From: Ameyamaea chiangmaiensis
GTDB lineage: Bacteria > Pseudomonadota > Alphaproteobacteria > Acetobacterales > Acetobacteraceae
Assembly: GCF_013376175.1 (NCBI RefSeq)
Contig: NZ_JABXXR010000001.1
Span: 1 to 64,000 of the forward strand
Reading direction: 5' to 3'
DNA length: 64,000 bases
Shown: positions 1-64,000 of the stretch, in pieces
Layout of the letters: each line of letters opens with the position of its first letter
Position numbering within the stretch: position 1 is the stretch's first letter
Made by a program: the position numbers and the translations under genes
The notes under the pieces: model-generated
What the model saw: only the letters and a program-made list of their open reading frames with translations
Database searches by the model: none
What the model was told of the DNA's origin: nothing

Positions 1-192
1 GCCGTGCTGGGCATCGGCACCTCCGCCGGCAATGTCGTGCAGGGCGCCCAGCATCAGGCCGCCACCCGGCAGTGCCCGATCGATCGCCTCGATCCCGAAG
101 GGCAGCACGGTACGGCGCGGGTCGTGCGTGCGGCCTTCCAGCCGACGGATTCGGTCACGGAGCTGTTCGAGGGCGGGCGTGGCGGCGGACAT
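1..192 (-). CDS. imuA: ImuA-like SOS mutagenesis protein, N-terminal part (runs off the left edge)
   Basis: Only the first 64 codons are in the window. The translation starts MSAATPALEQLRDRIRRLEG and continues with a stretch ending ALHDIAGGGADAQHG, which matches the start of the RecA-like ImuA family. ImuA works with ImuB and DnaE2 in SOS-induced error-prone translesion synthesis in many Alphaproteobacteria. The start is the ATG at 192-190. A LexA-type direct repeat lies 34 bases upstream, which supports both the start and the SOS assignment. imuB and dnaE2 would be expected beyond the left edge. The identification rests on pattern recognition of a short N-terminus, so it is good but not certain. 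Confidence 0.72.
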   Translation of the reverse strand, partial: MSAATPALEQLRDRIRRLEGRTHDPRRTVLPFGIEAIDRALPGGGLMLGALHDIAGGGADAQHG

Positions 193-225
193 GGCGGCGG
201 GCGGGCTCGCAGACAGATGGAGTAT

Positions 226-240
226 GTTCGTGTTTTGTTC
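226..240. promoter_or_regulatory. LexA (SOS) box upstream of imuA
   Basis: The sequence GTTC-N7-GTTC is seen exactly at 226-229 and 237-240. This direct repeat is the established LexA operator of Alphaproteobacteria. It lies 34 bases upstream of the leftward imuA start. A flanking T-rich stretch fits a promoter. Confidence 0.75.
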
Positions 241-277
241 CTTTGTTAGGGGGTTAGTCAAGGGGTTTGCGCCCGCC

Positions 278-1567
278 TCAGTCGAGACGGACGGAGGGAC
301 GTACGAAGCTTTCCAGCCAGTCGACGAACCATGCCAGCAGGCCACGGGCCACACCGAAGACCGCGAACTGGTGCTGGCGATAGAGCATAATGTGGCCCAG
401 CCGCGCCGACAGTCCGCGCAGCCAGCCGCCGCCGAACACCGCGCCGCCGGGGAATGCGCCCCAGCCGTTATAGTCGCCCAGCGCCACCACGGCGCCGCGG
501 TTGCGGAACCGGAAGGGCGGAATGGCCTTGCCCTCGATCCAGGCGGGGAAATGGCGGATCAGATGCAGCGCCTGCTGGCGGGCGGCCTGGGCGGTGGGCG
601 CCACCGGATCGTCGGTGATACAGGCGCAGTCCCCCACCGCGAAGATGGACGCATCGGCGCGGCTTTGCAGGTTGGGGGCCACCTCGATCTGGCCGGTACG
701 GCTGAGTGTCAGGTCGCCCATACGGGTGGTTACCTCCGGCGCCTTGACCCCTGCCGCCCAGACCCGCAGCGTTGCCCGCACGCGGCTGCCGTCCTTCAGG
801 ATCAGCCCTTCGGCGTCCGCGCCGCTGACCTGTGAGCCTGTGCGCACCGTGACGCCGATGGCCTGGAGTTCCTTGACGGCGGCGGCCGAGACACTTTCGG
901 GAAAGGCCGGCAGGATCCGGGGACCGGCCTCGAGCAAGGTGATGTTCAGCGGCGGGGGTGTGCGTCCGAAGCTGTACAGGGCAACCAGATCGAGTGCCTT
1001 GTGCAGTTCGGCGGCAAGCTGCGTGCCGGTCGCGCCGCCCCCCACGATGGCGATGTCCAGCCCCTGAGCGTTGCCGAAAGCACGAAGCTGCTCGGCCCGG
1101 AAGCGGTCGTTGAAGGCGCGTGCCTCGACCAGATTGTCGATGAACAGACAGTGTTCGGCGACTCCGGGCGTGCCGAAATCGTTGGCGCGACTGCCGATGG
1201 CCAGAATCATCGCGTCGTAGTCCAGGGTCCGTTCGCCCAGCACCTGTGCGCCATCGGGGCTGGTGATCGGTGCGAGGGTCAGACGCTTGGCCGTGCGGTC
1301 CAGGGCCTGGATTTCGCCGGGCCAGAACTCGAAATGATGGCGGCTGGCCTGAGACAGAAAGCTGATTCGGTCGTTGGGATTGCGCGCCGTGCCTGCGGCG
1401 AAACAGTGCAGGATAGGTTTCCACACATGCGCGAAACTCTTGTCGACCAGCGTAACGGATGCCCGGCCGGTGCGCCCCAGGCTTTCGCCAAGGCGTGTGG
1501 CCAGCGCCATTCCTGCCACGCCCCCGCCCACAATCACGATGCGCACTGGCTTGTCGCTATTGGTCAT
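278..1567 (-). CDS. ndh: Type II NADH:quinone oxidoreductase (NDH-2)
   Basis: This is a 429-residue flavoprotein that oxidises NADH and passes electrons to quinone at the inner face of the membrane without pumping protons. Two dinucleotide-binding glycine motifs are visible: GGGVAG at residues 14-19 for FAD and GGGATG at about 176-181 for NADH. The FAD-contacting VGDCA segment lies at about 311. A C-terminal amphipathic and hydrophobic stretch (about 385-425) fits the monotopic membrane anchor of the family. The ATG at 1567 is preferred over a GTG 27 bases upstream because GGGAGA lies about 10 bases before it. The gene is divergent from the xylitol dehydrogenase gene. In acetic acid bacteria NDH-2 feeds the same quinone pool as the periplasmic sugar and alcohol dehydrogenases. 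Confidence 0.88.
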   Translation of the reverse strand: MTNSDKPVRIVIVGGGVAGMALATRLGESLGRTGRASVTLVDKSFAHVWKPILHCFAAGTARNPNDRISFLSQASRHHFEFWPGEIQALDRTAKRLTLAPITSPDGAQVLGERTLDYDAMILAIGSRANDFGTPGVAEHCLFIDNLVEARAFNDRFRAEQLRAFGNAQGLDIAIVGGGATGTQLAAELHKALDLVALYSFGRTPPPLNITLLEAGPRILPAFPESVSAAAVKELQAIGVTVRTGSQVSGADAEGLILKDGSRVRATLRVWAAGVKAPEVTTRMGDLTLSRTGQIEVAPNLQSRADASIFAVGDCACITDDPVAPTAQAARQQALHLIRHFPAWIEGKAIPPFRFRNRGAVVALGDYNGWGAFPGGAVFGGGWLRGLSARLGHIMLYRQHQFAVFGVARGLLAWFVDWLESFVRPSVRLD

Positions 1568-1643
1568 GGAGTGGTTGTCTCCCGTTTCAGTCACGCGCGA
1601 CCGGCGCCCTCGGGGAGCGTCGAATCAAGGGACGCGGATAGTA

Positions 1644-1658
1644 GGACTAAATTTGTCC
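1644..1658. promoter_or_regulatory. Inverted repeat in the ndh/xdh divergent promoter region
   Basis: GGAC-N7-GTCC with an AT-rich centre (GGACTAAATTTGTCC) lies between the two divergent genes. It looks somewhat like an Rrf2/IscR-type operator half. No regulator gene is adjacent, so which protein binds it is inference only. Confidence 0.3.
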
Positions 1659-1767
1659 ACATTGTAAGGGGGCCATGCGTGCGGGGCTGACGGGGTGTGA
1701 TCGCGCTATTGCCCAATGCCGGGGTATGGCGTCAGATAGGCCGCAAGAGCAAAAAAAGGAGGAAACG

Positions 1768-2805
1768 ATGGCGGAAGCCCTTGTTCTGGAAGCCAAAGGA
1801 AAACTGGCTCTTCGCGATATTCCGGTCGATCTGGCCGTGGGGCCTGACGATGTTCGGGTGCGTATTCACACCGTCGGCATCTGCGGCAGCGACGTCCACT
1901 ATTACACGCATGGGCGGATCGGCCCGTTCGTGGTGCGCGAACCCATGATTCTCGGGCACGAGGCGGCGGGTGTGGTCGAGGCGGTGGGTGAGCACGTCAC
2001 GACGCTGAAAGTCGGCGACCGGGTGTGCATGGAGCCGGGCATACCCGACCCGAACTCCCGTGCGTCCCGTCTTGGACTGTACAATGTCGACCCGGCTGTG
2101 CGCTTCTGGGCCACGCCCCCGGTGCACGGGTGCCTCACTCCGCTGGTCGTCCATCCGGCAGCCTTCACCTTTCGACTGCCGGATCAGGTGAGCTTTGCCG
2201 AAGGGGCGATGGTCGAGCCTTTCGCCGTGGGCGTGCAGGCTGCGGTGAAGGGGCGGGTGTCCATCGGGGATGTGTGCGTGGTCACCGGGTGTGGGCCGAT
2301 CGGCCTGATGACGGCACTGGCCGCGCTGGCGAATGGAGCCAGCAAGGTCATCGTGTCCGATGTGGCGGCGCCGAAGCTGGAGATCGCGGCCCGATATGCC
2401 AACATCGTACCGGTCAACCTGACCGAGACGACACTGGCCGAAACCGTCCGCCGCGAATGCGGTGCCGACTGGGGCGCGGACGTGGTGTTCGAGGCCAGTG
2501 GCAACGCCCGCGCCTATGACGACGCGCTGGGCGCGGTACGTCCGGGGGGAACCCTGGTGCTGGTCGGCATGCCGATCGACAAGGTGCCGTTCGATATTGT
2601 CGCCGCCCAGGCAAAGGAGATCACGATCGAGACGGTATTTCGCTACGCCAATGTCTATGACCGTGCCATCGCCGCCATCGCGTCGGGCCGTGCCGATCTC
2701 AAGCCTCTGGTATCGGTCACGTACGACCTGAAGGACGGTATCGAAGCCTTCGATCGTGCCGTGGAGGCGCGTCCGTCGGACGTCAAGATCCAGATTCGCT
2801 TGTGA
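1768..2805 (+). CDS. xdh: Xylitol/sorbitol (polyol) dehydrogenase, zinc-dependent medium-chain family
   Basis: This 345-residue medium-chain dehydrogenase most likely oxidises a polyol such as xylitol to its 2-ketose with NAD+. Catalytic zinc ligands fit C39 (GICGSDVH), H64 and E65 (GHEAAG). The Rossmann motif GCGPIG lies at about 174-179. The usual four-cysteine structural zinc lobe is absent: residues 88-110 read [18 protein letters not shown] where other family members carry the cysteines. The start is the ATG at 1768, preceded by a strong AAGGAGG. An in-frame ATG at 1675 has no such site. The exported lactonase gene follows 54 bases downstream. The substrate cannot be fixed from sequence; sorbitol and L-threitol-type polyols are alternatives. 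Confidence 0.82.
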
Positions 2806-2859
2806 TCTGTTCGTACGATGTCTCGTAATAAAGTATTGAGAAGACTGGAAAGGTCCGGA

Positions 2860-4059
2860 ATGCAGAAGACGGTTTCAAGCCGCTACACGCTCTCGCGTCG
2901 CGGTATCATGGGGTTGACGGCATCGGCTGTTGCGACGCGGTTCATATCGTCGGCAAGCGCGGCTTCGCCGCAACCGCCAAGCGTCGTCAGCGTGCCGCCG
3001 CGGGAATGGGGGCCGGGCAGTCCGCCCGTGATGTATCCCGATCCCGACATTATCGTTCTCGATGATCGCTTCAAACCTTATCTGCTGGGCATTACGCAGC
3101 TTCGTCGGGTGTGGGACAAGGGGCTCTGGCTTGAAGGACCGGCCTGGTCCGAGCAGGGCAATTACCTTGTCTTCAGCGATGTCCATGCCAATCGGCAGTA
3201 TCGCTATCTGTGGGAGACAGGTGCGGTCACCGTTCTCAATGGCGATTCCGGCAACAGCAATGGGAATGCCTTCGATTTCGAAGGACGCCAGATCATCCAG
3301 CAGGATCTTTATCGCCGGATCATACGGCGCGAGCATAACGGCGTGTATCGCGTGCTGGCGGACAGTTTCGATGGAAAGCCCCTCAATTCGCCCAACGACA
3401 TGGCGGTTCATCCCGACGGCAGCGTCTGGTTCACCGACCCCACATATGGCGACACGCTGTCGGAAGGCCATCCCGACGCCGCGGGCGGACCGACCAATCC
3501 CGGTGGTCGGCTCAATCCGCTGATCGGGCAGGACCAACCGACGCTGATTGCGAACCAGAAGCGCGAATTGCCATCAAACTGTTACCGGATCGATAAATCC
3601 GGTCGTATCGATCTTGTGATTTCCGGGGCTGACGTGCCGGATCCGAACGGCATCGCGTTCTCGCCGGATTATCGCACCCTGTATGTCGCCAGTACCACCA
3701 AGGGCCCCGGAACGGACGGTCCGGGCGGTCAGTCCGTCATATACGCCTTCGACGTCGAAGGCACGAAGGTCACGCACCGGCGTGTTTTCCACGACATGGT
3801 GATCGAGGGGGTGAAGTGCCCGCCCGACGGTTTCAAGGTCGATGTCGACGGCAATCTGTGGTGCGGTGTCAGCGGCCCGCTGGGCTATCGCGGTGTGGTT
3901 GTGATTTCGCCCGACGCAAAGGTTCTGGGGCGCATCCGGCTGCCGCAACTGTGCGCGAACCTGACATTCGCCGGACCCAAGCGGAATATGCTGATGATGA
4001 TGTGCGGGCAGTCGATCTATACGCTTCAGGTTCAGACGCAGGGGGCCGCTCCGAGCTGA
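2860..4059 (+). CDS. Exported SMP-30/gluconolactonase-family lactonase
   Basis: This 399-residue protein belongs to the SMP-30/gluconolactonase beta-propeller family, which hydrolyses sugar lactones formed by dehydrogenases. The N-terminus has a twin-arginine-like signal: SRRG at about residue 13, then a hydrophobic run ending in a small-residue ASA cleavage site, so periplasmic location is likely. Family motifs seen include LEGPAW near 90, NSPNDMAVHPDG, WFTDPTYG, and a later PNGIAFSPD. These segments supply the metal-binding and catalytic residues of the fold. The ATG at 2860 follows GGAAAGG. An in-frame ATG at 2818 has no clear ribosome site. In an acetic acid bacterium a periplasmic lactonase would process products of membrane-bound sugar oxidation. 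Its location behind the polyol dehydrogenase suggests a shared sugar-oxidation role, but the two enzymes would act in different compartments. Confidence 0.8.
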   Translation: MQKTVSSRYTLSRRGIMGLTASAVATRFISSASAASPQPPSVVSVPPREWGPGSPPVMYPDPDIIVLDDRFKPYLLGITQLRRVWDKGLWLEGPAWSEQGNYLVFSDVHANRQYRYLWETGAVTVLNGDSGNSNGNAFDFEGRQIIQQDLYRRIIRREHNGVYRVLADSFDGKPLNSPNDMAVHPDGSVWFTDPTYGDTLSEGHPDAAGGPTNPGGRLNPLIGQDQPTLIANQKRELPSNCYRIDKSGRIDLVISGADVPDPNGIAFSPDYRTLYVASTTKGPGTDGPGGQSVIYAFDVEGTKVTHRRVFHDMVIEGVKCPPDGFKVDVDGNLWCGVSGPLGYRGVVVISPDAKVLGRIRLPQLCANLTFAGPKRNMLMMMCGQSIYTLQVQTQGAAPS

Positions 4060-4071
4060 AGACGGACGGCG

Positions 4072-4106
4072 CCGGGCCCCGCACGACGTTATGGTGCGAG
4101 GCCCGG
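4072..4106. terminator. Hairpin between convergent genes, probable bidirectional terminator
   Basis: A 13-base arm CCGGGCCCCGCAC pairs with GTGCGAGGCCCGG (one mismatch) around a 9-base loop. It lies between the lactonase stop and the end of the leftward Hint gene. There is no clear T tract, so its strength is uncertain. Confidence 0.5.
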
Positions 4107-4117
4107 GACCGGCGGTA

Positions 4118-5983
4118 TCAGGCCGATTTGCTGAGCGTGGCGTGCCTTTCATCAACGACGTAGGGACCACCGGCGAGGATCTGGAGTGCCAGTAAGGCCA
4201 TAGTGCCGGCTTCGCGCGCGCCCAGCGGCAACGTCGCGTTACCATTCGTCCAGCGGCACAGCGCCGCCTCGCGAATATCCCAGCCGGACAGCGTGTCGCT
4301 CGTGACGTGCGCGTCCAGCACGGTCGAGTGATTGGCGTCAAACAGGGTGATGTCACCAACCAGAACGCCCAAGGTGCGGCGATCGTCGACGAAGGGGCCG
4401 ATCGCATCGCAGGGCCGGGACGCGTTGGAGCGGATATGGACGCTCTGGACGCCGGGTGGGATCATGAAGATCAGACGGCCCTCCTGTTCCCGGACGGGGC
4501 GCAGTATCTTGCCGTTCGCCGTTACGAGATGCACGTTGCGTTCGGTGGTCAGCGCCATCTCTGGCTCTTTTACGTCAAAATCGAGTGCCCGGGCGCGTGC
4601 CAGAATTGTGTTATAGAGTGGTTCGACGACGGCGCGGTCGACGCACAGCGGGGCGGCCGCGTCCGCAAGCCACGTTCGCGGTGTCCGGGGTGTCGCCCGT
4701 CCGGCGATCGTCACCACATTTCCATACTGGGTGAACTGGCCGCGATTTCCGGTGTCGAGATAGGTTTCGGTCATTGCGCCATCCGCGACGATGATGGAAT
4801 GCTGTTCCGTCTCGATATGAAAATAGTCATACGACAGAATGGTGCGGTCGTAGGCGATGGACGAGCCATTGATCAGGAGGCGGGCTGGGACAAACCGGCC
4901 ATTGAAGAAGAGGCAGTGTTCCGGCGTTACCAGAAGGTCCTTGTTGGGGACGCCGTCCGCAAGGGCGTTTTGGCGAATCCTGACGGGATAGCCGGCCTGA
5001 TCGTCGGGTTTGTCTGTCTGGACGACGGTGTGCGCGGTGCCACTCCAGATAACGTCGCGCAGTTCGGTTCCGCGATCGGTATAGGCAATGATCTTGGAAC
5101 CCTTTTCCAGGGTTTCGATCGCGACAGGCCCCTGAGGCGTGTCTATGAGCGTGCCTGCCAGGAAGCAGACCCCGATATAGGTGTTGGTGCCGTCATACGT
5201 AATGCTCAGCGGATTGTTCGTCGAACTGTTGACCGTGTTATAGGTCCCGTTTGCAAGGGTAACGCCGGACGCGAGGTTGACGGAATAGGTCGCGACCGTC
5301 GCATTGCCGCTGCCACCATAGAGTGTGATGGTCTTTGCCGTTGACGTTCCGCTGACCGTATAACCGGTAATGCCGGCCGTCGTGTTCTGTAGTTCGATGG
5401 TGTCCAGCGACGGGTTGTAGTTGTTCAGTGTGACGTTCGAGCCGCTGCTGGAGAGAAGGTTCAGAACGCTTCCACCTGCATTGAGCACCAGCGTCCCGCC
5501 ACCGCTGGTAAAATTGATGGTCGTCCCCTGAAGGATGCTGATCAGGTTCGTCCCGGAGCTGTAGGTGCCTCCATACCCGATATTGATGGTCGAGCCGGAC
5601 AGCGCACCCGCGAGCAGGCCGCCCGTGAAAGATGCTGCTCCGCCATAGACATTCACGGTTATGGCCGCTGCCGCCTGAATGGCTACGTCGATGGACGTGG
5701 TGCCGCCGATATACAGTGTTGGCGCGGTCGCGAGGGCCAGAAGGATGTTGATACTGCCTGTCGAGCCCGGAACAGACACATAGGTCCCCCCAAGCACGCT
5801 GGCCAGACTGCCGACGCTGTCGGAGCCGGTAACGATGTGTTCGGAGAGCACGCTGTGCGGAACGCCGGTCACCGTCGTCGTAGGTGCGCCGGCCTGGGTG
5901 ATGGTGACGGTGCTGATACCGAGAAAGGCGTCGGAGACCGTGTACGTCACGCCGTTGGCTGGATTCGTGTAGGTGCTGGCCAT
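4118..5983 (-). CDS. Surface-type repeat protein with C-terminal Hint_2 domain
   Basis: This 621-residue protein has an N-terminal region (about 1-270) very rich in Gly, Ser, Thr and Asn with short beta-strand-like repeats, as in secreted beta-roll or beta-helix proteins. A Hint domain (Hedgehog/intein fold) follows at about 272-410. It begins at C273 in VCFLAGT, with TPEHC at 353-357 and HIETEQH at 389-395. After the Hint domain comes a conserved tail (about 430-621). The Hint domain and the tail are shared with the protein encoded at 30635-32809. No C-terminal intein His-Asn or extein is seen, so this is not an intein. Hint_2 proteins are numerous in Acetobacteraceae, and self-cleavage or release of the N-terminal part is the usual guess. 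No Sec signal is visible. GAGGTG precedes the start codon. Confidence 0.75.
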   Translation of the reverse strand: MASTYTNPANGVTYTVSDAFLGISTVTITQAGAPTTTVTGVPHSVLSEHIVTGSDSVGSLASVLGGTYVSVPGSTGSINILLALATAPTLYIGGTTSIDVAIQAAAAITVNVYGGAASFTGGLLAGALSGSTINIGYGGTYSSGTNLISILQGTTINFTSGGGTLVLNAGGSVLNLLSSSGSNVTLNNYNPSLDTIELQNTTAGITGYTVSGTSTAKTITLYGGSGNATVATYSVNLASGVTLANGTYNTVNSSTNNPLSITYDGTNTYIGVCFLAGTLIDTPQGPVAIETLEKGSKIIAYTDRGTELRDVIWSGTAHTVVQTDKPDDQAGYPVRIRQNALADGVPNKDLLVTPEHCLFFNGRFVPARLLINGSSIAYDRTILSYDYFHIETEQHSIIVADGAMTETYLDTGNRGQFTQYGNVVTIAGRATPRTPRTWLADAAAPLCVDRAVVEPLYNTILARARALDFDVKEPEMALTTERNVHLVTANGKILRPVREQEGRLIFMIPPGVQSVHIRSNASRPCDAIGPFVDDRRTLGVLVGDITLFDANHSTVLDAHVTSDTLSGWDIREAALCRWTNGNATLPLGAREAGTMALLALQILAGGPYVVDERHATLSKSA

Positions 5984-6590
5984 AGGAAATTCACCTCAAT
6001 GATAATCAGGGAAATTGTTAAATCCGGCGATACGAAATATCTAACACAATAGTTAAAGTCATGTTCTGGTGGTTTAAGGCAACATAAAATTTACCATAGC
6101 GCAGATTATCACGTATATGTGATAATTGGCCCTATATTTGTATTTTTATGTTTGTTTTGTAAAAAATTGTGTAATTTCTATTAATAATAGAATATTAAAA
6201 ATAATAATTTTCAAATCGAGACTATAATGGGAATAATTTTTTTTGTGAGAAATTACCAAAAGTATACTTTTTGTGCTGATACCCCCCCCTCCAAAAACAT
6301 TGTGTGATTAGGGGCTTTGATCGATAGAAAAAATACTCATACGCGCACAGGACGCCCTTCCGGAGCCTCTGTTCACTTCGCAACGACCGCATCGGATATA
6401 TGTGGGACCGAATCACGAACCCGTTCCTCGGCCCCTGTGTCTGTGTCCGCTGGAAGGCATCTTCGGACTGCGACGTCAGTGGACGGGTCGACCACGCCTG
6501 TCGCATCCTCACCGACGCGGCGATGTTGGGACTGCGTCAACCCGACCGGAAGCTGCCGCGACCGGCAGCGCGAGGGAGGCTGTTGCCCGC
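5984..6590. other. AT-rich intergenic region, promoter of the Hint gene; no gene seen
   Basis: About 6050-6330 is strikingly AT-rich compared with its neighbours. It holds an inverted repeat at 6105-6126, ATTATCAC-N6-GTGATAAT, about 120 bases upstream of the leftward Hint gene, which could be an operator. A run of nine C is near 6284. The right half (about 6340-6590) returns to high G+C. Its short open frames show no recognisable protein, and no CsoR-type regulator is found there. Confidence 0.45.
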
Positions 6591-6610
6591 GTATACCCCT
6601 TGGGGGTATA
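6591..6610. promoter_or_regulatory. CsoR-type copper operator upstream of copA
   Basis: The palindrome GTATACCCC-TT-GGGGGTATA sits 31 bases before the copA start. A TATACCCC...GGGGTATA palindrome is the known operator form of CsoR, the Cu(I)-sensing repressor. This predicts copper-induced expression of copA. The repressor gene itself is not in the window. Confidence 0.65.
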
Positions 6611-6640
6611 TTGTAGCACTTCACTTCGGGATGATCGGGT

Positions 6641-9034
6641 ATGCCGCGTCAGATCACACTGCCGATTGAGGGTATGACATGCGCCGCGTGCGCCACGCGG
6701 CTGGAAAAAGTACTCGGCCGCCTTGAGGCGGTTGAGGCCAGCGTCAACTTCGCCGCCCGCCGCGCACGCATCGAGCTTGCGGACGACGGCGCGGCGGCCT
6801 CGACCGGCGCGGTGCTTCAGGCCGTGTCGCGTGCCGGCTTTGCGGTCCCGGAAACGCAGATCGATCTGGCCGTCAGCGGTATGACCTGCGCGTCTTGTGC
6901 CGCCCGGATCGAGAAAAGCCTCAACCGCATGCCCGGCGTGCGGGCGGCGGTGAACAGCGCGCGGGGGCGCGCCCACGTCGCGTGGCCGCACGGGGCGACA
7001 GATGCAGCGTCGATCGTGGCGCGTATCCGTGCGCTCGGCTTCGATGCCCAGCCGGTTGCCGCCCAAGGCCGATCGGCGCAGGACGGCAACCGCAGAGCCG
7101 ATCGCCGGTCGCGTTTTCGTCTATCGCTGGCCGTCGCCATGTCCGTGCCGTTGCTGCTGAACATGCTCGCAATGCTTTCGACAGGTCATGACCTTCTGTC
7201 CCGCCAGGTGCAGCTTGGGCTGGCGACGGTCGTGCAGACATGGTGCGCGTGGCCCTACTACCGCAACGCCTGGAACGCGGTGCGCACGGGTGGGGCGAAC
7301 ATGGACGTGCTGGTGGCGCTTGGCACCTCCATCGCGTTCGGGTTCAGCGTTGTCGTAACCCTGCTCGGCCTTGCCCAGCCGGTCTATTTTGAGGCGAGCG
7401 CCATAATCGTGACGCTGGTGACCCTCGGGCGATGGCTCGAATCCCGGGCGCGCCGCCGCGCGGGTGACGGTATCCGCCTGTTGCTCGACCGCGCGCCGCG
7501 TGTCGCGCATCGCCTGGACGCGGGGCAGGTTGTCGACGTGCCGGCCGAGCGGGTGTGCGTGGGTGACGTGTTGCTGGTGCGCCCGGGTGATGTCTTTCCG
7601 GTCGATGGGGTCATCGTGGAGGGCACGACCGATGTCGACCTGTCGATGTTGACGGGAGAGAGTGTGCCGGTAACGCGCGGACCGGACAGCGAGGTATTCG
7701 CTGCGACGGTAAACCGCACGGGTGCGGTGCGGATGCGCGCGACATCTGTCGGGTCCGACACGGCGCTGGCCCGCATCATCCGGATGGTCGAGGCCGCCGA
7801 AGGAACCAAGGCGTCGGTCCAGCGCCTCGCCGACCGCGTGTCGGCGATCTTCGTGCCCGTCATCGTCGCGCTGGCCCTCCTGACGGCCACGGCCGATGTC
7901 ATACTGGGGTTCGGGCCGGTGAGTGCCATGGTGAACGCGGTCTCGGTCCTGGTCATCGCCTGCCCCTGTGCGCTGGGCCTGGCAACGCCCGCCGCCCTGA
8001 TGGTCGGCGTGGGACGGGCGGCGCAGGTCGGTATCCTGTTCCGCGATGCCGGTGCCCTTGAACGGGCGGCGGGGCTGACGACGATCGCGTTCGATAAAAC
8101 CGGAACGCTCACGCGCGGTGCGGTGCGGGTCGTGGAGGCCGTGCCGGTGGGCGAGGGGACGGTGGCCGGCCTCCTGGACATTGCCGCGGCCATCGAACAG
8201 GGGACGGATCATCCGGTGGCCGTGGCGATCCGCGCGGCCGCCGGAGGTAGCTCCGGGGTGAGCGGGACGACCGCCCGGGATATCGTGGTCCTGCCCGGCA
8301 TTGGTGTAACGGGCCGTATCGGCGGCGCGGCTGTCCTGATCGCAGCCCCTCGGGCCGCGCGCGAGAAGGCTGCCGCCCTTGATGAAACGCTGATCAGCAC
8401 GTGGGAGACGGCGGGCCGGACGGTCGTGTGCGTGCTGCGTGAGGGCGTGGTCGTCGGATATATTGCTCTGGCCGACGAAATCAGGCCGGAGGCACGGGAG
8501 GTGATCGACACGCTGCGTCGGCAGGGCCTTCGCACGGTGATGATGACCGGCGACAACGCCCGCGCCGCCGCGCGTGTCGGGTCAGACCTTGGTCTGGACA
8601 GCGTACGGGCGGAGATGGCACCGCCGGACAAGGCCCATCTGCTGGAGGTACTGCGGCGCGACGGCGGAGCGCAGGCGCGCGTTGGCATGGTGGGTGACGG
8701 CATCAACGATGCGCCGGCGCTGGCCGCGGCCGATGTCGGATTTGCGATCGGCGCCGGGACCGATATCGCGATCGAGGCCGCCGATGTCGTGCTGATGCGC
8801 AGTGACCTGACCGGGGTAACGGACGCGTTGTCCCTGTCGCGCGCCAGCCTGCGCTGCATCCGGCAGAACCTGTTTTTCGCGTTTGCCTACAACCTGCTGG
8901 GTGTGCCGCTGGCAGCGACGGGCATGCTCAGCCCGATGGTCGCGGCGGGGGCGATGGCGCTCAGTTCGGTGTCGGTCGTCGGCAATGCGCTGCTTCTCGG
9001 ACGCTGGCGGCCACCCGTGTCGCCGGCGTCCTGA
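6641..9034 (+). CDS. copA: Copper-translocating P1B-type ATPase
   Basis: This 797-residue inner-membrane pump exports Cu(I) with ATP. Two heavy-metal-associated domains are visible at the N-terminus: MTCAAC at about residues 9-14 and MTCASC at about 81-86. Downstream are the actuator motif TGES, the metal-site CPC in the transmembrane segment at about 441-443, the phosphorylation motif DKTGT at about 485, the HP dipeptide in the nucleotide domain (GTDHPVA), and GDGINDAPAL. Length is typical of CopA. The start ATG lies just after the CsoR-type operator. The next gene, ridA, is convergent 12 bases downstream, so copA appears monocistronic. Silver is a possible second substrate. Confidence 0.93.
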   Translation: MPRQITLPIEGMTCAACATRLEKVLGRLEAVEASVNFAARRARIELADDGAAASTGAVLQAVSRAGFAVPETQIDLAVSGMTCASCAARIEKSLNRMPGVRAAVNSARGRAHVAWPHGATDAASIVARIRALGFDAQPVAAQGRSAQDGNRRADRRSRFRLSLAVAMSVPLLLNMLAMLSTGHDLLSRQVQLGLATVVQTWCAWPYYRNAWNAVRTGGANMDVLVALGTSIAFGFSVVVTLLGLAQPVYFEASAIIVTLVTLGRWLESRARRRAGDGIRLLLDRAPRVAHRLDAGQVVDVPAERVCVGDVLLVRPGDVFPVDGVIVEGTTDVDLSMLTGESVPVTRGPDSEVFAATVNRTGAVRMRATSVGSDTALARIIRMVEAAEGTKASVQRLADRVSAIFVPVIVALALLTATADVILGFGPVSAMVNAVSVLVIACPCALGLATPAALMVGVGRAAQVGILFRDAGALERAAGLTTIAFDKTGTLTRGAVRVVEAVPVGEGTVAGLLDIAAAIEQGTDHPVAVAIRAAAGGSSGVSGTTARDIVVLPGIGVTGRIGGAAVLIAAPRAAREKAAALDETLISTWETAGRTVVCVLREGVVVGYIALADEIRPEAREVIDTLRRQGLRTVMMTGDNARAAARVGSDLGLDSVRAEMAPPDKAHLLEVLRRDGGAQARVGMVGDGINDAPALAAADVGFAIGAGTDIAIEAADVVLMRSDLTGVTDALSLSRASLRCIRQNLFFAFAYNLLGVPLAATGMLSPMVAAGAMALSSVSVVGNALLLGRWRPPVSPAS

Positions 9035-9046
9035 AGCACCGGACCG

Positions 9047-9394
9047 TCAGAGGGCGGCGATGCCGGTCAATTCGACCTTCCAGTCGGGGTGCGCCAGCAG
9101 GGCCTGCACCGTCGCCCGCGCGGGCTTGTTGTCGCGATCCAGCCACGCGTCCCATGCGCGGTTCATGGCGGTGATGTCGCCGATATCGGCGAGGAAGATC
9201 TGAACCGAGATCAGCCGGGACTTGTCGGTACCAGCCTCGGCCAGAAGGGCGTCCACCTGCCGCAGGATGTCGGCCATCTGCCCTTCGGCGTCCAGCGAGG
9301 CGTCATCGGCGACCTGCCCCGCGAGATAGACCAGTCCGTTGTGCACGACAGCGCCGGTGAGGCGGTCTTCGGGGGCAAGGCGAGTGAGGGTCAT
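9047..9394 (-). CDS. ridA: RidA/YjgF-family reactive enamine/imine deaminase
   Basis: This 115-residue protein has the size and pattern of the RidA family, which hydrolyses reactive enamine and imine intermediates made by PLP enzymes. Family-typical segments are visible: VVHNGLVYLAGQV near 16-28, a central VQIFLADIGDI, and ARATVQALL near 92, which contains the carboxylate-binding Arg. The start is the ATG at 9394. A longer upstream open frame lacks protein-like content. The aldehyde dehydrogenase gene starts divergently about 160 bases to the right. The exact substrate is unknown. Confidence 0.82.
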   Translation of the reverse strand: MTLTRLAPEDRLTGAVVHNGLVYLAGQVADDASLDAEGQMADILRQVDALLAEAGTDKSRLISVQIFLADIGDITAMNRAWDAWLDRDNKPARATVQALLAHPDWKVELTGIAAL

Positions 9395-9557
9395 GACGGC
9401 TCCGTTGTGTTGTCGGGTGGCGTCCGCCGCCACCGGGCCGCCGTTCGTAGCGGAAATCGCCGATGGACGGCACCCTCTCCGGCTGCCGCGGTCTTGACGC
9501 ATCTGAACACGGCTTCCATTCCCTGAAGGCACACTCACACGGAACAAGAGCAGCATC

Positions 9558-11075
9558 ATGACACAGGCGATTGCAGCAGAGGTCAGCGGCCTTCTTCGGG
9601 GATTGGGCATCGCCGAACGCCATTTTATCGGCGGCGATCTGGCTGTCGCGTCGCCCATCACGGGCGAGACCATCGCAACCGTGCCGCAGGGCGCGGCGGC
9701 GGACGTGACGGACGTGGTCGCCCGCGCGCAGACGGCCTTTACGGCGTGGCGGCGTGTTCCGGCACCCCGCCGTGGCGAACTGGTGCGCCTGCTGGGCGAG
9801 GAACTGCGCGCGCACAAGGATGTGCTGGGCCGTCTGGTCTCGCTCGAGGTCGGGAAGGTCGTGTCCGAAGGTCTGGGCGAAGTACAGGAGATGATCGACA
9901 TCTGCGACTTCGCCGTGGGCCTGTCCCGCCAACTGTATGGCCTGACCATCCAGTCCGAGCGCCCCGACCACCGCCTGACCGAGCAATGGCACCCCGCCGG
10001 TGTCGTGGGCATTATCTCGGCTTTCAATTTTCCGGTCGCCGTGTGGGCGTGGAATGCCGCGCTGGCGCTGGTGTGCGGGGACACGATTATCTGGAAACCA
10101 TCGGAAAAGGCACCGCTGACGGCCTTGGCGACGCACGCGCTTCTGGAACGCGCGCTGGCGCGTTTTGGTGCCGCACCAGAGGGGCTGGCTCAGGTGCTGA
10201 TGGGTGGGCGTGAGGTGGGCGGGGCGCTGGTGGACGACGCGCGCGTGGCCATTGTTTCGGCAACTGGCTCGACCCGCATGGGGCGCGATGTGGCGCAGCG
10301 CGTGGCCGCGCGTTTCGGTCGGTCGATCCTTGAACTCGGCGGTAACAACGCTTCGATCGTCACGCCGTCGGCGGATCTGGACCTGACCCTGCGCGCCGTC
10401 GCGTTCGGTGCGATGGGCACGGCCGGGCAGCGTTGCACGACGCTGCGGCGCCTGATGGTGCATGAAAGCGTCTACGATGTGCTGGTTCCGAAACTTGTCC
10501 GGGTTTACCAGACGATTTCGGTCGGAAGTCCGATCGCGGGCCATGCGCTGGTGGGCCCCCTGATCGACAGGGCGTCGTTCGAGGCGATGCAGGATGCCCT
10601 TGCGGCCGCGCGCGAGGCCGGTGGCATCGTCCATGGTGGCGAGCGCGTGGACGTGAACGGGGACGCCTCGTTCTATGCGCGTCCGGCTCTGGTGGAAATG
10701 CCCGGACAGGTCGGTCCAGTCGTGGACGAGACGTTCGCCCCGATCCTCTATGTGATGAAATATGCGACGCTGGCGGACGCCATCGCGTTGCAGAACGGCG
10801 TGCCGCAGGGGCTGTCATCGTCGATCTTCGCCACCGACCTGCGCGAGGTCGAGCAGTTCCTGTCCGCTGCCGGGTCGGATTGCGGTATCGCCAACGTGAA
10901 CATGGGCCCCTCGGGCGCCGAGATCGGGGGGGCGTTCGGGGGCGAGAAAGAGACCGGCGGCGGCCGGGAGTCCGGTTCGGACGCATGGCGCGGATACATG
11001 CGGCGGCAGACGAACGCCATCAACTATGGCCGTTCGCTGCCGCTCGCGCAGGGTGTAACCTTCGACGTGGGCTAA
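9558..11075 (+). CDS. amaB: ALDH7-type aldehyde dehydrogenase (alpha-aminoadipic semialdehyde dehydrogenase, AmaB-like)
   Basis: This 505-residue NAD-dependent aldehyde dehydrogenase most resembles the ALDH7/AmaB/Pcd group, which oxidises alpha-aminoadipic semialdehyde (in equilibrium with piperideine-6-carboxylate) in lysine catabolism. Family motifs seen are SAFNFPVAVWAWN near 155, the general-base ELGGNN near 260, and the catalytic Cys in GQRCTTLRR near 293. A divergent ridA is adjacent, which fits a pathway generating reactive imines. No lysine aminotransferase gene is in the window, so the physiological substrate is inferred. A second candidate role is general aldehyde detoxification. 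Confidence 0.8.
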   Translation: MTQAIAAEVSGLLRGLGIAERHFIGGDLAVASPITGETIATVPQGAAADVTDVVARAQTAFTAWRRVPAPRRGELVRLLGEELRAHKDVLGRLVSLEVGKVVSEGLGEVQEMIDICDFAVGLSRQLYGLTIQSERPDHRLTEQWHPAGVVGIISAFNFPVAVWAWNAALALVCGDTIIWKPSEKAPLTALATHALLERALARFGAAPEGLAQVLMGGREVGGALVDDARVAIVSATGSTRMGRDVAQRVAARFGRSILELGGNNASIVTPSADLDLTLRAVAFGAMGTAGQRCTTLRRLMVHESVYDVLVPKLVRVYQTISVGSPIAGHALVGPLIDRASFEAMQDALAAAREAGGIVHGGERVDVNGDASFYARPALVEMPGQVGPVVDETFAPILYVMKYATLADAIALQNGVPQGLSSSIFATDLREVEQFLSAAGSDCGIANVNMGPSGAEIGGAFGGEKETGGGRESGSDAWRGYMRRQTNAINYGRSLPLAQGVTFDVG

Positions 11076-11102
11076 GCGCCCGCGTCGGTGCGACGTCGCC
11101 GA

Positions 11103-11822
11103 TCAGGCGCCGGTTTCGACCAGTACCAGCTCCGCGTCGTCCTGCGCGGTTATGCGCAGGGTGGTGACCCCGCCGATCGCCGCGCCGTCGCGCGGGTTGA
11201 GCGTGTCCGGTGCGGCCGTCGCGTCCGCATCGGCGATCGTTACACGCCCCTTGGCGGAGACGAGGTAGCCCTGGCGCCCGTCGAGGCGATGTTCGATCGT
11301 CTGACCCGCCTTTAGCGTGGCCCCGAGCACACGGCCGTCCGCGCGGATAGACAGCGCGCCCTCGTCTTCGGCATAGCCCGATGCGAGGGTAATGAACTGC
11401 CCGGCGCGCGCGTCGCGCGGGAAGGGACGCGATCCCCAGGTCGGTGCGCCGCCACGCTCGCGTGGCAGGATCCAGATCTGGAACAGGTCGGTAGGCGTGG
11501 ATTCGCGATTATATTCGCTGTGCACGATACCGCTGCCAGCCGACATCACCTGCACGTCCCCGGCCTCGGTCCGGCCGCGGTTGCCCAGACTGTCCTCGTG
11601 CGTCACGGCGCCTTCGCGGACATAGGTGATGATTTCCATGTCGCGATGCGGGTGGGACGGAAAGCCTGCGCCCGGTGCGATACGGTCGTCGTTCCACACG
11701 CGCAGGTCGCCCCAGTGCACGCGATCGGGATCGTGATAGGACGCGAACGAAAAGTGGTGATGGGCATCGAGCCAGCCGTGATTCGCGGCACCGAGGCTCG
11801 CAAAGGGTCTGATATCGATCAT
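11103..11822 (-). CDS. Pirin-family bicupin protein
   Basis: This 239-residue protein has the pirin signature. The N-terminal cupin carries FPSHPHRDMEIITYV with metal-ligand histidines near 56-58, followed by a second ligand segment GSGIVHSEYN. The C-terminal cupin is more diverged. Pirins bind iron, and some have quercetinase activity. AGGAG precedes the ATG at 11822. The gene is divergent from a LysR-type regulator, the classic pirin/LysR arrangement in proteobacteria in which the regulator often controls pirin. Confidence 0.85.
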   Translation of the reverse strand: MIDIRPFASLGAANHGWLDAHHHFSFASYHDPDRVHWGDLRVWNDDRIAPGAGFPSHPHRDMEIITYVREGAVTHEDSLGNRGRTEAGDVQVMSAGSGIVHSEYNRESTPTDLFQIWILPRERGGAPTWGSRPFPRDARAGQFITLASGYAEDEGALSIRADGRVLGATLKAGQTIEHRLDGRQGYLVSAKGRVTIADADATAAPDTLNPRDGAAIGGVTTLRITAQDDAELVLVETGA

Positions 11823-11939
11823 CTGTCGTCTCCTACCGGTCGGGCACTGGCCCCCGGTTCTGTTTACGAACCCAGAAATAGCGCTCGACCGGACGCATAG
11901 AAATGGCAATGATGGAAAGACAACGATGCCGGATGTTTC

Positions 11940-12875
11940 ATGAATCGACTGCCTGACCTCGAAGCCTGGGCCATATTCGCCAAGGTGGTGGAGACCCGGT
12001 CCTTCGCGCAGGCGGCCGAGGCCCTGCGCCTGTCCAAGCCCACGGTCTCCAAGGCCATCACGCGCCTGGAACAGCGCCTGGGCGTCGCGCTGCTCAATCG
12101 TACCTCGCGCAAACTGGCGCTGACCGAGGCAGGGCGCGGGGCTGTGGACCGCGCGGCGCGGCTTCTGGCCGAAGGGGAGCTGATCGAGGCCGAGATTCAG
12201 GACCGGGCACCGGTGCCGGCGGGCCGCGTGCGCGTATCGGCGCCCATGTCGTTCGGCCTGATGCATCTGGCGCCGATCCTGCCGGACTTCATGGCGGCCT
12301 ATCCCGCTGTCGAGATCGAGGTCGATTTCAATGACGCCGTCGTCGATCTCGTCGGTGGCGGCTACGATCTGGCGCTGCGGATCGGGACGTTGGCCACGTC
12401 GTCGCTGCGGGCACGGCGACTGTGTGCGGTCCGGCTTCTGGTGGTCGCTTCGCCCCAGAACCTGCATCGGTTCGGTCAGCCGGCGCATCCGCGCGATCTG
12501 GAGAACCGTCCAGGCCTTGTCTATACCGGCGTCGCGTCACCCGGGACCGTGCGTTTGACCGGCCCCGGCGACGACAGCTATCAGGTCACCCTGTCGGGCG
12601 GGTTGCGGTCCAACAATGCGGAGGCGTTCCTCCCGGCGCTGAGGGCCGGTTGCGGGATTGCCCTGATGCCCGAGTTCATGATCTGGCGCGAACTGCGCGA
12701 CGGGGTTCTGGAACATGTGCTGCCCGACTGGGGGGCGGCGCCGATCGCGCTCCATCTGGTGACGCCGCCCGGCGCGCTGCGCCCGGCCCGGGTGTCGGTC
12801 CTGATGGAGTATCTGCGTTCGCGTCTTTCGTCCGCGCCCTGGGCGATCGACCATGATCCCCGTCAGGACGTGTAA
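11940..12875 (+). CDS. LysR-type transcriptional regulator
   Basis: This 311-residue regulator has the LysR N-terminal helix-turn-helix (about 8-65, FAQAAEALRLSKPTVSKAI) and a periplasmic-binding-like effector domain (about 92-300). It is divergent from the pirin gene across a 117-base shared promoter region, so pirin is the likely target. Its last 13 bases overlap the end of the convergent hutG gene. The effector is unknown. Confidence 0.85.
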   Translation: MNRLPDLEAWAIFAKVVETRSFAQAAEALRLSKPTVSKAITRLEQRLGVALLNRTSRKLALTEAGRGAVDRAARLLAEGELIEAEIQDRAPVPAGRVRVSAPMSFGLMHLAPILPDFMAAYPAVEIEVDFNDAVVDLVGGGYDLALRIGTLATSSLRARRLCAVRLLVVASPQNLHRFGQPAHPRDLENRPGLVYTGVASPGTVRLTGPGDDSYQVTLSGGLRSNNAEAFLPALRAGCGIALMPEFMIWRELRDGVLEHVLPDWGAAPIALHLVTPPGALRPARVSVLMEYLRSRLSSAPWAIDHDPRQDV

Positions 12876-13663
12876 CACCAGCCCAGAAGGCGGTCGAGCA
12901 TGGCGTTGATGGTCGTGCACAGCGCGTCGGCCTTGGCCGGTGACACCGGCCAGGGCGCGTTCTCGGAGGCGAGATATGTCGTCTGGGCAAGTTCGAGCTG
13001 GATCGCGTGGATGCCGCGTTCCGGTTGGCCGTAGTGACGTGTGGTGTAACCGCCCTTGAAGCGGCCGTTATACACATGGCTGTAGCCTGACGCGGCCGCC
13101 ACCTGTCGCACCGCATCGGCAAGCGAGGCCGCGCACGACGCGCCGTCATGGGTGCCGATGTTCAGGTCGGGCAGGACGCCTTCGAACAGGCGCGGGATTT
13201 CCGAACGGATCGAATGGGCGTCCCACAGGATCGCGGTGCCGAACTGGGCGCGCAGGCGATCGAGTTCCTGCGTGATCGCGTCGTGATAGGGACGCCAGTA
13301 GGACGCCACCCGCGCCGCCGTCTCGTCCGGACCCGGTGCCTCGCCATCGCGATAGATCGGGTCTCCGTCGAAGGTCAGATGCGGGACGAGGCCCGTGACG
13401 GGGAGGCCGGGATACAGGACGCCGTCATCCGCGCCGCGATTGAGATCGACGACATAGCGGGAATGAGTCGCCCGCAGCACGCCGATCCCGCGCGCCGCCG
13501 CACCGTCGTACAGCGCCTCCATCCACCAGTCGGTATCCACGCAAGCCTGGCCGATCGAGCCGAAGCGATCGAGGATGTCGCGGGGCACGTGCCGCCCCGC
13601 ATGCGGAATGGTGACCAGAACCGGCGTCGTGCCGGGGTTGAGCGTGAAAAGGGCTGGATCCAT
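12863..13663 (-). CDS. hutG: N-formylglutamate deformylase
   Basis: This 266-residue enzyme belongs to the N-formylglutamate amidohydrolase family and hydrolyses N-formylglutamate to glutamate and formate, the last step of the five-step histidine pathway. Motifs seen are VTIPHAGRHVP near 17-27, DTDWWMEALYD near 43, and the metal-site segment LWDAHSIRSE near 145. Its neighbour on the same strand is hutF, which makes the substrate, and this confirms the role. hutG lies downstream of hutF with a 27-base gap, so the two are probably one transcript. Confidence 0.9.
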   Translation of the reverse strand: MDPALFTLNPGTTPVLVTIPHAGRHVPRDILDRFGSIGQACVDTDWWMEALYDGAAARGIGVLRATHSRYVVDLNRGADDGVLYPGLPVTGLVPHLTFDGDPIYRDGEAPGPDETAARVASYWRPYHDAITQELDRLRAQFGTAILWDAHSIRSEIPRLFEGVLPDLNIGTHDGASCAASLADAVRQVAAASGYSHVYNGRFKGGYTTRHYGQPERGIHAIQLELAQTTYLASENAPWPVSPAKADALCTTINAMLDRLLGWCYTS

Positions 13664-13690
13664 GGTGGTCTTCTGTCCCGTGTTCGCTGG

Positions 13691-15067
13691 TCAGTCGTCG
13701 AGGAGCGCGGTGACCACGTGCGCGAAGGCGCGCAGGGCGTCCGCACGCATCGGATGCTCGCCGTCGCGCACGCGCCAGGTGCCGTGGCACATCACATCGC
13801 GGATTGGCAGCCGACTGGTGGCAAACAGCGCGCTGTCGAACCGTGTGCTGGCCTGACGGGCGGGTATCGGCAGGTGCTCCGTGTCCAGCACGCACAGATC
13901 GGCACGCGCCCCCGTCCGCACCCCCCACAGCGGCAATCCGCAGGCCTGCGCGCCCCCCTGCGTGGCCGATTGCCATAAGTAAGTGCCAACGGAGCCGAGG
14001 GCGTCGTCCGGCAGGCTGATGCAGCGCTGCTGATGCCACAGGCGCTGGCCGTATTCCAGCAGGCGCAGTTCCTCGCCCGGCGAGATCTGGATATTGCTGT
14101 CGGATCCGATGCCGAACGTGCCACGCTCTTTCAGAAACGGCGAGAGCGGAAAGACCCCGTCACCAAGATTGGCTTCGGTGATCGGACACAGCCCCGCAAC
14201 AGCGCCGCTGTGCGCCAGACGCGTCGTCTCCTGTGCTGTCATGTGCGTGGCATGTACCAGGCACCAGTTACGCCCGACATCGACGGATTCCAGAAGACAG
14301 GCGACGGGTGTCTGTCCTGTCGCCGCTACGCACTGGTCGATTTCGGCCTGTTGTTCGGCGATGTGGATGTGAAAGGGGCGGTCCGCCGCCTGTGCCGACA
14401 GGGCACGGATCGCGGCGATATCGGCGGCGCGCAGGGAATGGGCCGCATAGCCGGTCAGAATGCGGCCCGGTGCGTAGCGCTGCCGGTCGATGCGGGTGAC
14501 GAGGTCGTCGATGAACGCCGGATCGGACGCAAAGCGACGTTGCGGCTCCGCCAGCGGCGTGGCACCAAACCCCGCGTGGGTGTACAGCGTCGGCAGCAAT
14601 GTCAGTCCAATGCCGGTGTCACGCGCGGCGATAGCCAGTTGCTGGGCCATCTCGGCCGGATCGGTATAGGCGTTTCCCTGCGGATCGCGGTGCAGATAGT
14701 GAAATTCGGCGACATGCGTGTAACCGGCGCAAAGCATCTCGGTATAGAGCGCGCGGGCGATGGCCTGAAGCTGTTCGGGGGTGACGCGCAGGGCAAGCCG
14801 ATACATCAGTTGCCGCCACGTCCAGAAACTGTCGCGCGGCTGCAGACGCGCTTCGGCGAGGCCGGCCATGGCGCGCTGAAACGCGTGCGAGTGCAGGTTG
14901 GGCATCGCCGGCACCACGAGGGGCGCACGCCAGTCCGCATTCTCGGGCGTTGCGTCCGGTGTGACGGAGGCGAAGTGACCCTGTGCATCGACCTCCAGCC
15001 GCACGTTCGCCCGCCATCCGTCCGGCAGCAGGGCGTGCTCGGCAAAACCGGTGCTAGGCAGGGTCAT
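13691..15067 (-). CDS. hutF: Formimidoylglutamate deiminase
   Basis: This 458-residue amidohydrolase converts N-formimidoyl-glutamate to N-formylglutamate and ammonia. Amidohydrolase metal ligands fit the segments MPNLHSHAFQRAM (about 53-65), HIHIAEQQAE, VHATHMT and GIGSDSNIQ. GGAGATCC precedes the ATG at 15067. The presence of HutF with HutG shows the five-step route rather than direct formimidoylglutamase (the other HutG). The gene is divergent from hutI, and a HutC-type operator lies in the shared region. Confidence 0.9.
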   Translation of the reverse strand: MTLPSTGFAEHALLPDGWRANVRLEVDAQGHFASVTPDATPENADWRAPLVVPAMPNLHSHAFQRAMAGLAEARLQPRDSFWTWRQLMYRLALRVTPEQLQAIARALYTEMLCAGYTHVAEFHYLHRDPQGNAYTDPAEMAQQLAIAARDTGIGLTLLPTLYTHAGFGATPLAEPQRRFASDPAFIDDLVTRIDRQRYAPGRILTGYAAHSLRAADIAAIRALSAQAADRPFHIHIAEQQAEIDQCVAATGQTPVACLLESVDVGRNWCLVHATHMTAQETTRLAHSGAVAGLCPITEANLGDGVFPLSPFLKERGTFGIGSDSNIQISPGEELRLLEYGQRLWHQQRCISLPDDALGSVGTYLWQSATQGGAQACGLPLWGVRTGARADLCVLDTEHLPIPARQASTRFDSALFATSRLPIRDVMCHGTWRVRDGEHPMRADALRAFAHVVTALLDD

Positions 15068-15118
15068 GCTGCGGATCTCCGTCTGGCCATCGCAGCGATC
15101 CTACAGGCTTTGACACAG

Positions 15119-15130
15119 TTGTATATACCA
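15119..15130. promoter_or_regulatory. Putative HutC operator between hutF and hutI
   Basis: TTGTATATACCA resembles the known HutC target (TTGTATGTACA-like palindromes). A near copy, TTGTATAGACAG, lies before hutU, and their occurrence before both rightward hut transcripts supports function. A TTGACA -35-like box at 15110-15115 directly precedes it. Confidence 0.6.
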
Positions 15131-15164
15131 TTCATTGTCGCGCACGTCTGACGGGAGAGCGGGA

Positions 15165-16397
15165 ATGTGGGACCGGTTGTGGATCGGGATCAACGCGGCG
15201 ACGATGGATATCGACAGGGACGCCGGTCCCTACGGTCTGATTGACGACGCGGCCATCGGCGTTCGCGACGGTCGCATCGTCTGGGTGGGCGCGCGCGCCG
15301 ATCTGTCCGGTCGTCCCGGGGCACTGGCCCGACAGGTGATCGACGGCGACGGCGCTCTTGTGACGCCGGGGTTGATCGACGCGCACACGCATATCGTGTT
15401 CGCCGGTGATCGCAGCGGCGAGTTCGAGCGGCGACTCAATGGCGAACGCTATGCCGATATCGCGCGCGAGGGCGGCGGCATTCTCGCAACCGTACGTGCG
15501 ACGCGCGCTGCCGACGAGGCCGCGTTGCTGGCGTCCGCGCTTGGTCGCGCGCGGCGAATGATCGCGGCCGGAACGACGACGATCGAGATCAAGTCCGGAT
15601 ATGGCCTGACGGAGGCTGGCGAGATCAAGATGCTCCGCGTGGCGCGCGCGATCGAAACCGCGTTGCCGGTCAGGGTGCGGACGAGTTTCCTGGCTGCCCA
15701 TGCGCTGCCGCCGGAATATGCGGGGCGGCCGGACGCGTATGTCGATCACATCTGTGAGGACATGCTGCCGGCGGTGGTGGCGGAGGGCCTTGTCGACGCC
15801 GTGGATGCCTTCTGCGAGGGGATTGCCTTTTCGCCCGATCAGGTCAGTCGAGTCTTCGAGGCCGCCCGGTCGGCCGGCCGGCCCGTGCGTCTGCATGCCG
15901 ACCAGATGTCCGATCGGAACGGGGGCGCGCTGGCCGCCGCGTTCGGCGCCTTGTCGGCGGACCATATCGAGTATCTGAACGAAGGCGGCGTCGCAGCGAT
16001 GGCCGCCGCCGGGACGGTGGCGATGCTGCTGCCCGGTGCGTTCTACTTTATCGGCGAAACGATGCAGCCGCCCGTGGCACAGTTGCGGGCGGCCGGCGTG
16101 CCGATCGGCCTAGCGACGGACTGCAATCCGGGAACATCGCCGATGACGTCGCTGACGGCGGTGATGAACATGGGCTGCACGCTGTTTCGTCTGACGCCGG
16201 CCGAGGCGTTGTCGGCAACGACCCGGGTCGCCGCCAAGGCCCTGGGGATGGTGGGGGAGGTGGGATGTCTGCGGGCGGGACTGCATGCCGATCTGGCGTT
16301 CTGGGCGGTCAGTGGACCACAGGAACTGTCCTACTGGATCGGGGGGGTGATGCCTTCCGGTCGCGTGTTTGCCGGGGTGCCCGATGATGCCGTCTGA
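15165..16397 (+). CDS. hutI: Imidazolonepropionase
   Basis: This 410-residue metal-dependent amidohydrolase opens 4-imidazolone-5-propionate to N-formimidoyl-L-glutamate, step three of histidine degradation. Metal-site motifs are visible: DAHTHIVFAGDR near 76-87, a HADQ segment near 248, and ATDCNPGT near 320. The ATG at 15165 follows GGGAGAG. An upstream in-frame start at 15135 would overlap the operator region and is not favoured. The 3' end overlaps the hutC start, so the two are co-transcribed. Confidence 0.92.
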   Translation: MWDRLWIGINAATMDIDRDAGPYGLIDDAAIGVRDGRIVWVGARADLSGRPGALARQVIDGDGALVTPGLIDAHTHIVFAGDRSGEFERRLNGERYADIAREGGGILATVRATRAADEAALLASALGRARRMIAAGTTTIEIKSGYGLTEAGEIKMLRVARAIETALPVRVRTSFLAAHALPPEYAGRPDAYVDHICEDMLPAVVAEGLVDAVDAFCEGIAFSPDQVSRVFEAARSAGRPVRLHADQMSDRNGGALAAAFGALSADHIEYLNEGGVAAMAAAGTVAMLLPGAFYFIGETMQPPVAQLRAAGVPIGLATDCNPGTSPMTSLTAVMNMGCTLFRLTPAEALSATTRVAAKALGMVGEVGCLRAGLHADLAFWAVSGPQELSYWIGGVMPSGRVFAGVPDDAV

Positions 16398-17130
16398 TCG
16401 CCGGTTCGCGACTGATCCCTCCACGGTCCGTCCCGTGGCTCGCTATGAGCAGGTCAAGCGTTACATCACCGACCGGATCGCCGATGGCGTCTGGCATGAA
16501 GGCGACCGGCTCCCGTCGGAAATGGATCTGGTCGATGCGCTCGGCGTCTCCCGCATGACGGTCAACCGGGCCTTGCGGGAGTTGACCGGCGAAGGGGTGA
16601 TCACACGGGCCCAGGGGGTGGGCAGCTTCGTCGCCCCCGCGGCACCGCGCGCCGAGCTTCTGGAACTGCATGATATCGCCGACGAGATCACGCGGAGCGG
16701 GCACACGCATCGCGCGCGTGTCCTGATGGTGTCGAGCGTCCGCGCCGACATGGCGCTGGCCGCCGCATTCGACGTGCGGCCGGGGACGAAGCTGTTTCAT
16801 TCCGTCATCGTGCATGACGAGGACGAGACCCCGCTTCAGGTGGAGGAACGCTACGTCGCGCCGCATTTTCTGCCCGATTATCTCGACCTCGATCTGGCGA
16901 CAGTCCCACCCCACCGGCATCTGAGCCGCGCCGCCCCGGCCGAACAGATCGAGCATGTGATTTTTGCCGTCACGCCGTGCGAGCGCCTGCGGGCATGGCT
17001 TGATCTGCCGACACCGGAGCCGTGTCTGCAGCTTATGCGGCGCACATGGGTAAACGGACGCGTGGTGATGCGGGGGACGTTTACCTCCCCCGGAAGCCGG
17101 TACAGCATCGGCGGCCGCTACATCCCGTAA
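16384..17130 (+). CDS. hutC: Histidine utilisation repressor, GntR/HutC family
   Basis: This protein of about 248 residues has an N-terminal GntR winged helix ([22 protein letters not shown], within about 42-64) and a UTRA effector domain (about 90-245). HutC represses hut genes until urocanate binds the UTRA domain. Start choice is between adjacent ATGs at 16384 and 16387, both inside the end of hutI. A longer start at 16369 is possible. Operator-like sequences precede hutI (its own transcript) and hutU, so autoregulation is likely. Confidence 0.9.
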
Positions 17131-17177
17131 CGACCGCGTATCGGCTTGACAGGTCGGGCGAGCCGCGCTTACCGAAT

Positions 17178-17189
17178 TTGTATAGACAG
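17178..17189. promoter_or_regulatory. Putative HutC operator before hutU
   Basis: TTGTATAGACAG matches the site before hutI at nine of twelve positions. It lies 46 bases upstream of the hutU start. A TTGACA box is seen at 17146-17151. Confidence 0.55.
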
Positions 17190-17234
17190 GAACAGGCAGG
17201 CGCCGCACCGCGCAGGCCCTGCGGAGATATCCCG

Positions 17235-18931
<1,697 letters not shown>

Positions 18932-18935
<4 letters not shown>

Positions 18936-20494
18936 GCGATCCGGAACAGACGATGACGGCGCAGACGATCCGGCTCGACCCCGGCGCGCTGACGCTGGAC
19001 GACATCCGCGTCGTCGTGGCCGCGCGTCCACGGATCGAGATCGGCGCACCAACGTGGGCGTTGCTGGACGAGACCGCGCGGTCGGTCGATCGCATCGTTG
19101 CGCGGGGGGAGCCGGTGTATGGTGTGAACACCGGCTTTGGAAAACTCGCCAAGACGCGCATTGCCGATGACAATCTGCGCGTTTTGCAGCGCAATCTGGT
19201 GCTCAGCCACGCGGCCGGGATCGGCGCGCCGATGGCCGAGCGGGTCGTGCGCCTGATGATGCTGTTGAAGGCCAACGGTCTGGCGCGCGGTTTCTCCGGC
19301 GTGCGGCCGGACGTGGTTCGGCTGTTGATCGAGATGCTCAATCGTGGCGTGACGCCGGTCGTGCCGGAGAAGGGATCGGTCGGAGCATCGGGCGATCTGG
19401 CGCCACTGGCACACCTCAGTGCCGTGATGATCGGCGAGGGCGAGGCCTTCGTGGACGGCAATCGCCTGTCCGGTGGTCACGCCCTGCGCGCGGTCGGTCT
19501 GGCGCCGGTCGAACTGGGCCCCAAGGAGGGGCTGGCTCTGCTCAACGGCACGCAGGCGTCCACGGCGCTGGCATTGGTGGCCCTGCTGGATGCGGAGGGG
19601 CTCTTTCACTCCGCACTGGTGACAGGGGGGCTGACCCTTGATGCGGCGCGCGGTACGGATGCGCCGTTTGATCCGCGTCTGCATGCGCTGAGGGGACAGA
19701 AAGGCCAGATCGCCTGTGCGGCGGTCTATCGTGCCCTGATGGAGGGGTCGGCGATCCGTGCCTCCCATCGTCACGAGGATGAGCGCGTGCAGGATCCGTA
19801 CTGCCTGCGGTGCCAGCCACAGGTCATGGGTGCGTGTCTGGACTCGCTGCGCCATGCTGCATCGGTTCTTCTGATCGAAGCGAACGCGGTGTCGGATAAT
19901 CCGATCCATTTCGCACAGACCGACGAGATGATATCGGGCGGCAATTTCCATGCCGAGCCGGTGGCGATTGCAGCCGACCTGATGGCGATCGCGGTCTCGG
20001 AGATCGGGGCCATCGCGGAGCGGCGGCTTGCCTTGCTGGTGGACGCGCAGATGAGCGGTCTCCCCCCATTCCTGGTCCATGACAGCGGCCTGAATTCGGG
20101 GTTCATGATCGCGCAGGTGACGGCGGCGGCCCTGGCGTCGGAAAACAAGACCCTGGCGCATCCCGCCAGCATCGACAGTCTGCCGACATCGGCAAACCAG
20201 GAAGATCACGTCAGCATGGCGACCTTTGCCGCCCGGCGCGTACATGACATCAACGACAACGTGCGGACGATCATCGCGATCGAATATCTCGCCGCGGTGC
20301 AGGGGCTGGATTTTCTCGCCCCCCTGACGACGTCGGCGCCTCTGGCCGATGCGGCCACTGCCTTGCGCGCGGTCGTGCCGTTTTATGCGCGCGACCGTGT
20401 GTTCACTCCCGACATCGAAGCCGCCCGAGCCCTGGTGGCGGCCGGCGCATTGCCGCGCGCCGTGTTCCCCGTGGCATTGCCGAGGGTCGTCTGA
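18932..20494 (+). CDS. hutH: Histidine ammonia-lyase
   Basis: This 520-residue enzyme eliminates ammonia from L-histidine to give urocanate, the first step of the pathway. The MIO cofactor triad Ala-Ser-Gly is seen at about 152-154 in [15 protein letters not shown]. The substrate-site [10 protein letters not shown] lies near 61. Translation is coupled to hutU by an ATGA overlap; a second ATG at 18953 would give 513 residues, nearer the usual length. No histidine or urocanate transporter gene (hutT type) is present in this cluster. Confidence 0.93.
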
Positions 20495-21296
20495 CCAGGC
20501 GGTGCGGACTGCGGGCCTCGCGACCTGTGGGAGCGGGGGCCGTCGGGATGGCGGCGCTTGATCGGCGTGTGCGCAGAACGCGAGGGTGTCGTTCAGACGA
20601 ATATGATGCACCCACAGGATGTGCGGCTTTGCGGCGTGACGGAAGTGGGGGTGGTTAACCTTAGGCTGTCACGTGATAAGAACATGATGTTTACCATTTT
20701 CGTTCCGTAAAACTAACGTAGTGTCCAGCACGTTTCTTGACTGTGAGGGCGCACATGTTTTCTCCGGATCGACCATCGTATGATGGTGCAGATTCCGTCG
20801 AGTTGGTTCCTGCTTTGCGACCGGAACCCGCAGACCTTATGTGGACCACATCAGGACGGTGCTCCGGGACAGCTATAGACCCGCCACGGTGACCGTCGAT
20901 ATCGGCGCACGCTCGTTGGAACTGAACGGCGGGACGAACCCCGCCTTGTATTGTCGCCTACCTGCGCCTTCATGCATCTCGACGATCATCACCAGTGGGA
21001 TATCGGCGCTATAACGGGCCGTCATCCCTCGGATAACGGTCCATCGTGGCCACGACAATATTGCATGCGTGGTTGTCGGCGCATGTCCCGCACGCATGTT
21101 GGTATCACAGGAGGAAGCCGGGTCCGCCGTTGACGCGCCTTATCGGCGCGGGGTGGTGCTCGGTCGTCTGTCGCGGAATCCGATGCCGCCGGGCCGAGAA
21201 TGAGGGTGGCATAACATCCACGCCATACAATCACATGAGAGATGTGACGTATACGTCGGAAGTGCCGGTGATGTGCTGCTCAAGAATCACGGAATG
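20495..21296. other. Long gap after hutH; no supportable gene
   Basis: About 800 bases between hutH and the sugar operon. Short open frames on both strands have no recognisable domains and look compositionally random. The stretch may hold decayed coding DNA, given the broken regulator immediately to its right, but I cannot name an ancestor. Confidence 0.4.
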
Positions 21297-21319
21297 GTTA
21301 TTTTGTTGATCAAAATAAC
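21297..21319. promoter_or_regulatory. Perfect inverted repeat upstream of the deoR remnant and sugar operon
   Basis: GTTATTTTG-TTGAT-CAAAATAAC has nine-base perfect arms and a five-base centre. It lies 85 bases before the GTG of the DeoR-type gene. It is AT-rich against a GC-rich background, as expected of an operator for a sugar regulator. Assignment to a DeoR protein is inference. Confidence 0.5.
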
Positions 21320-21403
21320 ATGCCATATGTGATTTTATCCGGACACGGGTGTGATCTCATCACGCTGCCGGTCGTCGTCTCGGCAAACTCCGGGGAGGAT
21401 AAT

Positions 21404-21868
21404 GTGAGAGGCTCAGTGGCACGGCGGCAGGACGCTATTCTCGCCTATGTCGTGGAGCACGGGCGCGCGACGATCGAGGAACTGTCGCTTTGCTTCTCCA
21501 CCAGCCGGATGATCGCTCACGGAAGCGCTCGCCTACTGGTTGAACGCGGGGCGGTGCGCAAGGGGCACGGGGGTCTGTCAGCCCTGGCGAGCGGCACGCC
21601 CGAGACCTGTATTGCTGCCCCACCAGGCTGCTTTGGTGTTGAAAAATCCGAGAGTGCCCGCGCGGCGGCCGACAGGGTGGAGGCCAGGCCGATTATCGTT
21701 CCGGACGATTCCTCGACGTCGGTGATTGTGTCTGAACAGATTCCGCGGACAGGTCCGATCCCGGCACTCGGGCGCATCTCAAGGATGCGGGCCCGAACCT
21801 GACCGTGGCGCTGCGAGCAAAGGCGCGCATGGCCGCCGTCGCCATGACCGGGAAGGCAGTCGGGTAGA
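21404..21868 (+). pseudogene. Decayed DeoR-family sugar regulator
   Basis: The readable frame (GTG at 21404, stop at 21802) encodes 132 residues. It starts with a DeoR-like helix-turn-helix: ILAYVVEHGRATIEELS followed by a recognition-helix region and RGAVRKGHGG, the usual end of the winged helix. After it comes a shortened stretch like the start of the sensor domain (ARAAADRVEARPIIVPDD). Another frame then continues as [17 protein letters not shown] to a stop near 21868. Full-length DeoR proteins have about 250 residues, so most of the sensor domain is gone. GGGGAGG precedes the GTG, so a short HTH protein could still be made. It immediately precedes the isomerase gene, where a local regulator is expected. 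Confidence 0.6.
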
Positions 21869-21896
21869 AATGACTACTGAGGAAAGGAACAGTCTG

Positions 21897-22364
21897 ATGC
21901 GTATTGCAGTCGCTGGAGACAGTGCGGGGGCCGGGCTTGCGAAAATACTGGCCGAACACCTTGGGAAAAAGGGCGGCCTGACCGTCGTTGATCTATCGGT
22001 TGCCCCTGACGGATCGGCCGAACTGTATGCGGGCCTGAGCGAGCGCGTGGGATTGGCCATCCTGGCCGGGGAGTTCGATCGGGGAATCCTGTGCTGCGGG
22101 ACGGGGATCGGCGTGTGTATGTCGGCCAACAAGATTCCCGGCATCCGCGCGGCACAGACCCACGACACCTACTCTGCCGAGCGCGCGGCGTTGTCCAACG
22201 ACGCGCATATCATCACGATGGGTGCGCGCGTGATCGGGTTGGAACTTGCGAAAGTCATCGCCGAAGCATGGCTTGCGAAGACGTTCGATCCCGCAAGCCC
22301 GTCTGCGAAAAATGTTGCCGGTGTCGATGCACTTGCACGAAAGTATGCCGTCGCGCATGAATGA
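21897..22364 (+). CDS. RpiB/LacAB-family sugar-phosphate isomerase
   Basis: This 155-residue protein starts [11 protein letters not shown], the typical RpiB N-terminus. It carries the family block [20 protein letters not shown] with the catalytic-type Cys, then a His-containing segment [18 protein letters not shown]. RpiB proteins isomerise ribose/ribulose 5-phosphate, but close relatives act on allose, galactose or tetrose phosphates. The gene stands at the head of an ABC transporter plus DhaKL kinase operon. RpiB-type isomerases and DhaK-type kinases are known to work together on erythrulose, so D-erythrulose 4-phosphate isomerase is a reasoned alternative to ribose-5-phosphate isomerase. 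The start at 21897 has AGGA 9 bases upstream; an ATG at 21870 would add nine residues. Confidence 0.8.
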
Positions 22365-22404
22365 CGTGTGACAAAAAATAGTCCTCTAGGCAAAAAGAAT
22401 AAAA

Positions 22405-23337
22405 ATGATGAAAAAAGCCTGTTTTCTGCTGTCTGCCCTGCTGGCGACTTCCGTGTGCACCATGCACGTGGCCCACGCGGATGATCATGCTCCCTTGCGG
22501 TTCGTCCTGATTCCCAAGGTGGTGCATCCCTGGTTCGACAAGGTCAATAACGGCGCCCAGGCTGCCGCACAGATGCTGAGCAAGGCGACCGGACGTCAGG
22601 TGACGGTCGAGTACCGCGCACCTCAGTCCGCCGACGTGTCGGTCCAGAACGATATCATCGAACGCGCGATCGCGACCCATCCCAGCGGTATCCTGCTCGA
22701 TCCACTCGATGAGAAGGGAAATCGTTCGACCATGGAGGAAGCGGCCAGTGAGGGGGTTGGCCTGACGGTCTTCGACTCTCCGGCCCCCGAAGGCATGGAC
22801 GTCACCGGCGTCGGCGCAGATTTCTGCGAACAGGGCACCATCGCGGCCGAGCGTCTGGTCGCTCTCATTGGGAAAAAGGGCGACGTCGCCATCATGATGG
22901 GCGTCCCGACCGCACCCAATCATGCCCTGCGGGCCGCGTGCGAAAAGAAGGTGTTCGAGAAATATCCTGACGTGAAGCTGGTCGCTACGGGTATCGATAA
23001 CGACAGCATCGAGACCGCGCAGAAGCAGGCATCTGCCATCATACAGGCGCACCCGAACCTTGCGGGGTGGGTCACATGCGACGCGTCGGGGCCGGTCGGG
23101 GTCGGCCAGGCCATCCGCGAGAGCGGCCAGACGGGCAAGATCAAGGAAGTCGGTCTGGATAACCTCAATGATATGATACAGCTTATCAAGGATGGTGTTG
23201 CGGAATCCTCGGCGTCGAGCCGGCCCGAAATGCAGGGCTACTGGGCTGTTGTCGTCGCGTGGCAGAAGGCGAGCGGCCAGAAAACACCTAAATACGTCGA
23301 CACCGGCATCGATATCCTGACCAAATCGTCGCTCTGA
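22405..23337 (+). CDS. Sugar ABC transporter, periplasmic substrate-binding protein (ribose type)
   Basis: This 310-residue protein has a clear Sec signal peptide (MMKKACFLLSALLATS then a VAHA cleavage site at about 25). The remainder is a type I periplasmic binding fold of the Peripla_BP_4 (RbsB-like) group: VLIPKVVHPWFDKVNNGAQ at the start of the first lobe, a central ILLDPLD, and AGWVTCDASGPVGVGQAI in the second lobe. It binds a small carbohydrate or polyol and delivers it to the downstream permease and ATPase. The ligand cannot be read from sequence. No strong Shine-Dalgarno is seen. Confidence 0.88.
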   Translation: MMKKACFLLSALLATSVCTMHVAHADDHAPLRFVLIPKVVHPWFDKVNNGAQAAAQMLSKATGRQVTVEYRAPQSADVSVQNDIIERAIATHPSGILLDPLDEKGNRSTMEEAASEGVGLTVFDSPAPEGMDVTGVGADFCEQGTIAAERLVALIGKKGDVAIMMGVPTAPNHALRAACEKKVFEKYPDVKLVATGIDNDSIETAQKQASAIIQAHPNLAGWVTCDASGPVGVGQAIRESGQTGKIKEVGLDNLNDMIQLIKDGVAESSASSRPEMQGYWAVVVAWQKASGQKTPKYVDTGIDILTKSSL

Positions 23338-23358
23338 GCACGACAGGGGGAAACTCAG

Positions 23359-24858
23359 ATGTCCGTTCTCAGCGTCAGGGATATTCGTAAGGAGTATCCC
23401 GGTGTCGTAGCACTCGATCACGTCGAACTGACACTCGAGGCGGGACAGGTGCATATTCTCGCCGGAGAAAACGGCGCCGGCAAGTCGACGCTTATAAAGA
23501 CCCTGACGGGTCTCGTGACCCCCGATGAGGGGAGCATCCATATCGAAGGACAGGATGCCCTGGCGGCGCGAGGCCTGTTCGAAAAGATCGCTTATGTGCC
23601 GCAGGAGTTGAATCTGTTTGCCCCGATGACGGTCGCGGAGAACATGTTCATGCCGTTTTCGCGGTCGGGGTTCGGGACGGTCACCGTATCGCGTCGGGCG
23701 ATGGAAAAGGCGGCTGAGACATTCCTTACGCGCTTCGGTATTCGTGCCCGACCCCGCGATCGGGTGGGACAGATCAGCGTGCCGGACCAGCAGTTGCTGC
23801 AGATCGCGCGCGCCGCGTGCCGCAGCGACTTTCGTGTTCTGGTGCTGGACGAGCCGACATCGTCTTTGACGGCCAAGGAAACCGCGCACCTTTTCCAGAT
23901 CATCCGGGCGCTGCGCGACGAGGGCGTGGCGATCGTGTTCGTGTCCCACAAGATGGAGGAGATTTTCGAACTCGGCGACGTGGTGACCGTGCTTCGTAAT
24001 GGCCGGAGTGTGGGCACCCACCGGATGACCGAGATGACGGAAGACAGTCTCATTCATCTCATGTCCGGCAACAACATCGCTCTCGACGAGCGTTTTCAGC
24101 CTCGGTGCGAGCCGGGCGAAGTCCTTCTGTCCGTCGACCATCTGTGCGGTCCGGGGGTGTCAGACGCGAGTTTCGTGCTCAGGCGTGGCGAAATCCTGGG
24201 TTTCGCCGGGCTAGTGGGCGCTGGACGATCCGAACTCATGCAGACCATGTTCGGATTTCGGCGTGCGACATCGGGACGCTGCGTTCTGGAGGAGCGGGAG
24301 ATTCCTCGTGGTCGCCCTGATCGCGCCGTCGCCGCGGGGATGGTGTACCTGTCCGAAGAGCGCAAGCACCATGGAATTTTCCCGCTGCTGAGCGTTCGCG
24401 AGAACATCAGCCTATCGATCCTCGATCAGTTGACCAGTTTCGGCGTGGTTTCGGGACGCAAGGAACGCGAAAAGACGCGCGAGATCATTGCCTCGTTTGA
24501 CGTACGGACGTCCTCTCCGGACAAGAAAATCCGGTTTCTCTCGGGTGGTAACCAGCAGAAAGCCATTATCGGGCGTGCTATGGCACGGCGCCCCCGGCTT
24601 CTGATCTTCGATGAGCCTACGAAAGGCATAGATATTGGCACGAAGTTCCAGATCTATCGCATCATGCAGAAACTGGCTGAAGACGGCGTGGGGATCATCC
24701 TCGTGTCGTCGGAAATGACGGAATTACAGCGCTGCGCCAGCCGCATCGTCACCCTGTATGAAGGCCGGATCAACGGCACGTTTGATCAGGCGACCACCGA
24801 CATCAATACGCTTGTGGGTGCGATCATAGGCGCCCGGGAGAGCCGTCATGCCGCCTGA
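23359..24858 (+). CDS. Sugar ABC transporter ATP-binding protein (RbsA type, two nucleotide domains)
   Basis: This 499-residue protein has two ABC domains, as in RbsA, MglA and XylG. The first (about 1-240) has Walker A GENGAGKST near 34-42, and Walker B ending LDEPTSSLT near 173. Its signature is weak (GQISVPDQQ). The second (about 250-495) has the degenerate Walker A GLVGAGRSE typical of RbsA, signature LSGGNQQK and Walker B FDEPTKGID. AGGGGGAA precedes the start. The stop overlaps the permease start by 11 bases, so translation is coupled. Confidence 0.92.
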   Translation: MSVLSVRDIRKEYPGVVALDHVELTLEAGQVHILAGENGAGKSTLIKTLTGLVTPDEGSIHIEGQDALAARGLFEKIAYVPQELNLFAPMTVAENMFMPFSRSGFGTVTVSRRAMEKAAETFLTRFGIRARPRDRVGQISVPDQQLLQIARAACRSDFRVLVLDEPTSSLTAKETAHLFQIIRALRDEGVAIVFVSHKMEEIFELGDVVTVLRNGRSVGTHRMTEMTEDSLIHLMSGNNIALDERFQPRCEPGEVLLSVDHLCGPGVSDASFVLRRGEILGFAGLVGAGRSELMQTMFGFRRATSGRCVLEEREIPRGRPDRAVAAGMVYLSEERKHHGIFPLLSVRENISLSILDQLTSFGVVSGRKEREKTREIIASFDVRTSSPDKKIRFLSGGNQQKAIIGRAMARRPRLLIFDEPTKGIDIGTKFQIYRIMQKLAEDGVGIILVSSEMTELQRCASRIVTLYEGRINGTFDQATTDINTLVGAIIGARESRHAA

Positions 24859-25864
24859 CACGATTATCGACACCGAGACGCCGCCACAGTCCCGAGCGAC
24901 CACGGCGCGCGCGCTTGTCGCCAGGCTTTCGTCCGACCCCCTGGGCGGTGTTGTCGCTGCCCTGATCATCATTTTTATCGTCGCGTGTTGTCTATCGCCG
25001 TATTTCCTGACGCGTTTCAACATGACGATCATTGCCCGGTCTCTGGCATTTATCGGTCTGGTGACGATCGGGCAGTCGTTGCTGATGATTCTGGGTGAAC
25101 TCGATCTGTCGGTCGGTGCGATCGGCGGCCTCTCGGGGATCGCCGGCGGAACGTTGATGGTGCAATACGGCGTCAATCCATGGGTCGCCGTCGGCCTGTG
25201 TCTGTTGCTCGGCACGGGGTGCGGGTTCATCAATGGCACGCTTGTCACACGGTTGCGGCTTCATTCGCTCGTACTGACCATCGGCATGGCCGGGGTCTAT
25301 GGAGGGGCCATTCTGGTTGCGACCAAAGGGGTGGCCATTACCGGTATCCCACACGAGATCTCGTTTCTGGGGGCCGGGAAGGCGTTTGGTCTGCCGATCC
25401 CGTTCATCGTTCTGTTGGTATGTCTACTGGTTATTGTCTTCGTGATGCAGAAGACCCCTTTGGGGCGATACGTGTATGCCATTGGCAGCAACCCCGATGC
25501 GGCGCGTATGCTCGGTCTTCGTGTCGCGGGCATTCGAACAGCGGCGTTTGCGACGGCCGGGTTTCTGTCGGCACTCGCCGGGATTCTGATGGTCGCCCGC
25601 CTCGGGAGTGCTCAACCGTCGATCGGCGATACATGGGTTCTGTCTCCGATCGCTGCCGCGGTGATCGGCGGCGTTGCGACCACGGGCGGAATCGGAAGTC
25701 CGCTTGGTGCGGTTCTGGGTGCGGTCATTATCGGAATTATTGAGAACATTATTGTTTTGTTTGGGATTTCGCCATACTGGCAGGCGATCGTCAGCGGTGG
25801 CATTGTCGTGCTGGCCATCTCGTTCGATGCCGTGACGCGGCGGTTTCTGAACAAGGGCGTGTAA
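24848..25864 (+). CDS. Sugar ABC transporter permease (RbsC type)
   Basis: This 338-residue inner-membrane protein has about eight to ten hydrophobic segments and RbsC-family motifs: GELDLSVGAIGGLSG near 82-96 and a late ARLGSAQPSIGDTW with the conserved GG-rich TTGGIGSPLGAVLGA that follows. It forms the membrane channel with the two-domain ATPase encoded just upstream. The first 40 residues are polar and cytoplasmic. Confidence 0.92.
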   Translation: MPPDTIIDTETPPQSRATTARALVARLSSDPLGGVVAALIIIFIVACCLSPYFLTRFNMTIIARSLAFIGLVTIGQSLLMILGELDLSVGAIGGLSGIAGGTLMVQYGVNPWVAVGLCLLLGTGCGFINGTLVTRLRLHSLVLTIGMAGVYGGAILVATKGVAITGIPHEISFLGAGKAFGLPIPFIVLLVCLLVIVFVMQKTPLGRYVYAIGSNPDAARMLGLRVAGIRTAAFATAGFLSALAGILMVARLGSAQPSIGDTWVLSPIAAAVIGGVATTGGIGSPLGAVLGAVIIGIIENIIVLFGISPYWQAIVSGGIVVLAISFDAVTRRFLNKGV

Positions 25865-25923
25865 ACGTCCGTCGAGCCACCGGCCGACATTCATCTATAA
25901 AAACAAAAAAAGGGCGATGTATT

Positions 25924-27642
25924 ATGACACGGATTTGTGGCAACGCCGACGACTTTGCGGCCTCCGCCCTTCGCGGTTTCTGCCTCGCTTATCACGATGT
26001 CGTCCGGCCGGTTCGGGGTGGTGTGCTGCGTGCGAAACCTGGCGCATCGGGAAAGGTCGCGCTGGTCGTGGGCGGCGGGTCTGGTCATTATCCGGCTTTT
26101 GTGGGGTATGTCGGCGAAGGCTTCGCTGATGCATCGGTCGCGGGGGACATATTCGCGTCGCCCTCCACACAGGCCATCATCAACGTCGCCCGGGAAGCCG
26201 ACCGTGGCGGCGGCGTCATTCTGGGGTACGGAAACTACGCAGGTGACGTTCTGAATTTCGGAATCGCGGCGCAGCGCCTGCAGGCCGAAGGCATCGAGAC
26301 GCGTGTTCTTGCGACGACCGACGACGTGGCCAGCGCGGACGACGCCCATCGCGCCGCGCGCCGAGGGATCGCGGGAGACCTGACGGTCTTCAAGATCACG
26401 GGCGCGGCCGCGGAGGCCGGTCTTTCGATTGATGATGTGGCTCGCGTGGGTCACCACGCCAATGACTGGACGCGGACCTTCGGTGTTGCTTTTGGCGGCT
26501 GCACCATTCCGGGCGAAAAGGAAAAATTGTTCGAGGTTCCGGCGGGCCGTATGGCGCTTGGTCTCGGATTGCACGGGGAGCCCGGGATTGACGAGCAGGC
26601 CATTCCGTCGGCTCCGGACCTCGCGACGCTGCTGTTCGAGCGTGTGCTGGCCGAGGCCCCGTCCGGCGTACCGCGCACTGCGGCGGTGCTGCTGAACGGG
26701 CTTGGCAGCACCAAGCAGGAGGAGCTTTTTGTCTTGTGGGACCACCTGAGCGCGCTGTTCGCCGATGCTGGTTACAGTCTCGTGGCGCCTTTGGTGGGCG
26801 AATACGCGACGAGTCTGGAGATGGCGGGCTGTTCGCTGACGGTGACGTGGCTGGATGATGAACTCGAGCCGTTCTGGCGCGCCGCCGTGGAAACGCCGGC
26901 GCTTCGTCACGGTGTGATTGAGGGCGATGCGATGCTCGCCCTGCCGCGACTGCCCGAACCAGACGTCGTGGCGTTTGAAGCGGACAGCCGCGACGGACGC
27001 GCCGGTGGTATCTGTGTTGCTGCGGCACTGAGCAAGCTGTCCCAAGCGTTGGGCAAGGCCGAGGCTGAGCTTGGGCGCATCGATGCGCAGGCCGGGGACG
27101 GCGATCATGGGCAGGGGATGGCGCGCGGATCGAGTGCCGCTGACCGTGCCGCTCAACGGGCATTGGCCAAGGGGGCGGGAGCCCGTACGGTGCTGGGCGT
27201 TGCGGCCGACGCCTGGGCCGACCGGGCAGGGGGTACGTCCGGCGCCTTGTGGGGGGAGGGCCTGCGTGCCTTCAGCACGGCGTTGGATGACACGTCGCGG
27301 CCCACGCTGGAGCAGTTGGCGGACGGCAGCGATCGCGCGCTGAAACGGATTGTGGAGCTGGGTAAGGCAAAGCCGGGCGATAAGACACTTGTCGACGCAC
27401 TCTGGCCGTTTGTCGAAACGCTCAAGACGACGCTCGGAGGTGGGGAGCGGGGTGCTGAGGCCTGGCGTGCCGCGTCCGAGGCGGCGCAGGCAGCGGCAGA
27501 GGGGACGCGTGACCTGGTTCCCCGATTGGGACGCGCGAAGACACACAAGGAACGCAGTAAGGGATACCCGGATGCCGGCGCGCTTTCCCTCGCACTCGCG
27601 ACGTGCGTGATTGCCGATTTTTTTGTCGAAACAACGGGGTAA
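25924..27642 (+). CDS. DhaK-DhaL fusion kinase (dihydroxyacetone/erythrulose kinase family)
   Basis: This 572-residue protein is an ATP-dependent ketose kinase. The N-terminal DhaK domain (about 1-330) has GGGSGHYPAFVGYVGEG and the substrate-binding histidine at about 217 in LGLHGEPG, which forms a hemiaminal bond with the carbonyl of its substrate. A linker leads to a DhaL domain (about 360-570) with the Mg-ATP motif GDGDHGQGM at about 391-399. The fused form uses ATP, unlike the PTS-dependent split enzymes. Its operon partners (RpiB isomerase and sugar importer) make erythrulose or another short ketose a better guess than dihydroxyacetone alone. It is the last gene of the operon. Confidence 0.88.
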   Translation: MTRICGNADDFAASALRGFCLAYHDVVRPVRGGVLRAKPGASGKVALVVGGGSGHYPAFVGYVGEGFADASVAGDIFASPSTQAIINVAREADRGGGVILGYGNYAGDVLNFGIAAQRLQAEGIETRVLATTDDVASADDAHRAARRGIAGDLTVFKITGAAAEAGLSIDDVARVGHHANDWTRTFGVAFGGCTIPGEKEKLFEVPAGRMALGLGLHGEPGIDEQAIPSAPDLATLLFERVLAEAPSGVPRTAAVLLNGLGSTKQEELFVLWDHLSALFADAGYSLVAPLVGEYATSLEMAGCSLTVTWLDDELEPFWRAAVETPALRHGVIEGDAMLALPRLPEPDVVAFEADSRDGRAGGICVAAALSKLSQALGKAEAELGRIDAQAGDGDHGQGMARGSSAADRAAQRALAKGAGARTVLGVAADAWADRAGGTSGALWGEGLRAFSTALDDTSRPTLEQLADGSDRALKRIVELGKAKPGDKTLVDALWPFVETLKTTLGGGERGAEAWRAASEAAQAAAEGTRDLVPRLGRAKTHKERSKGYPDAGALSLALATCVIADFFVETTG

Positions 27643-27739
27643 TTCGTCCGATTATCAAAAATCGCCGTATGCTGGAGCCGCTGCGCACTACACATGCTTC
27701 GCGGAGCTTAACCCCGCCATTTGCCTGTTGCCTTGCGTG

Positions 27740-28040
27740 TCGCGTGCGGTCAACGCTGTCGATCTTGGGAACGCGCATCGCAGCCGAGTTGCAGGGCGCT
27801 TCCTGCCTACCTCTGGCGGAAGCCGCCGCCGATCGCCAGAGCATTGCGACCATGCGGACGTTCGGCCGGATGATAGAGAGCCGCGCTGAAATGGCCGATG
27901 CGATCAGCACATATGCAAGCCGCGCCGCGGAGAAGTTGCGCATCGAGGGGGTGGGAGCAGCCCATGTCTCAGTGTTCGTGCAGACCAACCCTCATAATGG
28001 TGACGCGTGGTATGCCAGTCAGTGCGCCTCCAGCATAGAA
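27740..28040 (+). pseudogene. umuC: umuC remnant, left copy (internal part of the 3' region)
   Basis: The translation contains GTRIAAELQGASCLPL, RQSIATMRTFGRM, AAEKLR and VSVFVQTNPHNGDAWY, all typical of the little-finger region of UmuC (DNA polymerase V catalytic subunit). The catalytic palm upstream and the C-terminal end downstream are both missing, and the frame runs into unrelated sequence after about 28040. A second remnant at 29905-30366 overlaps it in content. The shared part is similar but clearly diverged, so this is not a recent duplication. Confidence 0.7.
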
Positions 28041-28187
28041 CGACGGACGACACGCGCATACTCACTCAGGTGGCGTCCCGTCGATCCACGCCAATCATTT
28101 GTCGGCCCCGCTCGCGACGGCGCTCATGCGTCAGCTTGGCTTCGGCGAAGGGCAGATCAATGAAGCGCTGAGGCGGGGCGCCCTTCA

Positions 28188-28659
28188 TTGGGGTTGGCCA
28201 CGCTGCTTGCCTACTGGCTCGGGCACAGGCAGGGGGACGTCTTAGGCCTGACGTGGACAGCACTCGATGCAGGGATCGTGGAGACGCAAAAAACTGGCCG
28301 CGTTCCACCGATCGACGTCGCAGCTTATCCCAATCTCAGCGCGGCCCTTGGGGGGCGTCGCTCGATCGAGCACGCATGTCGTCACGCACGAGGGCACGGC
28401 GAAACCTTACAACACACACACGTTTGGGCACCGATGGCGGGAGATCGCCAATAAGGCCGGGATACCGACGTCGCTACAATTCAGAGACTTGAGGGCACCG
28501 GCGGTCACTGAACTGGCGGACGGTGGAGCGGACATTATTGAGCTGTCTACCCATAGCGGACATGACACCGTGACAATGGCCCGACGCTATGCGCGCCGCA
28601 CTACGGAGCAATTTCGTCGCGCGGCCGATAAGCGGTCCAAGGACGGAAACAAGCCGTAA
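28188..28659 (+). pseudogene. Broken tyrosine recombinase (integrase)
   Basis: Two overlapping frames together give an integrase catalytic domain. The first has LLAYWLGHRQGDVLGLTW (the region of catalytic Arg), then ETQKTGRVPPI. The second has THTFGHRWREIANKAGI and then LQFRDLRAPAVT (box II region) and LSTHSGHDTVTMARRYARR with the late His and Tyr. The frames join near a G6 run at about 28347-28355, so a one-base indel there is the likely break. The N-terminal domain is missing. It lies directly behind the left umuC remnant. Confidence 0.7.
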
Positions 28660-28872
28660 ACGGTCAGGGAAACACCGGGAAAACGGGAAATGTCCGCCTG
28701 CTAACCCATTGAAAATGGTGCCGACACTCGGCAATGCGACACCCACAGTGTGCCTCAGTTCCCCATCCTTTCAATGACTTAACATGACTTATTAGGACAG
28801 GATTTCCGTTGTTTTCGGGGCGCTCTACACCAAATTTACACCACGCCATACGGTCCCGCGCAGGGGGAAAGT

Positions 28873-29880
28873 ATGGCATCGATAGTGAAGCGAGGCCGGT
28901 CGTGGAGAGCCATGATCGTGCGCAAGGGGCAGCGCGTCAACGCGACGTTTGACACGCGCCAAGAGGCGGAAGAATGGGCGCTCCAAGCTGAGGCGGCCAT
29001 CATAGCCGGCCAGAAGGTGGCAACCGTCGTTCCGGTACGCGTCGGCCAGACGATAGCCGACCTGCTCCAGCGATATTCGCGCGAGGTGTCTGTTTCCAAG
29101 CGCGGGGCGCGGTGGGAGCATCTGCGCATTGGTACTCTGTGCCGCGAGCCGACATTCTGCCTGCCGGTTCATGAGTTTGGACCAGAGGCGCTGGCGGGCT
29201 GGCGCGATCAGCGATTGAAGGTGGTCGCCGCCTCGACCGTAAACAGAGACCTCAACCTGATATCGGCGGTCATCACTCACGCCATCAAGGAATGGCGCGC
29301 GCCGATAGCGGCGAACCCGGTCCATCTGATCCAGAGACCCCGGAACCCGCGCGCTCGAAAGCGGCGCGTCTCAATGGATGAGAGGCGCGCAATCGCGGCC
29401 GCACTCGGGTGGGACATGGCCAGCGAACCTGGCACCCGGATGCAATGGACAGCATTTGCCTTTTTCGTGGCGCTGGAGACGGCCATGCGAAAAGGAGAGG
29501 TGTTGTCTCTGCGATGGCAGGATGTGGACCTCGAACGTCGCGTTGCCCACCTGTCGATTACCAAGAACGGCGATGAGCGCGACGTGCCTCTGTCCAGCGA
29601 GGCGGTTGCGTTATTCCGGCTTCTCACGAGAGGTGAGGGCTCGCGGCGTATCGTGCGGGTTGAGTCCGGGACGCTCGACCAGTTCTTTCGTCGGGCCCGC
29701 GACAAGGCCGGCCTCCCTGATCTGCACTTCCATGATTCGCGCCGGGAAGCAGCAACGCAATTCAGCAAGAAGCTCTCGAACGTGCTGGAGCTATCGGCGG
29801 TCACTGGGCACCGTTCGCTGAACATCCTCCGGGACTACTATCGCCCCGACCCAACGGATCTGGCAAAGAAGCTGGGTTGA
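28873..29880 (+). CDS. int: Site-specific tyrosine recombinase (phage/island integrase)
   Basis: This 335-residue integrase appears intact. It has an N-terminal arm-binding-like region, a SAM-like core (about 55-160), and a catalytic domain with R206 (TAMRKGE), K231, H287 and R290 (HDSRRE), H313 (TGHRS) and a tyrosine at 322 or 323. The ATG at 28873 lies 210 bases after the broken integrase. It sits between two umuC remnants, which suggests umuC was the insertion target or was carried by an element. Whether it belongs to the prophage that begins 9 kb to the right or to a separate island is not resolved. Confidence 0.88.
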   Translation: MASIVKRGRSWRAMIVRKGQRVNATFDTRQEAEEWALQAEAAIIAGQKVATVVPVRVGQTIADLLQRYSREVSVSKRGARWEHLRIGTLCREPTFCLPVHEFGPEALAGWRDQRLKVVAASTVNRDLNLISAVITHAIKEWRAPIAANPVHLIQRPRNPRARKRRVSMDERRAIAAALGWDMASEPGTRMQWTAFAFFVALETAMRKGEVLSLRWQDVDLERRVAHLSITKNGDERDVPLSSEAVALFRLLTRGEGSRRIVRVESGTLDQFFRRARDKAGLPDLHFHDSRREAATQFSKKLSNVLELSAVTGHRSLNILRDYYRPDPTDLAKKLG

Positions 29881-29904
29881 GCCACTTCTCCCTTGTACTC
29901 CACC

Positions 29905-30366
29905 CCGACCCATGCGATTCGGGCCGCCGAGAAGTTGCGCCGTGAAGGGCTGGAGGCGGCGCATGTCTCGGTGTTCGTGCAGACTAACCCCCACAACGGT
30001 GATACCTGGTATGCGAATCAGCGCGCCGTAACGATTGAGGCCACGGCCGATACGCGCGTTCTGGTCCGGACCGCGGCCCGGCTGCTCGACCATGTCTGGC
30101 GGGATGGCCTGCGTTATTTCAAGGGTGGGGTGATTTTGTCCGACCTGTCGCCAGCCGGGGAGCAGGGGACACTGCTCGCGAGCCAGCCTGCGGCTCAATC
30201 AGATGAGCTGATGGCGGCGCTCGATGCGATCAACGCCCGGCACGGGCTCAACACGGTGCGGCTCGCTGGTGGGGGTGTCCGTCAGACATGGACACCGCGG
30301 CAGGGCATGCTCTCAAAGCGATACACGACCCGATTTAGCGATATTTTGTCGGCTCGCGCCTGGTAG
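29905..30366 (+). pseudogene. umuC: umuC remnant, right copy (C-terminal quarter)
   Basis: The frame encodes the end of UmuC: AAEKLRREGLEAAHVSVFVQ, TNPHNGDTWYANQRAVTIE, a long middle segment, and the DUF4113-type C-terminus (RQTWTPRQGMLSKRYTTRFSDIL region) with a normal stop at 30364-30366. The polymerase active-site part is absent, so it cannot be functional alone. About 45 codons overlap in content with the left remnant. Confidence 0.75.
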
Positions 30367-30634
30367 TCGGCTTCGGGGGGAGGGGCGCAGAATGTCCGCT
30401 AATCGGAGAGAGGCGTTTGGAAACGGACGTCTCCGCTGATCGAGAACGGTCCATGAATCACCATAAGGATCGGCCTTACCAATATCGTATACAACATGCG
30501 CCGCTTCCTCTTCTTGGAGAGGCTGAGCGCCGCCGCGTAGCACTCCAGCAGATAATGGTCTCTAATCCGCCCAAAACGCAGATGAGGAACTATCAATCAG
30601 CACGCTGAAAGCTTAAAATCACAAGTCGGGCACA

Positions 30635-32809
30635 TCAAACAACCGTTCTTCGATCCCACCTATCGGGATTCACTTGCAGTGCCACCGTGCCGGACCAACT
30701 ATCCGAAGCCAGATATGGGCCTGCGCTGTGAATCTGAAGCGCCATGATAGCTGTGCTGCTAACTGACCGAGAACAAAGCGGTAGCAGTGCACTTCCATTT
30801 GTCCAGCGCATCGCACCATTTTCGACATTGTTCCACCCAGGTAGATCAGTGTCATGCAAATGGGAGATCAACGTCGTCGTGGTCTCAGATTCAAAAATCT
30901 TGATATTACCGACCAACACACCAAGTATACGACGATCATCCACAAAAGGACCGATCACATCGTAGGGACGGCTGGCATTGGACAGAATACGAACAGACCT
31001 CACGCCAGGAGGGATCTTGAACATGACCCGATCTTCCGCCCTGCGGATAGGATGAAGCATATGCCCGGCTTCGGTGACAAGACGTAACCCATCTTCGTAT
31101 GTCAGAATCGGAGCTTGCGACCGACCCGCATGTTCGACGCGATCAGCCAGGGACTGAAAGCTCCGAAACAGAGGTTCAACAAAATGACGCGAAACATCGA
31201 GCGGGGCCGCCGCATCATCCCAAGTTAAATTACGGCTACGCCCAATTGAGACAACCGGACCGCTCTGGTCGAAGGCGAGCCTGTTACCGGTATCGAGGTA
31301 GCTTTCGGTTAATACGCCATCGGCCATAATGACAGAGTGATCCTCTGTCTCCACATGATAATAATCGTAAGATGCTATGCTTTTATCGAAAAAAATCGAA
31401 CGCCCGTTGACAAGCATTCGGACCGGGACGAAACGACCATCAAGAAACAGACAATGTTCTGATGTAATCATCATATTCTTGTAGGGAACGTTGTGTGCAA
31501 TCGCCCCTTTCAACAGACGCACCGGATAGCCAGCTTCATCATCCGGCAGACCTGCACGAACGATAGCACGCGATTGTCCTACCCATGTCACCTGCCTGAT
31601 GGTGCCGTTTGTCACGTCGTCATCAAAGGCAACAATGTAATCGCCGATCTGGATCTCTTCTACGGGAATATCGCCTCTGGTCGTACGTATACGACTTCCC
31701 CGACAAAAGCAGGCGACATCAGATACACTCAGAATGGCAGTGTTGCTTCCGTAAGTCTTCCCAAAACTCTGAGACCCGCCACTTCCGGCGACAACTGTAT
31801 CTGAAAGATTTGGAAGGGCAAAATTCGTAAGACCATTACCGCCGTAAGTTGTGCCCAAAAGGGCAAAAAGCGCCTGGTTTTGAGCAATGGGTAGCAGTGT
31901 ACCATTCGCCAATACCCACCCCTGAGGAATGGAGGCTGCTGATCCCGCGTAAGCACGAATTTCGCCCATGACGGGACCACTATCGCTACCTGAATTAGGA
32001 AAAGCGCCGCTAACACAGATAATGTAATTTAGTGCGAGCCCGGGAGCACGATTGTCAAAAGACGTACCGCTGCCTCCATCAGACACGGGGACATTCGCAT
32101 CACTCAGTGAGACTGCCTGCTTTCCTACGACAGACCCCAGTTTTAACGTGCTGGATGTCCCGATAATGCTGCGCCCAGTCAGATTAGGTAGCGCAAATGT
32201 TGTCCGTCCATCTCCGCCATAAGTGGTGCCAATGACCGCATATAACTGGGGATATTCGGCGATAGGCAGTAATTGCCCGGCCGCTACAAGAAACTGACCA
32301 CTAGAGATCGAGAATGTTGACCCTGCAAAAGCGTCAACCTCTCCCACAAATCCCGGCGACGACGAATCACTCGTCACGCGAATGAGATAATTAACGTTCA
32401 AAGAAGGTTGAGCGTTATCCACTGACTGACTGACGCCACCCAATGCTGGCGGCAACTGGTCTTCGGTCAGCGTGGTCTGGCTTTCACCAGTCACCTGTCC
32501 CAAATACGCGCTGCTTTGGCTTCCTACTTCTACTTTTCCTGTCAGATCCGGAAGATTGAAACTTTTATAGCCGTCTCCACCATACATCGAGCCAAGAGAG
32601 GCATAGAGCTGCTCGTTGCCCGAAACGGAAAGAAGCTGCCCCTGACTCTTTAAGGTAACTGACGTTAAAACATTGTCAAAAGCAAAGGTTCGGATCATTG
32701 ATATCGGCATATCCGAGGAGCTTTCGGCAGATACAAAGCTACCGCTGAAGACAATCGCCTGCGTCAACGTTATGGTCTGCTGATTATTATCGAACACCAC
32801 GGAAGTCAT
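30635..32809 (-). CDS. Tail-collar repeat protein fused to a Hint_2 domain
   Basis: This 724-residue protein begins with three phage tail-collar-like repeats (about 35-100, 155-215 and 280-340). Each repeat has a YGG-G----F-LP-L core: MYGGDGYKSFNLPDLTG, TYGGDGRTTFALPNLTG and TYGGNGLTNFALPNLSD. Such repeats occur in phage short tail fibres and in bacterial microcystin-dependent-protein homologues. A Hint domain follows from about C367 (ACFCRGSRI), with TSEHC and a YYHVETEDH segment, and then a tail homologous to that of the protein at 4118-5983 (shared GPFVDDRR-LGVLVG and RWTNG). No intein C-terminus is present. It is divergent from a winged-helix gene, across an AT-rich 225-base region. Likely a surface or secreted protein; the function is unknown. 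Confidence 0.78.
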   Translation of the reverse strand: MTSVVFDNNQQTITLTQAIVFSGSFVSAESSSDMPISMIRTFAFDNVLTSVTLKSQGQLLSVSGNEQLYASLGSMYGGDGYKSFNLPDLTGKVEVGSQSSAYLGQVTGESQTTLTEDQLPPALGGVSQSVDNAQPSLNVNYLIRVTSDSSSPGFVGEVDAFAGSTFSISSGQFLVAAGQLLPIAEYPQLYAVIGTTYGGDGRTTFALPNLTGRSIIGTSSTLKLGSVVGKQAVSLSDANVPVSDGGSGTSFDNRAPGLALNYIICVSGAFPNSGSDSGPVMGEIRAYAGSAASIPQGWVLANGTLLPIAQNQALFALLGTTYGGNGLTNFALPNLSDTVVAGSGGSQSFGKTYGSNTAILSVSDVACFCRGSRIRTTRGDIPVEEIQIGDYIVAFDDDVTNGTIRQVTWVGQSRAIVRAGLPDDEAGYPVRLLKGAIAHNVPYKNMMITSEHCLFLDGRFVPVRMLVNGRSIFFDKSIASYDYYHVETEDHSVIMADGVLTESYLDTGNRLAFDQSGPVVSIGRSRNLTWDDAAAPLDVSRHFVEPLFRSFQSLADRVEHAGRSQAPILTYEDGLRLVTEAGHMLHPIRRAEDRVMFKIPPGVRSVRILSNASRPYDVIGPFVDDRRILGVLVGNIKIFESETTTTLISHLHDTDLPGWNNVENGAMRWTNGSALLPLCSRSVSSTAIMALQIHSAGPYLASDSWSGTVALQVNPDRWDRRTVV

Positions 32810-33034
32810 GAAAATACGCGCCTTTGATAATTTTTATTTTCATATTTATTAAAAAATTATATATTTAAATACATTCCTGTGCATGGAATATTTTTAATAT
32901 AAACACCTCATTTTCGGCCGCTACCTCATAGAAAACAAGCCAAAATATGCATATCACCAAAAATGCGACAAAGGGATTTCCTTCATCCGACAGACCTCTA
33001 AAGATGACGCCTGATTATTTTGTTGGGACTCTGT

Positions 33035-33940
33035 ATGACATACGCTGACTTCGCACTCTCTGATCACAACACCGTGCCAACCTACACAGTCGATGATCTG
33101 ATGGCGTTACCGGGCTTCCTTCAGTGCCTGAATTTCTGCAACCAGCAACTTCTAGCGATCCACAGGCAAATGCCACGAGAAGTCCGTTATGTCGCTGATT
33201 TACGCCGCTGGGTCATGACCCACGGCGCACTTGCATTGAACTTTTCACACAGGATCAATCCGGATCTTCCACCGCTCACGGCGACCAATCTTTTTCGCGA
33301 GGTCGAACATACGGGGATCGCCAGCCCCAATACGATCACGAGTTATCTGAAAGAAATTCATGGACGAGGCTATATCACCTTGCTGCCCAAAGCGGACAAG
33401 CGTATGCGAGCCTATGCCATGACAGAATTTTCTGAAAAAATGTTTTATCTCTATCTTCAGATCAACCTGCAGGGACTGGATCTGATCGACGGTGCCGGGC
33501 GTGCTGACATCGCCAGTAAAGATCCGCGAATTTTAACCCACATGCACCCGATTTTTGCGCGTCACATGCTTAATGACCCGGTCTATTATGTGCCCCCTCC
33601 GTCGATTGCGCCCCTGGTCAACACAACTATTGGAATCTCTATTCTCAATGAAATGACACGAGCGCAGAAAGAAACGCCATTGGACGCGAGTCGAGTTTAT
33701 GTTGATCTTGGCAGCGCTAGTGCAATGGCCAAACATTATGGTGTTTCCCGAGGCAACGTCGCACGATTGCTCTCAAAAGTGCAAAACACTGGCCATTATG
33801 GGCAAGATGACCGAGGTCCATGGGTTTCAGCACAAATGTTGCAAGACCATTATGTTCTACAAGCCCTCAAAATGGCTCATAGCGCATCAGCCTTCATCGA
33901 AGCACAGAAGCTGAGAGCCGAGGAGGCTTTGAGGATGTAA
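33035..33940 (+). CDS. Uncharacterised winged-helix (MarR/GntR-like) protein
   Basis: This protein of about 301 residues is not one I can name. Two regions look like winged helix-turn-helix units: about 85-135 (SPNTITSYLKEIHGRGYITLL and following lysines) and about 230-265 (MAKHYGVSRGNVARLLSKVQ). The middle is hydrophobic and mixed. There is no signal peptide. The ATG at 33035 is favoured; the frame extends five codons further through TTG codons. It is divergent from the tail-collar/Hint gene, so control of that gene is an attractive inference. Its G+C content is lower than the core genes. Confidence 0.55.
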   Translation: MTYADFALSDHNTVPTYTVDDLMALPGFLQCLNFCNQQLLAIHRQMPREVRYVADLRRWVMTHGALALNFSHRINPDLPPLTATNLFREVEHTGIASPNTITSYLKEIHGRGYITLLPKADKRMRAYAMTEFSEKMFYLYLQINLQGLDLIDGAGRADIASKDPRILTHMHPIFARHMLNDPVYYVPPPSIAPLVNTTIGISILNEMTRAQKETPLDASRVYVDLGSASAMAKHYGVSRGNVARLLSKVQNTGHYGQDDRGPWVSAQMLQDHYVLQALKMAHSASAFIEAQKLRAEEALRM

Positions 33941-34283
33941 CTACCGATTTTCACATGAACTTATAGCACGTTCCGTATGGCTGTATTCTAGGTTTTTTCT
34001 TGGGTTCAGTTTGATCGAAGGAATACTGCTGTTAAGTCGTCTTAGGGTCAGGACCCTTTTCGAATTGAACTGTTCAAAGAGGACTGAGACTTATTTCCTC
34101 ATACGCCATAAGCTACGTCCGCTGCTAGGAAGCATGACGTTGCGCTGTGGTGTCTGGGATGGGCACTGCGGCCCGTCTCCTCATGGGGGGGTAAACAGAA
34201 TGTCGGCTATCTGTTGAAAAACATGACAAAGCTGCTATTACTTTCCTCCTTGCGGAGCTATAATTCAAATAATCAGAGCCGTA
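33941..34283. other. Intergenic stretch; no gene seen
   Basis: No coding frame is credible. A G-rich motif with AATGTCGGCT lies at about 34183-34210. Similar motifs occur near 30376 and 35696, which suggests a short dispersed intergenic repeat. Confidence 0.35.
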
Positions 34284-35546
34284 TTATTGCGGTCCAAGCG
34301 TAGAGGGCGGATAGAGTTTGCGGGCAACCCGCTCCATAGTTAGCCCCTGCACAATGATCGTAAACACCACCACGCCGTAACAGACAGGAAGCAGCAGTTC
34401 GCGCAAGTCTCCGGGCGGCAATCCTAGCGCCAGCGAAACCGAGATACCGCCACGCAGACCTCCCCAGGTCAGGATACCAAGAACACGGCCCCGCTCCCAT
34501 TGCCTGAGGTGAACCGGAAGCGTTGAAAACAGCACGCTCAATGCTCGCACGGCAACTGACAGCGGGATCACGGCAAGGGTCGCCAGCACCGTAAACAGAT
34601 GTGGCGTGACCTCGAGGATTTCAAAGCCAATCAGCATGAACAGCAGGACGTTCAGCACCTCGTCAATGAGTGTCCATGCGACGTCGAGTTCCTTTCGGGA
34701 TGCCTCATCGAAAACGGAATGGCTATAGCTTGTTCCGAAACATAGCCCCGCCACCACGACGGCGATCGCACCCGACATGCCAAGCAGGTTGGCAATGCTG
34801 AAGGTTCCGGTCGCAAGAGCCAGCGACGTCAGCAGATCGATATGCGGATCCCGTTGTCCCTTAAGCACACGGAGTGCGATCCATCCGGTCAGTGCGCCCA
34901 GTAGACCGCCACCGATCGCCTCGCGACAAAAACTCAGAGCAATCTCGGAGGCGGTAACTCCCTGACTGTCCCCGGTCGCCAGTCCTATCGTGACGCCGAA
35001 AATCACCACGCCCACGCCGTCATTAAACAGACTCTCACCTGCAAAAACGGCCTGAAGGGGGGCTGGCAGTCCTAGACGTTTCAGCATGCCGACAACCGAA
35101 ACAGGATCAGTTGGCGCGAGGATAGCCCCAAGGACGATGCACCACGTGAAAGGAATGGCCCGACCCAACAGAGGGAATACGTACCATGCCGCGATCGCCA
35201 GAAAGGCAACAGCCAGAACGGTTCCCAGAACAGAAAGAGCAGTCACGGAGGCAAGCTTTGCGCGCAGATGTCCGACATCCACCTGCGTGGCCCCGGCAAA
35301 CAGAAGTAGGGAAAGCGCGCCATTCAGAAGGGCCGTGGGAAGATTGATCGCTCCGAGAACAGATCGTGGGAGAGCCTGAAGGTCATAGGCCGGTATCAAC
35401 GGATTCAGGATCATAACCAGCAGGGAAGCCAGTAATGAGAGGACCAGCACACCGATCGTCACAGGAAGGCGAAACGTGTGGTGATTGAGAATGCTGAACC
35501 CTGCCGAGAGAGTCAGAAGCAGGGCGAGGAGGCTGATGGTATCCAT
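34284..35546 (-). CDS. CPA1-family sodium/proton antiporter
   Basis: This 420-residue protein has about twelve hydrophobic segments and the CPA1 (NhaP/NhaG-like) signature: an APTDPVSVVGML segment near 144-155 and AGESLFNDGVGVVIF near 168-182, which holds the ion-binding Asn-Asp pair. It exchanges cytoplasmic Na+ or K+ for protons. It has only a short C-terminal tail and no TrkA-C domain. It stands alone between island genes. The substrate ion cannot be fixed from sequence. Confidence 0.88.
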   Translation of the reverse strand: MDTISLLALLLTLSAGFSILNHHTFRLPVTIGVLVLSLLASLLVMILNPLIPAYDLQALPRSVLGAINLPTALLNGALSLLLFAGATQVDVGHLRAKLASVTALSVLGTVLAVAFLAIAAWYVFPLLGRAIPFTWCIVLGAILAPTDPVSVVGMLKRLGLPAPLQAVFAGESLFNDGVGVVIFGVTIGLATGDSQGVTASEIALSFCREAIGGGLLGALTGWIALRVLKGQRDPHIDLLTSLALATGTFSIANLLGMSGAIAVVVAGLCFGTSYSHSVFDEASRKELDVAWTLIDEVLNVLLFMLIGFEILEVTPHLFTVLATLAVIPLSVAVRALSVLFSTLPVHLRQWERGRVLGILTWGGLRGGISVSLALGLPPGDLRELLLPVCYGVVVFTIIVQGLTMERVARKLYPPSTLGPQ

Positions 35547-35784
35547 GCCTTCACCGCTGGCTGCTCCTATCCCCTACGTCAAGAAAAACCGGCAAAGGTC
35601 CGCTGTCGGAGATAGCCTGACTGGTCTTCCTATATCCGAGATGAGGCGAAAGCGGCCTGTCCGCTTCTGTATCAGTGAGCGGACAAGCTGATCATGGGGG
35701 GAAGCGGAATGTCGGCTTTAATATGGTGTTAATAAAAAAGCGGCCATTCATACTGTCGATCCCGCATCTAGGAAAATATTTTCT

Positions 35785-38442
35785 TCAAGAAATAGGAATG
35801 ACCGCCATCCTTTGTAGGTAAGGATCAACGCTAATTACTTTTACAGTCACAGCGTTCCCTTCGTTGAAGGCCGGATCATGCTGGTAATCGGAAGGTAATT
35901 TGCTGGCGGGCATGAGCGCATCAAGACCTGGCTCCATCTGAACGAATACGCCGAAGGCCTTCACGGCCTTCGCAGTTGCCGAATGCGTGCTACCAACCGG
36001 AAACTGCTTGTAGATGCCTTGCCATACGGGAGGCACCGTCGCCCGCTCAAAGCTTTCGATGCTGTTCCAACTCTTTGTTAGGTCGGTCATCTCATCGAAA
36101 AGCTCGGGTGAACGATACGCAGATACAGCGGCTCTCTCCCTATCTTTCGAAGCAGTGATGACCTCCAAAAAATCCCTCGCGTTGTGCAATGTAGTCAACT
36201 TGGAATAGTGCGTGTCCTCATCGCGAATCCTTAATGCGATCTTTTCGGCAATCTCCTTGCTGAAATACCAACTGTCCTCCGCGATGGCAGCCAGATAATT
36301 TACATCCCCCATCATCTGGTTGTGCACCAGACCGGCCGGAGCTAGCGCGACAAGGTCTTCGTCTGACAAATTTTCAACTCGGAAATCTTCTGTCACCACG
36401 CAGAGGCCACGAACGAGAGCTTCGAGTTCGCGGTCGAACACGCTGTCTTCAACTCCGAAGCCAGAAAGCTTTTCTCTAATCGATCCGATCTGCTCATAGC
36501 CTTTGAGGCGTTTTGGGCCGAACTGATCCATCCTTTTGAGAAGAAAGCGAATAATCATTAGGCGAGTAAAGTAATTTGTGCGAGAATCATGCTCATCAAT
36601 GCTAAGAATATTTTTTAAATATCCGTGAGTGCTGTTATAGTAGCGCTGATTTAACCTGAGAAGAACTGTTGTTACTAAACGAAGTGGAAGTACATACTGC
36701 CCCTTTGACTGCCTTATTTTAAAAAATTCCTCTTCACCGATATGGCCGCTAGTGCAGAATTCAAGGAATATCTCAAGAGCTCTCCGCATGTTTCGACCCG
36801 AAAGGCCGACGATTAGTCGACGGACGTGGAGGCCATGTTCGAAAATCGACCTCATGATTGATGATAGATAGTAAGCCTGCTCGGATGCCGGATAGTCTAC
36901 ATGCATTCCGTTAGGCAAAGCATAGCGAAGGATACGATTACCTTCGGCAGCAATTGAATTCAGCGCCATCTGGATGCGGCTTTGAAGAATGGCCTGGAAC
37001 AGCGGCGGTTCGATTCGGAACACCATGTCTTTCAGCGCCGTGTCGAGGGGGGGCTCATTTCTATGGTTGTCATAAGTCTCCTCGCGGAGAGGCAGCACGA
37101 CAAGCCCTGTAAATTCGCGCTGTAACCATTGCGCCGTCTCAAACATCAGGAGTTGCTCGTCTCTTAGCCTCTTGTCGCAATTGTCGAGCACGATGACAAA
37201 CAGCTTGCCAGATTCCGTGGTCAAATATCGAGCTAATGCCAACGCCGACTTGTGAAGGTCATTCGACAAGGAAGACAGAATATCGGCGAGCTTCGCATTC
37301 CAGGCCGTATTGTCCTTCTCCAAGAGGCGGCCAACGCCCTTTCTGAAGGCATTGACGCTAGGAGCGTGCACCGATTTCAAAACACTAATGTCATCAAAAT
37401 CAATTTTTGGATGGGCTATCTTCAACCCTTCGATGATTTCGCGCCGCAGCCAATCGTATATTTCCGTTCGAGAGATCGGTGCTGGATTCATGTTTATGCG
37501 GATCCAGACCGTCTTCGCTTTCACGTCTGCGGGAAGCGCAACCTCCTGCAGATAATCTACGAAAGTAGTCTTGCCGGCCCCCGCGCTGCCTATCAGCAGG
37601 AGGATCTGTTGCTCCAGTTTCCTGCCTGACCGGAAAGTCCTGACGATTTCCGAGGGTTTTCCAGTATTCTCCAGCGTCTTGGACTGAGACACCGACGGCG
37701 GGGTAGCGGCGCGAATGATCCTATCGATCGGCTCAATGTATCGCTCCCGCCGTTTTGAAGGAATATATCCGTGCTTCGCTATAGCAACACGGTCCTCGTG
37801 GTTTATCGGATTGAATATATGCGAGAAATCAGCAGATATCGTCGCACCAAAGTTATTTATCGGAACTTCTTCCCGCTGAATGGCTGATCCACCGACCAGT
37901 TTTCTTGGCTTCCACAGACGTTGTGGCCGAAATCGGGGAACGATGGCGTGGTATATCTTCTTGACAGCATTCTCGCTATAGCCCTGCAAAAGCTGACCCA
38001 TTAACTCGCTCGTCGGCTCTATGTCATCGTAACCCATCTCAAGGGTAGGCTTTGCTTGATCTGCATGCCCTGCCGTGAGGCGCCTGCCATCCACAGCAAT
38101 GATGAGTGAACAAGGGTTCAGCTTTGTAGGATAGGAAGAGTTCAACTCCGCCGCATACAGCCTTGCCTCCCGAAATGCCTCCGAAAGATCACTCCCCGGT
38201 AGTTTCGCCTCTATGATCAGAATAGGGAGACCACTTACTGTGACAATGTAGTCTGGGTAGTAGACTTTGCGGCGTTCGCCCTTATCGATAGCGAGCCCCT
38301 TCACATTCGCTTTCGTATGAATGTCGGAAGGCTGGTAACCTAAGCCGCTCGGCAGATCCGATACAAGCAACGGGAAAACAAACTTCTGTTCGACGTCGCT
38401 TTCCGTTTTGAGCGCTGATAGCGCCGGCTTGGCAAACTGCAT
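35785..38442 (-). CDS. HsdR_N-like nuclease / P-loop NTPase / S1 domain protein, candidate anti-phage protein
   Basis: This 885-residue protein has three parts. Residues about 10-125 resemble the N-terminal nuclease domain of type I restriction subunits, with a PD-(D/E)XK core: D64 in YYPDYIV, then E78 and K80 in LIIEAKLPG. Residues about 275-600 form a P-loop NTPase: Walker A GSAGAGKTT at 285-293, Walker B FVIVLDNCDKR with D420, and an ORC/STAND-like NMRRALEIF segment near 551. Residues about 819-885 match an S1 RNA-binding fold (KAFGVFVQMEPGLDALMPAS and a VTVKVISVD strand). No helicase motifs or methylase partner gene are present, so it is not a type I restriction subunit. It stands alone next to the end of the prophage late operon. 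I infer a one-gene nucleic-acid-sensing defence effector; this is not proven. Confidence 0.6.
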   Translation of the reverse strand: MQFAKPALSALKTESDVEQKFVFPLLVSDLPSGLGYQPSDIHTKANVKGLAIDKGERRKVYYPDYIVTVSGLPILIIEAKLPGSDLSEAFREARLYAAELNSSYPTKLNPCSLIIAVDGRRLTAGHADQAKPTLEMGYDDIEPTSELMGQLLQGYSENAVKKIYHAIVPRFRPQRLWKPRKLVGGSAIQREEVPINNFGATISADFSHIFNPINHEDRVAIAKHGYIPSKRRERYIEPIDRIIRAATPPSVSQSKTLENTGKPSEIVRTFRSGRKLEQQILLLIGSAGAGKTTFVDYLQEVALPADVKAKTVWIRINMNPAPISRTEIYDWLRREIIEGLKIAHPKIDFDDISVLKSVHAPSVNAFRKGVGRLLEKDNTAWNAKLADILSSLSNDLHKSALALARYLTTESGKLFVIVLDNCDKRLRDEQLLMFETAQWLQREFTGLVVLPLREETYDNHRNEPPLDTALKDMVFRIEPPLFQAILQSRIQMALNSIAAEGNRILRYALPNGMHVDYPASEQAYYLSSIMRSIFEHGLHVRRLIVGLSGRNMRRALEIFLEFCTSGHIGEEEFFKIRQSKGQYVLPLRLVTTVLLRLNQRYYNSTHGYLKNILSIDEHDSRTNYFTRLMIIRFLLKRMDQFGPKRLKGYEQIGSIREKLSGFGVEDSVFDRELEALVRGLCVVTEDFRVENLSDEDLVALAPAGLVHNQMMGDVNYLAAIAEDSWYFSKEIAEKIALRIRDEDTHYSKLTTLHNARDFLEVITASKDRERAAVSAYRSPELFDEMTDLTKSWNSIESFERATVPPVWQGIYKQFPVGSTHSATAKAVKAFGVFVQMEPGLDALMPASKLPSDYQHDPAFNEGNAVTVKVISVDPYLQRMAVIPIS

Positions 38443-38667
38443 CTAAGGACCAACCTTTCGTCTCATTTTACAGTTGTAGCAGGCTTATTCCTCGGCACAA
38501 CGGAGTGCGACCCAAGAGTCTACAGGAGGAATAGAAATTTCTTGCAGACAGTCCGCTTTCCGAAAATTAGAGGTGCTCTCCTTACGACCGAGATGTAGGC
38601 GATACCGGACGCAATAGACACCTATGAGGTCGGGTCGGCGTCCGGCGCTGGATATCTCCCTAGATTT
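38443..38667. other. Gap between defence gene and prophage late genes; boundary not resolved
   Basis: No gene is seen. The left limit of the prophage probably lies here or further left. I find no tRNA, direct repeat or Mu-type end that would mark an attachment site. Confidence 0.35.
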
Positions 38668-39432
38668 TCACCCCGCCAGATACTCCCTATTCGCCTCAAC
38701 CAGCGCGCGCCAGTCCCCACCCATAAGCGTCATCCCCGACGCCGGGACCAACTGCCGCCACGCAACGCCGTGGCACTCCATGATCCGCGACCGGACCCAG
38801 CGCCACGTTGCCTTCCGGACCGTGCCCCACGTCAGTAGTGATGCCAGATCCGCGTCGCCGGTTCCGGTGTAGGCCCATGTGATCAGACAGTGGTCGCCCC
38901 ATGACCCAGGCGTCTGGTCGCCCGGCGTCGTGGTGTCGAGAATTCCGTCATGCTGGTCCGCCAACGCCAGTCGCACGCCCAGATACGCAGAGCCCATCGC
39001 CGTCATGATGTTGCGCATGCCGTTGAAGTCGTCGGGCTCGGCCGTGCCCCAGATCGGGAACAGGGTGTCGTTCTCCAGCGCGTACCCGTTCCGGCTGGCA
39101 TAGGTCAGCACGTCGCACTCGACGCCGCCCTGATCGGTCGCCGGATCGGCCGGAGTGTAGCCGGTCGACCGCTCGTAGAACTGGATCGCGTCTGCGGTGC
39201 GCACGTCGACCTGAAACCCGGCCAGCGCCGCCGTTGCGCGGATATGGTTGCCGAGCCCGGCCGATGTGCAGTCGCCGAGCGTGTCGTTGCCCAGCATGAG
39301 CGGGCCAGGGTCGATGTGGTCGCGCAGCAGCCGGGGCGGGGCCTGCCGGGCCATCATGCGCAGGGATGGCGCAAGACGTGGCTGACCGGGGCGTACCTGC
39401 GCGGGGAGTGCGCCGAGTCTGGGGAGTGTCAT
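38668..39432 (-). CDS. Prophage papain-like cysteine-peptidase-fold protein
   Basis: This protein of about 254 residues has a papain-like pattern: a catalytic-type Cys at about 55 in LGDCTSAGLGNHI, a His at about 181 in GDHCLITWAY, and a TWGTVRKATWRWVRSR segment near 201. No signal peptide is seen. The start at 39432 overlaps the stop of the gene before it (ATGA) and has AAGGTG upstream; a longer start at 39480 is less likely. It is the last gene of the leftward late operon, after the lysis block. Its role is unknown: peptidase, amidase or an inactive fold are all possible. Confidence 0.6.
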   Translation of the reverse strand: MTLPRLGALPAQVRPGQPRLAPSLRMMARQAPPRLLRDHIDPGPLMLGNDTLGDCTSAGLGNHIRATAALAGFQVDVRTADAIQFYERSTGYTPADPATDQGGVECDVLTYASRNGYALENDTLFPIWGTAEPDDFNGMRNIMTAMGSAYLGVRLALADQHDGILDTTTPGDQTPGSWGDHCLITWAYTGTGDADLASLLTWGTVRKATWRWVRSRIMECHGVAWRQLVPASGMTLMGGDWRALVEANREYLAG

Positions 39433-39956
39433 GTTGTCACCTTCGGGGCGCGCACCGTCACCGGGCGTCTCTGTGCCCATGCGATGCGGGCCGTTCCCGC
39501 CGGCGGCTCGGCAATGCGGCCTGCGCGGTAGAGATCATTGAGAAGCTGCTCGCCAGTGATGAGGCGCTTGCTCTGCTGAAAAACGCCAGCAGCCGCCAGA
39601 GCATCCGCGACGTATTCGAAGCAGTAGACGTGCCCGGGCCGCTGCATGCGCTCGATCCGAAAGGCCCAGCCGAGCATGGCGAGCACGTCGTAGTCCGACC
39701 CGACCATCGACCGGCAGTAGGCGAGGGCACGCGCGGCTTCGTCATCGGAAAGGCGAACCTCCAGCGCGAGACCCTGGCGCGGCGGCATGCCGAACGACGG
39801 GTCGTTCTCGGCCACGGCCACGATGTGCGGGAACGTCGCGCTGTAGATCAGGCCGTCCAGTTCAATCGTGGCATGGCTGTAGTCGGACTCCAGCCGCCAG
39901 CAGATCAGGCGGCCGGCAAAGTCCGATGGCCGGTAGAGCCGAACGATCGCTGTCAT
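39429..39956 (-). CDS. Permuted NlpC/P60-like (YiiX/YaeF) papain-fold protein of the prophage
   Basis: This 175-residue protein has the order expected of circularly permuted papain-fold enzymes: a His first (H28 in YSHATIEL) and a Cys later (C112 in YCFEYVADAL). A VGSDYDVLAMLGWAFR segment lies between them. Such proteins cleave amide or ester bonds in peptidoglycan peptides or lipids. It overlaps both neighbours by ATGA junctions, so it belongs to a tightly coupled block. A role in envelope modification is inference. Confidence 0.6.
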   Translation of the reverse strand: MTAIVRLYRPSDFAGRLICWRLESDYSHATIELDGLIYSATFPHIVAVAENDPSFGMPPRQGLALEVRLSDDEAARALAYCRSMVGSDYDVLAMLGWAFRIERMQRPGHVYCFEYVADALAAAGVFQQSKRLITGEQLLNDLYRAGRIAEPPAGTARIAWAQRRPVTVRAPKVTT

Positions 39957-40513
39957 ACGGCCACGTGCAGGATGGCCAGCGCCTGCGCCTCGGTCATGGT
40001 CGCGCCAACGCGCCGGGCCGACACGACGCCAAGCAGGCCCTCGAACACCGACACGACCGTCTGGAGCGCGTCGAGCGCCGTTGTGGCGGTCGACAGGGCC
40101 GACGATCCCACCTTCGTGTTCGCGCCGCTGATGGCCGCCGCCAGGTCAGACGCCACCGCCTTCAGGTCGGCAAGAACGCTGTCGATTGCCGTCTTGAACG
40201 ACGTGTTGTCATACGTGACGGTGACGCTCGATCCGGCAGCCGTCGAGAACGCCGCCAGCGACGCCGACAGGGCAACCGACGCTGCCTCGATCCCCGCGAC
40301 GGCCGGCGCACCGATGGCGCTGGCGATGGCCGCCACCGACAGGATGGTCGACACCGCGTTGAGGCCGGCGGTCCCGTACGCCTTCACCTTCGCGACGTTG
40401 ACGGTGATGGTCGTCACGTTGCCCGACGTGGAGACGGTGCAGGCACCGAGAACGCCGATTGCGGAACCGGCGGCAAGGGCGCGGAGAAAGCAGCGTCGTG
40501 AGGGATTACGCAT
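39953..40513 (-). CDS. Prophage-encoded lipoprotein
   Basis: This protein of about 186 residues starts MRNPSRRCFLRALAAGSA, with a lipobox IGVLGAC at about 19-25; the arginine pair gives it a twin-arginine look. The mature part is Ala/Ser/Thr-rich and weakly hydrophobic, probably helical. It has no recognised domain. A lipoprotein at the end of a prophage late operon could act in superinfection exclusion or lysis; that is inference. Confidence 0.55.
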   Translation of the reverse strand: MRNPSRRCFLRALAAGSAIGVLGACTVSTSGNVTTITVNVAKVKAYGTAGLNAVSTILSVAAIASAIGAPAVAGIEAASVALSASLAAFSTAAGSSVTVTYDNTSFKTAIDSVLADLKAVASDLAAAISGANTKVGSSALSTATTALDALQTVVSVFEGLLGVVSARRVGATMTEAQALAILHVAV

Positions 40514-40778
40514 TGGTCGTGGTCTCCGTGCTGGTGGTCGCAACCGGGGTCTCGATCGCGGTGATGGTGTCGGTGATGCCGCTGAACGCCTTGGCCAGAC
40601 CCGCGTCGACGGCCGTCAGGTCAAGCGTCGGGTCGAGGCGCGGGGCCAGGGTCTGGACCAGCAGGGATACGGCAGTGCCGGCCAACGCCAGGTCCGCCTT
40701 GACGGCGTCGCTCTCGTGCTTGCCGGCAATGGTGCTGATCAGCGTGTTCAGCGCCGTGATGGATGTCAGGTCGGCCAT
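40506..40778 (-). CDS. Small hypothetical prophage protein
   Basis: This 90-residue protein (start MADLTS) is helical-looking, with a Thr-rich C-terminus (VATTSTETTTNA) and no clear membrane segment. GGAGG lies eight bases before the ATG, immediately after a terminator. Its 3' end overlaps the lipoprotein start. Function unknown. Confidence 0.55.
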   Translation of the reverse strand: MADLTSITALNTLISTIAGKHESDAVKADLALAGTAVSLLVQTLAPRLDPTLDLTAVDAGLAKAFSGITDTITAIETPVATTSTETTTNA

Positions 40779-40791
40779 ATGGCCCTCCAAT

Positions 40792-40817
40792 AAAAAAGCC
40801 GCCCGGTCAGGGGCGGC
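40792..40817 (-). terminator. Rho-independent terminator before the distal prophage block
   Basis: Read on the minus strand it is GCCGCCCCTGACCGGGCGGC followed by six T. It separates the lysis genes from the distal block. The next gene's GGAGG follows only a few bases later, so it may act as an attenuator. Confidence 0.75.
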
Positions 40818-40856
40818 GTGTGTGGGAATGGGAACGACGGAGCGGGGGCCGATCAG

Positions 40857-41183
40857 TCACGTGTCCGGCTTGCCGCCGACGACCGGCACGCCAGCCGACG
40901 CCAGTGCAGCCTTGCCCGCACCGGTGTGCCCGCGCGGCACGTCGATCGCGCTGATGCCCGGGCGCAGACGCGGAAGCGCCCAGCCGATGCAGCCGGCCAG
41001 CGCCGACATGATCTGGTAGACCCCGGCCCAGCGACTATCGGCCGCCGGTGGCTGGATCACCGCGCGCAGGACCACGCACAGGATGATGAGACCGGCCGGG
41101 TAGATCGCGTATTGCGACGGTACGTAGCTCAGCACCGCCATCAGACCGCCGGTCGTGATGGACACTTTCGCAAGATTGTTCAT
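40857..41183 (-). CDS. Small membrane protein, holin-like
   Basis: This 108-residue protein has two to three hydrophobic segments (about 8-22, 27-43 and 58-72) and a polar C-terminus. It overlaps the endolysin stop by an ATGA junction. Position and topology fit a holin or antiholin, but no family signature is visible. Confidence 0.5.
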   Translation of the reverse strand: MNNLAKVSITTGGLMAVLSYVPSQYAIYPAGLIILCVVLRAVIQPPAADSRWAGVYQIMSALAGCIGWALPRLRPGISAIDVPRGHTGAGKAALASAGVPVVGGKPDT

Positions 41184-41659
41184 GCAGCGATCGCCTTCTG
41201 AAAGAGCGCGATGGTGGCGTCATCGACAGAGCCCGCGCCCATCTGGCTGTTGTAATGGCGCTTCCAGTACCGCGCCCAACCGACGGCATCGTCCGCAGCG
41301 GGCAGGGGGGCGGGCGCACGAAACACCTTCACCCGCGCCATCGCGCAGGCGTAGCGGTCGTTCGCCACCATCTGGTCAGCACTCGGCCTGTTGCCGCCGA
41401 GGATCTTCAGCAGCGCCGTTTGCAGGTCGAGGCGGTAACGGATGAAATTCCGCCAGCAGTCATCGTGCGTGGCCGGTTCCATCTGCCAGTAGCCCAGCGC
41501 CGGACCGCCGGAGATCTGATGCCGGTAGAGATAGGCGCTCTCGCGCGCGCCAATCCCGGTCAGGCCGTTCACCGCGCTCGGCGTGTTCATCGCGGCCGGC
41601 AGTAGCGCGAGCGTCGGGATGACCAGCGTGTGCTTAGCCTCGGAAATCAGGTTGATCAT
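41180..41659 (-). CDS. Prophage endolysin-like protein (muramidase/transglycosylase type)
   Basis: This 159-residue protein has an early hydrophobic stretch (about 8-24) and a lysozyme-like segment GIGARESAYLYRH with a candidate catalytic Glu near 39. This is followed by GPALGYWQMEPATHDDCW, like the G-x-x-Q/W-x-E region of phage lytic transglycosylase-type enzymes. It lies between small membrane proteins in a lysis block. The ATG at 41659 is chosen because it fits the domain start; it lies inside the upstream gene. Confidence 0.65.
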   Translation of the reverse strand: MINLISEAKHTLVIPTLALLPAAMNTPSAVNGLTGIGARESAYLYRHQISGGPALGYWQMEPATHDDCWRNFIRYRLDLQTALLKILGGNRPSADQMVANDRYACAMARVKVFRAPAPLPAADDAVGWARYWKRHYNSQMGAGSVDDATIALFQKAIAA

Positions 41660-41972
41660 GGTGCCTCTCGGCTTGCTGAATGCGCCGCAGTTCGTCTTCG
41701 GCACGGTCGGCCTGCTGGCGTGTCCGCTCATGCGCCGACCGTTCTCCAGCCAGATCACGCATTGCCGCATCACGCTGTTCGACGATCGCGCGGTAGCGAT
41801 CCTCATCACGCGCATGCTCGACGCGCTGGCCGGCCTGATAGGTGCCGAACAGTTGGGAAATGCCGCGCAGAACGGCGGCGATAGGAAAGAGAACCGCGAT
41901 GATCGGGACGACCCACGGGTAATGCTGCGTCAGGAACGGCGCGACGGACGCCCAGATCTGATCGAGGCGCAT
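41634..41972 (-). CDS. Spanin-like small protein with membrane segment and coiled coil
   Basis: This 112-residue protein has one or two N-terminal membrane segments (about 18-45) followed by a highly charged helix (about 50-105, rich in Arg, Glu, Asp and Gln) that would form a coiled coil. This matches the i-spanin (Rz) layout. It overlaps the endolysin start. No outer-membrane partner was identified unless the distal lipoprotein serves as one. Confidence 0.5.
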   Translation of the reverse strand: MRLDQIWASVAPFLTQHYPWVVPIIAVLFPIAAVLRGISQLFGTYQAGQRVEHARDEDRYRAIVEQRDAAMRDLAGERSAHERTRQQADRAEDELRRIQQAERHHDQPDFRG

Positions 41973-41973
41973 G

Positions 41974-42381
41974 TCATCGGAGCCCCCCGATGGCGCGGCT
42001 GACGGCGAACATATTGACCCCGATCCAGCCAGCGGACAGCAGAATCACCGGATGAAGGCCATAGGAAAACAGGACCTGGTTCTCGGTGATCCACGCGTAG
42101 AAGAAGGCCGCGAGAAAGGCCGCAATTCCCCGCCGCCATCGACTGTCGGCCAGAAGAGTTGCCATCTGCATCAGCCCGGTGGCCGCCATCAGAAGCTGCC
42201 AGATCCCGTTGGGCATGAGCAGCATGAATGAGCGCGTAGACGGCAGCGCGTGGAGATGCTCGGGACGGGCGAGTAGGGACACGGCCCCGAAACTCGCCAG
42301 CATCAGTCCCGACCATGCCTCGGCCCACCAGTGCTCGCGCCGGATGATCCGACGCAGATATTCCTTGGCGCGCCGGATCAT
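41974..42381 (-). CDS. Prophage multi-pass membrane protein
   Basis: This 135-residue protein has about four hydrophobic segments between residues 22 and 130 and a basic N-terminus (MIRRAKEYLRRIIRRE). No family is recognised. It lies at the start of the lysis block, behind a terminator and a 9-codon leader frame. A holin role is possible. Confidence 0.5.
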   Translation of the reverse strand: MIRRAKEYLRRIIRREHWWAEAWSGLMLASFGAVSLLARPEHLHALPSTRSFMLLMPNGIWQLLMAATGLMQMATLLADSRWRRGIAAFLAAFFYAWITENQVLFSYGLHPVILLSAGWIGVNMFAVSRAIGGLR

Positions 42382-42407
42382 GTGACGCGTCCGATCAGGT
42401 CGCGCAT
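42378..42407 (-). other. Nine-codon leader frame coupled to the membrane protein gene
   Basis: The frame reads MRDLIGRVT then stop. Its TGA overlaps the next gene's ATG (ATGA). GGAGG lies before it, directly behind the terminator's T run. The membrane protein itself has no good ribosome site, so this leader could deliver ribosomes to it. Confidence 0.45.
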
Positions 42408-42420
42408 GGCGGCCTCCAAT

Positions 42421-42442
42421 AAAAAACCGCCTCAGAGGGCGG
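42421..42442 (-). terminator. Rho-independent terminator before the lysis block
   Basis: Read on the minus strand: CCGCCCTCTGAGGCGG followed by six T. It separates the tail-fibre genes from the lysis genes. Its layout (terminator, then TATTGGAGG) repeats at 40792-40817. Confidence 0.75.
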
Positions 42443-42578
42443 CATGGGCAGGGCAGAAAGAAAGGTCTGTCTGTCGCAGGCTGTGTTGCTGCGGTTCAGA
42501 ACGCCGGCGGACGTGAGGCACGGACACGCGTTGCGGGTCGCGGTCAGGGCCGAGGCCGCCGTCACGGTCCCGCCGGGC

Positions 42579-44312
42579 TCACTGGATCACGTCCCCGACC
42601 GCGATCTTGTGCCATGCGCCGTTTTCGTAGACGGCCATCGTATGCGCGTCTGCGTCGTTCGCGAGCCAGCCGTCCTGCGGGCTGACCAGAGCAATAATCT
42701 CGGCCTCTGTCAGTTCCGGCAGAGCCGCATATTGCGTGACGGTCAGCACGTCGGTTTTCGTGCCGCCGCGCACCGCGATACCCTTATTCCCGAACTTGAA
42801 ATCCCGGCTTACGCCCGGATCAGGATCTGTGAATGCCCCGTTCGAAACGTCGGACTCGCCCCCGGTGATATTGATGGCTTGGAAGAAATCCGGCGACGAC
42901 CCGTCCATCGGGAACATCATGATGATGCGATTGCTGTTCTTCTCGATCAGCGCGATCCGGCTCGGATTTGTGAGCCACTGCCAGTCGAGGGTGTTCACGC
43001 CAGCGCCAAACACACGCCAGAATGTCTGATCCATGTCGCCGGAGCCGGGATGGGCAATCGTGCAGACGACAGCCCCTGAGCACCAGTGAGCGCGATCAAC
43101 ATACCCATTCGGGTCGTTACCGATGATCATGTTGACGTCGGCGTTGTTACCGATGTCCAGAGACGCGACCGGGTGGTCATTGAACATACCGATCCGGTTT
43201 TCGACACGCGCGAGATCAAGCATCGACGTGTGATAGATGCCGCCGTTCGCTGACCCGCCATGGTCGTAGAAGCGCAGGTCGCCGAAATTGTTGACGTCAA
43301 GGAAATGCTCCTGCGTCCATACCGCCTGCCCGAACGCCAGATAGTCGCCGAAATAGCCATCCGTCGAATTTTCAGTGACCGGGCCGACCTGATCGACGCC
43401 AGCTTGTGGCGTGGACAGGGTGATGGTGTTCGTCCCACCGCCGCTGACGATCGTGGTCCCCGGTTGTATCCAGCCAAACAGATGCGGCGCGATGATCGTC
43501 TGACCCTCGATCCCCGTCGGCCATGTGCAGTTCGCATCAGGCTGGTCGCCATCACCCGTGCGGACGCACTTGACCTGGTTCGATCCCTTCACGAGCAGGC
43601 CATACATGTGCTGATAGGTGTCGTTGACGAAATGCACACCGCTTTGCTGCAAGCCCACTGCCGTAGCCTCAAACGTATTGTTTATGGCGCTGGAGCCTTC
43701 CTTCGCGAAGTGCGAGAACTCGATAAAGCCGTAGCCGCGCAGATGATCGAGCATCAGACTCGCGCCATAACCGATCGCCATGTGCTCCATCATTCCGGCC
43801 TGGAGATTGTAGTAGTCCGGCTGGCGGAACGTCAGGGCGACATACGCCGAGGGCGACCAGTTCTGGAGCGCCATGCTGTTCGTCCCCGGCATGGCGTAGG
43901 ACAGCGTCGGCTCGTTGGGGTAGTCCGCGTTCCAGGTCCACTGCGGTCCACCGCCCTGCGGGTTGTTCGGGTCCGCCAGCATCACCCCGGCGGTGGGCTT
44001 TGCATCTAGGGCGTCGTTCTTGTCGTAGCCACCCTTAATCCGCGCAACGCTCGACGCGATTGGCGCCGTGATGTTGCCCGCCCCGTCCGTGTAGGTCGCG
44101 GTCGGCATGGCCGCCGCTGCCGCGGTGTTCGCGGCGTCGATTGACTGACCCCATTTCTGGATCGTTTGACCGTCAAGTGTGGTGCCAGGTGCGTGCAAAA
44201 TGCTGTTAGAGCTAGCGCCGCCAGGGATAACGAAACCACCAGATGCAGCAAGAGATGTCCCGACCATCAGCACGAACGCGCCGAACGGGAGAACGAACTG
44301 GAGCTTATTCAT
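42579..44312 (-). CDS. Hypothetical prophage protein, probably fibre or receptor-binding related
   Basis: This 577-residue protein has no domain I recognise. It has a signal-peptide-like N-terminus (MNKLQFVLPFGAFVLMVGTS then LAAS), unusual for a virion fibre. The rest is rich in Gly, Asn and aromatic residues, with beta-type segments and a C-terminal region ending in an AVYENGAWHKIAVGD module seen in phage tail proteins. Its place between the tailspike region and the lysis genes supports a host-interaction role. The start overlaps the preceding stop (ATGA). Confidence 0.5.
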   Translation of the reverse strand: MNKLQFVLPFGAFVLMVGTSLAASGGFVIPGGASSNSILHAPGTTLDGQTIQKWGQSIDAANTAAAAAMPTATYTDGAGNITAPIASSVARIKGGYDKNDALDAKPTAGVMLADPNNPQGGGPQWTWNADYPNEPTLSYAMPGTNSMALQNWSPSAYVALTFRQPDYYNLQAGMMEHMAIGYGASLMLDHLRGYGFIEFSHFAKEGSSAINNTFEATAVGLQQSGVHFVNDTYQHMYGLLVKGSNQVKCVRTGDGDQPDANCTWPTGIEGQTIIAPHLFGWIQPGTTIVSGGGTNTITLSTPQAGVDQVGPVTENSTDGYFGDYLAFGQAVWTQEHFLDVNNFGDLRFYDHGGSANGGIYHTSMLDLARVENRIGMFNDHPVASLDIGNNADVNMIIGNDPNGYVDRAHWCSGAVVCTIAHPGSGDMDQTFWRVFGAGVNTLDWQWLTNPSRIALIEKNSNRIIMMFPMDGSSPDFFQAINITGGESDVSNGAFTDPDPGVSRDFKFGNKGIAVRGGTKTDVLTVTQYAALPELTEAEIIALVSPQDGWLANDADAHTMAVYENGAWHKIAVGDVIQ

Positions 44313-44824
44313 GATGACTCCACACTTTTCCCTATAATGCCTGCATTGTTCCAGTCCGATGTCCCGTCCCCAGGGTCGGCTGTAGGCAGAGAGTCCCTGT
44401 AGGCGTCATAGAGCGCCTTAAACGAAGCCAAAGACGCCTCGTTAGGCGAACCGGGGGGCACGGGGGTAAGTAACGATGCCTCTGAACTGACCGCGATCGA
44501 CACGTCTACCTGAAACGTGTTTCCTTTACTGGTCAGAACACAAACGGGAATAGTTTGCGGCCCGCTTGCGCTCCAGGTCAGCCATACGGTTACGATGTTC
44601 CCGAATGTGCTCGTCCAGGATTGGGTCGCAATCCCGTCTGTGCCGAACTCGCACGCGGCGACATATTCCCCGTCGGATAGGCTGTTGTTAAAGTCGACGC
44701 TGTAGTCAGCTCCCGACCCGATCGATGTCGGTGGCCAACGAAGCAATGGGGCCATATAAAGCCCACGCAAGCGCGCACAAGACGCCGTGCCCGTCCGCAC
44801 TATGCGTGCGCTGGGTGCCCACAT
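44309..44824 (-). CDS. Hypothetical prophage protein, fibre-tail adaptor-like
   Basis: This 171-residue protein has a basic N-terminus, then a beta-rich part containing DYSVDFNNSLSDGEYV and a TVWLTWSASGPQTIPVCVLT segment, as in small phage fibre-adaptor proteins. TTGGAG precedes the ATG at 44824. It overlaps the next gene by ATGA. The domain assignment is tentative. Confidence 0.45.
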   Translation of the reverse strand: MWAPSARIVRTGTASCARLRGLYMAPLLRWPPTSIGSGADYSVDFNNSLSDGEYVAACEFGTDGIATQSWTSTFGNIVTVWLTWSASGPQTIPVCVLTSKGNTFQVDVSIAVSSEASLLTPVPPGSPNEASLASFKALYDAYRDSLPTADPGDGTSDWNNAGIIGKSVESS

Positions 44825-44879
44825 CTGACAGTCTCCAACATTCTATGAAATAGAAGAGATGTTACTTATATTTGGGTTT

Positions 44880-45351
44880 CTAGGACAAATTCGTCCCGAT
44901 AACGACTGATGCTGTCGAACTCGCGTTATTCAACACGCCAGCCGTCACATTGCTGGACAGGTCGTTACCGTTGACCAGCACCTGCGTCGCACCATTGGCG
45001 ATGCTGACGCCCGCGCGCTGGCTGTTATTTCCGGGACCACTCATCACGCCGTTAATGAGCACGTCCGTGGCGCTGCTGCCGATCGCGACCCCGTCGCTGG
45101 TGTTTGTCGTTCCACCCCGCACATCGCGGGAGTTACTGAAAAACCGGGTGCCATGGACGCTGACGCGCGTTCCGTTAATCACAAGGCCGTCCTGGCCCGC
45201 GTCACTGGACTTTCCGCCCACAAATGAAACGTCCTTGGCCCCGGAACCTACATAGACATTCGGTGCGGCCCACGTATCTTCAAGGCTCATCTTGAAGACG
45301 TCCGTCGTGGCGACACTGTCAATCTGGAGCGCTGACGCGGCGCAGGAACCA
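44880..45351 (-). pseudogene. Promoterless second copy of the tailspike C-terminal half
   Basis: From CAASALQIDSVATTDVFKM onward this frame aligns along its full length with the last 155 or so residues of the tailspike at 46342-47751. Both contain FFSNSR, YDGVAIG/SDGVAIG and SGPGNNSQR. The N-terminal virion-attachment part is absent, and the frame upstream (to 45491) is not protein-like. Homology stops abruptly at about 45346. It could be a dead duplication or a silent receptor-binding cassette. Confidence 0.7.
45259..45345. repeat. 87-base direct repeat shared with 46721-46807
   Basis: The two 87-base segments differ at only four positions and lie in the same orientation. Both encode the same beta-helix turn of the tailspike. 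They are long enough to support homologous recombination that would delete the DNA between them and swap the tailspike end. Confidence 0.75.
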
Positions 45352-45597
45352 CGGGAAAGCCGCTCAGAAATTATGTGAAAAACATGCGCCACACTGGGTT
45401 TCCATCTCGCTAGACGTAAGCATGTTGGCGGGTGTGCGTGGAGATGTACAAATCTTCGTGACATCCTCGGTCCGAAAAACATGATTTTCAAGTGTTACCA
45501 GCTATGCAACAGTCACGACAGCAGAAAAGATTGCTCACGGGGAGAGCAAAATTTATCTTAGTCCTCCCACAAATTCGCTTTGCGACGGAGAAAATTA

Positions 45598-46122
45598 GTG
45601 GAACTTTATCCAAAGAGAGTTTTCCAGAGACAATTAAAACTTCAGGCTGAATTTATTATCATTTCTTCTGAACAGATAAATTCTGCATTAAAGGAGCGCG
45701 ATGTAACTAAAGTTTTTTACTCCATTCAGAACTTCCTCAATGCATCTGCCAATATCGCGAAATGTCTATTCGGATCTGGCGGTAGAAAATGCGCGCAGAG
45801 AAAATCATTGCGTGAGAGCATAGGAGTTGACGAGAACTCACCATTCAAAAATGTTTCGGCACGAAATAATTTCGAGCATATGGACGAGAGAATAGATCGG
45901 TGGTGGGGCGAGTCGCGACGTCATAATCTCTGCGATCTAAATATCACGCCAGCTGGATTTATTCAGGGTTTCGAGACTGTTGAATGGTTCCGGAATTTTG
46001 ACCCAGAGACGACTGATATAACTTTCTTTAGCGAGAAGTTTAATCTTCAGGAGATTGTAGACGAAGTCCAACGGATATACCCGAAGCTGCAAGAAGAAGC
46101 AGGTAAACCTCACTGGGAGTGA
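45598..46122 (+). CDS. HEPN-domain RNase candidate, opposite strand within the tail-fibre region
   Basis: This 174-residue protein is all-helical in appearance. It has a HEPN-type RX4H motif at R89-H94 (SARNNFEHMDERIDRWW), the signature of many defence and toxin RNases. The GTG at 45598 is chosen because GGAG lies seven bases upstream; a TTG at 45580 has no such site. The gene is on the + strand while all surrounding late genes are on the minus strand, and it is clearly AT-richer than them. Both features mark a moron (late acquisition). No antitoxin partner is adjacent, so a self-contained abortive-infection or superinfection role is inferred. Confidence 0.6.
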   Translation: MELYPKRVFQRQLKLQAEFIIISSEQINSALKERDVTKVFYSIQNFLNASANIAKCLFGSGGRKCAQRKSLRESIGVDENSPFKNVSARNNFEHMDERIDRWWGESRRHNLCDLNITPAGFIQGFETVEWFRNFDPETTDITFFSEKFNLQEIVDEVQRIYPKLQEEAGKPHWE

Positions 46123-46318
46123 GATTTTTTTCAATCACTGTAGGCAGTGGGAAATGACACATCCCTTCATGGGGCCATGGAAGAATGCAGTGGCCACAAA
46201 GCTCATAGTGATTGATAGTCCACTGCTTTACGACTTCCAGACGCAGCGATGTAACCTCTGACCTGAGGTTTGCATCAGAACCTTTCGTCGCAAAAGATAG
46301 CATCTGCATATCTGACAT
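46040..46318 (-). CDS. Small hypothetical protein behind the tailspike, possibly truncated
   Basis: This possible 92-residue protein (MSDMQMLSFATKG...) starts 24 bases after the tailspike stop with GGCGGAG upstream. It has a putative metal-binding segment CGHCILPWPHEGMC. Its last part overlaps the 3' end of the opposite-strand HEPN gene by 83 bases, so the natural C-terminus may have been replaced when that gene arrived. Confidence 0.4.
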   Translation of the reverse strand: MSDMQMLSFATKGSDANLRSEVTSLRLEVVKQWTINHYELCGHCILPWPHEGMCHFPLPTVIEKNLTPSEVYLLLLAASGISVGLRLQSPED

Positions 46319-46341
46319 AGTTTCGAAATCTCCGCCTTCTC

Positions 46342-47751
46342 TCACTGAAGGTTGTTCGTAACAACGAAGTTGTCGCTGTTGCTTGCATTGTTCAGCACAC
46401 CACCCGAGGCGTTGCTGGTGAGGTCGTTCCCCACCACCACGGTGCACTGGGCACCGTTGGCGATGCTGACCCCGTAACGCTGGCTGTTGTTGCCCGGACC
46501 GCTGGAAGCGCCCGTCACCGTGACGTGCTGCGCGTCAGCCCCGATCGCCACGCCGTCATACGTGTTGACCGTTCCTCCCCGCTCGGCGCGCGAGTTACTG
46601 AAAAACCGTGTGCCGTTCACGGTGACGCGCGTCCCGTGAATGACGATGCCTTCCTGACCGGCATCGCTCGACTTGCCGCCATGGAACCCGACGTCCTTCG
46701 CCCCCGCACCGACGTAGATATTCGGTGCGGCCCACGTGTCCTCAAGACTCATCTTGAAGACGTCCATCGTGGCGACACTGTCAATCTGGAGCGCTGACGC
46801 GGCGCAGAAGTCAGACTCAATGCCGTCAAACTGCACATATCCGGGACCAGCTGGCGCCCCAATAGTGTTGCGCAGCCAGTAACCATGCCCCTCGATGCAG
46901 GTTGCATACGCCTTGTAAATGCAGACCGTGTTACACAGGCCGTCAATGACAATACCATGCGCGCGGATGGTTGGCGTGCCAGATGTGGGGGCACTCCCCC
47001 CCATGCCAAAATCCCGAATGGTAATGACATCGGACGTCGTGGTGGTGAGACTGGTAATCAGAAACCGGATATTGTCTCCCCCGCGCAGAGGGCCATCGAC
47101 AACGACCTGTTCCACGACGACATCATTGTAGTGGCGGATTTTCATGCCGTCATAGGGATTGTTGAACGTAACCCGCATGATGCGGATTCTGGCCAGCTGA
47201 AGCATGTTGAGGCACTTGCCGCCGGTCTTGTTGCCTTCCTCGAAGTACAGATCGTAGACGTTGTTGTTATACATCCCGCCAGGACCGCCGGCATTGGTCC
47301 CGTCGATAGTGACGGTGTCGAAGGCACCATACCCGACGATCTGGCTGGCCTGGCCTTGCCCCTGCAACGACACATGCGGCGAGGTGATCGAGAGGCCACC
47401 GGTGACCTTGTACTGTCCAGGCGGAAAGTAGATCGTCGCGCCGCACAGCAGTCCCTGCGCATAACTGATCGCGAGCCTGATCGCCGCCGTGTCATCTGTA
47501 CTGCCGTCACCAAGGGCGCCGAACTGCCTGACGTTCACCCAGTCGAGGAAGCAGGCTTCGAGCGTGCGACGGAAACTCCCGTTGATTTCCAGAAGCGCTT
47601 CCAGCAGGAGAAGATTCTCGGTCTGCCCTCCCTGCGCGTCGACCTTGGTGCCGATCGCGGCAGCGACCGTCGGTGACGTGACGATGTCAGCAGGATCATC
47701 CGTCGCGGCGTACGACTGCCATCCCGGCGTCCAGTTGGCGATCTGGGCCAT
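46342..47751 (-). CDS. Prophage tailspike with right-handed beta-helix (pectate-lyase-3 type)
   Basis: This 469-residue protein has an N-terminal attachment region (about 1-70) and then the typical beta-helix entry VRQFGALGDGSTDDTAAI near 74-91 and an IYFPPGQYKV segment. Repeating short strands run from about 110 to 440, as in tailspikes that bind or cut surface polysaccharide. Its C-terminal third is duplicated at 44880-45351. It lies downstream of the tail-fibre genes in the late operon. Enzymatic activity cannot be judged from sequence. Confidence 0.75.
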   Translation of the reverse strand: MAQIANWTPGWQSYAATDDPADIVTSPTVAAAIGTKVDAQGGQTENLLLLEALLEINGSFRRTLEACFLDWVNVRQFGALGDGSTDDTAAIRLAISYAQGLLCGATIYFPPGQYKVTGGLSITSPHVSLQGQGQASQIVGYGAFDTVTIDGTNAGGPGGMYNNNVYDLYFEEGNKTGGKCLNMLQLARIRIMRVTFNNPYDGMKIRHYNDVVVEQVVVDGPLRGGDNIRFLITSLTTTTSDVITIRDFGMGGSAPTSGTPTIRAHGIVIDGLCNTVCIYKAYATCIEGHGYWLRNTIGAPAGPGYVQFDGIESDFCAASALQIDSVATMDVFKMSLEDTWAAPNIYVGAGAKDVGFHGGKSSDAGQEGIVIHGTRVTVNGTRFFSNSRAERGGTVNTYDGVAIGADAQHVTVTGASSGPGNNSQRYGVSIANGAQCTVVVGNDLTSNASGGVLNNASNSDNFVVTNNLQ

Positions 47752-47765
47752 TGAACGTTACTCCC

Positions 47766-47993
47766 TCAGGATGCTGCGGCGGTATAACTGCTGCCGATCG
47801 GATAGGCGCAGACGCCCGTCGTCGCGTCGGGCTCATCAAGGACGATCGCGCTGCCGGCCGGGGGCGCCCACGTCGACACGCCATCCCATTTGATCCGGTT
47901 CCAGACATATCCGACAGCAAACGAACCCGTCGCCGCCGTGTAGTACATCGCGTATTGCTTCGGGGCCGAGGCCGTTGATGTCGTCTCGCTCAT
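47766..47993 (-). CDS. Small prophage tail-fibre-associated protein
   Basis: This 75-residue protein (MSETTSTASAPKQYAMYY) has no recognised domain. It overlaps the tail-fibre stop by ATGA and lies directly before the tailspike. Such short proteins often follow fibre genes as assembly factors or fibre caps; that is inference. Confidence 0.5.
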   Translation of the reverse strand: MSETTSTASAPKQYAMYYTAATGSFAVGYVWNRIKWDGVSTWAPPAGSAIVLDEPDATTGVCAYPIGSSYTAAAS

Positions 47994-49054
47994 GGCATCC
48001 ACTCGATAATGGCGCAGCCGTCAGCACCGGCGCCGCCGTAATACTTCGTTCCGGACATGGCCGTGTCTTTCGCTCCGCCGCCGCCGGCACCTGGGGCGCG
48101 ACCGGGATAACCGCCGGCATCACCGCATCGGCCAGCGCCACCCCAGGGGCCGCCCGCGCCATCGCCGCCCTGAAGAACCGTTCCGGCCTGACCGTCTGAC
48201 CCGTCATTGCCATAGGCAGCGTTCGGCGAACTGCCGATCGACACCGTGGGCTGGCCGCCGCGACCGCCGGCGCAGTTCACCTTGGAGCCCGACGTCCAGT
48301 TGGCCCCGTTGCCGCCCCCGGCGATGGCGACGATATTGCCGTCGTACGTCAGGGTCGTGTTGCCGCCGTTGTTCTGGGCGCCCGTCGTTTGCTCATCGGG
48401 CGCCGCTCCGGCCCCGATGGTGACCTGCACGGTCTTGCCCGCGACAACCGGAATGATGTCTTCGACAAACGCACCAGCGCCGCCACCACCAGCCCAGACG
48501 GAATCCGCCGTTGAACTCCCGATGCATGTCGCTCCAGCACCGCCGCCGCCAACGATCTGATAGCGCATGCGGGTGGCCCAGGACGGTACTGTGACGCTAT
48601 TGCTGGCCGACGTGAACCAGCGACTGGCGATCTGTGAGACCGTGGACAGCAGGGCATAGCCTGCCGTGGGGCTTTTCCATGAAGCGTCGGTGCCGCCGGG
48701 TGTCGTCAGGTTCTTCGCTGCCGTCGACACCCACTCGATGCCCGAGGCATCGATGACATGCGCGCCGAGAGGATAGCCACCGATCGCCGCTGCGAACGTT
48801 GCATCGTAGGGAGCGATCAGGCCGAGCGCGCGAATGGCCGTCGTCAGCTGGGAGAAATCAGTTTTGGACAGTGCCAGGCCGAGATAGGCGATCGGATGGA
48901 TCAGCGTTTCCTGAACCAGGTTGAACCAGTCCGCTGCCAATCGGGTGGCGGGCTGACCGGTCGCTGCATTTCCACCGGTAAAGTATCCGCCCGTGCCCGC
49001 GGCCGAAGGCGTCGGCATCTGCGCAACAGACGTCGCGTTATCGATTCTATACAT
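47990..49054 (-). CDS. Prophage tail fibre with glycine-rich C-terminal domain
   Basis: This 354-residue protein has an N-terminal tail-fibre region (ATRLAADWFNLVQETLIHPI near 36-55, typical of Mu-S/P2-H-type fibres). A polyglycine region follows from about 165 (VGGGGAGA, AGGGGAGAFVED, GGAGRCGDAGG). Glycine-rich tips of this kind form polyglycine II-type adhesin folds in phage receptor-binding proteins. It follows the gp48-like baseplate gene as expected. Confidence 0.75.
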   Translation of the reverse strand: MYRIDNATSVAQMPTPSAAGTGGYFTGGNAATGQPATRLAADWFNLVQETLIHPIAYLGLALSKTDFSQLTTAIRALGLIAPYDATFAAAIGGYPLGAHVIDASGIEWVSTAAKNLTTPGGTDASWKSPTAGYALLSTVSQIASRWFTSASNSVTVPSWATRMRYQIVGGGGAGATCIGSSTADSVWAGGGGAGAFVEDIIPVVAGKTVQVTIGAGAAPDEQTTGAQNNGGNTTLTYDGNIVAIAGGGNGANWTSGSKVNCAGGRGGQPTVSIGSSPNAAYGNDGSDGQAGTVLQGGDGAGGPWGGAGRCGDAGGYPGRAPGAGGGGAKDTAMSGTKYYGGAGADGCAIIEWMP

Positions 49055-49077
49055 GAACTACGCCTTAGTTGATGAAC

Positions 49078-49704
49078 TTACTGAATATCACCACGGAAAT
49101 CGTTAATGACGTTGGTGCCAGTCTGGCCGAACCTCAGGATCAGGTGTGCTGGGTTTCTCTCCGACAGTTCGCACTGGAGAACGGAATTTCCCCATGTCAT
49201 GAGAGGGTCGCCCGCGGACGACACATCCGCCTGCGCGTAAGACAGGGAATAGCCCGGGGCGGAAATCACCCAACAGAATGCCCAGTCCTCCCCGTAAACC
49301 GGGTCTTCCGCGCAGGCGAAGTCGGCACAGGCCGGCCAATATCGGGTAATGGAGATGGTGTAGCCGAGCTGCGCCGCCAGATTTGTGAAATAGTCAGCTG
49401 AGCACCCGCCTGAGTCTGCGAGACGCGCAACTACCTGATTACGGCGTGCAGCCAGCGTTGGAGCTGTGCCCGCGCAGGGATCTGGTAAACCAAGAGTGCT
49501 TTCCCAGTCCGTCAGCAACTCCACGGACGTGGCCGGAAAAGCATCGACCAGCAGGTTTTCCGCCCGCGCGTCCAGACGCCCCCATGTCTGCGACCAGATC
49601 CATGCCACCGCATAAAGAAGGGACCCGGGCGCACGCGACCAGATAGGTCCTCTGGGCATGATACGCAGGATGGCAGGGCGATAATCGTCCGCGGTATATG
49701 CCAT
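49078..49704 (-). CDS. Mu gp48-like baseplate protein (YmfQ/DUF2313)
   Basis: This 208-residue protein has the DUF2313 pattern: an N-terminal LPRG-like IMPRGPIW near 15-22 and LLVDAFPATSVELLTDWESTLGLPD within about 50-75. Mu gp48 is the tail-fibre connecting baseplate protein. It lies between the gp47-like gene and the fibre, the conserved Mu order. Confidence 0.8.
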   Translation of the reverse strand: MAYTADDYRPAILRIMPRGPIWSRAPGSLLYAVAWIWSQTWGRLDARAENLLVDAFPATSVELLTDWESTLGLPDPCAGTAPTLAARRNQVVARLADSGGCSADYFTNLAAQLGYTISITRYWPACADFACAEDPVYGEDWAFCWVISAPGYSLSYAQADVSSAGDPLMTWGNSVLQCELSERNPAHLILRFGQTGTNVINDFRGDIQ

Positions 49705-49707
49705 GGT

Positions 49708-50820
49708 TTAACTCACGAAAGTCACGGTCCCGCGCTGCAACAAAGAGCCGACGGTTGCGCCGGTCACGGGTGCCGAAGGCACCGTCACGTTGAATGACGC
49801 AAGGCCGAGCGCGCCGAGCGCCTCATTCCAGTTGTTCGGATGGATCGTCCCGCCCGGCGCGGACAGGCGCAGGAACATGTCGTCCAGTGCACCCTCGATG
49901 AGCGCCTGATTAGCCGTGGTGTTGCCGTCCCCCAGGTCCGAGATCGTGAAAGCGACCGTCTCGGCGATGGGAGAACACACGACGACCAGCGCATCCACGG
50001 GCTGCTCAGTCCAGATGGCGTTGGCCACCCGCAATTGATCGCCGGTGGCTGGAAAATAGCGCGTCTCATCGGACGCTACGCCGTTCGTTCCCTGAGGAAA
50101 TCCGGAATAGGCCGCATTTGCCTCATCGAGCATCACGTAAACGACGACACTGCCGGCACCGAAACCATTACGATTGATCCAGGCGCGTGTGACACCCGTC
50201 ACATCTGTTGCCCAGTCTATGTATTCCTGTTCCCGGCCATTCGTTCCGCTTTCTTGAAACTTGGCCATCACTCGTGAACGCAGAGCAGAGTTGGACTCGG
50301 CGTCCGCGCCACCTGTGAAGGCCGTCGAGACTGAGCCGGTCGACTGGATCCCGGAAATCGGACTTCCCAGGGTCGCAATCGAACCATCCGCGACATTTCC
50401 CGTCGCGCCGGTGTCGGTCAGGGTCACGGCCGCCACCGTTGACGTGCCCGTCGTGACACTGTCCGCGGTCGTCGTCCCGTCCAGACCGCCCACCGTCACC
50501 GCGGTGCCGGACGGAATGACCTGAGCGCCCGTTACCGCGAACACGACTGAACCGGACGCGGCACTCGCCGCCTTGCGGTAAACCTTTTTCAGGGCACCCC
50601 AGGCGGCCAGATATTCGTCCGTCGCCGTCCATGGGACCGCCTGCATGGCGATCCAGTCAAGATAGCCATAGACCAGCCACGCCAGCCCGGCATTGACCCA
50701 TGCGAGTGTCCCGAGGACCGAGAACCGGAGCACCTTGCTCACGCCGGAAATCCCGGCATTCAAAACGTCTTGCACGGCCCAGGAGCGGAGCTCGCTGAGC
50801 GTCGGCCGTGAATACGGCAT
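49708..50820 (-). CDS. Baseplate J-family protein (Mu gp47-like)
   Basis: This 370-residue protein is a baseplate wedge component. It starts at MPYSRPTLSE (ATG at 50820) and has family segments IPSGTAVTVGG near 125 and GGADAESNSALRSRV near 190, and an EYIDWATDVTGVTRAW stretch. The start codon overlaps the gp46 stop by one base. Confidence 0.88.
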   Translation of the reverse strand: MPYSRPTLSELRSWAVQDVLNAGISGVSKVLRFSVLGTLAWVNAGLAWLVYGYLDWIAMQAVPWTATDEYLAAWGALKKVYRKAASAASGSVVFAVTGAQVIPSGTAVTVGGLDGTTTADSVTTGTSTVAAVTLTDTGATGNVADGSIATLGSPISGIQSTGSVSTAFTGGADAESNSALRSRVMAKFQESGTNGREQEYIDWATDVTGVTRAWINRNGFGAGSVVVYVMLDEANAAYSGFPQGTNGVASDETRYFPATGDQLRVANAIWTEQPVDALVVVCSPIAETVAFTISDLGDGNTTANQALIEGALDDMFLRLSAPGGTIHPNNWNEALGALGLASFNVTVPSAPVTGATVGSLLQRGTVTFVS

Positions 50821-51302
50821 CAGGAAAGCCCCTTCCACGCCCATGAAAAATCGAAGGACTGTCGCGTGCTGTCGGGCATCGTCAGAACGATGACCATGCC
50901 AACAGCCGTTTTGCTCAGCCAGGAAGCGGTCACCGCGACCGATGCGACAACCTGGTCCGTGACCAGCCACGCCAGCGCCTCATTGCAGATGGCCTGGACC
51001 TCCATCAGGATCGCGCTTTCCCCTGACTTGATTACGCGCCGCAGTAGCCACAGCCGCGAACCGATCAGGACACCGCCGTCGCTGAAGGCGTCGCCCCACC
51101 AGCCCCGCCGGTCTTCGCCGGGTGCAAGGCCACCGACGCCCACCGCGAGATCGGCGGATGTCGGCTCGACAGGCGCCAGACGGTCAGTGAACAGCGAGAC
51201 CATCACCGCGGTGCGCAGCGGATTGTCGAGCGCAATATCACTGTCTGAGATACGCCAGTCCCCGCGCCCTTCGGGCACGTTCCAGTCGATCGCAATGTCC
51301 AC
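50820..51302 (-). CDS. Mu gp46-like baseplate protein (GP46 family)
   Basis: This 160-residue protein matches the GP46 pattern: ALDNPLRTAVMVSLFTDRLA near 25-45, RRGWWGDAF near 64, and a C-terminal beta region. It forms part of the baseplate wedge, like T4 gp25. The order gp45-gp46-gp47 is conserved with Mu. Confidence 0.88.
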   Translation of the reverse strand: MDIAIDWNVPEGRGDWRISDSDIALDNPLRTAVMVSLFTDRLAPVEPTSADLAVGVGGLAPGEDRRGWWGDAFSDGGVLIGSRLWLLRRVIKSGESAILMEVQAICNEALAWLVTDQVVASVAVTASWLSKTAVGMVIVLTMPDSTRQSFDFSWAWKGLS

Positions 51303-51313
51303 GCGTCACCTCG

Positions 51314-51823
51314 TCAGGCGACGGGCGCGCCTGTGTTCGATTGGCCCTGCTCAACGCCGCTGTGCTCATGCGTCGTCAGGGCGATGGAGCCAGCCTTGAC
51401 CTCGATCGCCGTCACCGTGCCGGTGACCTTCAGATCGCCGGTGACGTTGACGGTTCCACTGGACGGAATCAGGTCGATGTCACCGCTCGAGCGCAGCCAG
51501 ACACGCGACCCCGTAACCATGTGGACCAGGCAGACATCGCCATCGTCCAGATCCCTCGGTCGCGTTCTCTGGTCGCTGCTCGCGATCGAAACGGCCCGGG
51601 TCCGATCTCCCTGCAACAGCGCAACGACATGATCCGCGCCCACGCGGGGACGGCTGGCCACACCGGCGACCTGCAACAGCAGGACGTTCTCCAGCATGTC
51701 GTCGCCCGGCAGACACATCTGAAGCAGCGGGTAAGCATCATCCTCCAGCGGGGCGGCCGTCTGTCGACCAACGCCCACCATCATCATCATCCGCCGGGAC
51801 AGGCGATGAAACATGTCATTCAT
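51314..51823 (-). CDS. Baseplate spike protein (Mu gp45/gpV-like)
   Basis: This 169-residue protein has an N-terminal OB-fold-like part and a C-terminal triple-beta-spike-like segment (SSGDIDLIPSSGTVNVTGDL, then THEHSGVEQGQSNTGAP), characteristic of membrane-piercing spikes of Mu and P2 type. It overlaps the gp44-like gene by ATGA. Confidence 0.85.
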   Translation of the reverse strand: MNDMFHRLSRRMMMMVGVGRQTAAPLEDDAYPLLQMCLPGDDMLENVLLLQVAGVASRPRVGADHVVALLQGDRTRAVSIASSDQRTRPRDLDDGDVCLVHMVTGSRVWLRSSGDIDLIPSSGTVNVTGDLKVTGTVTAIEVKAGSIALTTHEHSGVEQGQSNTGAPVA

Positions 51824-52983
51824 GTTGGCGAGTATCCGAGAGTCTGATTGAGCACCGGGTTCTGGCTGGGCATCACCAGAGGCTCGACGTCGAATGCCTG
51901 GGGCGGGAACAGCGACAGGTCGGCATGGGTGCCGTCATGACCCTTCCGGAACGTCACCGACGCGATCAGCATATCCATCTGCCGCCCGGCCGAGGGTATG
52001 GTCACCGGCACGATGCGGTTGATGCCCCACATTTCGCCTGCGCTGTCGAACCAGCTATCGGTCGTCAGATCGACGCGCTGCGAACGTCCATAGCGACGGT
52101 TCACCTCCCACTGGATTCGCTGTTTCGTGATGGCCAAACCTCCATCAGCAGCCTCGCACGGGATCAGTAATGGTCGATCGCGCGTGATCCCGGGATCTTC
52201 GGCCGGTCCTATTATCGTGATGTGCGCCATCTGCGCTCGCAGATCCTTTTCATCGGGCGCGACGCGGATCGCATACGTCGTCTGGAGCAGCGCCGTGATC
52301 GCGCTGTGCCGCTCCACTGTCGACTCGATATCCTGATACGCTTCGATGTTCTGCCCTTCGACAAAGCCGCTCGCCATGCCGCTGACGCCGACACGCGCGA
52401 CCGTCAGGTTCCCGTCCGGCCGGTCATAGAACACGACGGCGGCCAGACGCGTTAGGCGATCGCAGATTTCGAACGGTGTCTCGGTCAGGATGACATTGAA
52501 CTGCGGCACGCTGTCGCGCGCCAGACCGGATGCCGCGATCACGTCGATCCCGGCAAAGGCGCAGACCTTCTTCATGATCTTCAGAACGTTCGTGTCGTTC
52601 ATCTGGTAGGTCGAAAACTTCGCGCTGCAATCGACCAGATCCATGCTTTTCGATTTCATCATGACCGCGAGGAAGTGCGTCCCGTCGCGCACGCTGCGCT
52701 GCACGGTCTCCACATAGCCAGTGATCATCAGCTTGCCACCGACCGACACCGACGCAGCCGCGCCACTGCGGATCATCGCCGTGCGTCCAGGATCGGGCTG
52801 GTACTCAGTCAGGACCAGCTCGGCCGACCACGGCGTCCGGTCGATCGCGCAGTTGATGGTGATCTGTTCCCATCCCGAGATCACATAACCACCCACCACC
52901 ATCTGCACCTGATCTGCCGGCTGCGCCGATATCCCAAGCGCCTTTCCGGCCGTGTTGAGGAATTCGCTGACCGTGTCACTCAT
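51820..52983 (-). CDS. Baseplate hub protein (Mu gp44, gpP-like)
   Basis: This 387-residue protein belongs to the gpP/gp44 hub family, related to T4 gp27. Visible features are WSAELVLTEY near 52, a METYVETV-like GYVETVQRS segment near 88, and an FEICDRLTRLAAVVFYD motif near 170. It forms the hub on which the spike sits. Confidence 0.85.
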   Translation of the reverse strand: MSDTVSEFLNTAGKALGISAQPADQVQMVVGGYVISGWEQITINCAIDRTPWSAELVLTEYQPDPGRTAMIRSGAAASVSVGGKLMITGYVETVQRSVRDGTHFLAVMMKSKSMDLVDCSAKFSTYQMNDTNVLKIMKKVCAFAGIDVIAASGLARDSVPQFNVILTETPFEICDRLTRLAAVVFYDRPDGNLTVARVGVSGMASGFVEGQNIEAYQDIESTVERHSAITALLQTTYAIRVAPDEKDLRAQMAHITIIGPAEDPGITRDRPLLIPCEAADGGLAITKQRIQWEVNRRYGRSQRVDLTTDSWFDSAGEMWGINRIVPVTIPSAGRQMDMLIASVTFRKGHDGTHADLSLFPPQAFDVEPLVMPSQNPVLNQTLGYSPT

Positions 52984-54278
52984 GTTGAAAGTGCCTCAAA
53001 GCTTGTCGGCATGAATGCCGGGTGAACGGGATTGGCGCGCCGGATCAGGTCCGGGGCGCGCGATCCATCCTGATAGAGTTGCTGAGCCAGCAGCAGCGCG
53101 GGCAGCCCGGCGTTCCGCGTCACCGTCATCAGCGATGGAAGCGCGCTCGCCCGTGCGGACAGATCTGCAAGCACCTTCGCCCGCACCCCGCGCATCGCCA
53201 GAAACGTCGCCGTGTTCCCCGCATCGGCCGCGATCGTCGCCTCATCATCGAACAGCGCTGCGACCTGCTGTTGCAGGGCCTCGGCATCATCCGACGACGT
53301 CGGCTCGTAGGTCGAGCACGCGACGGCGATCGACAGCAGCGCGGCCTGCCGGCAGAGCATGGCCGTCGCGGTCTGCACCGTCGCGATCGCGCCCCCGATC
53401 GGCGCTGATGAGGTGATCACGACCGGCGTGAACGACGTAAGCGTGACCAGTGCCGCGATCTGCTGCGACGGGTCACACAGGGCGGCACGCACCTGTTCGG
53501 TCAGCGCCAGGACCAGTGCCGCAATGCTGGCTGCGTTCGTGGCGTCCCCCAGTTCAGCCACGACCGCATCAGCCGACACCAGCGCCGCCGCCATCCCGCT
53601 CAACACCGTCGATGCGGTGGCGGTCGAATCTGTTCCGGACACGTTGCCGTTCGCGTAGCGGCCGTTATTTCCGGCCACGACGGCAACGGACCCTGCGACC
53701 GCCGCGGGTGACCCGATAGCCGCAACGGCGCCGGCGGCCCACGCCGTTGCGACCCCTGCGCCTGCCGAGGTGACGGAAGAACCGTAATCGTATGAAGACG
53801 CCGTGGTGGTCGTGTAATCGTCCGCGGCCGCTGCATTGAAGGCAAGCGTCGCAACCTCGACGGCCGCCGTCAGGGCCTGGGTGACCACCGAACCCAAAAG
53901 GTCCGCTTTTTCGACGAACGCAAACTCGATATCGACGATGCCGGTCATCCCGTCGCGCTCGCGCCACGAGAAATCCACCATCCATCCGGTCAGGGCACCA
54001 AGTGTCGGATGCACAAACAGACAGGTGCCCGACGTCTCGGCGATATCGACCAGCAGGTTGCGTCGCGTCAGCGCCAGGGCACCCACGAGGAAGCCCCGCA
54101 CGGAATAGCGCTGGGCGCGTTTGCCCATATCCTCGATCCAGACGCCATCCCGCCACGGATAATCGTGCTCGGCGAACTTGCGGCCATGATTGCCCGCGCT
54201 GCCCATAACGGCGAACGGGACACCGTTGACCGAGCATTGCAGGTAATCAGCCGCAAGCCTCGTGATCGATCCCGACAT
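52980..54278 (-). CDS. Mu gpN-like tail/DNA circularisation protein
   Basis: This 432-residue protein has the DNA-circularisation N-terminal domain of Mu gpN/gp43: GRKFAEHDYPWRDGVWIEDMG near 32-52 and RYSVRGFLVG, then an FSWRERDGMTGIVDIEFAFVE segment near 104-124. The rest is Ala-rich. It is a baseplate component in Mu. It overlaps its downstream partner by ATGA. Confidence 0.83.
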   Translation of the reverse strand: MSGSITRLAADYLQCSVNGVPFAVMGSAGNHGRKFAEHDYPWRDGVWIEDMGKRAQRYSVRGFLVGALALTRRNLLVDIAETSGTCLFVHPTLGALTGWMVDFSWRERDGMTGIVDIEFAFVEKADLLGSVVTQALTAAVEVATLAFNAAAADDYTTTTASSYDYGSSVTSAGAGVATAWAAGAVAAIGSPAAVAGSVAVVAGNNGRYANGNVSGTDSTATASTVLSGMAAALVSADAVVAELGDATNAASIAALVLALTEQVRAALCDPSQQIAALVTLTSFTPVVITSSAPIGGAIATVQTATAMLCRQAALLSIAVACSTYEPTSSDDAEALQQQVAALFDDEATIAADAGNTATFLAMRGVRAKVLADLSARASALPSLMTVTRNAGLPALLLAQQLYQDGSRAPDLIRRANPVHPAFMPTSFEALST

Positions 54279-56252
54279 TCACATCCCCGTTCCAGCCGTT
54301 GGCGCATTCGCAGACGTTGCCACGCCGCTGGTATGATGCACGGTGACCGGGCCCGAGGATCCGGCCACCCGCACGGCTGCGTTCGGCACCTTGTTCTCGA
54401 TCGACACCTTCAGGTCGGCCTTCAGCCGGTCATAGGCGTCCATTGGCGTGGACGATGTCGGCATCTGCACCGCGGGCGCTCCCTTGACCGAATAGAGGTC
54501 AAGCCCGGCGGCCCCGGGGGCGGACGTGCCCGCACCGTTCAGGAGTGAAGCCCAGCGACCGGCCAGCGCCGCCCGGTTTTCAGGTTCATTCACGCTGTCC
54601 GCTGGCCGGAAAAACTCGCTGGACGCTATTCTCGCGGCATCTTGCGCACTGGACGCGCCGCGCAGGTCTCGACCCGCTCCGCTCTCGCTGTTGTCGAGTT
54701 CCCACAGCATGAACGCGAGTTGTTCGGAGTAGCGCGACTGGCGAATATCGTGCCCGAACAGACGCGCGAAACTCTTTTGCCTGTCCGCGTGCCACTGGCC
54801 GATCCCATAGGCCGCCCCGTTGTCGCCTGACCGGTTGAACTGAAATCCGCTTTCCTGGTCGATATTCGCGACCAGACCGGTCGCCTCTGCGTCGCTGAGT
54901 CCCTTTCCGCGGAAGTAACTGTACGCGGCGCGGCCGGCCTGTATCTTGAGAACGCGGTTTTGCTCGGCGTATGATCGCCCCATACCCACGTACGACATGA
55001 CGTTATCAACAGCGGACGCGCCGGGCAGATACTTGTCGATCAGCGTCCCGATCCTGTCGCCGGGATCAGCGGCGTTTAGTCCGGCATTCACGCCATAACC
55101 GACCCCGAGTGCGGCGACGCCTTTCAGTTTCCCGATCCTCGTCAGGGCGCCCACGACGCCCAGCAGTGAACTGGTCAGCAGGCCAAGCCCTGATAGAATG
55201 GGCGCCGCATACAGCGCCGTGACCGCAATCAGTGCGTCCCGCCCGGCGTTCTTCCATCCGCCCAGCTCATCGACGACGTTTTCAACCTGCCCATACAGGT
55301 TTCTGATCTCTGCCGTGACTTTTCCCCAGCCGCCATTGCGAAGCCAGTCGGTGAACTGCTTCACATAATCGCCGATTTTCTGCGACAGCCACGTCCCGTT
55401 CACCTCGATCCACTGCCGCATCAGATCGATGATGGGCGACAGAACAGGTTCGACCTTATAAGCGAGCGCATAGCCGAAATCCGTCACTGCTTCTTCAAGA
55501 TCAGTTTGTTTTTCGCGAAGGCGGTCTGCCGCATCGATCATTGCCTGAGTTGCATGTGAGTGACGCGTGGCCGTTTGAATCATCCGATTCCATTCTCGGT
55601 CCGTCATCTGGAAGATCGGCAGCAGGCTAGAGGCAGCACCTCCAAACATCTCGAATGTCGCGACTGTCCGAGCCATCGGATTGTGAATCTCGCGTAACCG
55701 GTGCGCGATATGCTCAAAAACCTTATCTGGCCCGAGATCCTTGAGATCTCTCATCGTCAGCCCAAAAGCCTGAAATTTAGCCAGTGAAGACGGATCCAGA
55801 CCTTGGCCGGCGTTCCATTGCTGACTTGATAGTGTCGCCAGCGCATCCGTCATCGCATCGGCGGACCCACCGGCGAGTTTTGCCGCATTGCCCATCGCCT
55901 GCAACCGGCGCGGATCCATCCCGATCGCCCGGGACGTCGTGCGCAGCTTCGTGCCGGCCTCGGCCCAGGCCGTGCCGAGACGATAAATGCCGGCAAGACT
56001 GGCCGCGCCCGTGATGGTGCCCAGGACGGGCACGATGCCCGTCAGGGAGCGGGTCACCTCCCGCCCGACCGACGCCACGCGCGTCAGTCCCCCGCGCAGG
56101 CGCGCGAAGGCGACATCATCCATCGCCCGGAACGAGCGCGTGACGAACTGCGCCGGCTTGCTCAGCGCACTCAGCTGCTTCTGGAGACGGCCGAGCATGG
56201 TTTTCGTCCGGTCCTCGGCTGTGATGACAACCTTAGCGCCTTGATCTGCCAT
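54279..56252 (-). CDS. Tail tape measure protein with phage tail lysozyme domain
   Basis: This 657-residue protein sets tail length. The first 330 residues are helical and typical of tape measures (TAEDRTKTMLGRLQKQ, then AAKLAGGSADAMTDALA near 123). A hydrophobic region (about 340-395) follows. Residues about 440-550 form a phage-tail-lysozyme domain: GLSDAEATGLVANIDQESGF with a candidate catalytic Glu at 467, and AAYGIGQWHADRQKSF. That domain would open peptidoglycan during DNA entry. It starts within the end of the frameshift extension of the chaperone gene. Confidence 0.85.
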   Translation of the reverse strand: MADQGAKVVITAEDRTKTMLGRLQKQLSALSKPAQFVTRSFRAMDDVAFARLRGGLTRVASVGREVTRSLTGIVPVLGTITGAASLAGIYRLGTAWAEAGTKLRTTSRAIGMDPRRLQAMGNAAKLAGGSADAMTDALATLSSQQWNAGQGLDPSSLAKFQAFGLTMRDLKDLGPDKVFEHIAHRLREIHNPMARTVATFEMFGGAASSLLPIFQMTDREWNRMIQTATRHSHATQAMIDAADRLREKQTDLEEAVTDFGYALAYKVEPVLSPIIDLMRQWIEVNGTWLSQKIGDYVKQFTDWLRNGGWGKVTAEIRNLYGQVENVVDELGGWKNAGRDALIAVTALYAAPILSGLGLLTSSLLGVVGALTRIGKLKGVAALGVGYGVNAGLNAADPGDRIGTLIDKYLPGASAVDNVMSYVGMGRSYAEQNRVLKIQAGRAAYSYFRGKGLSDAEATGLVANIDQESGFQFNRSGDNGAAYGIGQWHADRQKSFARLFGHDIRQSRYSEQLAFMLWELDNSESGAGRDLRGASSAQDAARIASSEFFRPADSVNEPENRAALAGRWASLLNGAGTSAPGAAGLDLYSVKGAPAVQMPTSSTPMDAYDRLKADLKVSIENKVPNAAVRVAGSSGPVTVHHTSGVATSANAPTAGTGM

Positions 56253-56418
56253 TGGCTTTTGCGCGCTCCTCGCGCTGTGTGTTGATGCGCCGGGCGTCCT
56301 CGACCGCGGCCACCATGCGCGAGCCGGTCAACCCTTCGACGTCCGACAATGACCAGCCGAAAAACAGGCTCAGGTCTGCCGGAAGCGATTCCCAGTTTCC
56401 CGGCCAGTCGTAAAAAAA
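56233..56418 (-). CDS. Frameshift extension of the tail assembly chaperone (GT part)
   Basis: After a -1 slip at TTTTTTT (56418-56412), ribosomes enter a frame reading YDWPGNWESLPADLSLFF and ending KANGRSRR at 56233. This is a conserved-looking 60-residue GpE/GT-type tail segment with no start or ribosome site of its own. It is expected only as a C-terminal extension of the upstream chaperone. Confidence 0.72.
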   Translation of the reverse strand, partial: FFYDWPGNWESLPADLSLFFGWSLSDVEGLTGSRMVAAVEDARRINTQREERAKANGRSRR

Positions 56419-57038
56419 CCGGTCAGATACTCGCTCGCTTCCACGAACTTGCTGTCCGGCATGCGCATGACGGCCGCCAGCGCCCAACCGCTGACCCCGG
56501 CGACCAGATCGATCTCCGCCTGCATGATCCCCTCGGGCGTTCCGCGCCCAAGCGTGGCGTCATATTTCCGCCGCTCAGAAACCTTCGGCTCGCGCAGTTC
56601 CATGCGCCCCCATGTCCGACCCGCCCCTTCAACGGCCGGCTCGAACACGATGCTCTTCGACGGTGACCGATCTGGCTCCGCGTCGTCCGGCCGACGGGCA
56701 TCCTGTTCGAACCCGGTGACGAACACGATCGCCTCATCCAGAAGGCTTGCCGGCAGCTGCTGCACGGCAATGACCGGCCATCCGGCAACCCGCGCGACCA
56801 GGTCGATCTGCGAATCCCGCATGGTCGCCAGCGTCGGACGTTTGCCGATCAGCTTCGTCGCCATCAAACGATGATAAACGTTCGGTTCGGACAAAACGAT
56901 TTCCGAGAAGGACGTCCCGTCCTTAAGGGTGATCGGGTCGTCAAGCACGACGCAGCCTGGACGGCCGTCCACCACTGCGGCTTCACCTTCCGCGAGGGCC
57001 GACATCATCATGTCGTCGGTCAGGTCGTCATATCTCAC
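56370..57038 (-). CDS. Tail assembly chaperone (Mu gp41-like, G part)
   Basis: This 222-residue protein is the short form of the tail assembly chaperone. It seems to have two related halves of the gp41 type, each with an ITLKDGTSF/ELREPKVSE-like strand region and a QIDLVARVAGWPV/EIDLVAGVSGWAL helix. Near the end a T TTT TTT slippery sequence allows a -1 frameshift to a longer product. It overlaps the tail tube gene by ATGA. The G/GT pair wraps the tape measure during assembly in many phages. Confidence 0.78.
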   Translation of the reverse strand: MRYDDLTDDMMMSALAEGEAAVVDGRPGCVVLDDPITLKDGTSFSEIVLSEPNVYHRLMATKLIGKRPTLATMRDSQIDLVARVAGWPVIAVQQLPASLLDEAIVFVTGFEQDARRPDDAEPDRSPSKSIVFEPAVEGAGRTWGRMELREPKVSERRKYDATLGRGTPEGIMQAEIDLVAGVSGWALAAVMRMPDSKFVEASEYLTGFFTTGRETGNRFRQT

Positions 57039-57415
57039 GATACGATGTCCTCGGTCACGGTCGCGCTCTCGGCGCGGAAGCGGAACGTGCCTTCCTGCGT
57101 GTTGACGGTGACCTGTTCCGTCTGCCAGGCATCGGTTGCCGTCACGATGACGCCGTTGGCCAGCGTCAGCACGACCGTAAGGCCCGATGCGCCCTGAAGG
57201 CTGCTCATCGCGACGTCACGGCGGCTGCGCAGGTTCGCCTCGATCCAGCCTTCCTGCGGCATCTGACCGAAACCCTCGACGGCCGACTGGCCCTTCGCGG
57301 TCTCGTTCGTGTCGCCCGAGACCTGATACTGGGCATCGCCGACAACATTCCAGGTATCGCCATTGATCGTAAGGGTCGCTGTGCCGAACAGCGGCCCCCG
57401 AAAGCTTGTCGCCAT
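57035..57415 (-). CDS. Tail tube protein (Mu gpM-like)
   Basis: This 126-residue protein follows the sheath gene, as in Mu. It has a beta-rich fold with TLTINGDTWNVVGDAQYQVSG near 14-34 and EGFGQMPQEGWIEANLR near 47. It builds the inner tube of the contractile tail. Confidence 0.82.
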   Translation of the reverse strand: MATSFRGPLFGTATLTINGDTWNVVGDAQYQVSGDTNETAKGQSAVEGFGQMPQEGWIEANLRSRRDVAMSSLQGASGLTVVLTLANGVIVTATDAWQTEQVTVNTQEGTFRFRAESATVTEDIVS

Positions 57416-57433
57416 GGTCTAGCGCTCCGGTGC

Positions 57434-58897
57434 TCAGGATTTCACGAACTGCGCGCTGCCCGCGATGACCCAGAGCTGGTTCGCGAAATCATACGGCAGA
57501 AGAAGTTTGACGACCCCGCCGCCGACATTCTCGGCCACGATATTCGCCGCGAACGTATCCGGGTTCTGACACCACAGATTGGTGCACTGCACACGATACC
57601 GGGACACGCACGACTGGCCGATTATGGCTGCCGTAGTGCCCTTCATGCCTGCACCGATCTTCGACCCGTCGGCGACAAGGATGTAGCCCGTGAACGTCGT
57701 CGCCAGATACGACCGCAGGTCCTGCAGGCACACCTGCGCCGTGAGCAACGTCTCGACGTCGAGATAGGAGTCGTCGGCAACGCCAGCGCCATTGGTCTGA
57801 TACGTTGTGACCAGTCGCTCGATCGACACGACATTGCTGTCATCGACGGTGAAGGTGCCGATCCCGTCGTGAAGCAGTGTATTCCGCTCTGACAGGATAA
57901 ACCGGTCCGCCTCGACGGGCGCCATGACCGACAGGGCAAGCCCGGTGATCGGGGTTGCCGGGTTGCTGCGCATCGTGATCGCAGCCTGTGCGGCGATCTG
58001 GGCGGCCCATCGCACGGGCGACGATGGGCTGCTGGAAATGCCCATGACGACGTGATGCGGATCGTTCTGCGTCAGGCCGAACGCGGTCGTCTGGCCATAG
58101 GTGCCGCGGTAGGCGGTTACACCGACCCCATAAAACTGGTCCATCGCGTCCCAGCGGTCAGCTGTCCAGGCCTTGAGCGCGGACAGGCTGGCCGCGTCGC
58201 TATAGCCGTGCGCGACCAGGTCATAGACGCGCTCGCCAAGCGCATCGAGGCCGCTCGCGAGCGTCGTCGGGTTCTGCGTTCCGCCGGTCGGCTGCGTCAC
58301 TGCGACCGAGACACCGGCGGGCAGGGACTGCCCACCCGCCGTCCCCAGCAGGTTGATGCCCAGAAGCAGGTCGTTTCCTGCCAGCCCCTTGTTCTTCGCG
58401 GTTGCGGTGACGGTCGCGTCGGTGCTGGTCAGCGTCATTGGCACATTGACGACAGACGCCGCCGCCGCGACCACGTTGGACGCGATCGTCGCGGCCGCGT
58501 CGCCCGTCTCGACCGGAACGGCGATCAACTGCCCGTCGACATACAGGGCCAACGTGCCGGACGCCGAGGCCGGTCCGGTGATCACGAACGATCCCGTCGC
58601 GGCCACGGCCGCCGCATCGTCGGCAAGTGGCAGAACCCAAAGCTCGCCCTGACCGTCCGTCGCAACGTATTCCTGAACAAGGATCGCGCACTGCGATCCA
58701 TCACCATACTTCGCGATCGCATCCGCAGCACCGGCCGAGATTTCGGCCTTCAGCGCCGTTCCGGTGCCGGAGACCATCTGTCCGACGACGAGAACCCGCC
58801 GCGCGGCGGACGCCGTGTTCGCCTTCGAATTGTCCAGTGCGAAATAAAATCCGGGGACACGGTTGGTGTCCGAATATCCGCTGATCGAGATGCTCAT
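57434..58897 (-). CDS. Tail sheath protein (Mu gpL-like)
   Basis: This 487-residue protein is a contractile tail sheath subunit. It has the Mu-L N-terminus (ISGYSDTNRVPGFYFALDNS near 5-24), a variable middle domain (about 95-200), and a conserved C-terminal half (RAAQIAAQAAITMRSNPATP-like near 294, then YLDVETLLTAQVCLQDLRSYL). Presence of a sheath shows a myovirus-type tail. Confidence 0.9.
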   Translation of the reverse strand: MSISISGYSDTNRVPGFYFALDNSKANTASAARRVLVVGQMVSGTGTALKAEISAGAADAIAKYGDGSQCAILVQEYVATDGQGELWVLPLADDAAAVAATGSFVITGPASASGTLALYVDGQLIAVPVETGDAAATIASNVVAAAASVVNVPMTLTSTDATVTATAKNKGLAGNDLLLGINLLGTAGGQSLPAGVSVAVTQPTGGTQNPTTLASGLDALGERVYDLVAHGYSDAASLSALKAWTADRWDAMDQFYGVGVTAYRGTYGQTTAFGLTQNDPHHVVMGISSSPSSPVRWAAQIAAQAAITMRSNPATPITGLALSVMAPVEADRFILSERNTLLHDGIGTFTVDDSNVVSIERLVTTYQTNGAGVADDSYLDVETLLTAQVCLQDLRSYLATTFTGYILVADGSKIGAGMKGTTAAIIGQSCVSRYRVQCTNLWCQNPDTFAANIVAENVGGGVVKLLLPYDFANQLWVIAGSAQFVKS

Positions 58898-59118
58898 GCC
58901 GCAGCCTCCGATGTCACGTCCGGCTTGCCCTCGTGCGGCAGGGACGGGGTCACCTCAGTCGCCGAGGCCTCGACGACAGTGTTCACCACCTCAATGTCCC
59001 CGTCGCGCAGGCGACGGCGCCAGAACATGGTGTCGGGCACATCCTCGCCCTCGGTTTTCAGCAACCGCTTCGACGCGGGAAAACGCACCGCGCGTCCTTC
59101 TGCCGGTTTCACACGCAT
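58894..59118 (-). CDS. Mu gp38-like small protein (DUF2635)
   Basis: This 74-residue protein (MRVKPAEGRAVRFP) matches the DUF2635 pattern found just before sheath genes in Mu-like phages: a strand-rich segment with VPDTMFWRRRLRDGDI. It overlaps both neighbours. Role unknown. Confidence 0.78.
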   Translation of the reverse strand: MRVKPAEGRAVRFPASKRLLKTEGEDVPDTMFWRRRLRDGDIEVVNTVVEASATEVTPSLPHEGKPDVTSEAAA

Positions 59119-59660
59119 GGTGCATTACCCTCTGAATTGAATGTGACGCGCATGTCCGCGAAATCGGCGTTCGATTCCGTGGCGATGCGCCCGTTGATTT
59201 CCTTGAGGGGTACGCCGTTCGGATTGAACGTCTCGACATACCGGAAGTCGAAGAGATAGCGGACCTCAGCAAGGTGGGTGCCATTACTGCTCGACACGGC
59301 GGTCTGTGCCTGTATCGATGGAATATCCGATACCATCTCGATCAGGCCTACATTGGACAGCACCGTCAGTTCGATCTGCTCGGCAAGCGCGTCGACGATG
59401 GCGACGGCGTTCTCCTCGCTACCGGCCGCGACCAGACCCTTGACCGCGACGGAAGCCGTACGCGTGAAGCTCAGTGCGTTCGGCCCCGCGCTTTCGCCCC
59501 GATCGTCGGCGCACCACAGATAGAGCGCCGGAAGAGCTTCCTCCGACACCGGCTGGGTCCGACCGCAAAAGACATTCGGCCCCGCCAGTGTGTCGGCGGC
59601 ACGAAGGATATCACCAACGCGGTTGCGCAACTCCACACGGTAGAGGGTCATTCTCGCCAT
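59109..59660 (-). CDS. Phage neck/tail-completion protein (Mu gp37/lambda gpU-like)
   Basis: This protein of about 183 residues has the layout of tail terminator proteins: MTLYRVELRNRVGDILRAAD at the start, a central LPALYLWCADDRGES, and a DALAEQIELTVLSN helix. The start is uncertain among GTG 59666, ATG 59660 and ATG 59651. It overlaps the upstream joining gene by about 50 bases. Confidence 0.65.
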   Translation of the reverse strand: MARMTLYRVELRNRVGDILRAADTLAGPNVFCGRTQPVSEEALPALYLWCADDRGESAGPNALSFTRTASVAVKGLVAAGSEENAVAIVDALAEQIELTVLSNVGLIEMVSDIPSIQAQTAVSSSNGTHLAEVRYLFDFRYVETFNPNGVPLKEINGRIATESNADFADMRVTFNSEGNAPCV

Positions 59661-59991
59661 CCGCACAGACCAGCTCCAGACGCGCCGCGCCGAAACTGTC
59701 GGGTTGAACCTCGCGCACGCGCCAGGTCACGCCACGCACCGTCATCAGGTCGCCCTGCAAGGGGGCGACCGTAAATTGGGAGAGCTGGACGCCCAGCATG
59801 GGAACCGAGGCGGAGATGTGAACAGGGCTCACCCCGTCATCTCCGCCGATCAGGTCCGCTGCCCTGTAGCCGTCGCTGAAGATTCCCGTGATGGAAACCG
59901 GCGACGGCAACTGGCTCGACTGCCAGACGACTGGTTCTCCGAACGTGTCCTGGCACGCGTCCAGAACCAGGCCGTCCCAGTCGATGCTCAT
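59611..59991 (-). CDS. Head-tail joining protein (lambda gpFII/ATP-gp-like)
   Basis: This 126-residue protein starts MSIDWDGLVLDACQDTFGEP, like lambda gpFII-type connectors, with a later VRGVTWRVREVQPDSFGAARLE-type strand segment. TAATG joins it to the capsid gene. Position between capsid and tail genes supports the call. Confidence 0.65.
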   Translation of the reverse strand: MSIDWDGLVLDACQDTFGEPVVWQSSQLPSPVSITGIFSDGYRAADLIGGDDGVSPVHISASVPMLGVQLSQFTVAPLQGDLMTVRGVTWRVREVQPDSFGAARLELVCADGENDPLPCGVAQPRW

Positions 59992-61025
59992 TAGGCCCCC
60001 AGTCGCCCGCGCTGTAGGATCTCTGGCCGGGTGCAGATATGCAGCGGGTAGGAATAGGCTTCCATCCGCCACCAGAAGTTACGATCGCGATCGAAGATCG
60101 GGATGATGTACATCGGCTTGCCCAACGTATTCACCCACTGCGCTGACTCTGCCGGCGCCAGTGCGCGCTCAAAGACACCCGGAGCCCCGGCCGGGAAAAA
60201 TTTAACCTTGTCGCTCGGCACGGCGACGGTCGTGTTGTCATTCGAGCCGCGATAGTTGAACCAGCTGATGCCGCCGAAATCCATGGCTTCGAACGCGGTT
60301 CCCTTGCGCAGCTCGCGCGCGGCTTCCCAGTTGAAGTACGTGGTCAGCACGTCCTTGTGGGTGATCAGGGCGTCCCAGAAATCGTCACCACACATGGCCA
60401 TCACGCGGGTCGACGGCAGCCAGGCTCCCTGTGCCGCACGCATCATCGTCCGGACGATCTTGTTGCACTGGATGCGGAGTGAGCCGAGGACAGGATCTGC
60501 GGCGTCGAGGTTGAACCCGATCTCCGCGGCACGCTTGATACCGAATTCCTCGCTCCAGTCGTACAGGACACTGCCGTCGGAATCGAGCAGGATGCCCTGA
60601 ACCGCACCGAGGCGGTGCAGTTCCCACGTGTATTCCATGTTGGCCGTCAGGCCCGTAGGCCCCGCCAGGCGGCGACTGACTTCATCCTGAATCTGCATCA
60701 GGTCGGTCTGACTGCCGAACGCGCGGATGTTCTGAAGCTCGGTCGCGTAAACCGTGTCGCCATGGGCGAGGCGCGGGATTTCGAAGAAACGCGCGCGCCG
60801 CTTTTCGGTCTGGCGCTCAGTAGGGGGGGCACCACGATCGGACGTCGGGATGATCACCAGCTTCTGGTCGCGCTCTTCGACCATGAGGAAGGTCGTGCGG
60901 ACCGGGTTATCATCGAAAAGATTGAGGTCGCCGATGCCGGTCGGCTGAAACGGAACCCGATCGACATACGTCGTGAGCTCCATCGTGGAGAAAGGATCCT
61001 GATTGAAAACGTCAAGCGATACCAT
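59991..61025 (-). CDS. Major capsid protein (lambda gpE family)
   Basis: This 344-residue protein has an HK97-fold gpE pattern: LDVFNQDPFSTMELTTYVDR near 3-22, a PFQPTGIGDLNLFDD segment, and a C-terminal RRMEAYSYPLHICTRPEI-like end. The ATG at 61025 is chosen; the upstream part of the frame is not protein-like. It follows the decoration gene as in lambda. Confidence 0.88.
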   Translation of the reverse strand: MVSLDVFNQDPFSTMELTTYVDRVPFQPTGIGDLNLFDDNPVRTTFLMVEERDQKLVIIPTSDRGAPPTERQTEKRRARFFEIPRLAHGDTVYATELQNIRAFGSQTDLMQIQDEVSRRLAGPTGLTANMEYTWELHRLGAVQGILLDSDGSVLYDWSEEFGIKRAAEIGFNLDAADPVLGSLRIQCNKIVRTMMRAAQGAWLPSTRVMAMCGDDFWDALITHKDVLTTYFNWEAARELRKGTAFEAMDFGGISWFNYRGSNDNTTVAVPSDKVKFFPAGAPGVFERALAPAESAQWVNTLGKPMYIIPIFDRDRNFWWRMEAYSYPLHICTRPEILQRGRLGA

Positions 61026-61054
61026 GGTCGGTTCCCATAGCGCGCACGGCAACG

Positions 61055-61078
61055 GCCGCCCTTCTGCTGAAGGGCGGC
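61055..61078 (-). other. Strong hairpin between decoration and capsid genes
   Basis: GCCGCCCTT-N6-AAGGGCGGC has nine perfect base pairs and no T tract. It may set the relative abundance of the downstream capsid mRNA by stabilising its 5' end or by partial termination. Confidence 0.5.
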
Positions 61079-61126
61079 TGTCCGCTGTCGCTGGTTAAGA
61101 AAGCGCGTCGCGCGCGCGGAAAGGAA

Positions 61127-61786
61127 TCAGCGGGCGACGATGCCCGCAGCGGCGAGGCTGGCCAGCGCCGCTGCCTGTAGCGTGGCCGCGTTGGCCGCGC
61201 CTGTGACGGACGCATCCCACTGGAGCTCGGCGCCGTTGACCTCGGCCATCCGTTTGATGACGGTCGCCCGGCGGCTGGTCTGGGGCTGCAGGCGCATCAG
61301 ATTGAACAGGATGCCGACAGCCGTATTGGAACCGTTGAACGGCACGTACTGCCCGAACGCTGTATCGATGACCGTGATCACGAAGGAATCACCCTCGACA
61401 AAGGCCGTAGTGCCCGCGGTCACCGTGAACCCCAGACCATTACTGCCGGTGAAAGCAGTTCCGACGGCGCCGCTGCCGATCGCATTATCCTTGGCGTCGG
61501 TAACCGAGAACGCCGTGTCCGATGTCATCAGCAGGGTATAATTGCTCGGCGACGTTGCTGCCGTCGTGGTGACCGTCCCGATCGTCCCATCGCCGGTGTT
61601 ACCCTCGGCCACGATGATATCTGCTGCCAGAGACGCGGCGGCCGCGATCACGAGACCGCCCTGAAACGTGACTTCCGCGTCGGTCGCATTCACGACTTCG
61701 CCCTCATCGCGGGACAGATAGCCGTTGGCCTCACGGACGAGGAACGCGCCGGAATAGTAATTCTCGTGCAGAACTGGACTGACCAT
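61127..61786 (-). CDS. Head decoration protein (lambda gpD family)
   Basis: This 219-residue protein has the gpD family start (HENYYSGAFLVREANGYLSRD near 7-27) and end (RATVIKRMAEVNGAELQW near 172). The centre is extended by a Thr/Gly-rich insertion (about 60-150), making it longer than lambda gpD. It decorates and stabilises the expanded capsid. Confidence 0.83.
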   Translation of the reverse strand: MVSPVLHENYYSGAFLVREANGYLSRDEGEVVNATDAEVTFQGGLVIAAAASLAADIIVAEGNTGDGTIGTVTTTAATSPSNYTLLMTSDTAFSVTDAKDNAIGSGAVGTAFTGSNGLGFTVTAGTTAFVEGDSFVITVIDTAFGQYVPFNGSNTAVGILFNLMRLQPQTSRRATVIKRMAEVNGAELQWDASVTGAANAATLQAAALASLAAAGIVAR

Positions 61787-61796
61787 GATGCCCTCC

Positions 61797-62405
61797 TCAG
61801 GCCTTCAGCTTGATGCCGACGCGCTGCGCCGATTTTTCCCAGCTGGACGAAGCCGCCTGGGCGCGTGACTGCGGGGCACGATCCATGCCGGTGCGCGCGC
61901 TGGGGAACGCCTGCATGCGGGCCGACAGGCTCCCGGTCGCACTGACGGGGCCGCCCTTCGCCGCCGCGCGTAGTGTCCGGATCGCAGCACTCGCGCTCAT
62001 CGACGTGTTGAACGCCAGATGGGCCGCCATGTCGGGCCGGGTTGCCGCAGCCTTGTCGGCGAAGATGGCGCCGCACCGGGCGCGTTCCTGACGTCGCGCG
62101 GCCTTGGCGTTTTCGTCATCCTCGTCCGTGTCGACATCGTCGCTGTCATCATCAGCGCGTCGACGGCCAGACGGCCGGTCGTCGTCCTGATCGCCCTCAT
62201 TGTCATCGCCGTCGTTATCGTCGTCGGCCGCGCGACGACCACGGGCACGGGCATTTTCATCGTCCGATGAGTCGTCATCGCTGTCGTCGTCTGCGTCGGC
62301 AGGGTCCTGACGATTATCCTCGTCATCGTCCGCGCGGCGTGAGGACAGACTGGTCGAGCCCAGCAGGTGCGCGAACGAAAGCCGCGCGTTTCCGCGATTT
62401 GCCAT
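61797..62405 (-). CDS. Highly acidic prophage protein, scaffold-like
   Basis: This 202-residue protein has an extreme acidic stretch at about 24-115 made of Asp/Ser/Asn runs broken by three RR-A-DDD units, and then a basic, helical C-terminal half (about 115-202) with MAAHLAFNTSMSASAAI. It sits between the S49 protease and gpD, where lambda-like phages encode the scaffold. The C-terminal half resembles the ends of capsid-protease scaffolding proteins. Scaffold function is inferred from position and composition. Confidence 0.6.
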   Translation of the reverse strand: MANRGNARLSFAHLLGSTSLSSRRADDDEDNRQDPADADDDSDDDSSDDENARARGRRAADDDNDGDDNEGDQDDDRPSGRRRADDDSDDVDTDEDDENAKAARRQERARCGAIFADKAAATRPDMAAHLAFNTSMSASAAIRTLRAAAKGGPVSATGSLSARMQAFPSARTGMDRAPQSRAQAASSSWEKSAQRVGIKLKA

Positions 62406-62427
62406 GATATTTCCTGTGTGTTGACAG

Positions 62428-63297
62428 TCAGAGTGAGCCGACGAAGTCCGCGAAAGACTGAGCCGGCGACATGACGGCATTGGCGAGGCCGGCCGTGACG
62501 CCCTCGGCCCCGAGAAAAGTGCGGGCCTGAAACCCGCGTACGTCGCTGGCCCGCAAGCCGCGGTTCCGGGCGACGGTATCGACGAACAGTTCACCCATCG
62601 TGTCGATATCGGCCTGCATGCGACCCAGAGCACCCTTGCTCAGGGCCTCATAGGGCGATCTCTCGGCCTTCAGGTCGCCGTAACGGATCAGCGTGACGGT
62701 GATGCCGTCCTTGTCCATCGCCCGGGTCAGGTCGGCGTGCATGCAGATCACGCCGATCGACCCGGTGCCGCCCGTGCGTGGCACGGTGATGCCATCGCAC
62801 GCCGAGGCCAGAGCGTAAGCCGCGCTGAACGCGTTTTCGTCCAGGACCGCGCGAATGGGCTTCTGACCGCGCACCGAGAACACAAGATCGACCAGATCGA
62901 AGCACCCGGCCACTTCGCCGCCGGGGCTGTCGATGTCGAGCATGATGCCCCGCACCGTGTCGTCGGCCAGGGCGCAGAGCAGGTTGTGCCGGATCCCGTC
63001 ATAGCCGGTCATCCCGGAGAATGGCCGGATGCTGCCCAGCTTCTGCACCAGCGTCCCGGTCACCGGTATCACGGCCACGCCGGCCACCACGTCATAGCCG
63101 ACGTCGCGCGCCGCCGACCCGGGCTCCGCATCGCCTTCATCGTCGGACATGGTCGTTGCCACAGCTCGACCGCTGCTGACGATATGCGCGACGACCAGCC
63201 TGTCGGCGAGAGCCGCGACGATGATCTCCGCTTTCTGTGGGTGGATCGCGACGGGCACGTTGAAGATCTTCTGCGCCAGAAAGGGGAGCCTGCTCAT
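62428..63297 (-). CDS. S49-family head maturation protease (lambda gpC-like)
   Basis: This 289-residue serine peptidase has the SppA-type dyad. The nucleophile is S158 in ENAFSAAYALAS and the general base is K210 in GDLKAERSPYE. IMLDIDSPGGEVAG near 118-131 provides the oxyanion region. It would process scaffold and portal during head maturation. The ATG at 63297 overlaps the portal stop. Confidence 0.88.
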   Translation of the reverse strand: MSRLPFLAQKIFNVPVAIHPQKAEIIVAALADRLVVAHIVSSGRAVATTMSDDEGDAEPGSAARDVGYDVVAGVAVIPVTGTLVQKLGSIRPFSGMTGYDGIRHNLLCALADDTVRGIMLDIDSPGGEVAGCFDLVDLVFSVRGQKPIRAVLDENAFSAAYALASACDGITVPRTGGTGSIGVICMHADLTRAMDKDGITVTLIRYGDLKAERSPYEALSKGALGRMQADIDTMGELFVDTVARNRGLRASDVRGFQARTFLGAEGVTAGLANAVMSPAQSFADFVGSL

Positions 63298-64000
63298 GTT
63301 GCTTCCGGCTCCTTCTGCACATCGTTGGCCGGCACACCCATCGCCCATTCGGGGAATGGAATGCCGCGATCGGTCATCTGCTTCCGCTCGGTTGCGCGCT
63401 GATCGAGGACCTCTTCGTAGTCCAGACCCTGCTCGGCACACTCCCGCTCCAGTGTGCCAAACCCTGCATCCAGACCCATGATGGCACCCTTGCGTTCGGC
63501 GACAGGATCCACCCATCCTCGGGCAGGTCCGATCCACCAGCAGCGGGAGAAAGCTGCGCGGGCATCGAGGAAGTCCGGTGCGTTCCGGGGCAGGGGGACC
63601 CGTTTGCGATCGAACTGTTCTTCGAGGTGGGCGACATAGATCGGCCGTGCCGTGTCCGCCCCGAAGTCCATCCGGCGGCGATACAGGGTTTTCGAGGCCT
63701 CCAGAAAGGATGAGCGTGACGAGGAATAGTTCGTCTGGCTGTAATCCATACTGATCTGCTCGGCAGAGAGCCCCGTTGCTGCGCTGAAATTACGCAGGAA
63801 CGCACGATGAAACTCCGCAAATCCGCTGTAAGGTCGGCTGGCCGAGACCGTCGAGACTTTCTCGCCGGGTGCAAGCGACGGAATGCGGACCCCGTTGATC
63901 GAGATGGGGTTCTGGTCGTGAAATTCCCGACGCAGATTCTGGTAGGCCGACCCTTCTTCACCCCCCATTACGTCATCCGAATCATAGGGGCTTTCGAAGA
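63294..64000 (-). CDS. Portal protein (lambda gpB family), C-terminal part; runs off the right edge
   Basis: About 235 codons are in the window and the frame is open to the edge. Family segments seen are VSASRPYSGFAEFHRAFLRN and the ATGLSAEQISMDYSQTNYSS block, followed by a CWWIGPARGWVDPVAERKG stretch, typical of lambda-type portals. It overlaps the protease start by four bases. The terminase genes are expected to the right. Confidence 0.88.
   Translation of the reverse strand, partial: FESPYDSDDVMGGEEGSAYQNLRREFHDQNPISINGVRIPSLAPGEKVSTVSASRPYSGFAEFHRAFLRNFSAATGLSAEQISMDYSQTNYSSSRSSFLEASKTLYRRRMDFGADTARPIYVAHLEEQFDRKRVPLPRNAPDFLDARAAFSRCWWIGPARGWVDPVAERKGAIMGLDAGFGTLERECAEQGLDYEEVLDQRATERKQMTDRGIPFPEWAMGVPANDVQKEPEAT

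Follow-up and report, generated by a model that had tools for sequence, protein, structure and literature searches.

What function can be assigned to a small gene that lies reversed within the late operon of a prophage, next to tailspike sequence? This question is raised by a 174-residue protein encoded in a 64,000-nucleotide stretch of Ameyamaea chiangmaiensis DNA (contig NZ_JABXXR010000001.1, positions 1 to 64,000; hereafter the window), for which a preliminary description had proposed a HEPN RNase carried as a prophage moron. The answer that we consider the best single guess is that this protein may work like a HEPN RNase, although its sequence and its predicted fold leave considerable room for other explanations.

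Position, signals and composition of the gene

The gene is located on the + strand, opposite to the late operon on the - strand, and is thus antisense within the tail-to-lysis transcription unit (Table 1). Its location, length and reversed orientation were as first described, and so were its AT-richness (42% GC, against 60% for the neighbouring tailspike) and the presence of a ribosome-binding site of its own. The base composition is foreign. An in-frame TTG at 45580 offers an alternative start, weaker than the GTG at 45598, and terminator-like sites, of which one covers the stop codon, numbered three in the region against 1.1 expected. A search for a promoter in 45492-45597 had been suggested; the consensus scan of this interval gave no convincing one, and the weak candidate listed in Table 1 was all that could be put forward.

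The gene had also been placed between two tailspike copies. Tailspike sequences do flank it on both sides; however, one is a full-length gene and the other an orphan C-terminal copy. The homology between them (44920-45345 against 46382-46807) amounts to 76% nucleotide identity, rises almost to identity over the final 48 bp and ends abruptly at 45345, and the two tips are both in frame and similar in length. Judging from these sequences, it is likely that recombination in the shared 48 bp replaced the tip, so that a new tip entered together with the reversed gene and the old tip was left as an orphan. The integrase and the weak spanin match (Table 1) are consistent with a prophage setting, and in a DNA comparison the tail region resembled no known phage.

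Table 1. Features in and around the reversed gene, with positions in the window.
Feature	Position	Strand	Basis or remark
Gene encoding the 174-aa protein	45598..46122	+	GTG start, TGA stop; open reading frame, and full-length relatives at 52% identity or less
GGAG ribosome-binding site	45587..45590	+	7 nt 5' of the GTG; from sequence
Weak promoter candidate TTGCTC-17-TATCTT	45531..45559	+	By eye only; absent from consensus-scan output
Terminator-like hairpin with its T run, covering the stop codon	46109..46130 (hairpin 46109-46123)	+	Terminator scan
R89-N-N-F-E-H94 motif	45862..45879	+	R89, 45862-45864; H94, 45877-45879; R/E/H invariant in aligned motif-bearing members
R132, near-invariant second arginine	45991..45993	+	Family alignment; H in one relative
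Full-length tailspike gene, lying upstream within the late operon	46342..47751	-	PHROG tail/tail spike matches down to 1.5e-09
Orphan C-terminal tailspike tip, lacking the N-terminal part	44880..45345	-	In frame; homology to the full tailspike
92-codon ORF that follows directly on the tailspike stop	46040..46318	-	Antisense overlap with the 3' 83 bp of the 174-aa gene
577-aa late-cluster protein, unclassified	42579..44312	-	Weak DUF2793 match at the C-terminus
Likely Rz-like spanin (lysis)	41634..41972	-	Weak match, E 0.0025
Tyrosine integrase, probably marking the left part of the prophage	28873..29880	+	PF00589, E 6.7e-23

Relatives of the protein and their conserved motif

Scans of the 174-residue protein against Pfam, NCBIfam, PADLOC and PHROG gave no family match, and only scattered sub-threshold matches to unrelated families were obtained, both for this protein and for 19 relatives scanned against Pfam and PHROG. 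A PDB sequence profile search with the family returned nothing. About 28 relatives were collected from phages and prophages of Gram-negative and Gram-positive bacteria, with a few plasmid (Alteromonas, Rubrobacter) or chromosomal copies, and the family is diverse, unnamed and found mostly in temperate phages. Relatives in viral contigs range from 52% down to about 20% identity. The nearest relative, from Rhizobium skierniewicense (52% identity), is a lone chromosomal gene, and therefore phage carriage is not obligatory for the family. Among named phages, tblastn placed in the same family gp37 of Gordonia phage Madeline, gp33 of Gordonia phage ZiggyZoo and a hypothetical protein of Glutamicibacter phage BIM BV-113, all unannotated, only 20-30% identical and encoded in the lysogeny module or the late region of these actinobacterial phages; Madeline gp37 was also the sole viral-library match by fold (BFVD, E 2.7e-05, TM 0.71). 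The distribution is sporadic and very patchy even within the class and the phylum: besides the genome under study, none of 385 genomes of the class has a relative, and 7 others out of 398 genomes of the phylum do.

The Rx4H pair pointed out in the preliminary description (R89 and H94) proved to be conserved among homologues. By chance, an Rx4H is present in 20.6% of shuffles of the 174-residue protein; its occurrence in the family is not due to chance, since it is invariant in 24 aligned members and in Madeline gp37, the 25th motif-bearing sequence (R-D-x-x-E-H). The pattern R-[ND]-x-x-E-H is invariant across these 25 diverse sequences (17-52% identity), every one of which has N or D directly after the arginine. 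The 24-member alignment shows no exception at R89, E93, H94 or D96, the last being constant over all 25 sequences too, and next to none at E97, R98 and R132; the conserved block runs on as E-H-[FM]-D-E-R-[IL]-[DE], and S/K in helix 2 are conserved as well. Losses in the pair are seen in two other branches, namely the plasmid-borne Rubrobacter protein (L006) and three proteins from genomes of the phylum (L028-L030): R89 is missing from all four, H94 from three of the four, and E93, D96 and W are largely kept. Such a loss of R89 and H94 with retention of the acidic residues is as expected for an active-site pair, and these four proteins are likely non-catalytic versions. Two further features were seen in parts of the family: the L028-L030 proteins have charged or Lys/Ala-rich tails, and seven relatives (L012, L014-L018, L020) carry a zinc-ribbon-like insert, CxC-x(n)-CxxC, between helix 2 and the motif.

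The surroundings of the relatives fit the moron placement that had been suggested for the gene. Relatives, mostly in temperate phages, are found in reverse orientation between the tail and the lysis genes, as between endolysin and tail-fibre genes (L007) or between endolysin and tailspike (L008), adjoin tail-type proteins (L009) or face a spanin gene (L011), and an integrase is found inside the fetched flank in at least seven prophages (L011, L012, L014-L018). Madeline gp37 belongs to a repressor-integrase operon, in which it is read in the same direction as the immunity repressor and the integrase; it is located beside the integrase, with a metalloprotease gene on one side and an HTH gene on the other. 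Both neighbours are on the other strand at 10-11 of the 17 loci compared, and this holds for 22-25% of the other genes there; the comparison is only indicative, given crude gene calls and the relatedness of some loci. For relatives on plasmids and in chromosomes the neighbours varied. No adjacent antitoxin gene is conserved, the neighbours differing across the relatives compared, and the earlier remark that a partner antitoxin is absent holds insofar as no dedicated one was found. From its sequence context, the 174-residue gene is probably a lysogeny-expressed prophage moron. A DNA methyltransferase gene adjoins the family member in two loci (L012 and L015).

Predicted fold and comparison with HEPN ribonucleases

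HEPN domains are defined by an Rx4-6H motif with a polar residue (N, D or H) after the arginine and often an Ex3[KR] in helix 2; they fold as a four-helix up-down bundle of two alpha-hairpins, in which helix 3 ends with the motif and the histidine opens the loop that leads to helix 4, and N or D after the arginine has been described for catalytic HEPN domains (PMC3710099). The first two features are present in all 25 motif-bearing members of the family. The helix-2 acid, which is frequent and not universal in HEPN domains, is absent, helix 2 (36-58) having instead conserved Q/N and [SA][KR].

AlphaFold gave confident models of the 174-residue protein (pLDDT 89.5, pTM 0.85) and of the relative L021 (pLDDT 89.4, pTM 0.84). 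The former has predicted helices at 3-32 and 36-58, a short one at 62-75, a broken one at 87-93/95-105, three strands and a last helix at 150-168; the two models agree in their layout: a pair of long helices comes first, then a shorter element and the motif helix, which breaks at the histidine, and a beta-meander precedes the long last helix. R89 is modelled within helix 87-93 and H94 at the helix break, which fits the placement of the motif in HEPN domains, though both flanking helices are short. Compared with a plain four-helix bundle, the core implied by the first assignment, the predicted fold is mixed alpha/beta: besides its three long helices it contains a beta-meander, and the helix that bears the motif is short and broken. 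Foldseek against the PDB found nothing significant for either model, and for the 174-residue protein the best match was FliS (E 0.31), with the HEPN structure 2hsb (E 3.7) within the noise.

In hmmscan the protein matched none of the HEPN families of Pfam, PADLOC or NCBIfam, and hhalign gave no signal against AbiU2, MAE_28990, DUF4145, PF05168 and RiboL-PSP; those families also missed each other, except MAE_28990 and RiboL-PSP, which share members, and reversed-profile controls scored like the real HEPN comparisons. AbiU2, considered as the closest family by motif and size, found no sequence or profile match in its favour. In common with the HEPN abortive-infection RNases (AbiU2, PF18734; MAE_28990, PF18737; RiboL-PSP, PF18735; HEPN, PF05168), the protein has the Rx4-6H motif with N or D after the arginine and is short, mostly helical and stand-alone; it differs from them in the lack of a sequence or profile match, in the short broken helix that bears the motif and in the missing helix-2 acid. 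Hence, the proposal of a HEPN RNase is supported by the conserved motif and the residue after the arginine, while the helix-2 acid is missing. Since the fold does not decide the matter and the profile comparison was too insensitive to do so, the protein was not filed as HEPN.

Possible role in the lysogen and alternative explanations

The best explanation, which we put forward tentatively, is that the gene encodes a lysogeny-expressed, infection-triggered HEPN-like RNase. Its model is Tha, a HEPN RNase of Staphylococcus prophages with an R-N-x3-H motif. Tail proteins of an infecting phage activate Tha, and when the prophage is induced an inhibitor encoded antisense to it, Ith, whose gene overlaps that of Tha, turns it off (PMC11087260). 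Like Tha-1 and Tha-2 of Staphylococcus aureus prophages, the gene codes for a prophage-encoded single protein with R-N-x3-H in an antisense gene architecture; Tha is expressed in lysogeny, and the same is proposed here. The family is encoded mainly by temperate phages, in lysogeny-type or antisense positions, and the place of Madeline gp37 in a repressor operon was counted as a further likeness to the Tha setting. In contrast, Tha has 301 aa and a C-terminal HEPN domain with clear structural matches (PMC11087260), whereas the protein studied here is shorter, contains a beta-meander and has no structural match. The likeness is one of working principle and not of detected homology.

According to this hypothesis, a single-gene moron would be transcribed in the lysogen as a unit of its own, and the protein would remain inactive in the absence of infection. 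R89 and H94, with E93, D96 and E97, might make up a site that cleaves RNA as in HEPN RNases; a component of the incoming phage could switch the protein on, as tail proteins do with Tha, and the cutting of RNA would stop the infection. Because the gene is antisense inside the tail-to-lysis transcription unit, we propose that on induction the late transcript running through it would silence it and prevent self-attack. The invariant motif and the pattern of its loss, the integrases and lone-reversed placement of relatives, the precedent of Tha, the own terminator-like site and the foreign base composition were counted in favour of this reading; the lack of a HEPN match by sequence or structure, the beta-meander, the absence of Ex3[KR] and of a clear promoter and the chromosomal Rhizobium relative were counted against it. 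A role in anti-phage defence is probable, and the genetic layout would tie such defence to the lysogenic state.

The main alternative, which is somewhat less likely, is that the protein has an alpha/beta fold of a new kind, without kinship to HEPN, in which the R/H/E/D cluster would serve another chemistry or the binding of a ligand or partner; the gene would still be a lysogeny-expressed moron, perhaps acting in superinfection exclusion or signalling. The confident models that find no PDB match at E < 0.3 speak for this, and so does the conservation of the E-H block, R132 and the helix-2 S/K, which is more than a HEPN domain needs. Nevertheless, R-[ND]-x3-H with a loss centred on the arginine is a HEPN signature, and HEPN families are poorly conserved outside the motif (PMC3710099). 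Narrower, and unlikely, is the proposition that these proteins are defence RNases of temperate phages and form a hitherto unclassified family, whose fold would be new, of mixed alpha/beta type and built around an R-[ND]-x2-E-H-x-D-E-R active site, and whose antisense location in the late operon would let induction switch them off. In any case, this is a small unannotated gene family with a candidate active site, spread across temperate phages of Gram-negative and Gram-positive hosts: should the protein be an RNase, Tha would gain a compact relative or analogue; should the fold be new, the protein would represent a new type of effector missed by current defence catalogues.

That the gene belongs to ordinary phage biology, in lysogeny control or host takeover and with no part in defence, appears improbable. 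The setting of the Madeline copy and the varied neighbours of plasmid and chromosomal relatives are what such a gene might show, but the invariant, catalytic-looking motif, the patchy distribution and the foreign GC content argue for something else. Least probable is that the protein is the toxin in a toxin-antitoxin system that stabilizes the prophage and that the 92-codon ORF encodes its inhibitor: the position of this ORF and the precedent of Ith and Tha (PMC11087260) would suit it, but no relatives of the ORF were detected in the phages, viral contigs or related genomes searched, so that an inhibitor role is speculation, and the neighbours of other family members are unrelated. The 92-codon ORF encodes a Cys/His cluster (CGHC...CH).

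Two other genes of the window deserve mention. A 724-aa protein (30635-32809, - strand) combines three phage Collar domains with a Hint (intein-like) domain. In an AT-rich stretch, an 885-aa protein (35785-38442, - strand) contains HSDR_N, an AAA-type ATPase region and an S1 domain and is matched by PHROG 14719 (E 1.1e-146); it is possibly a second defence gene of the prophage.
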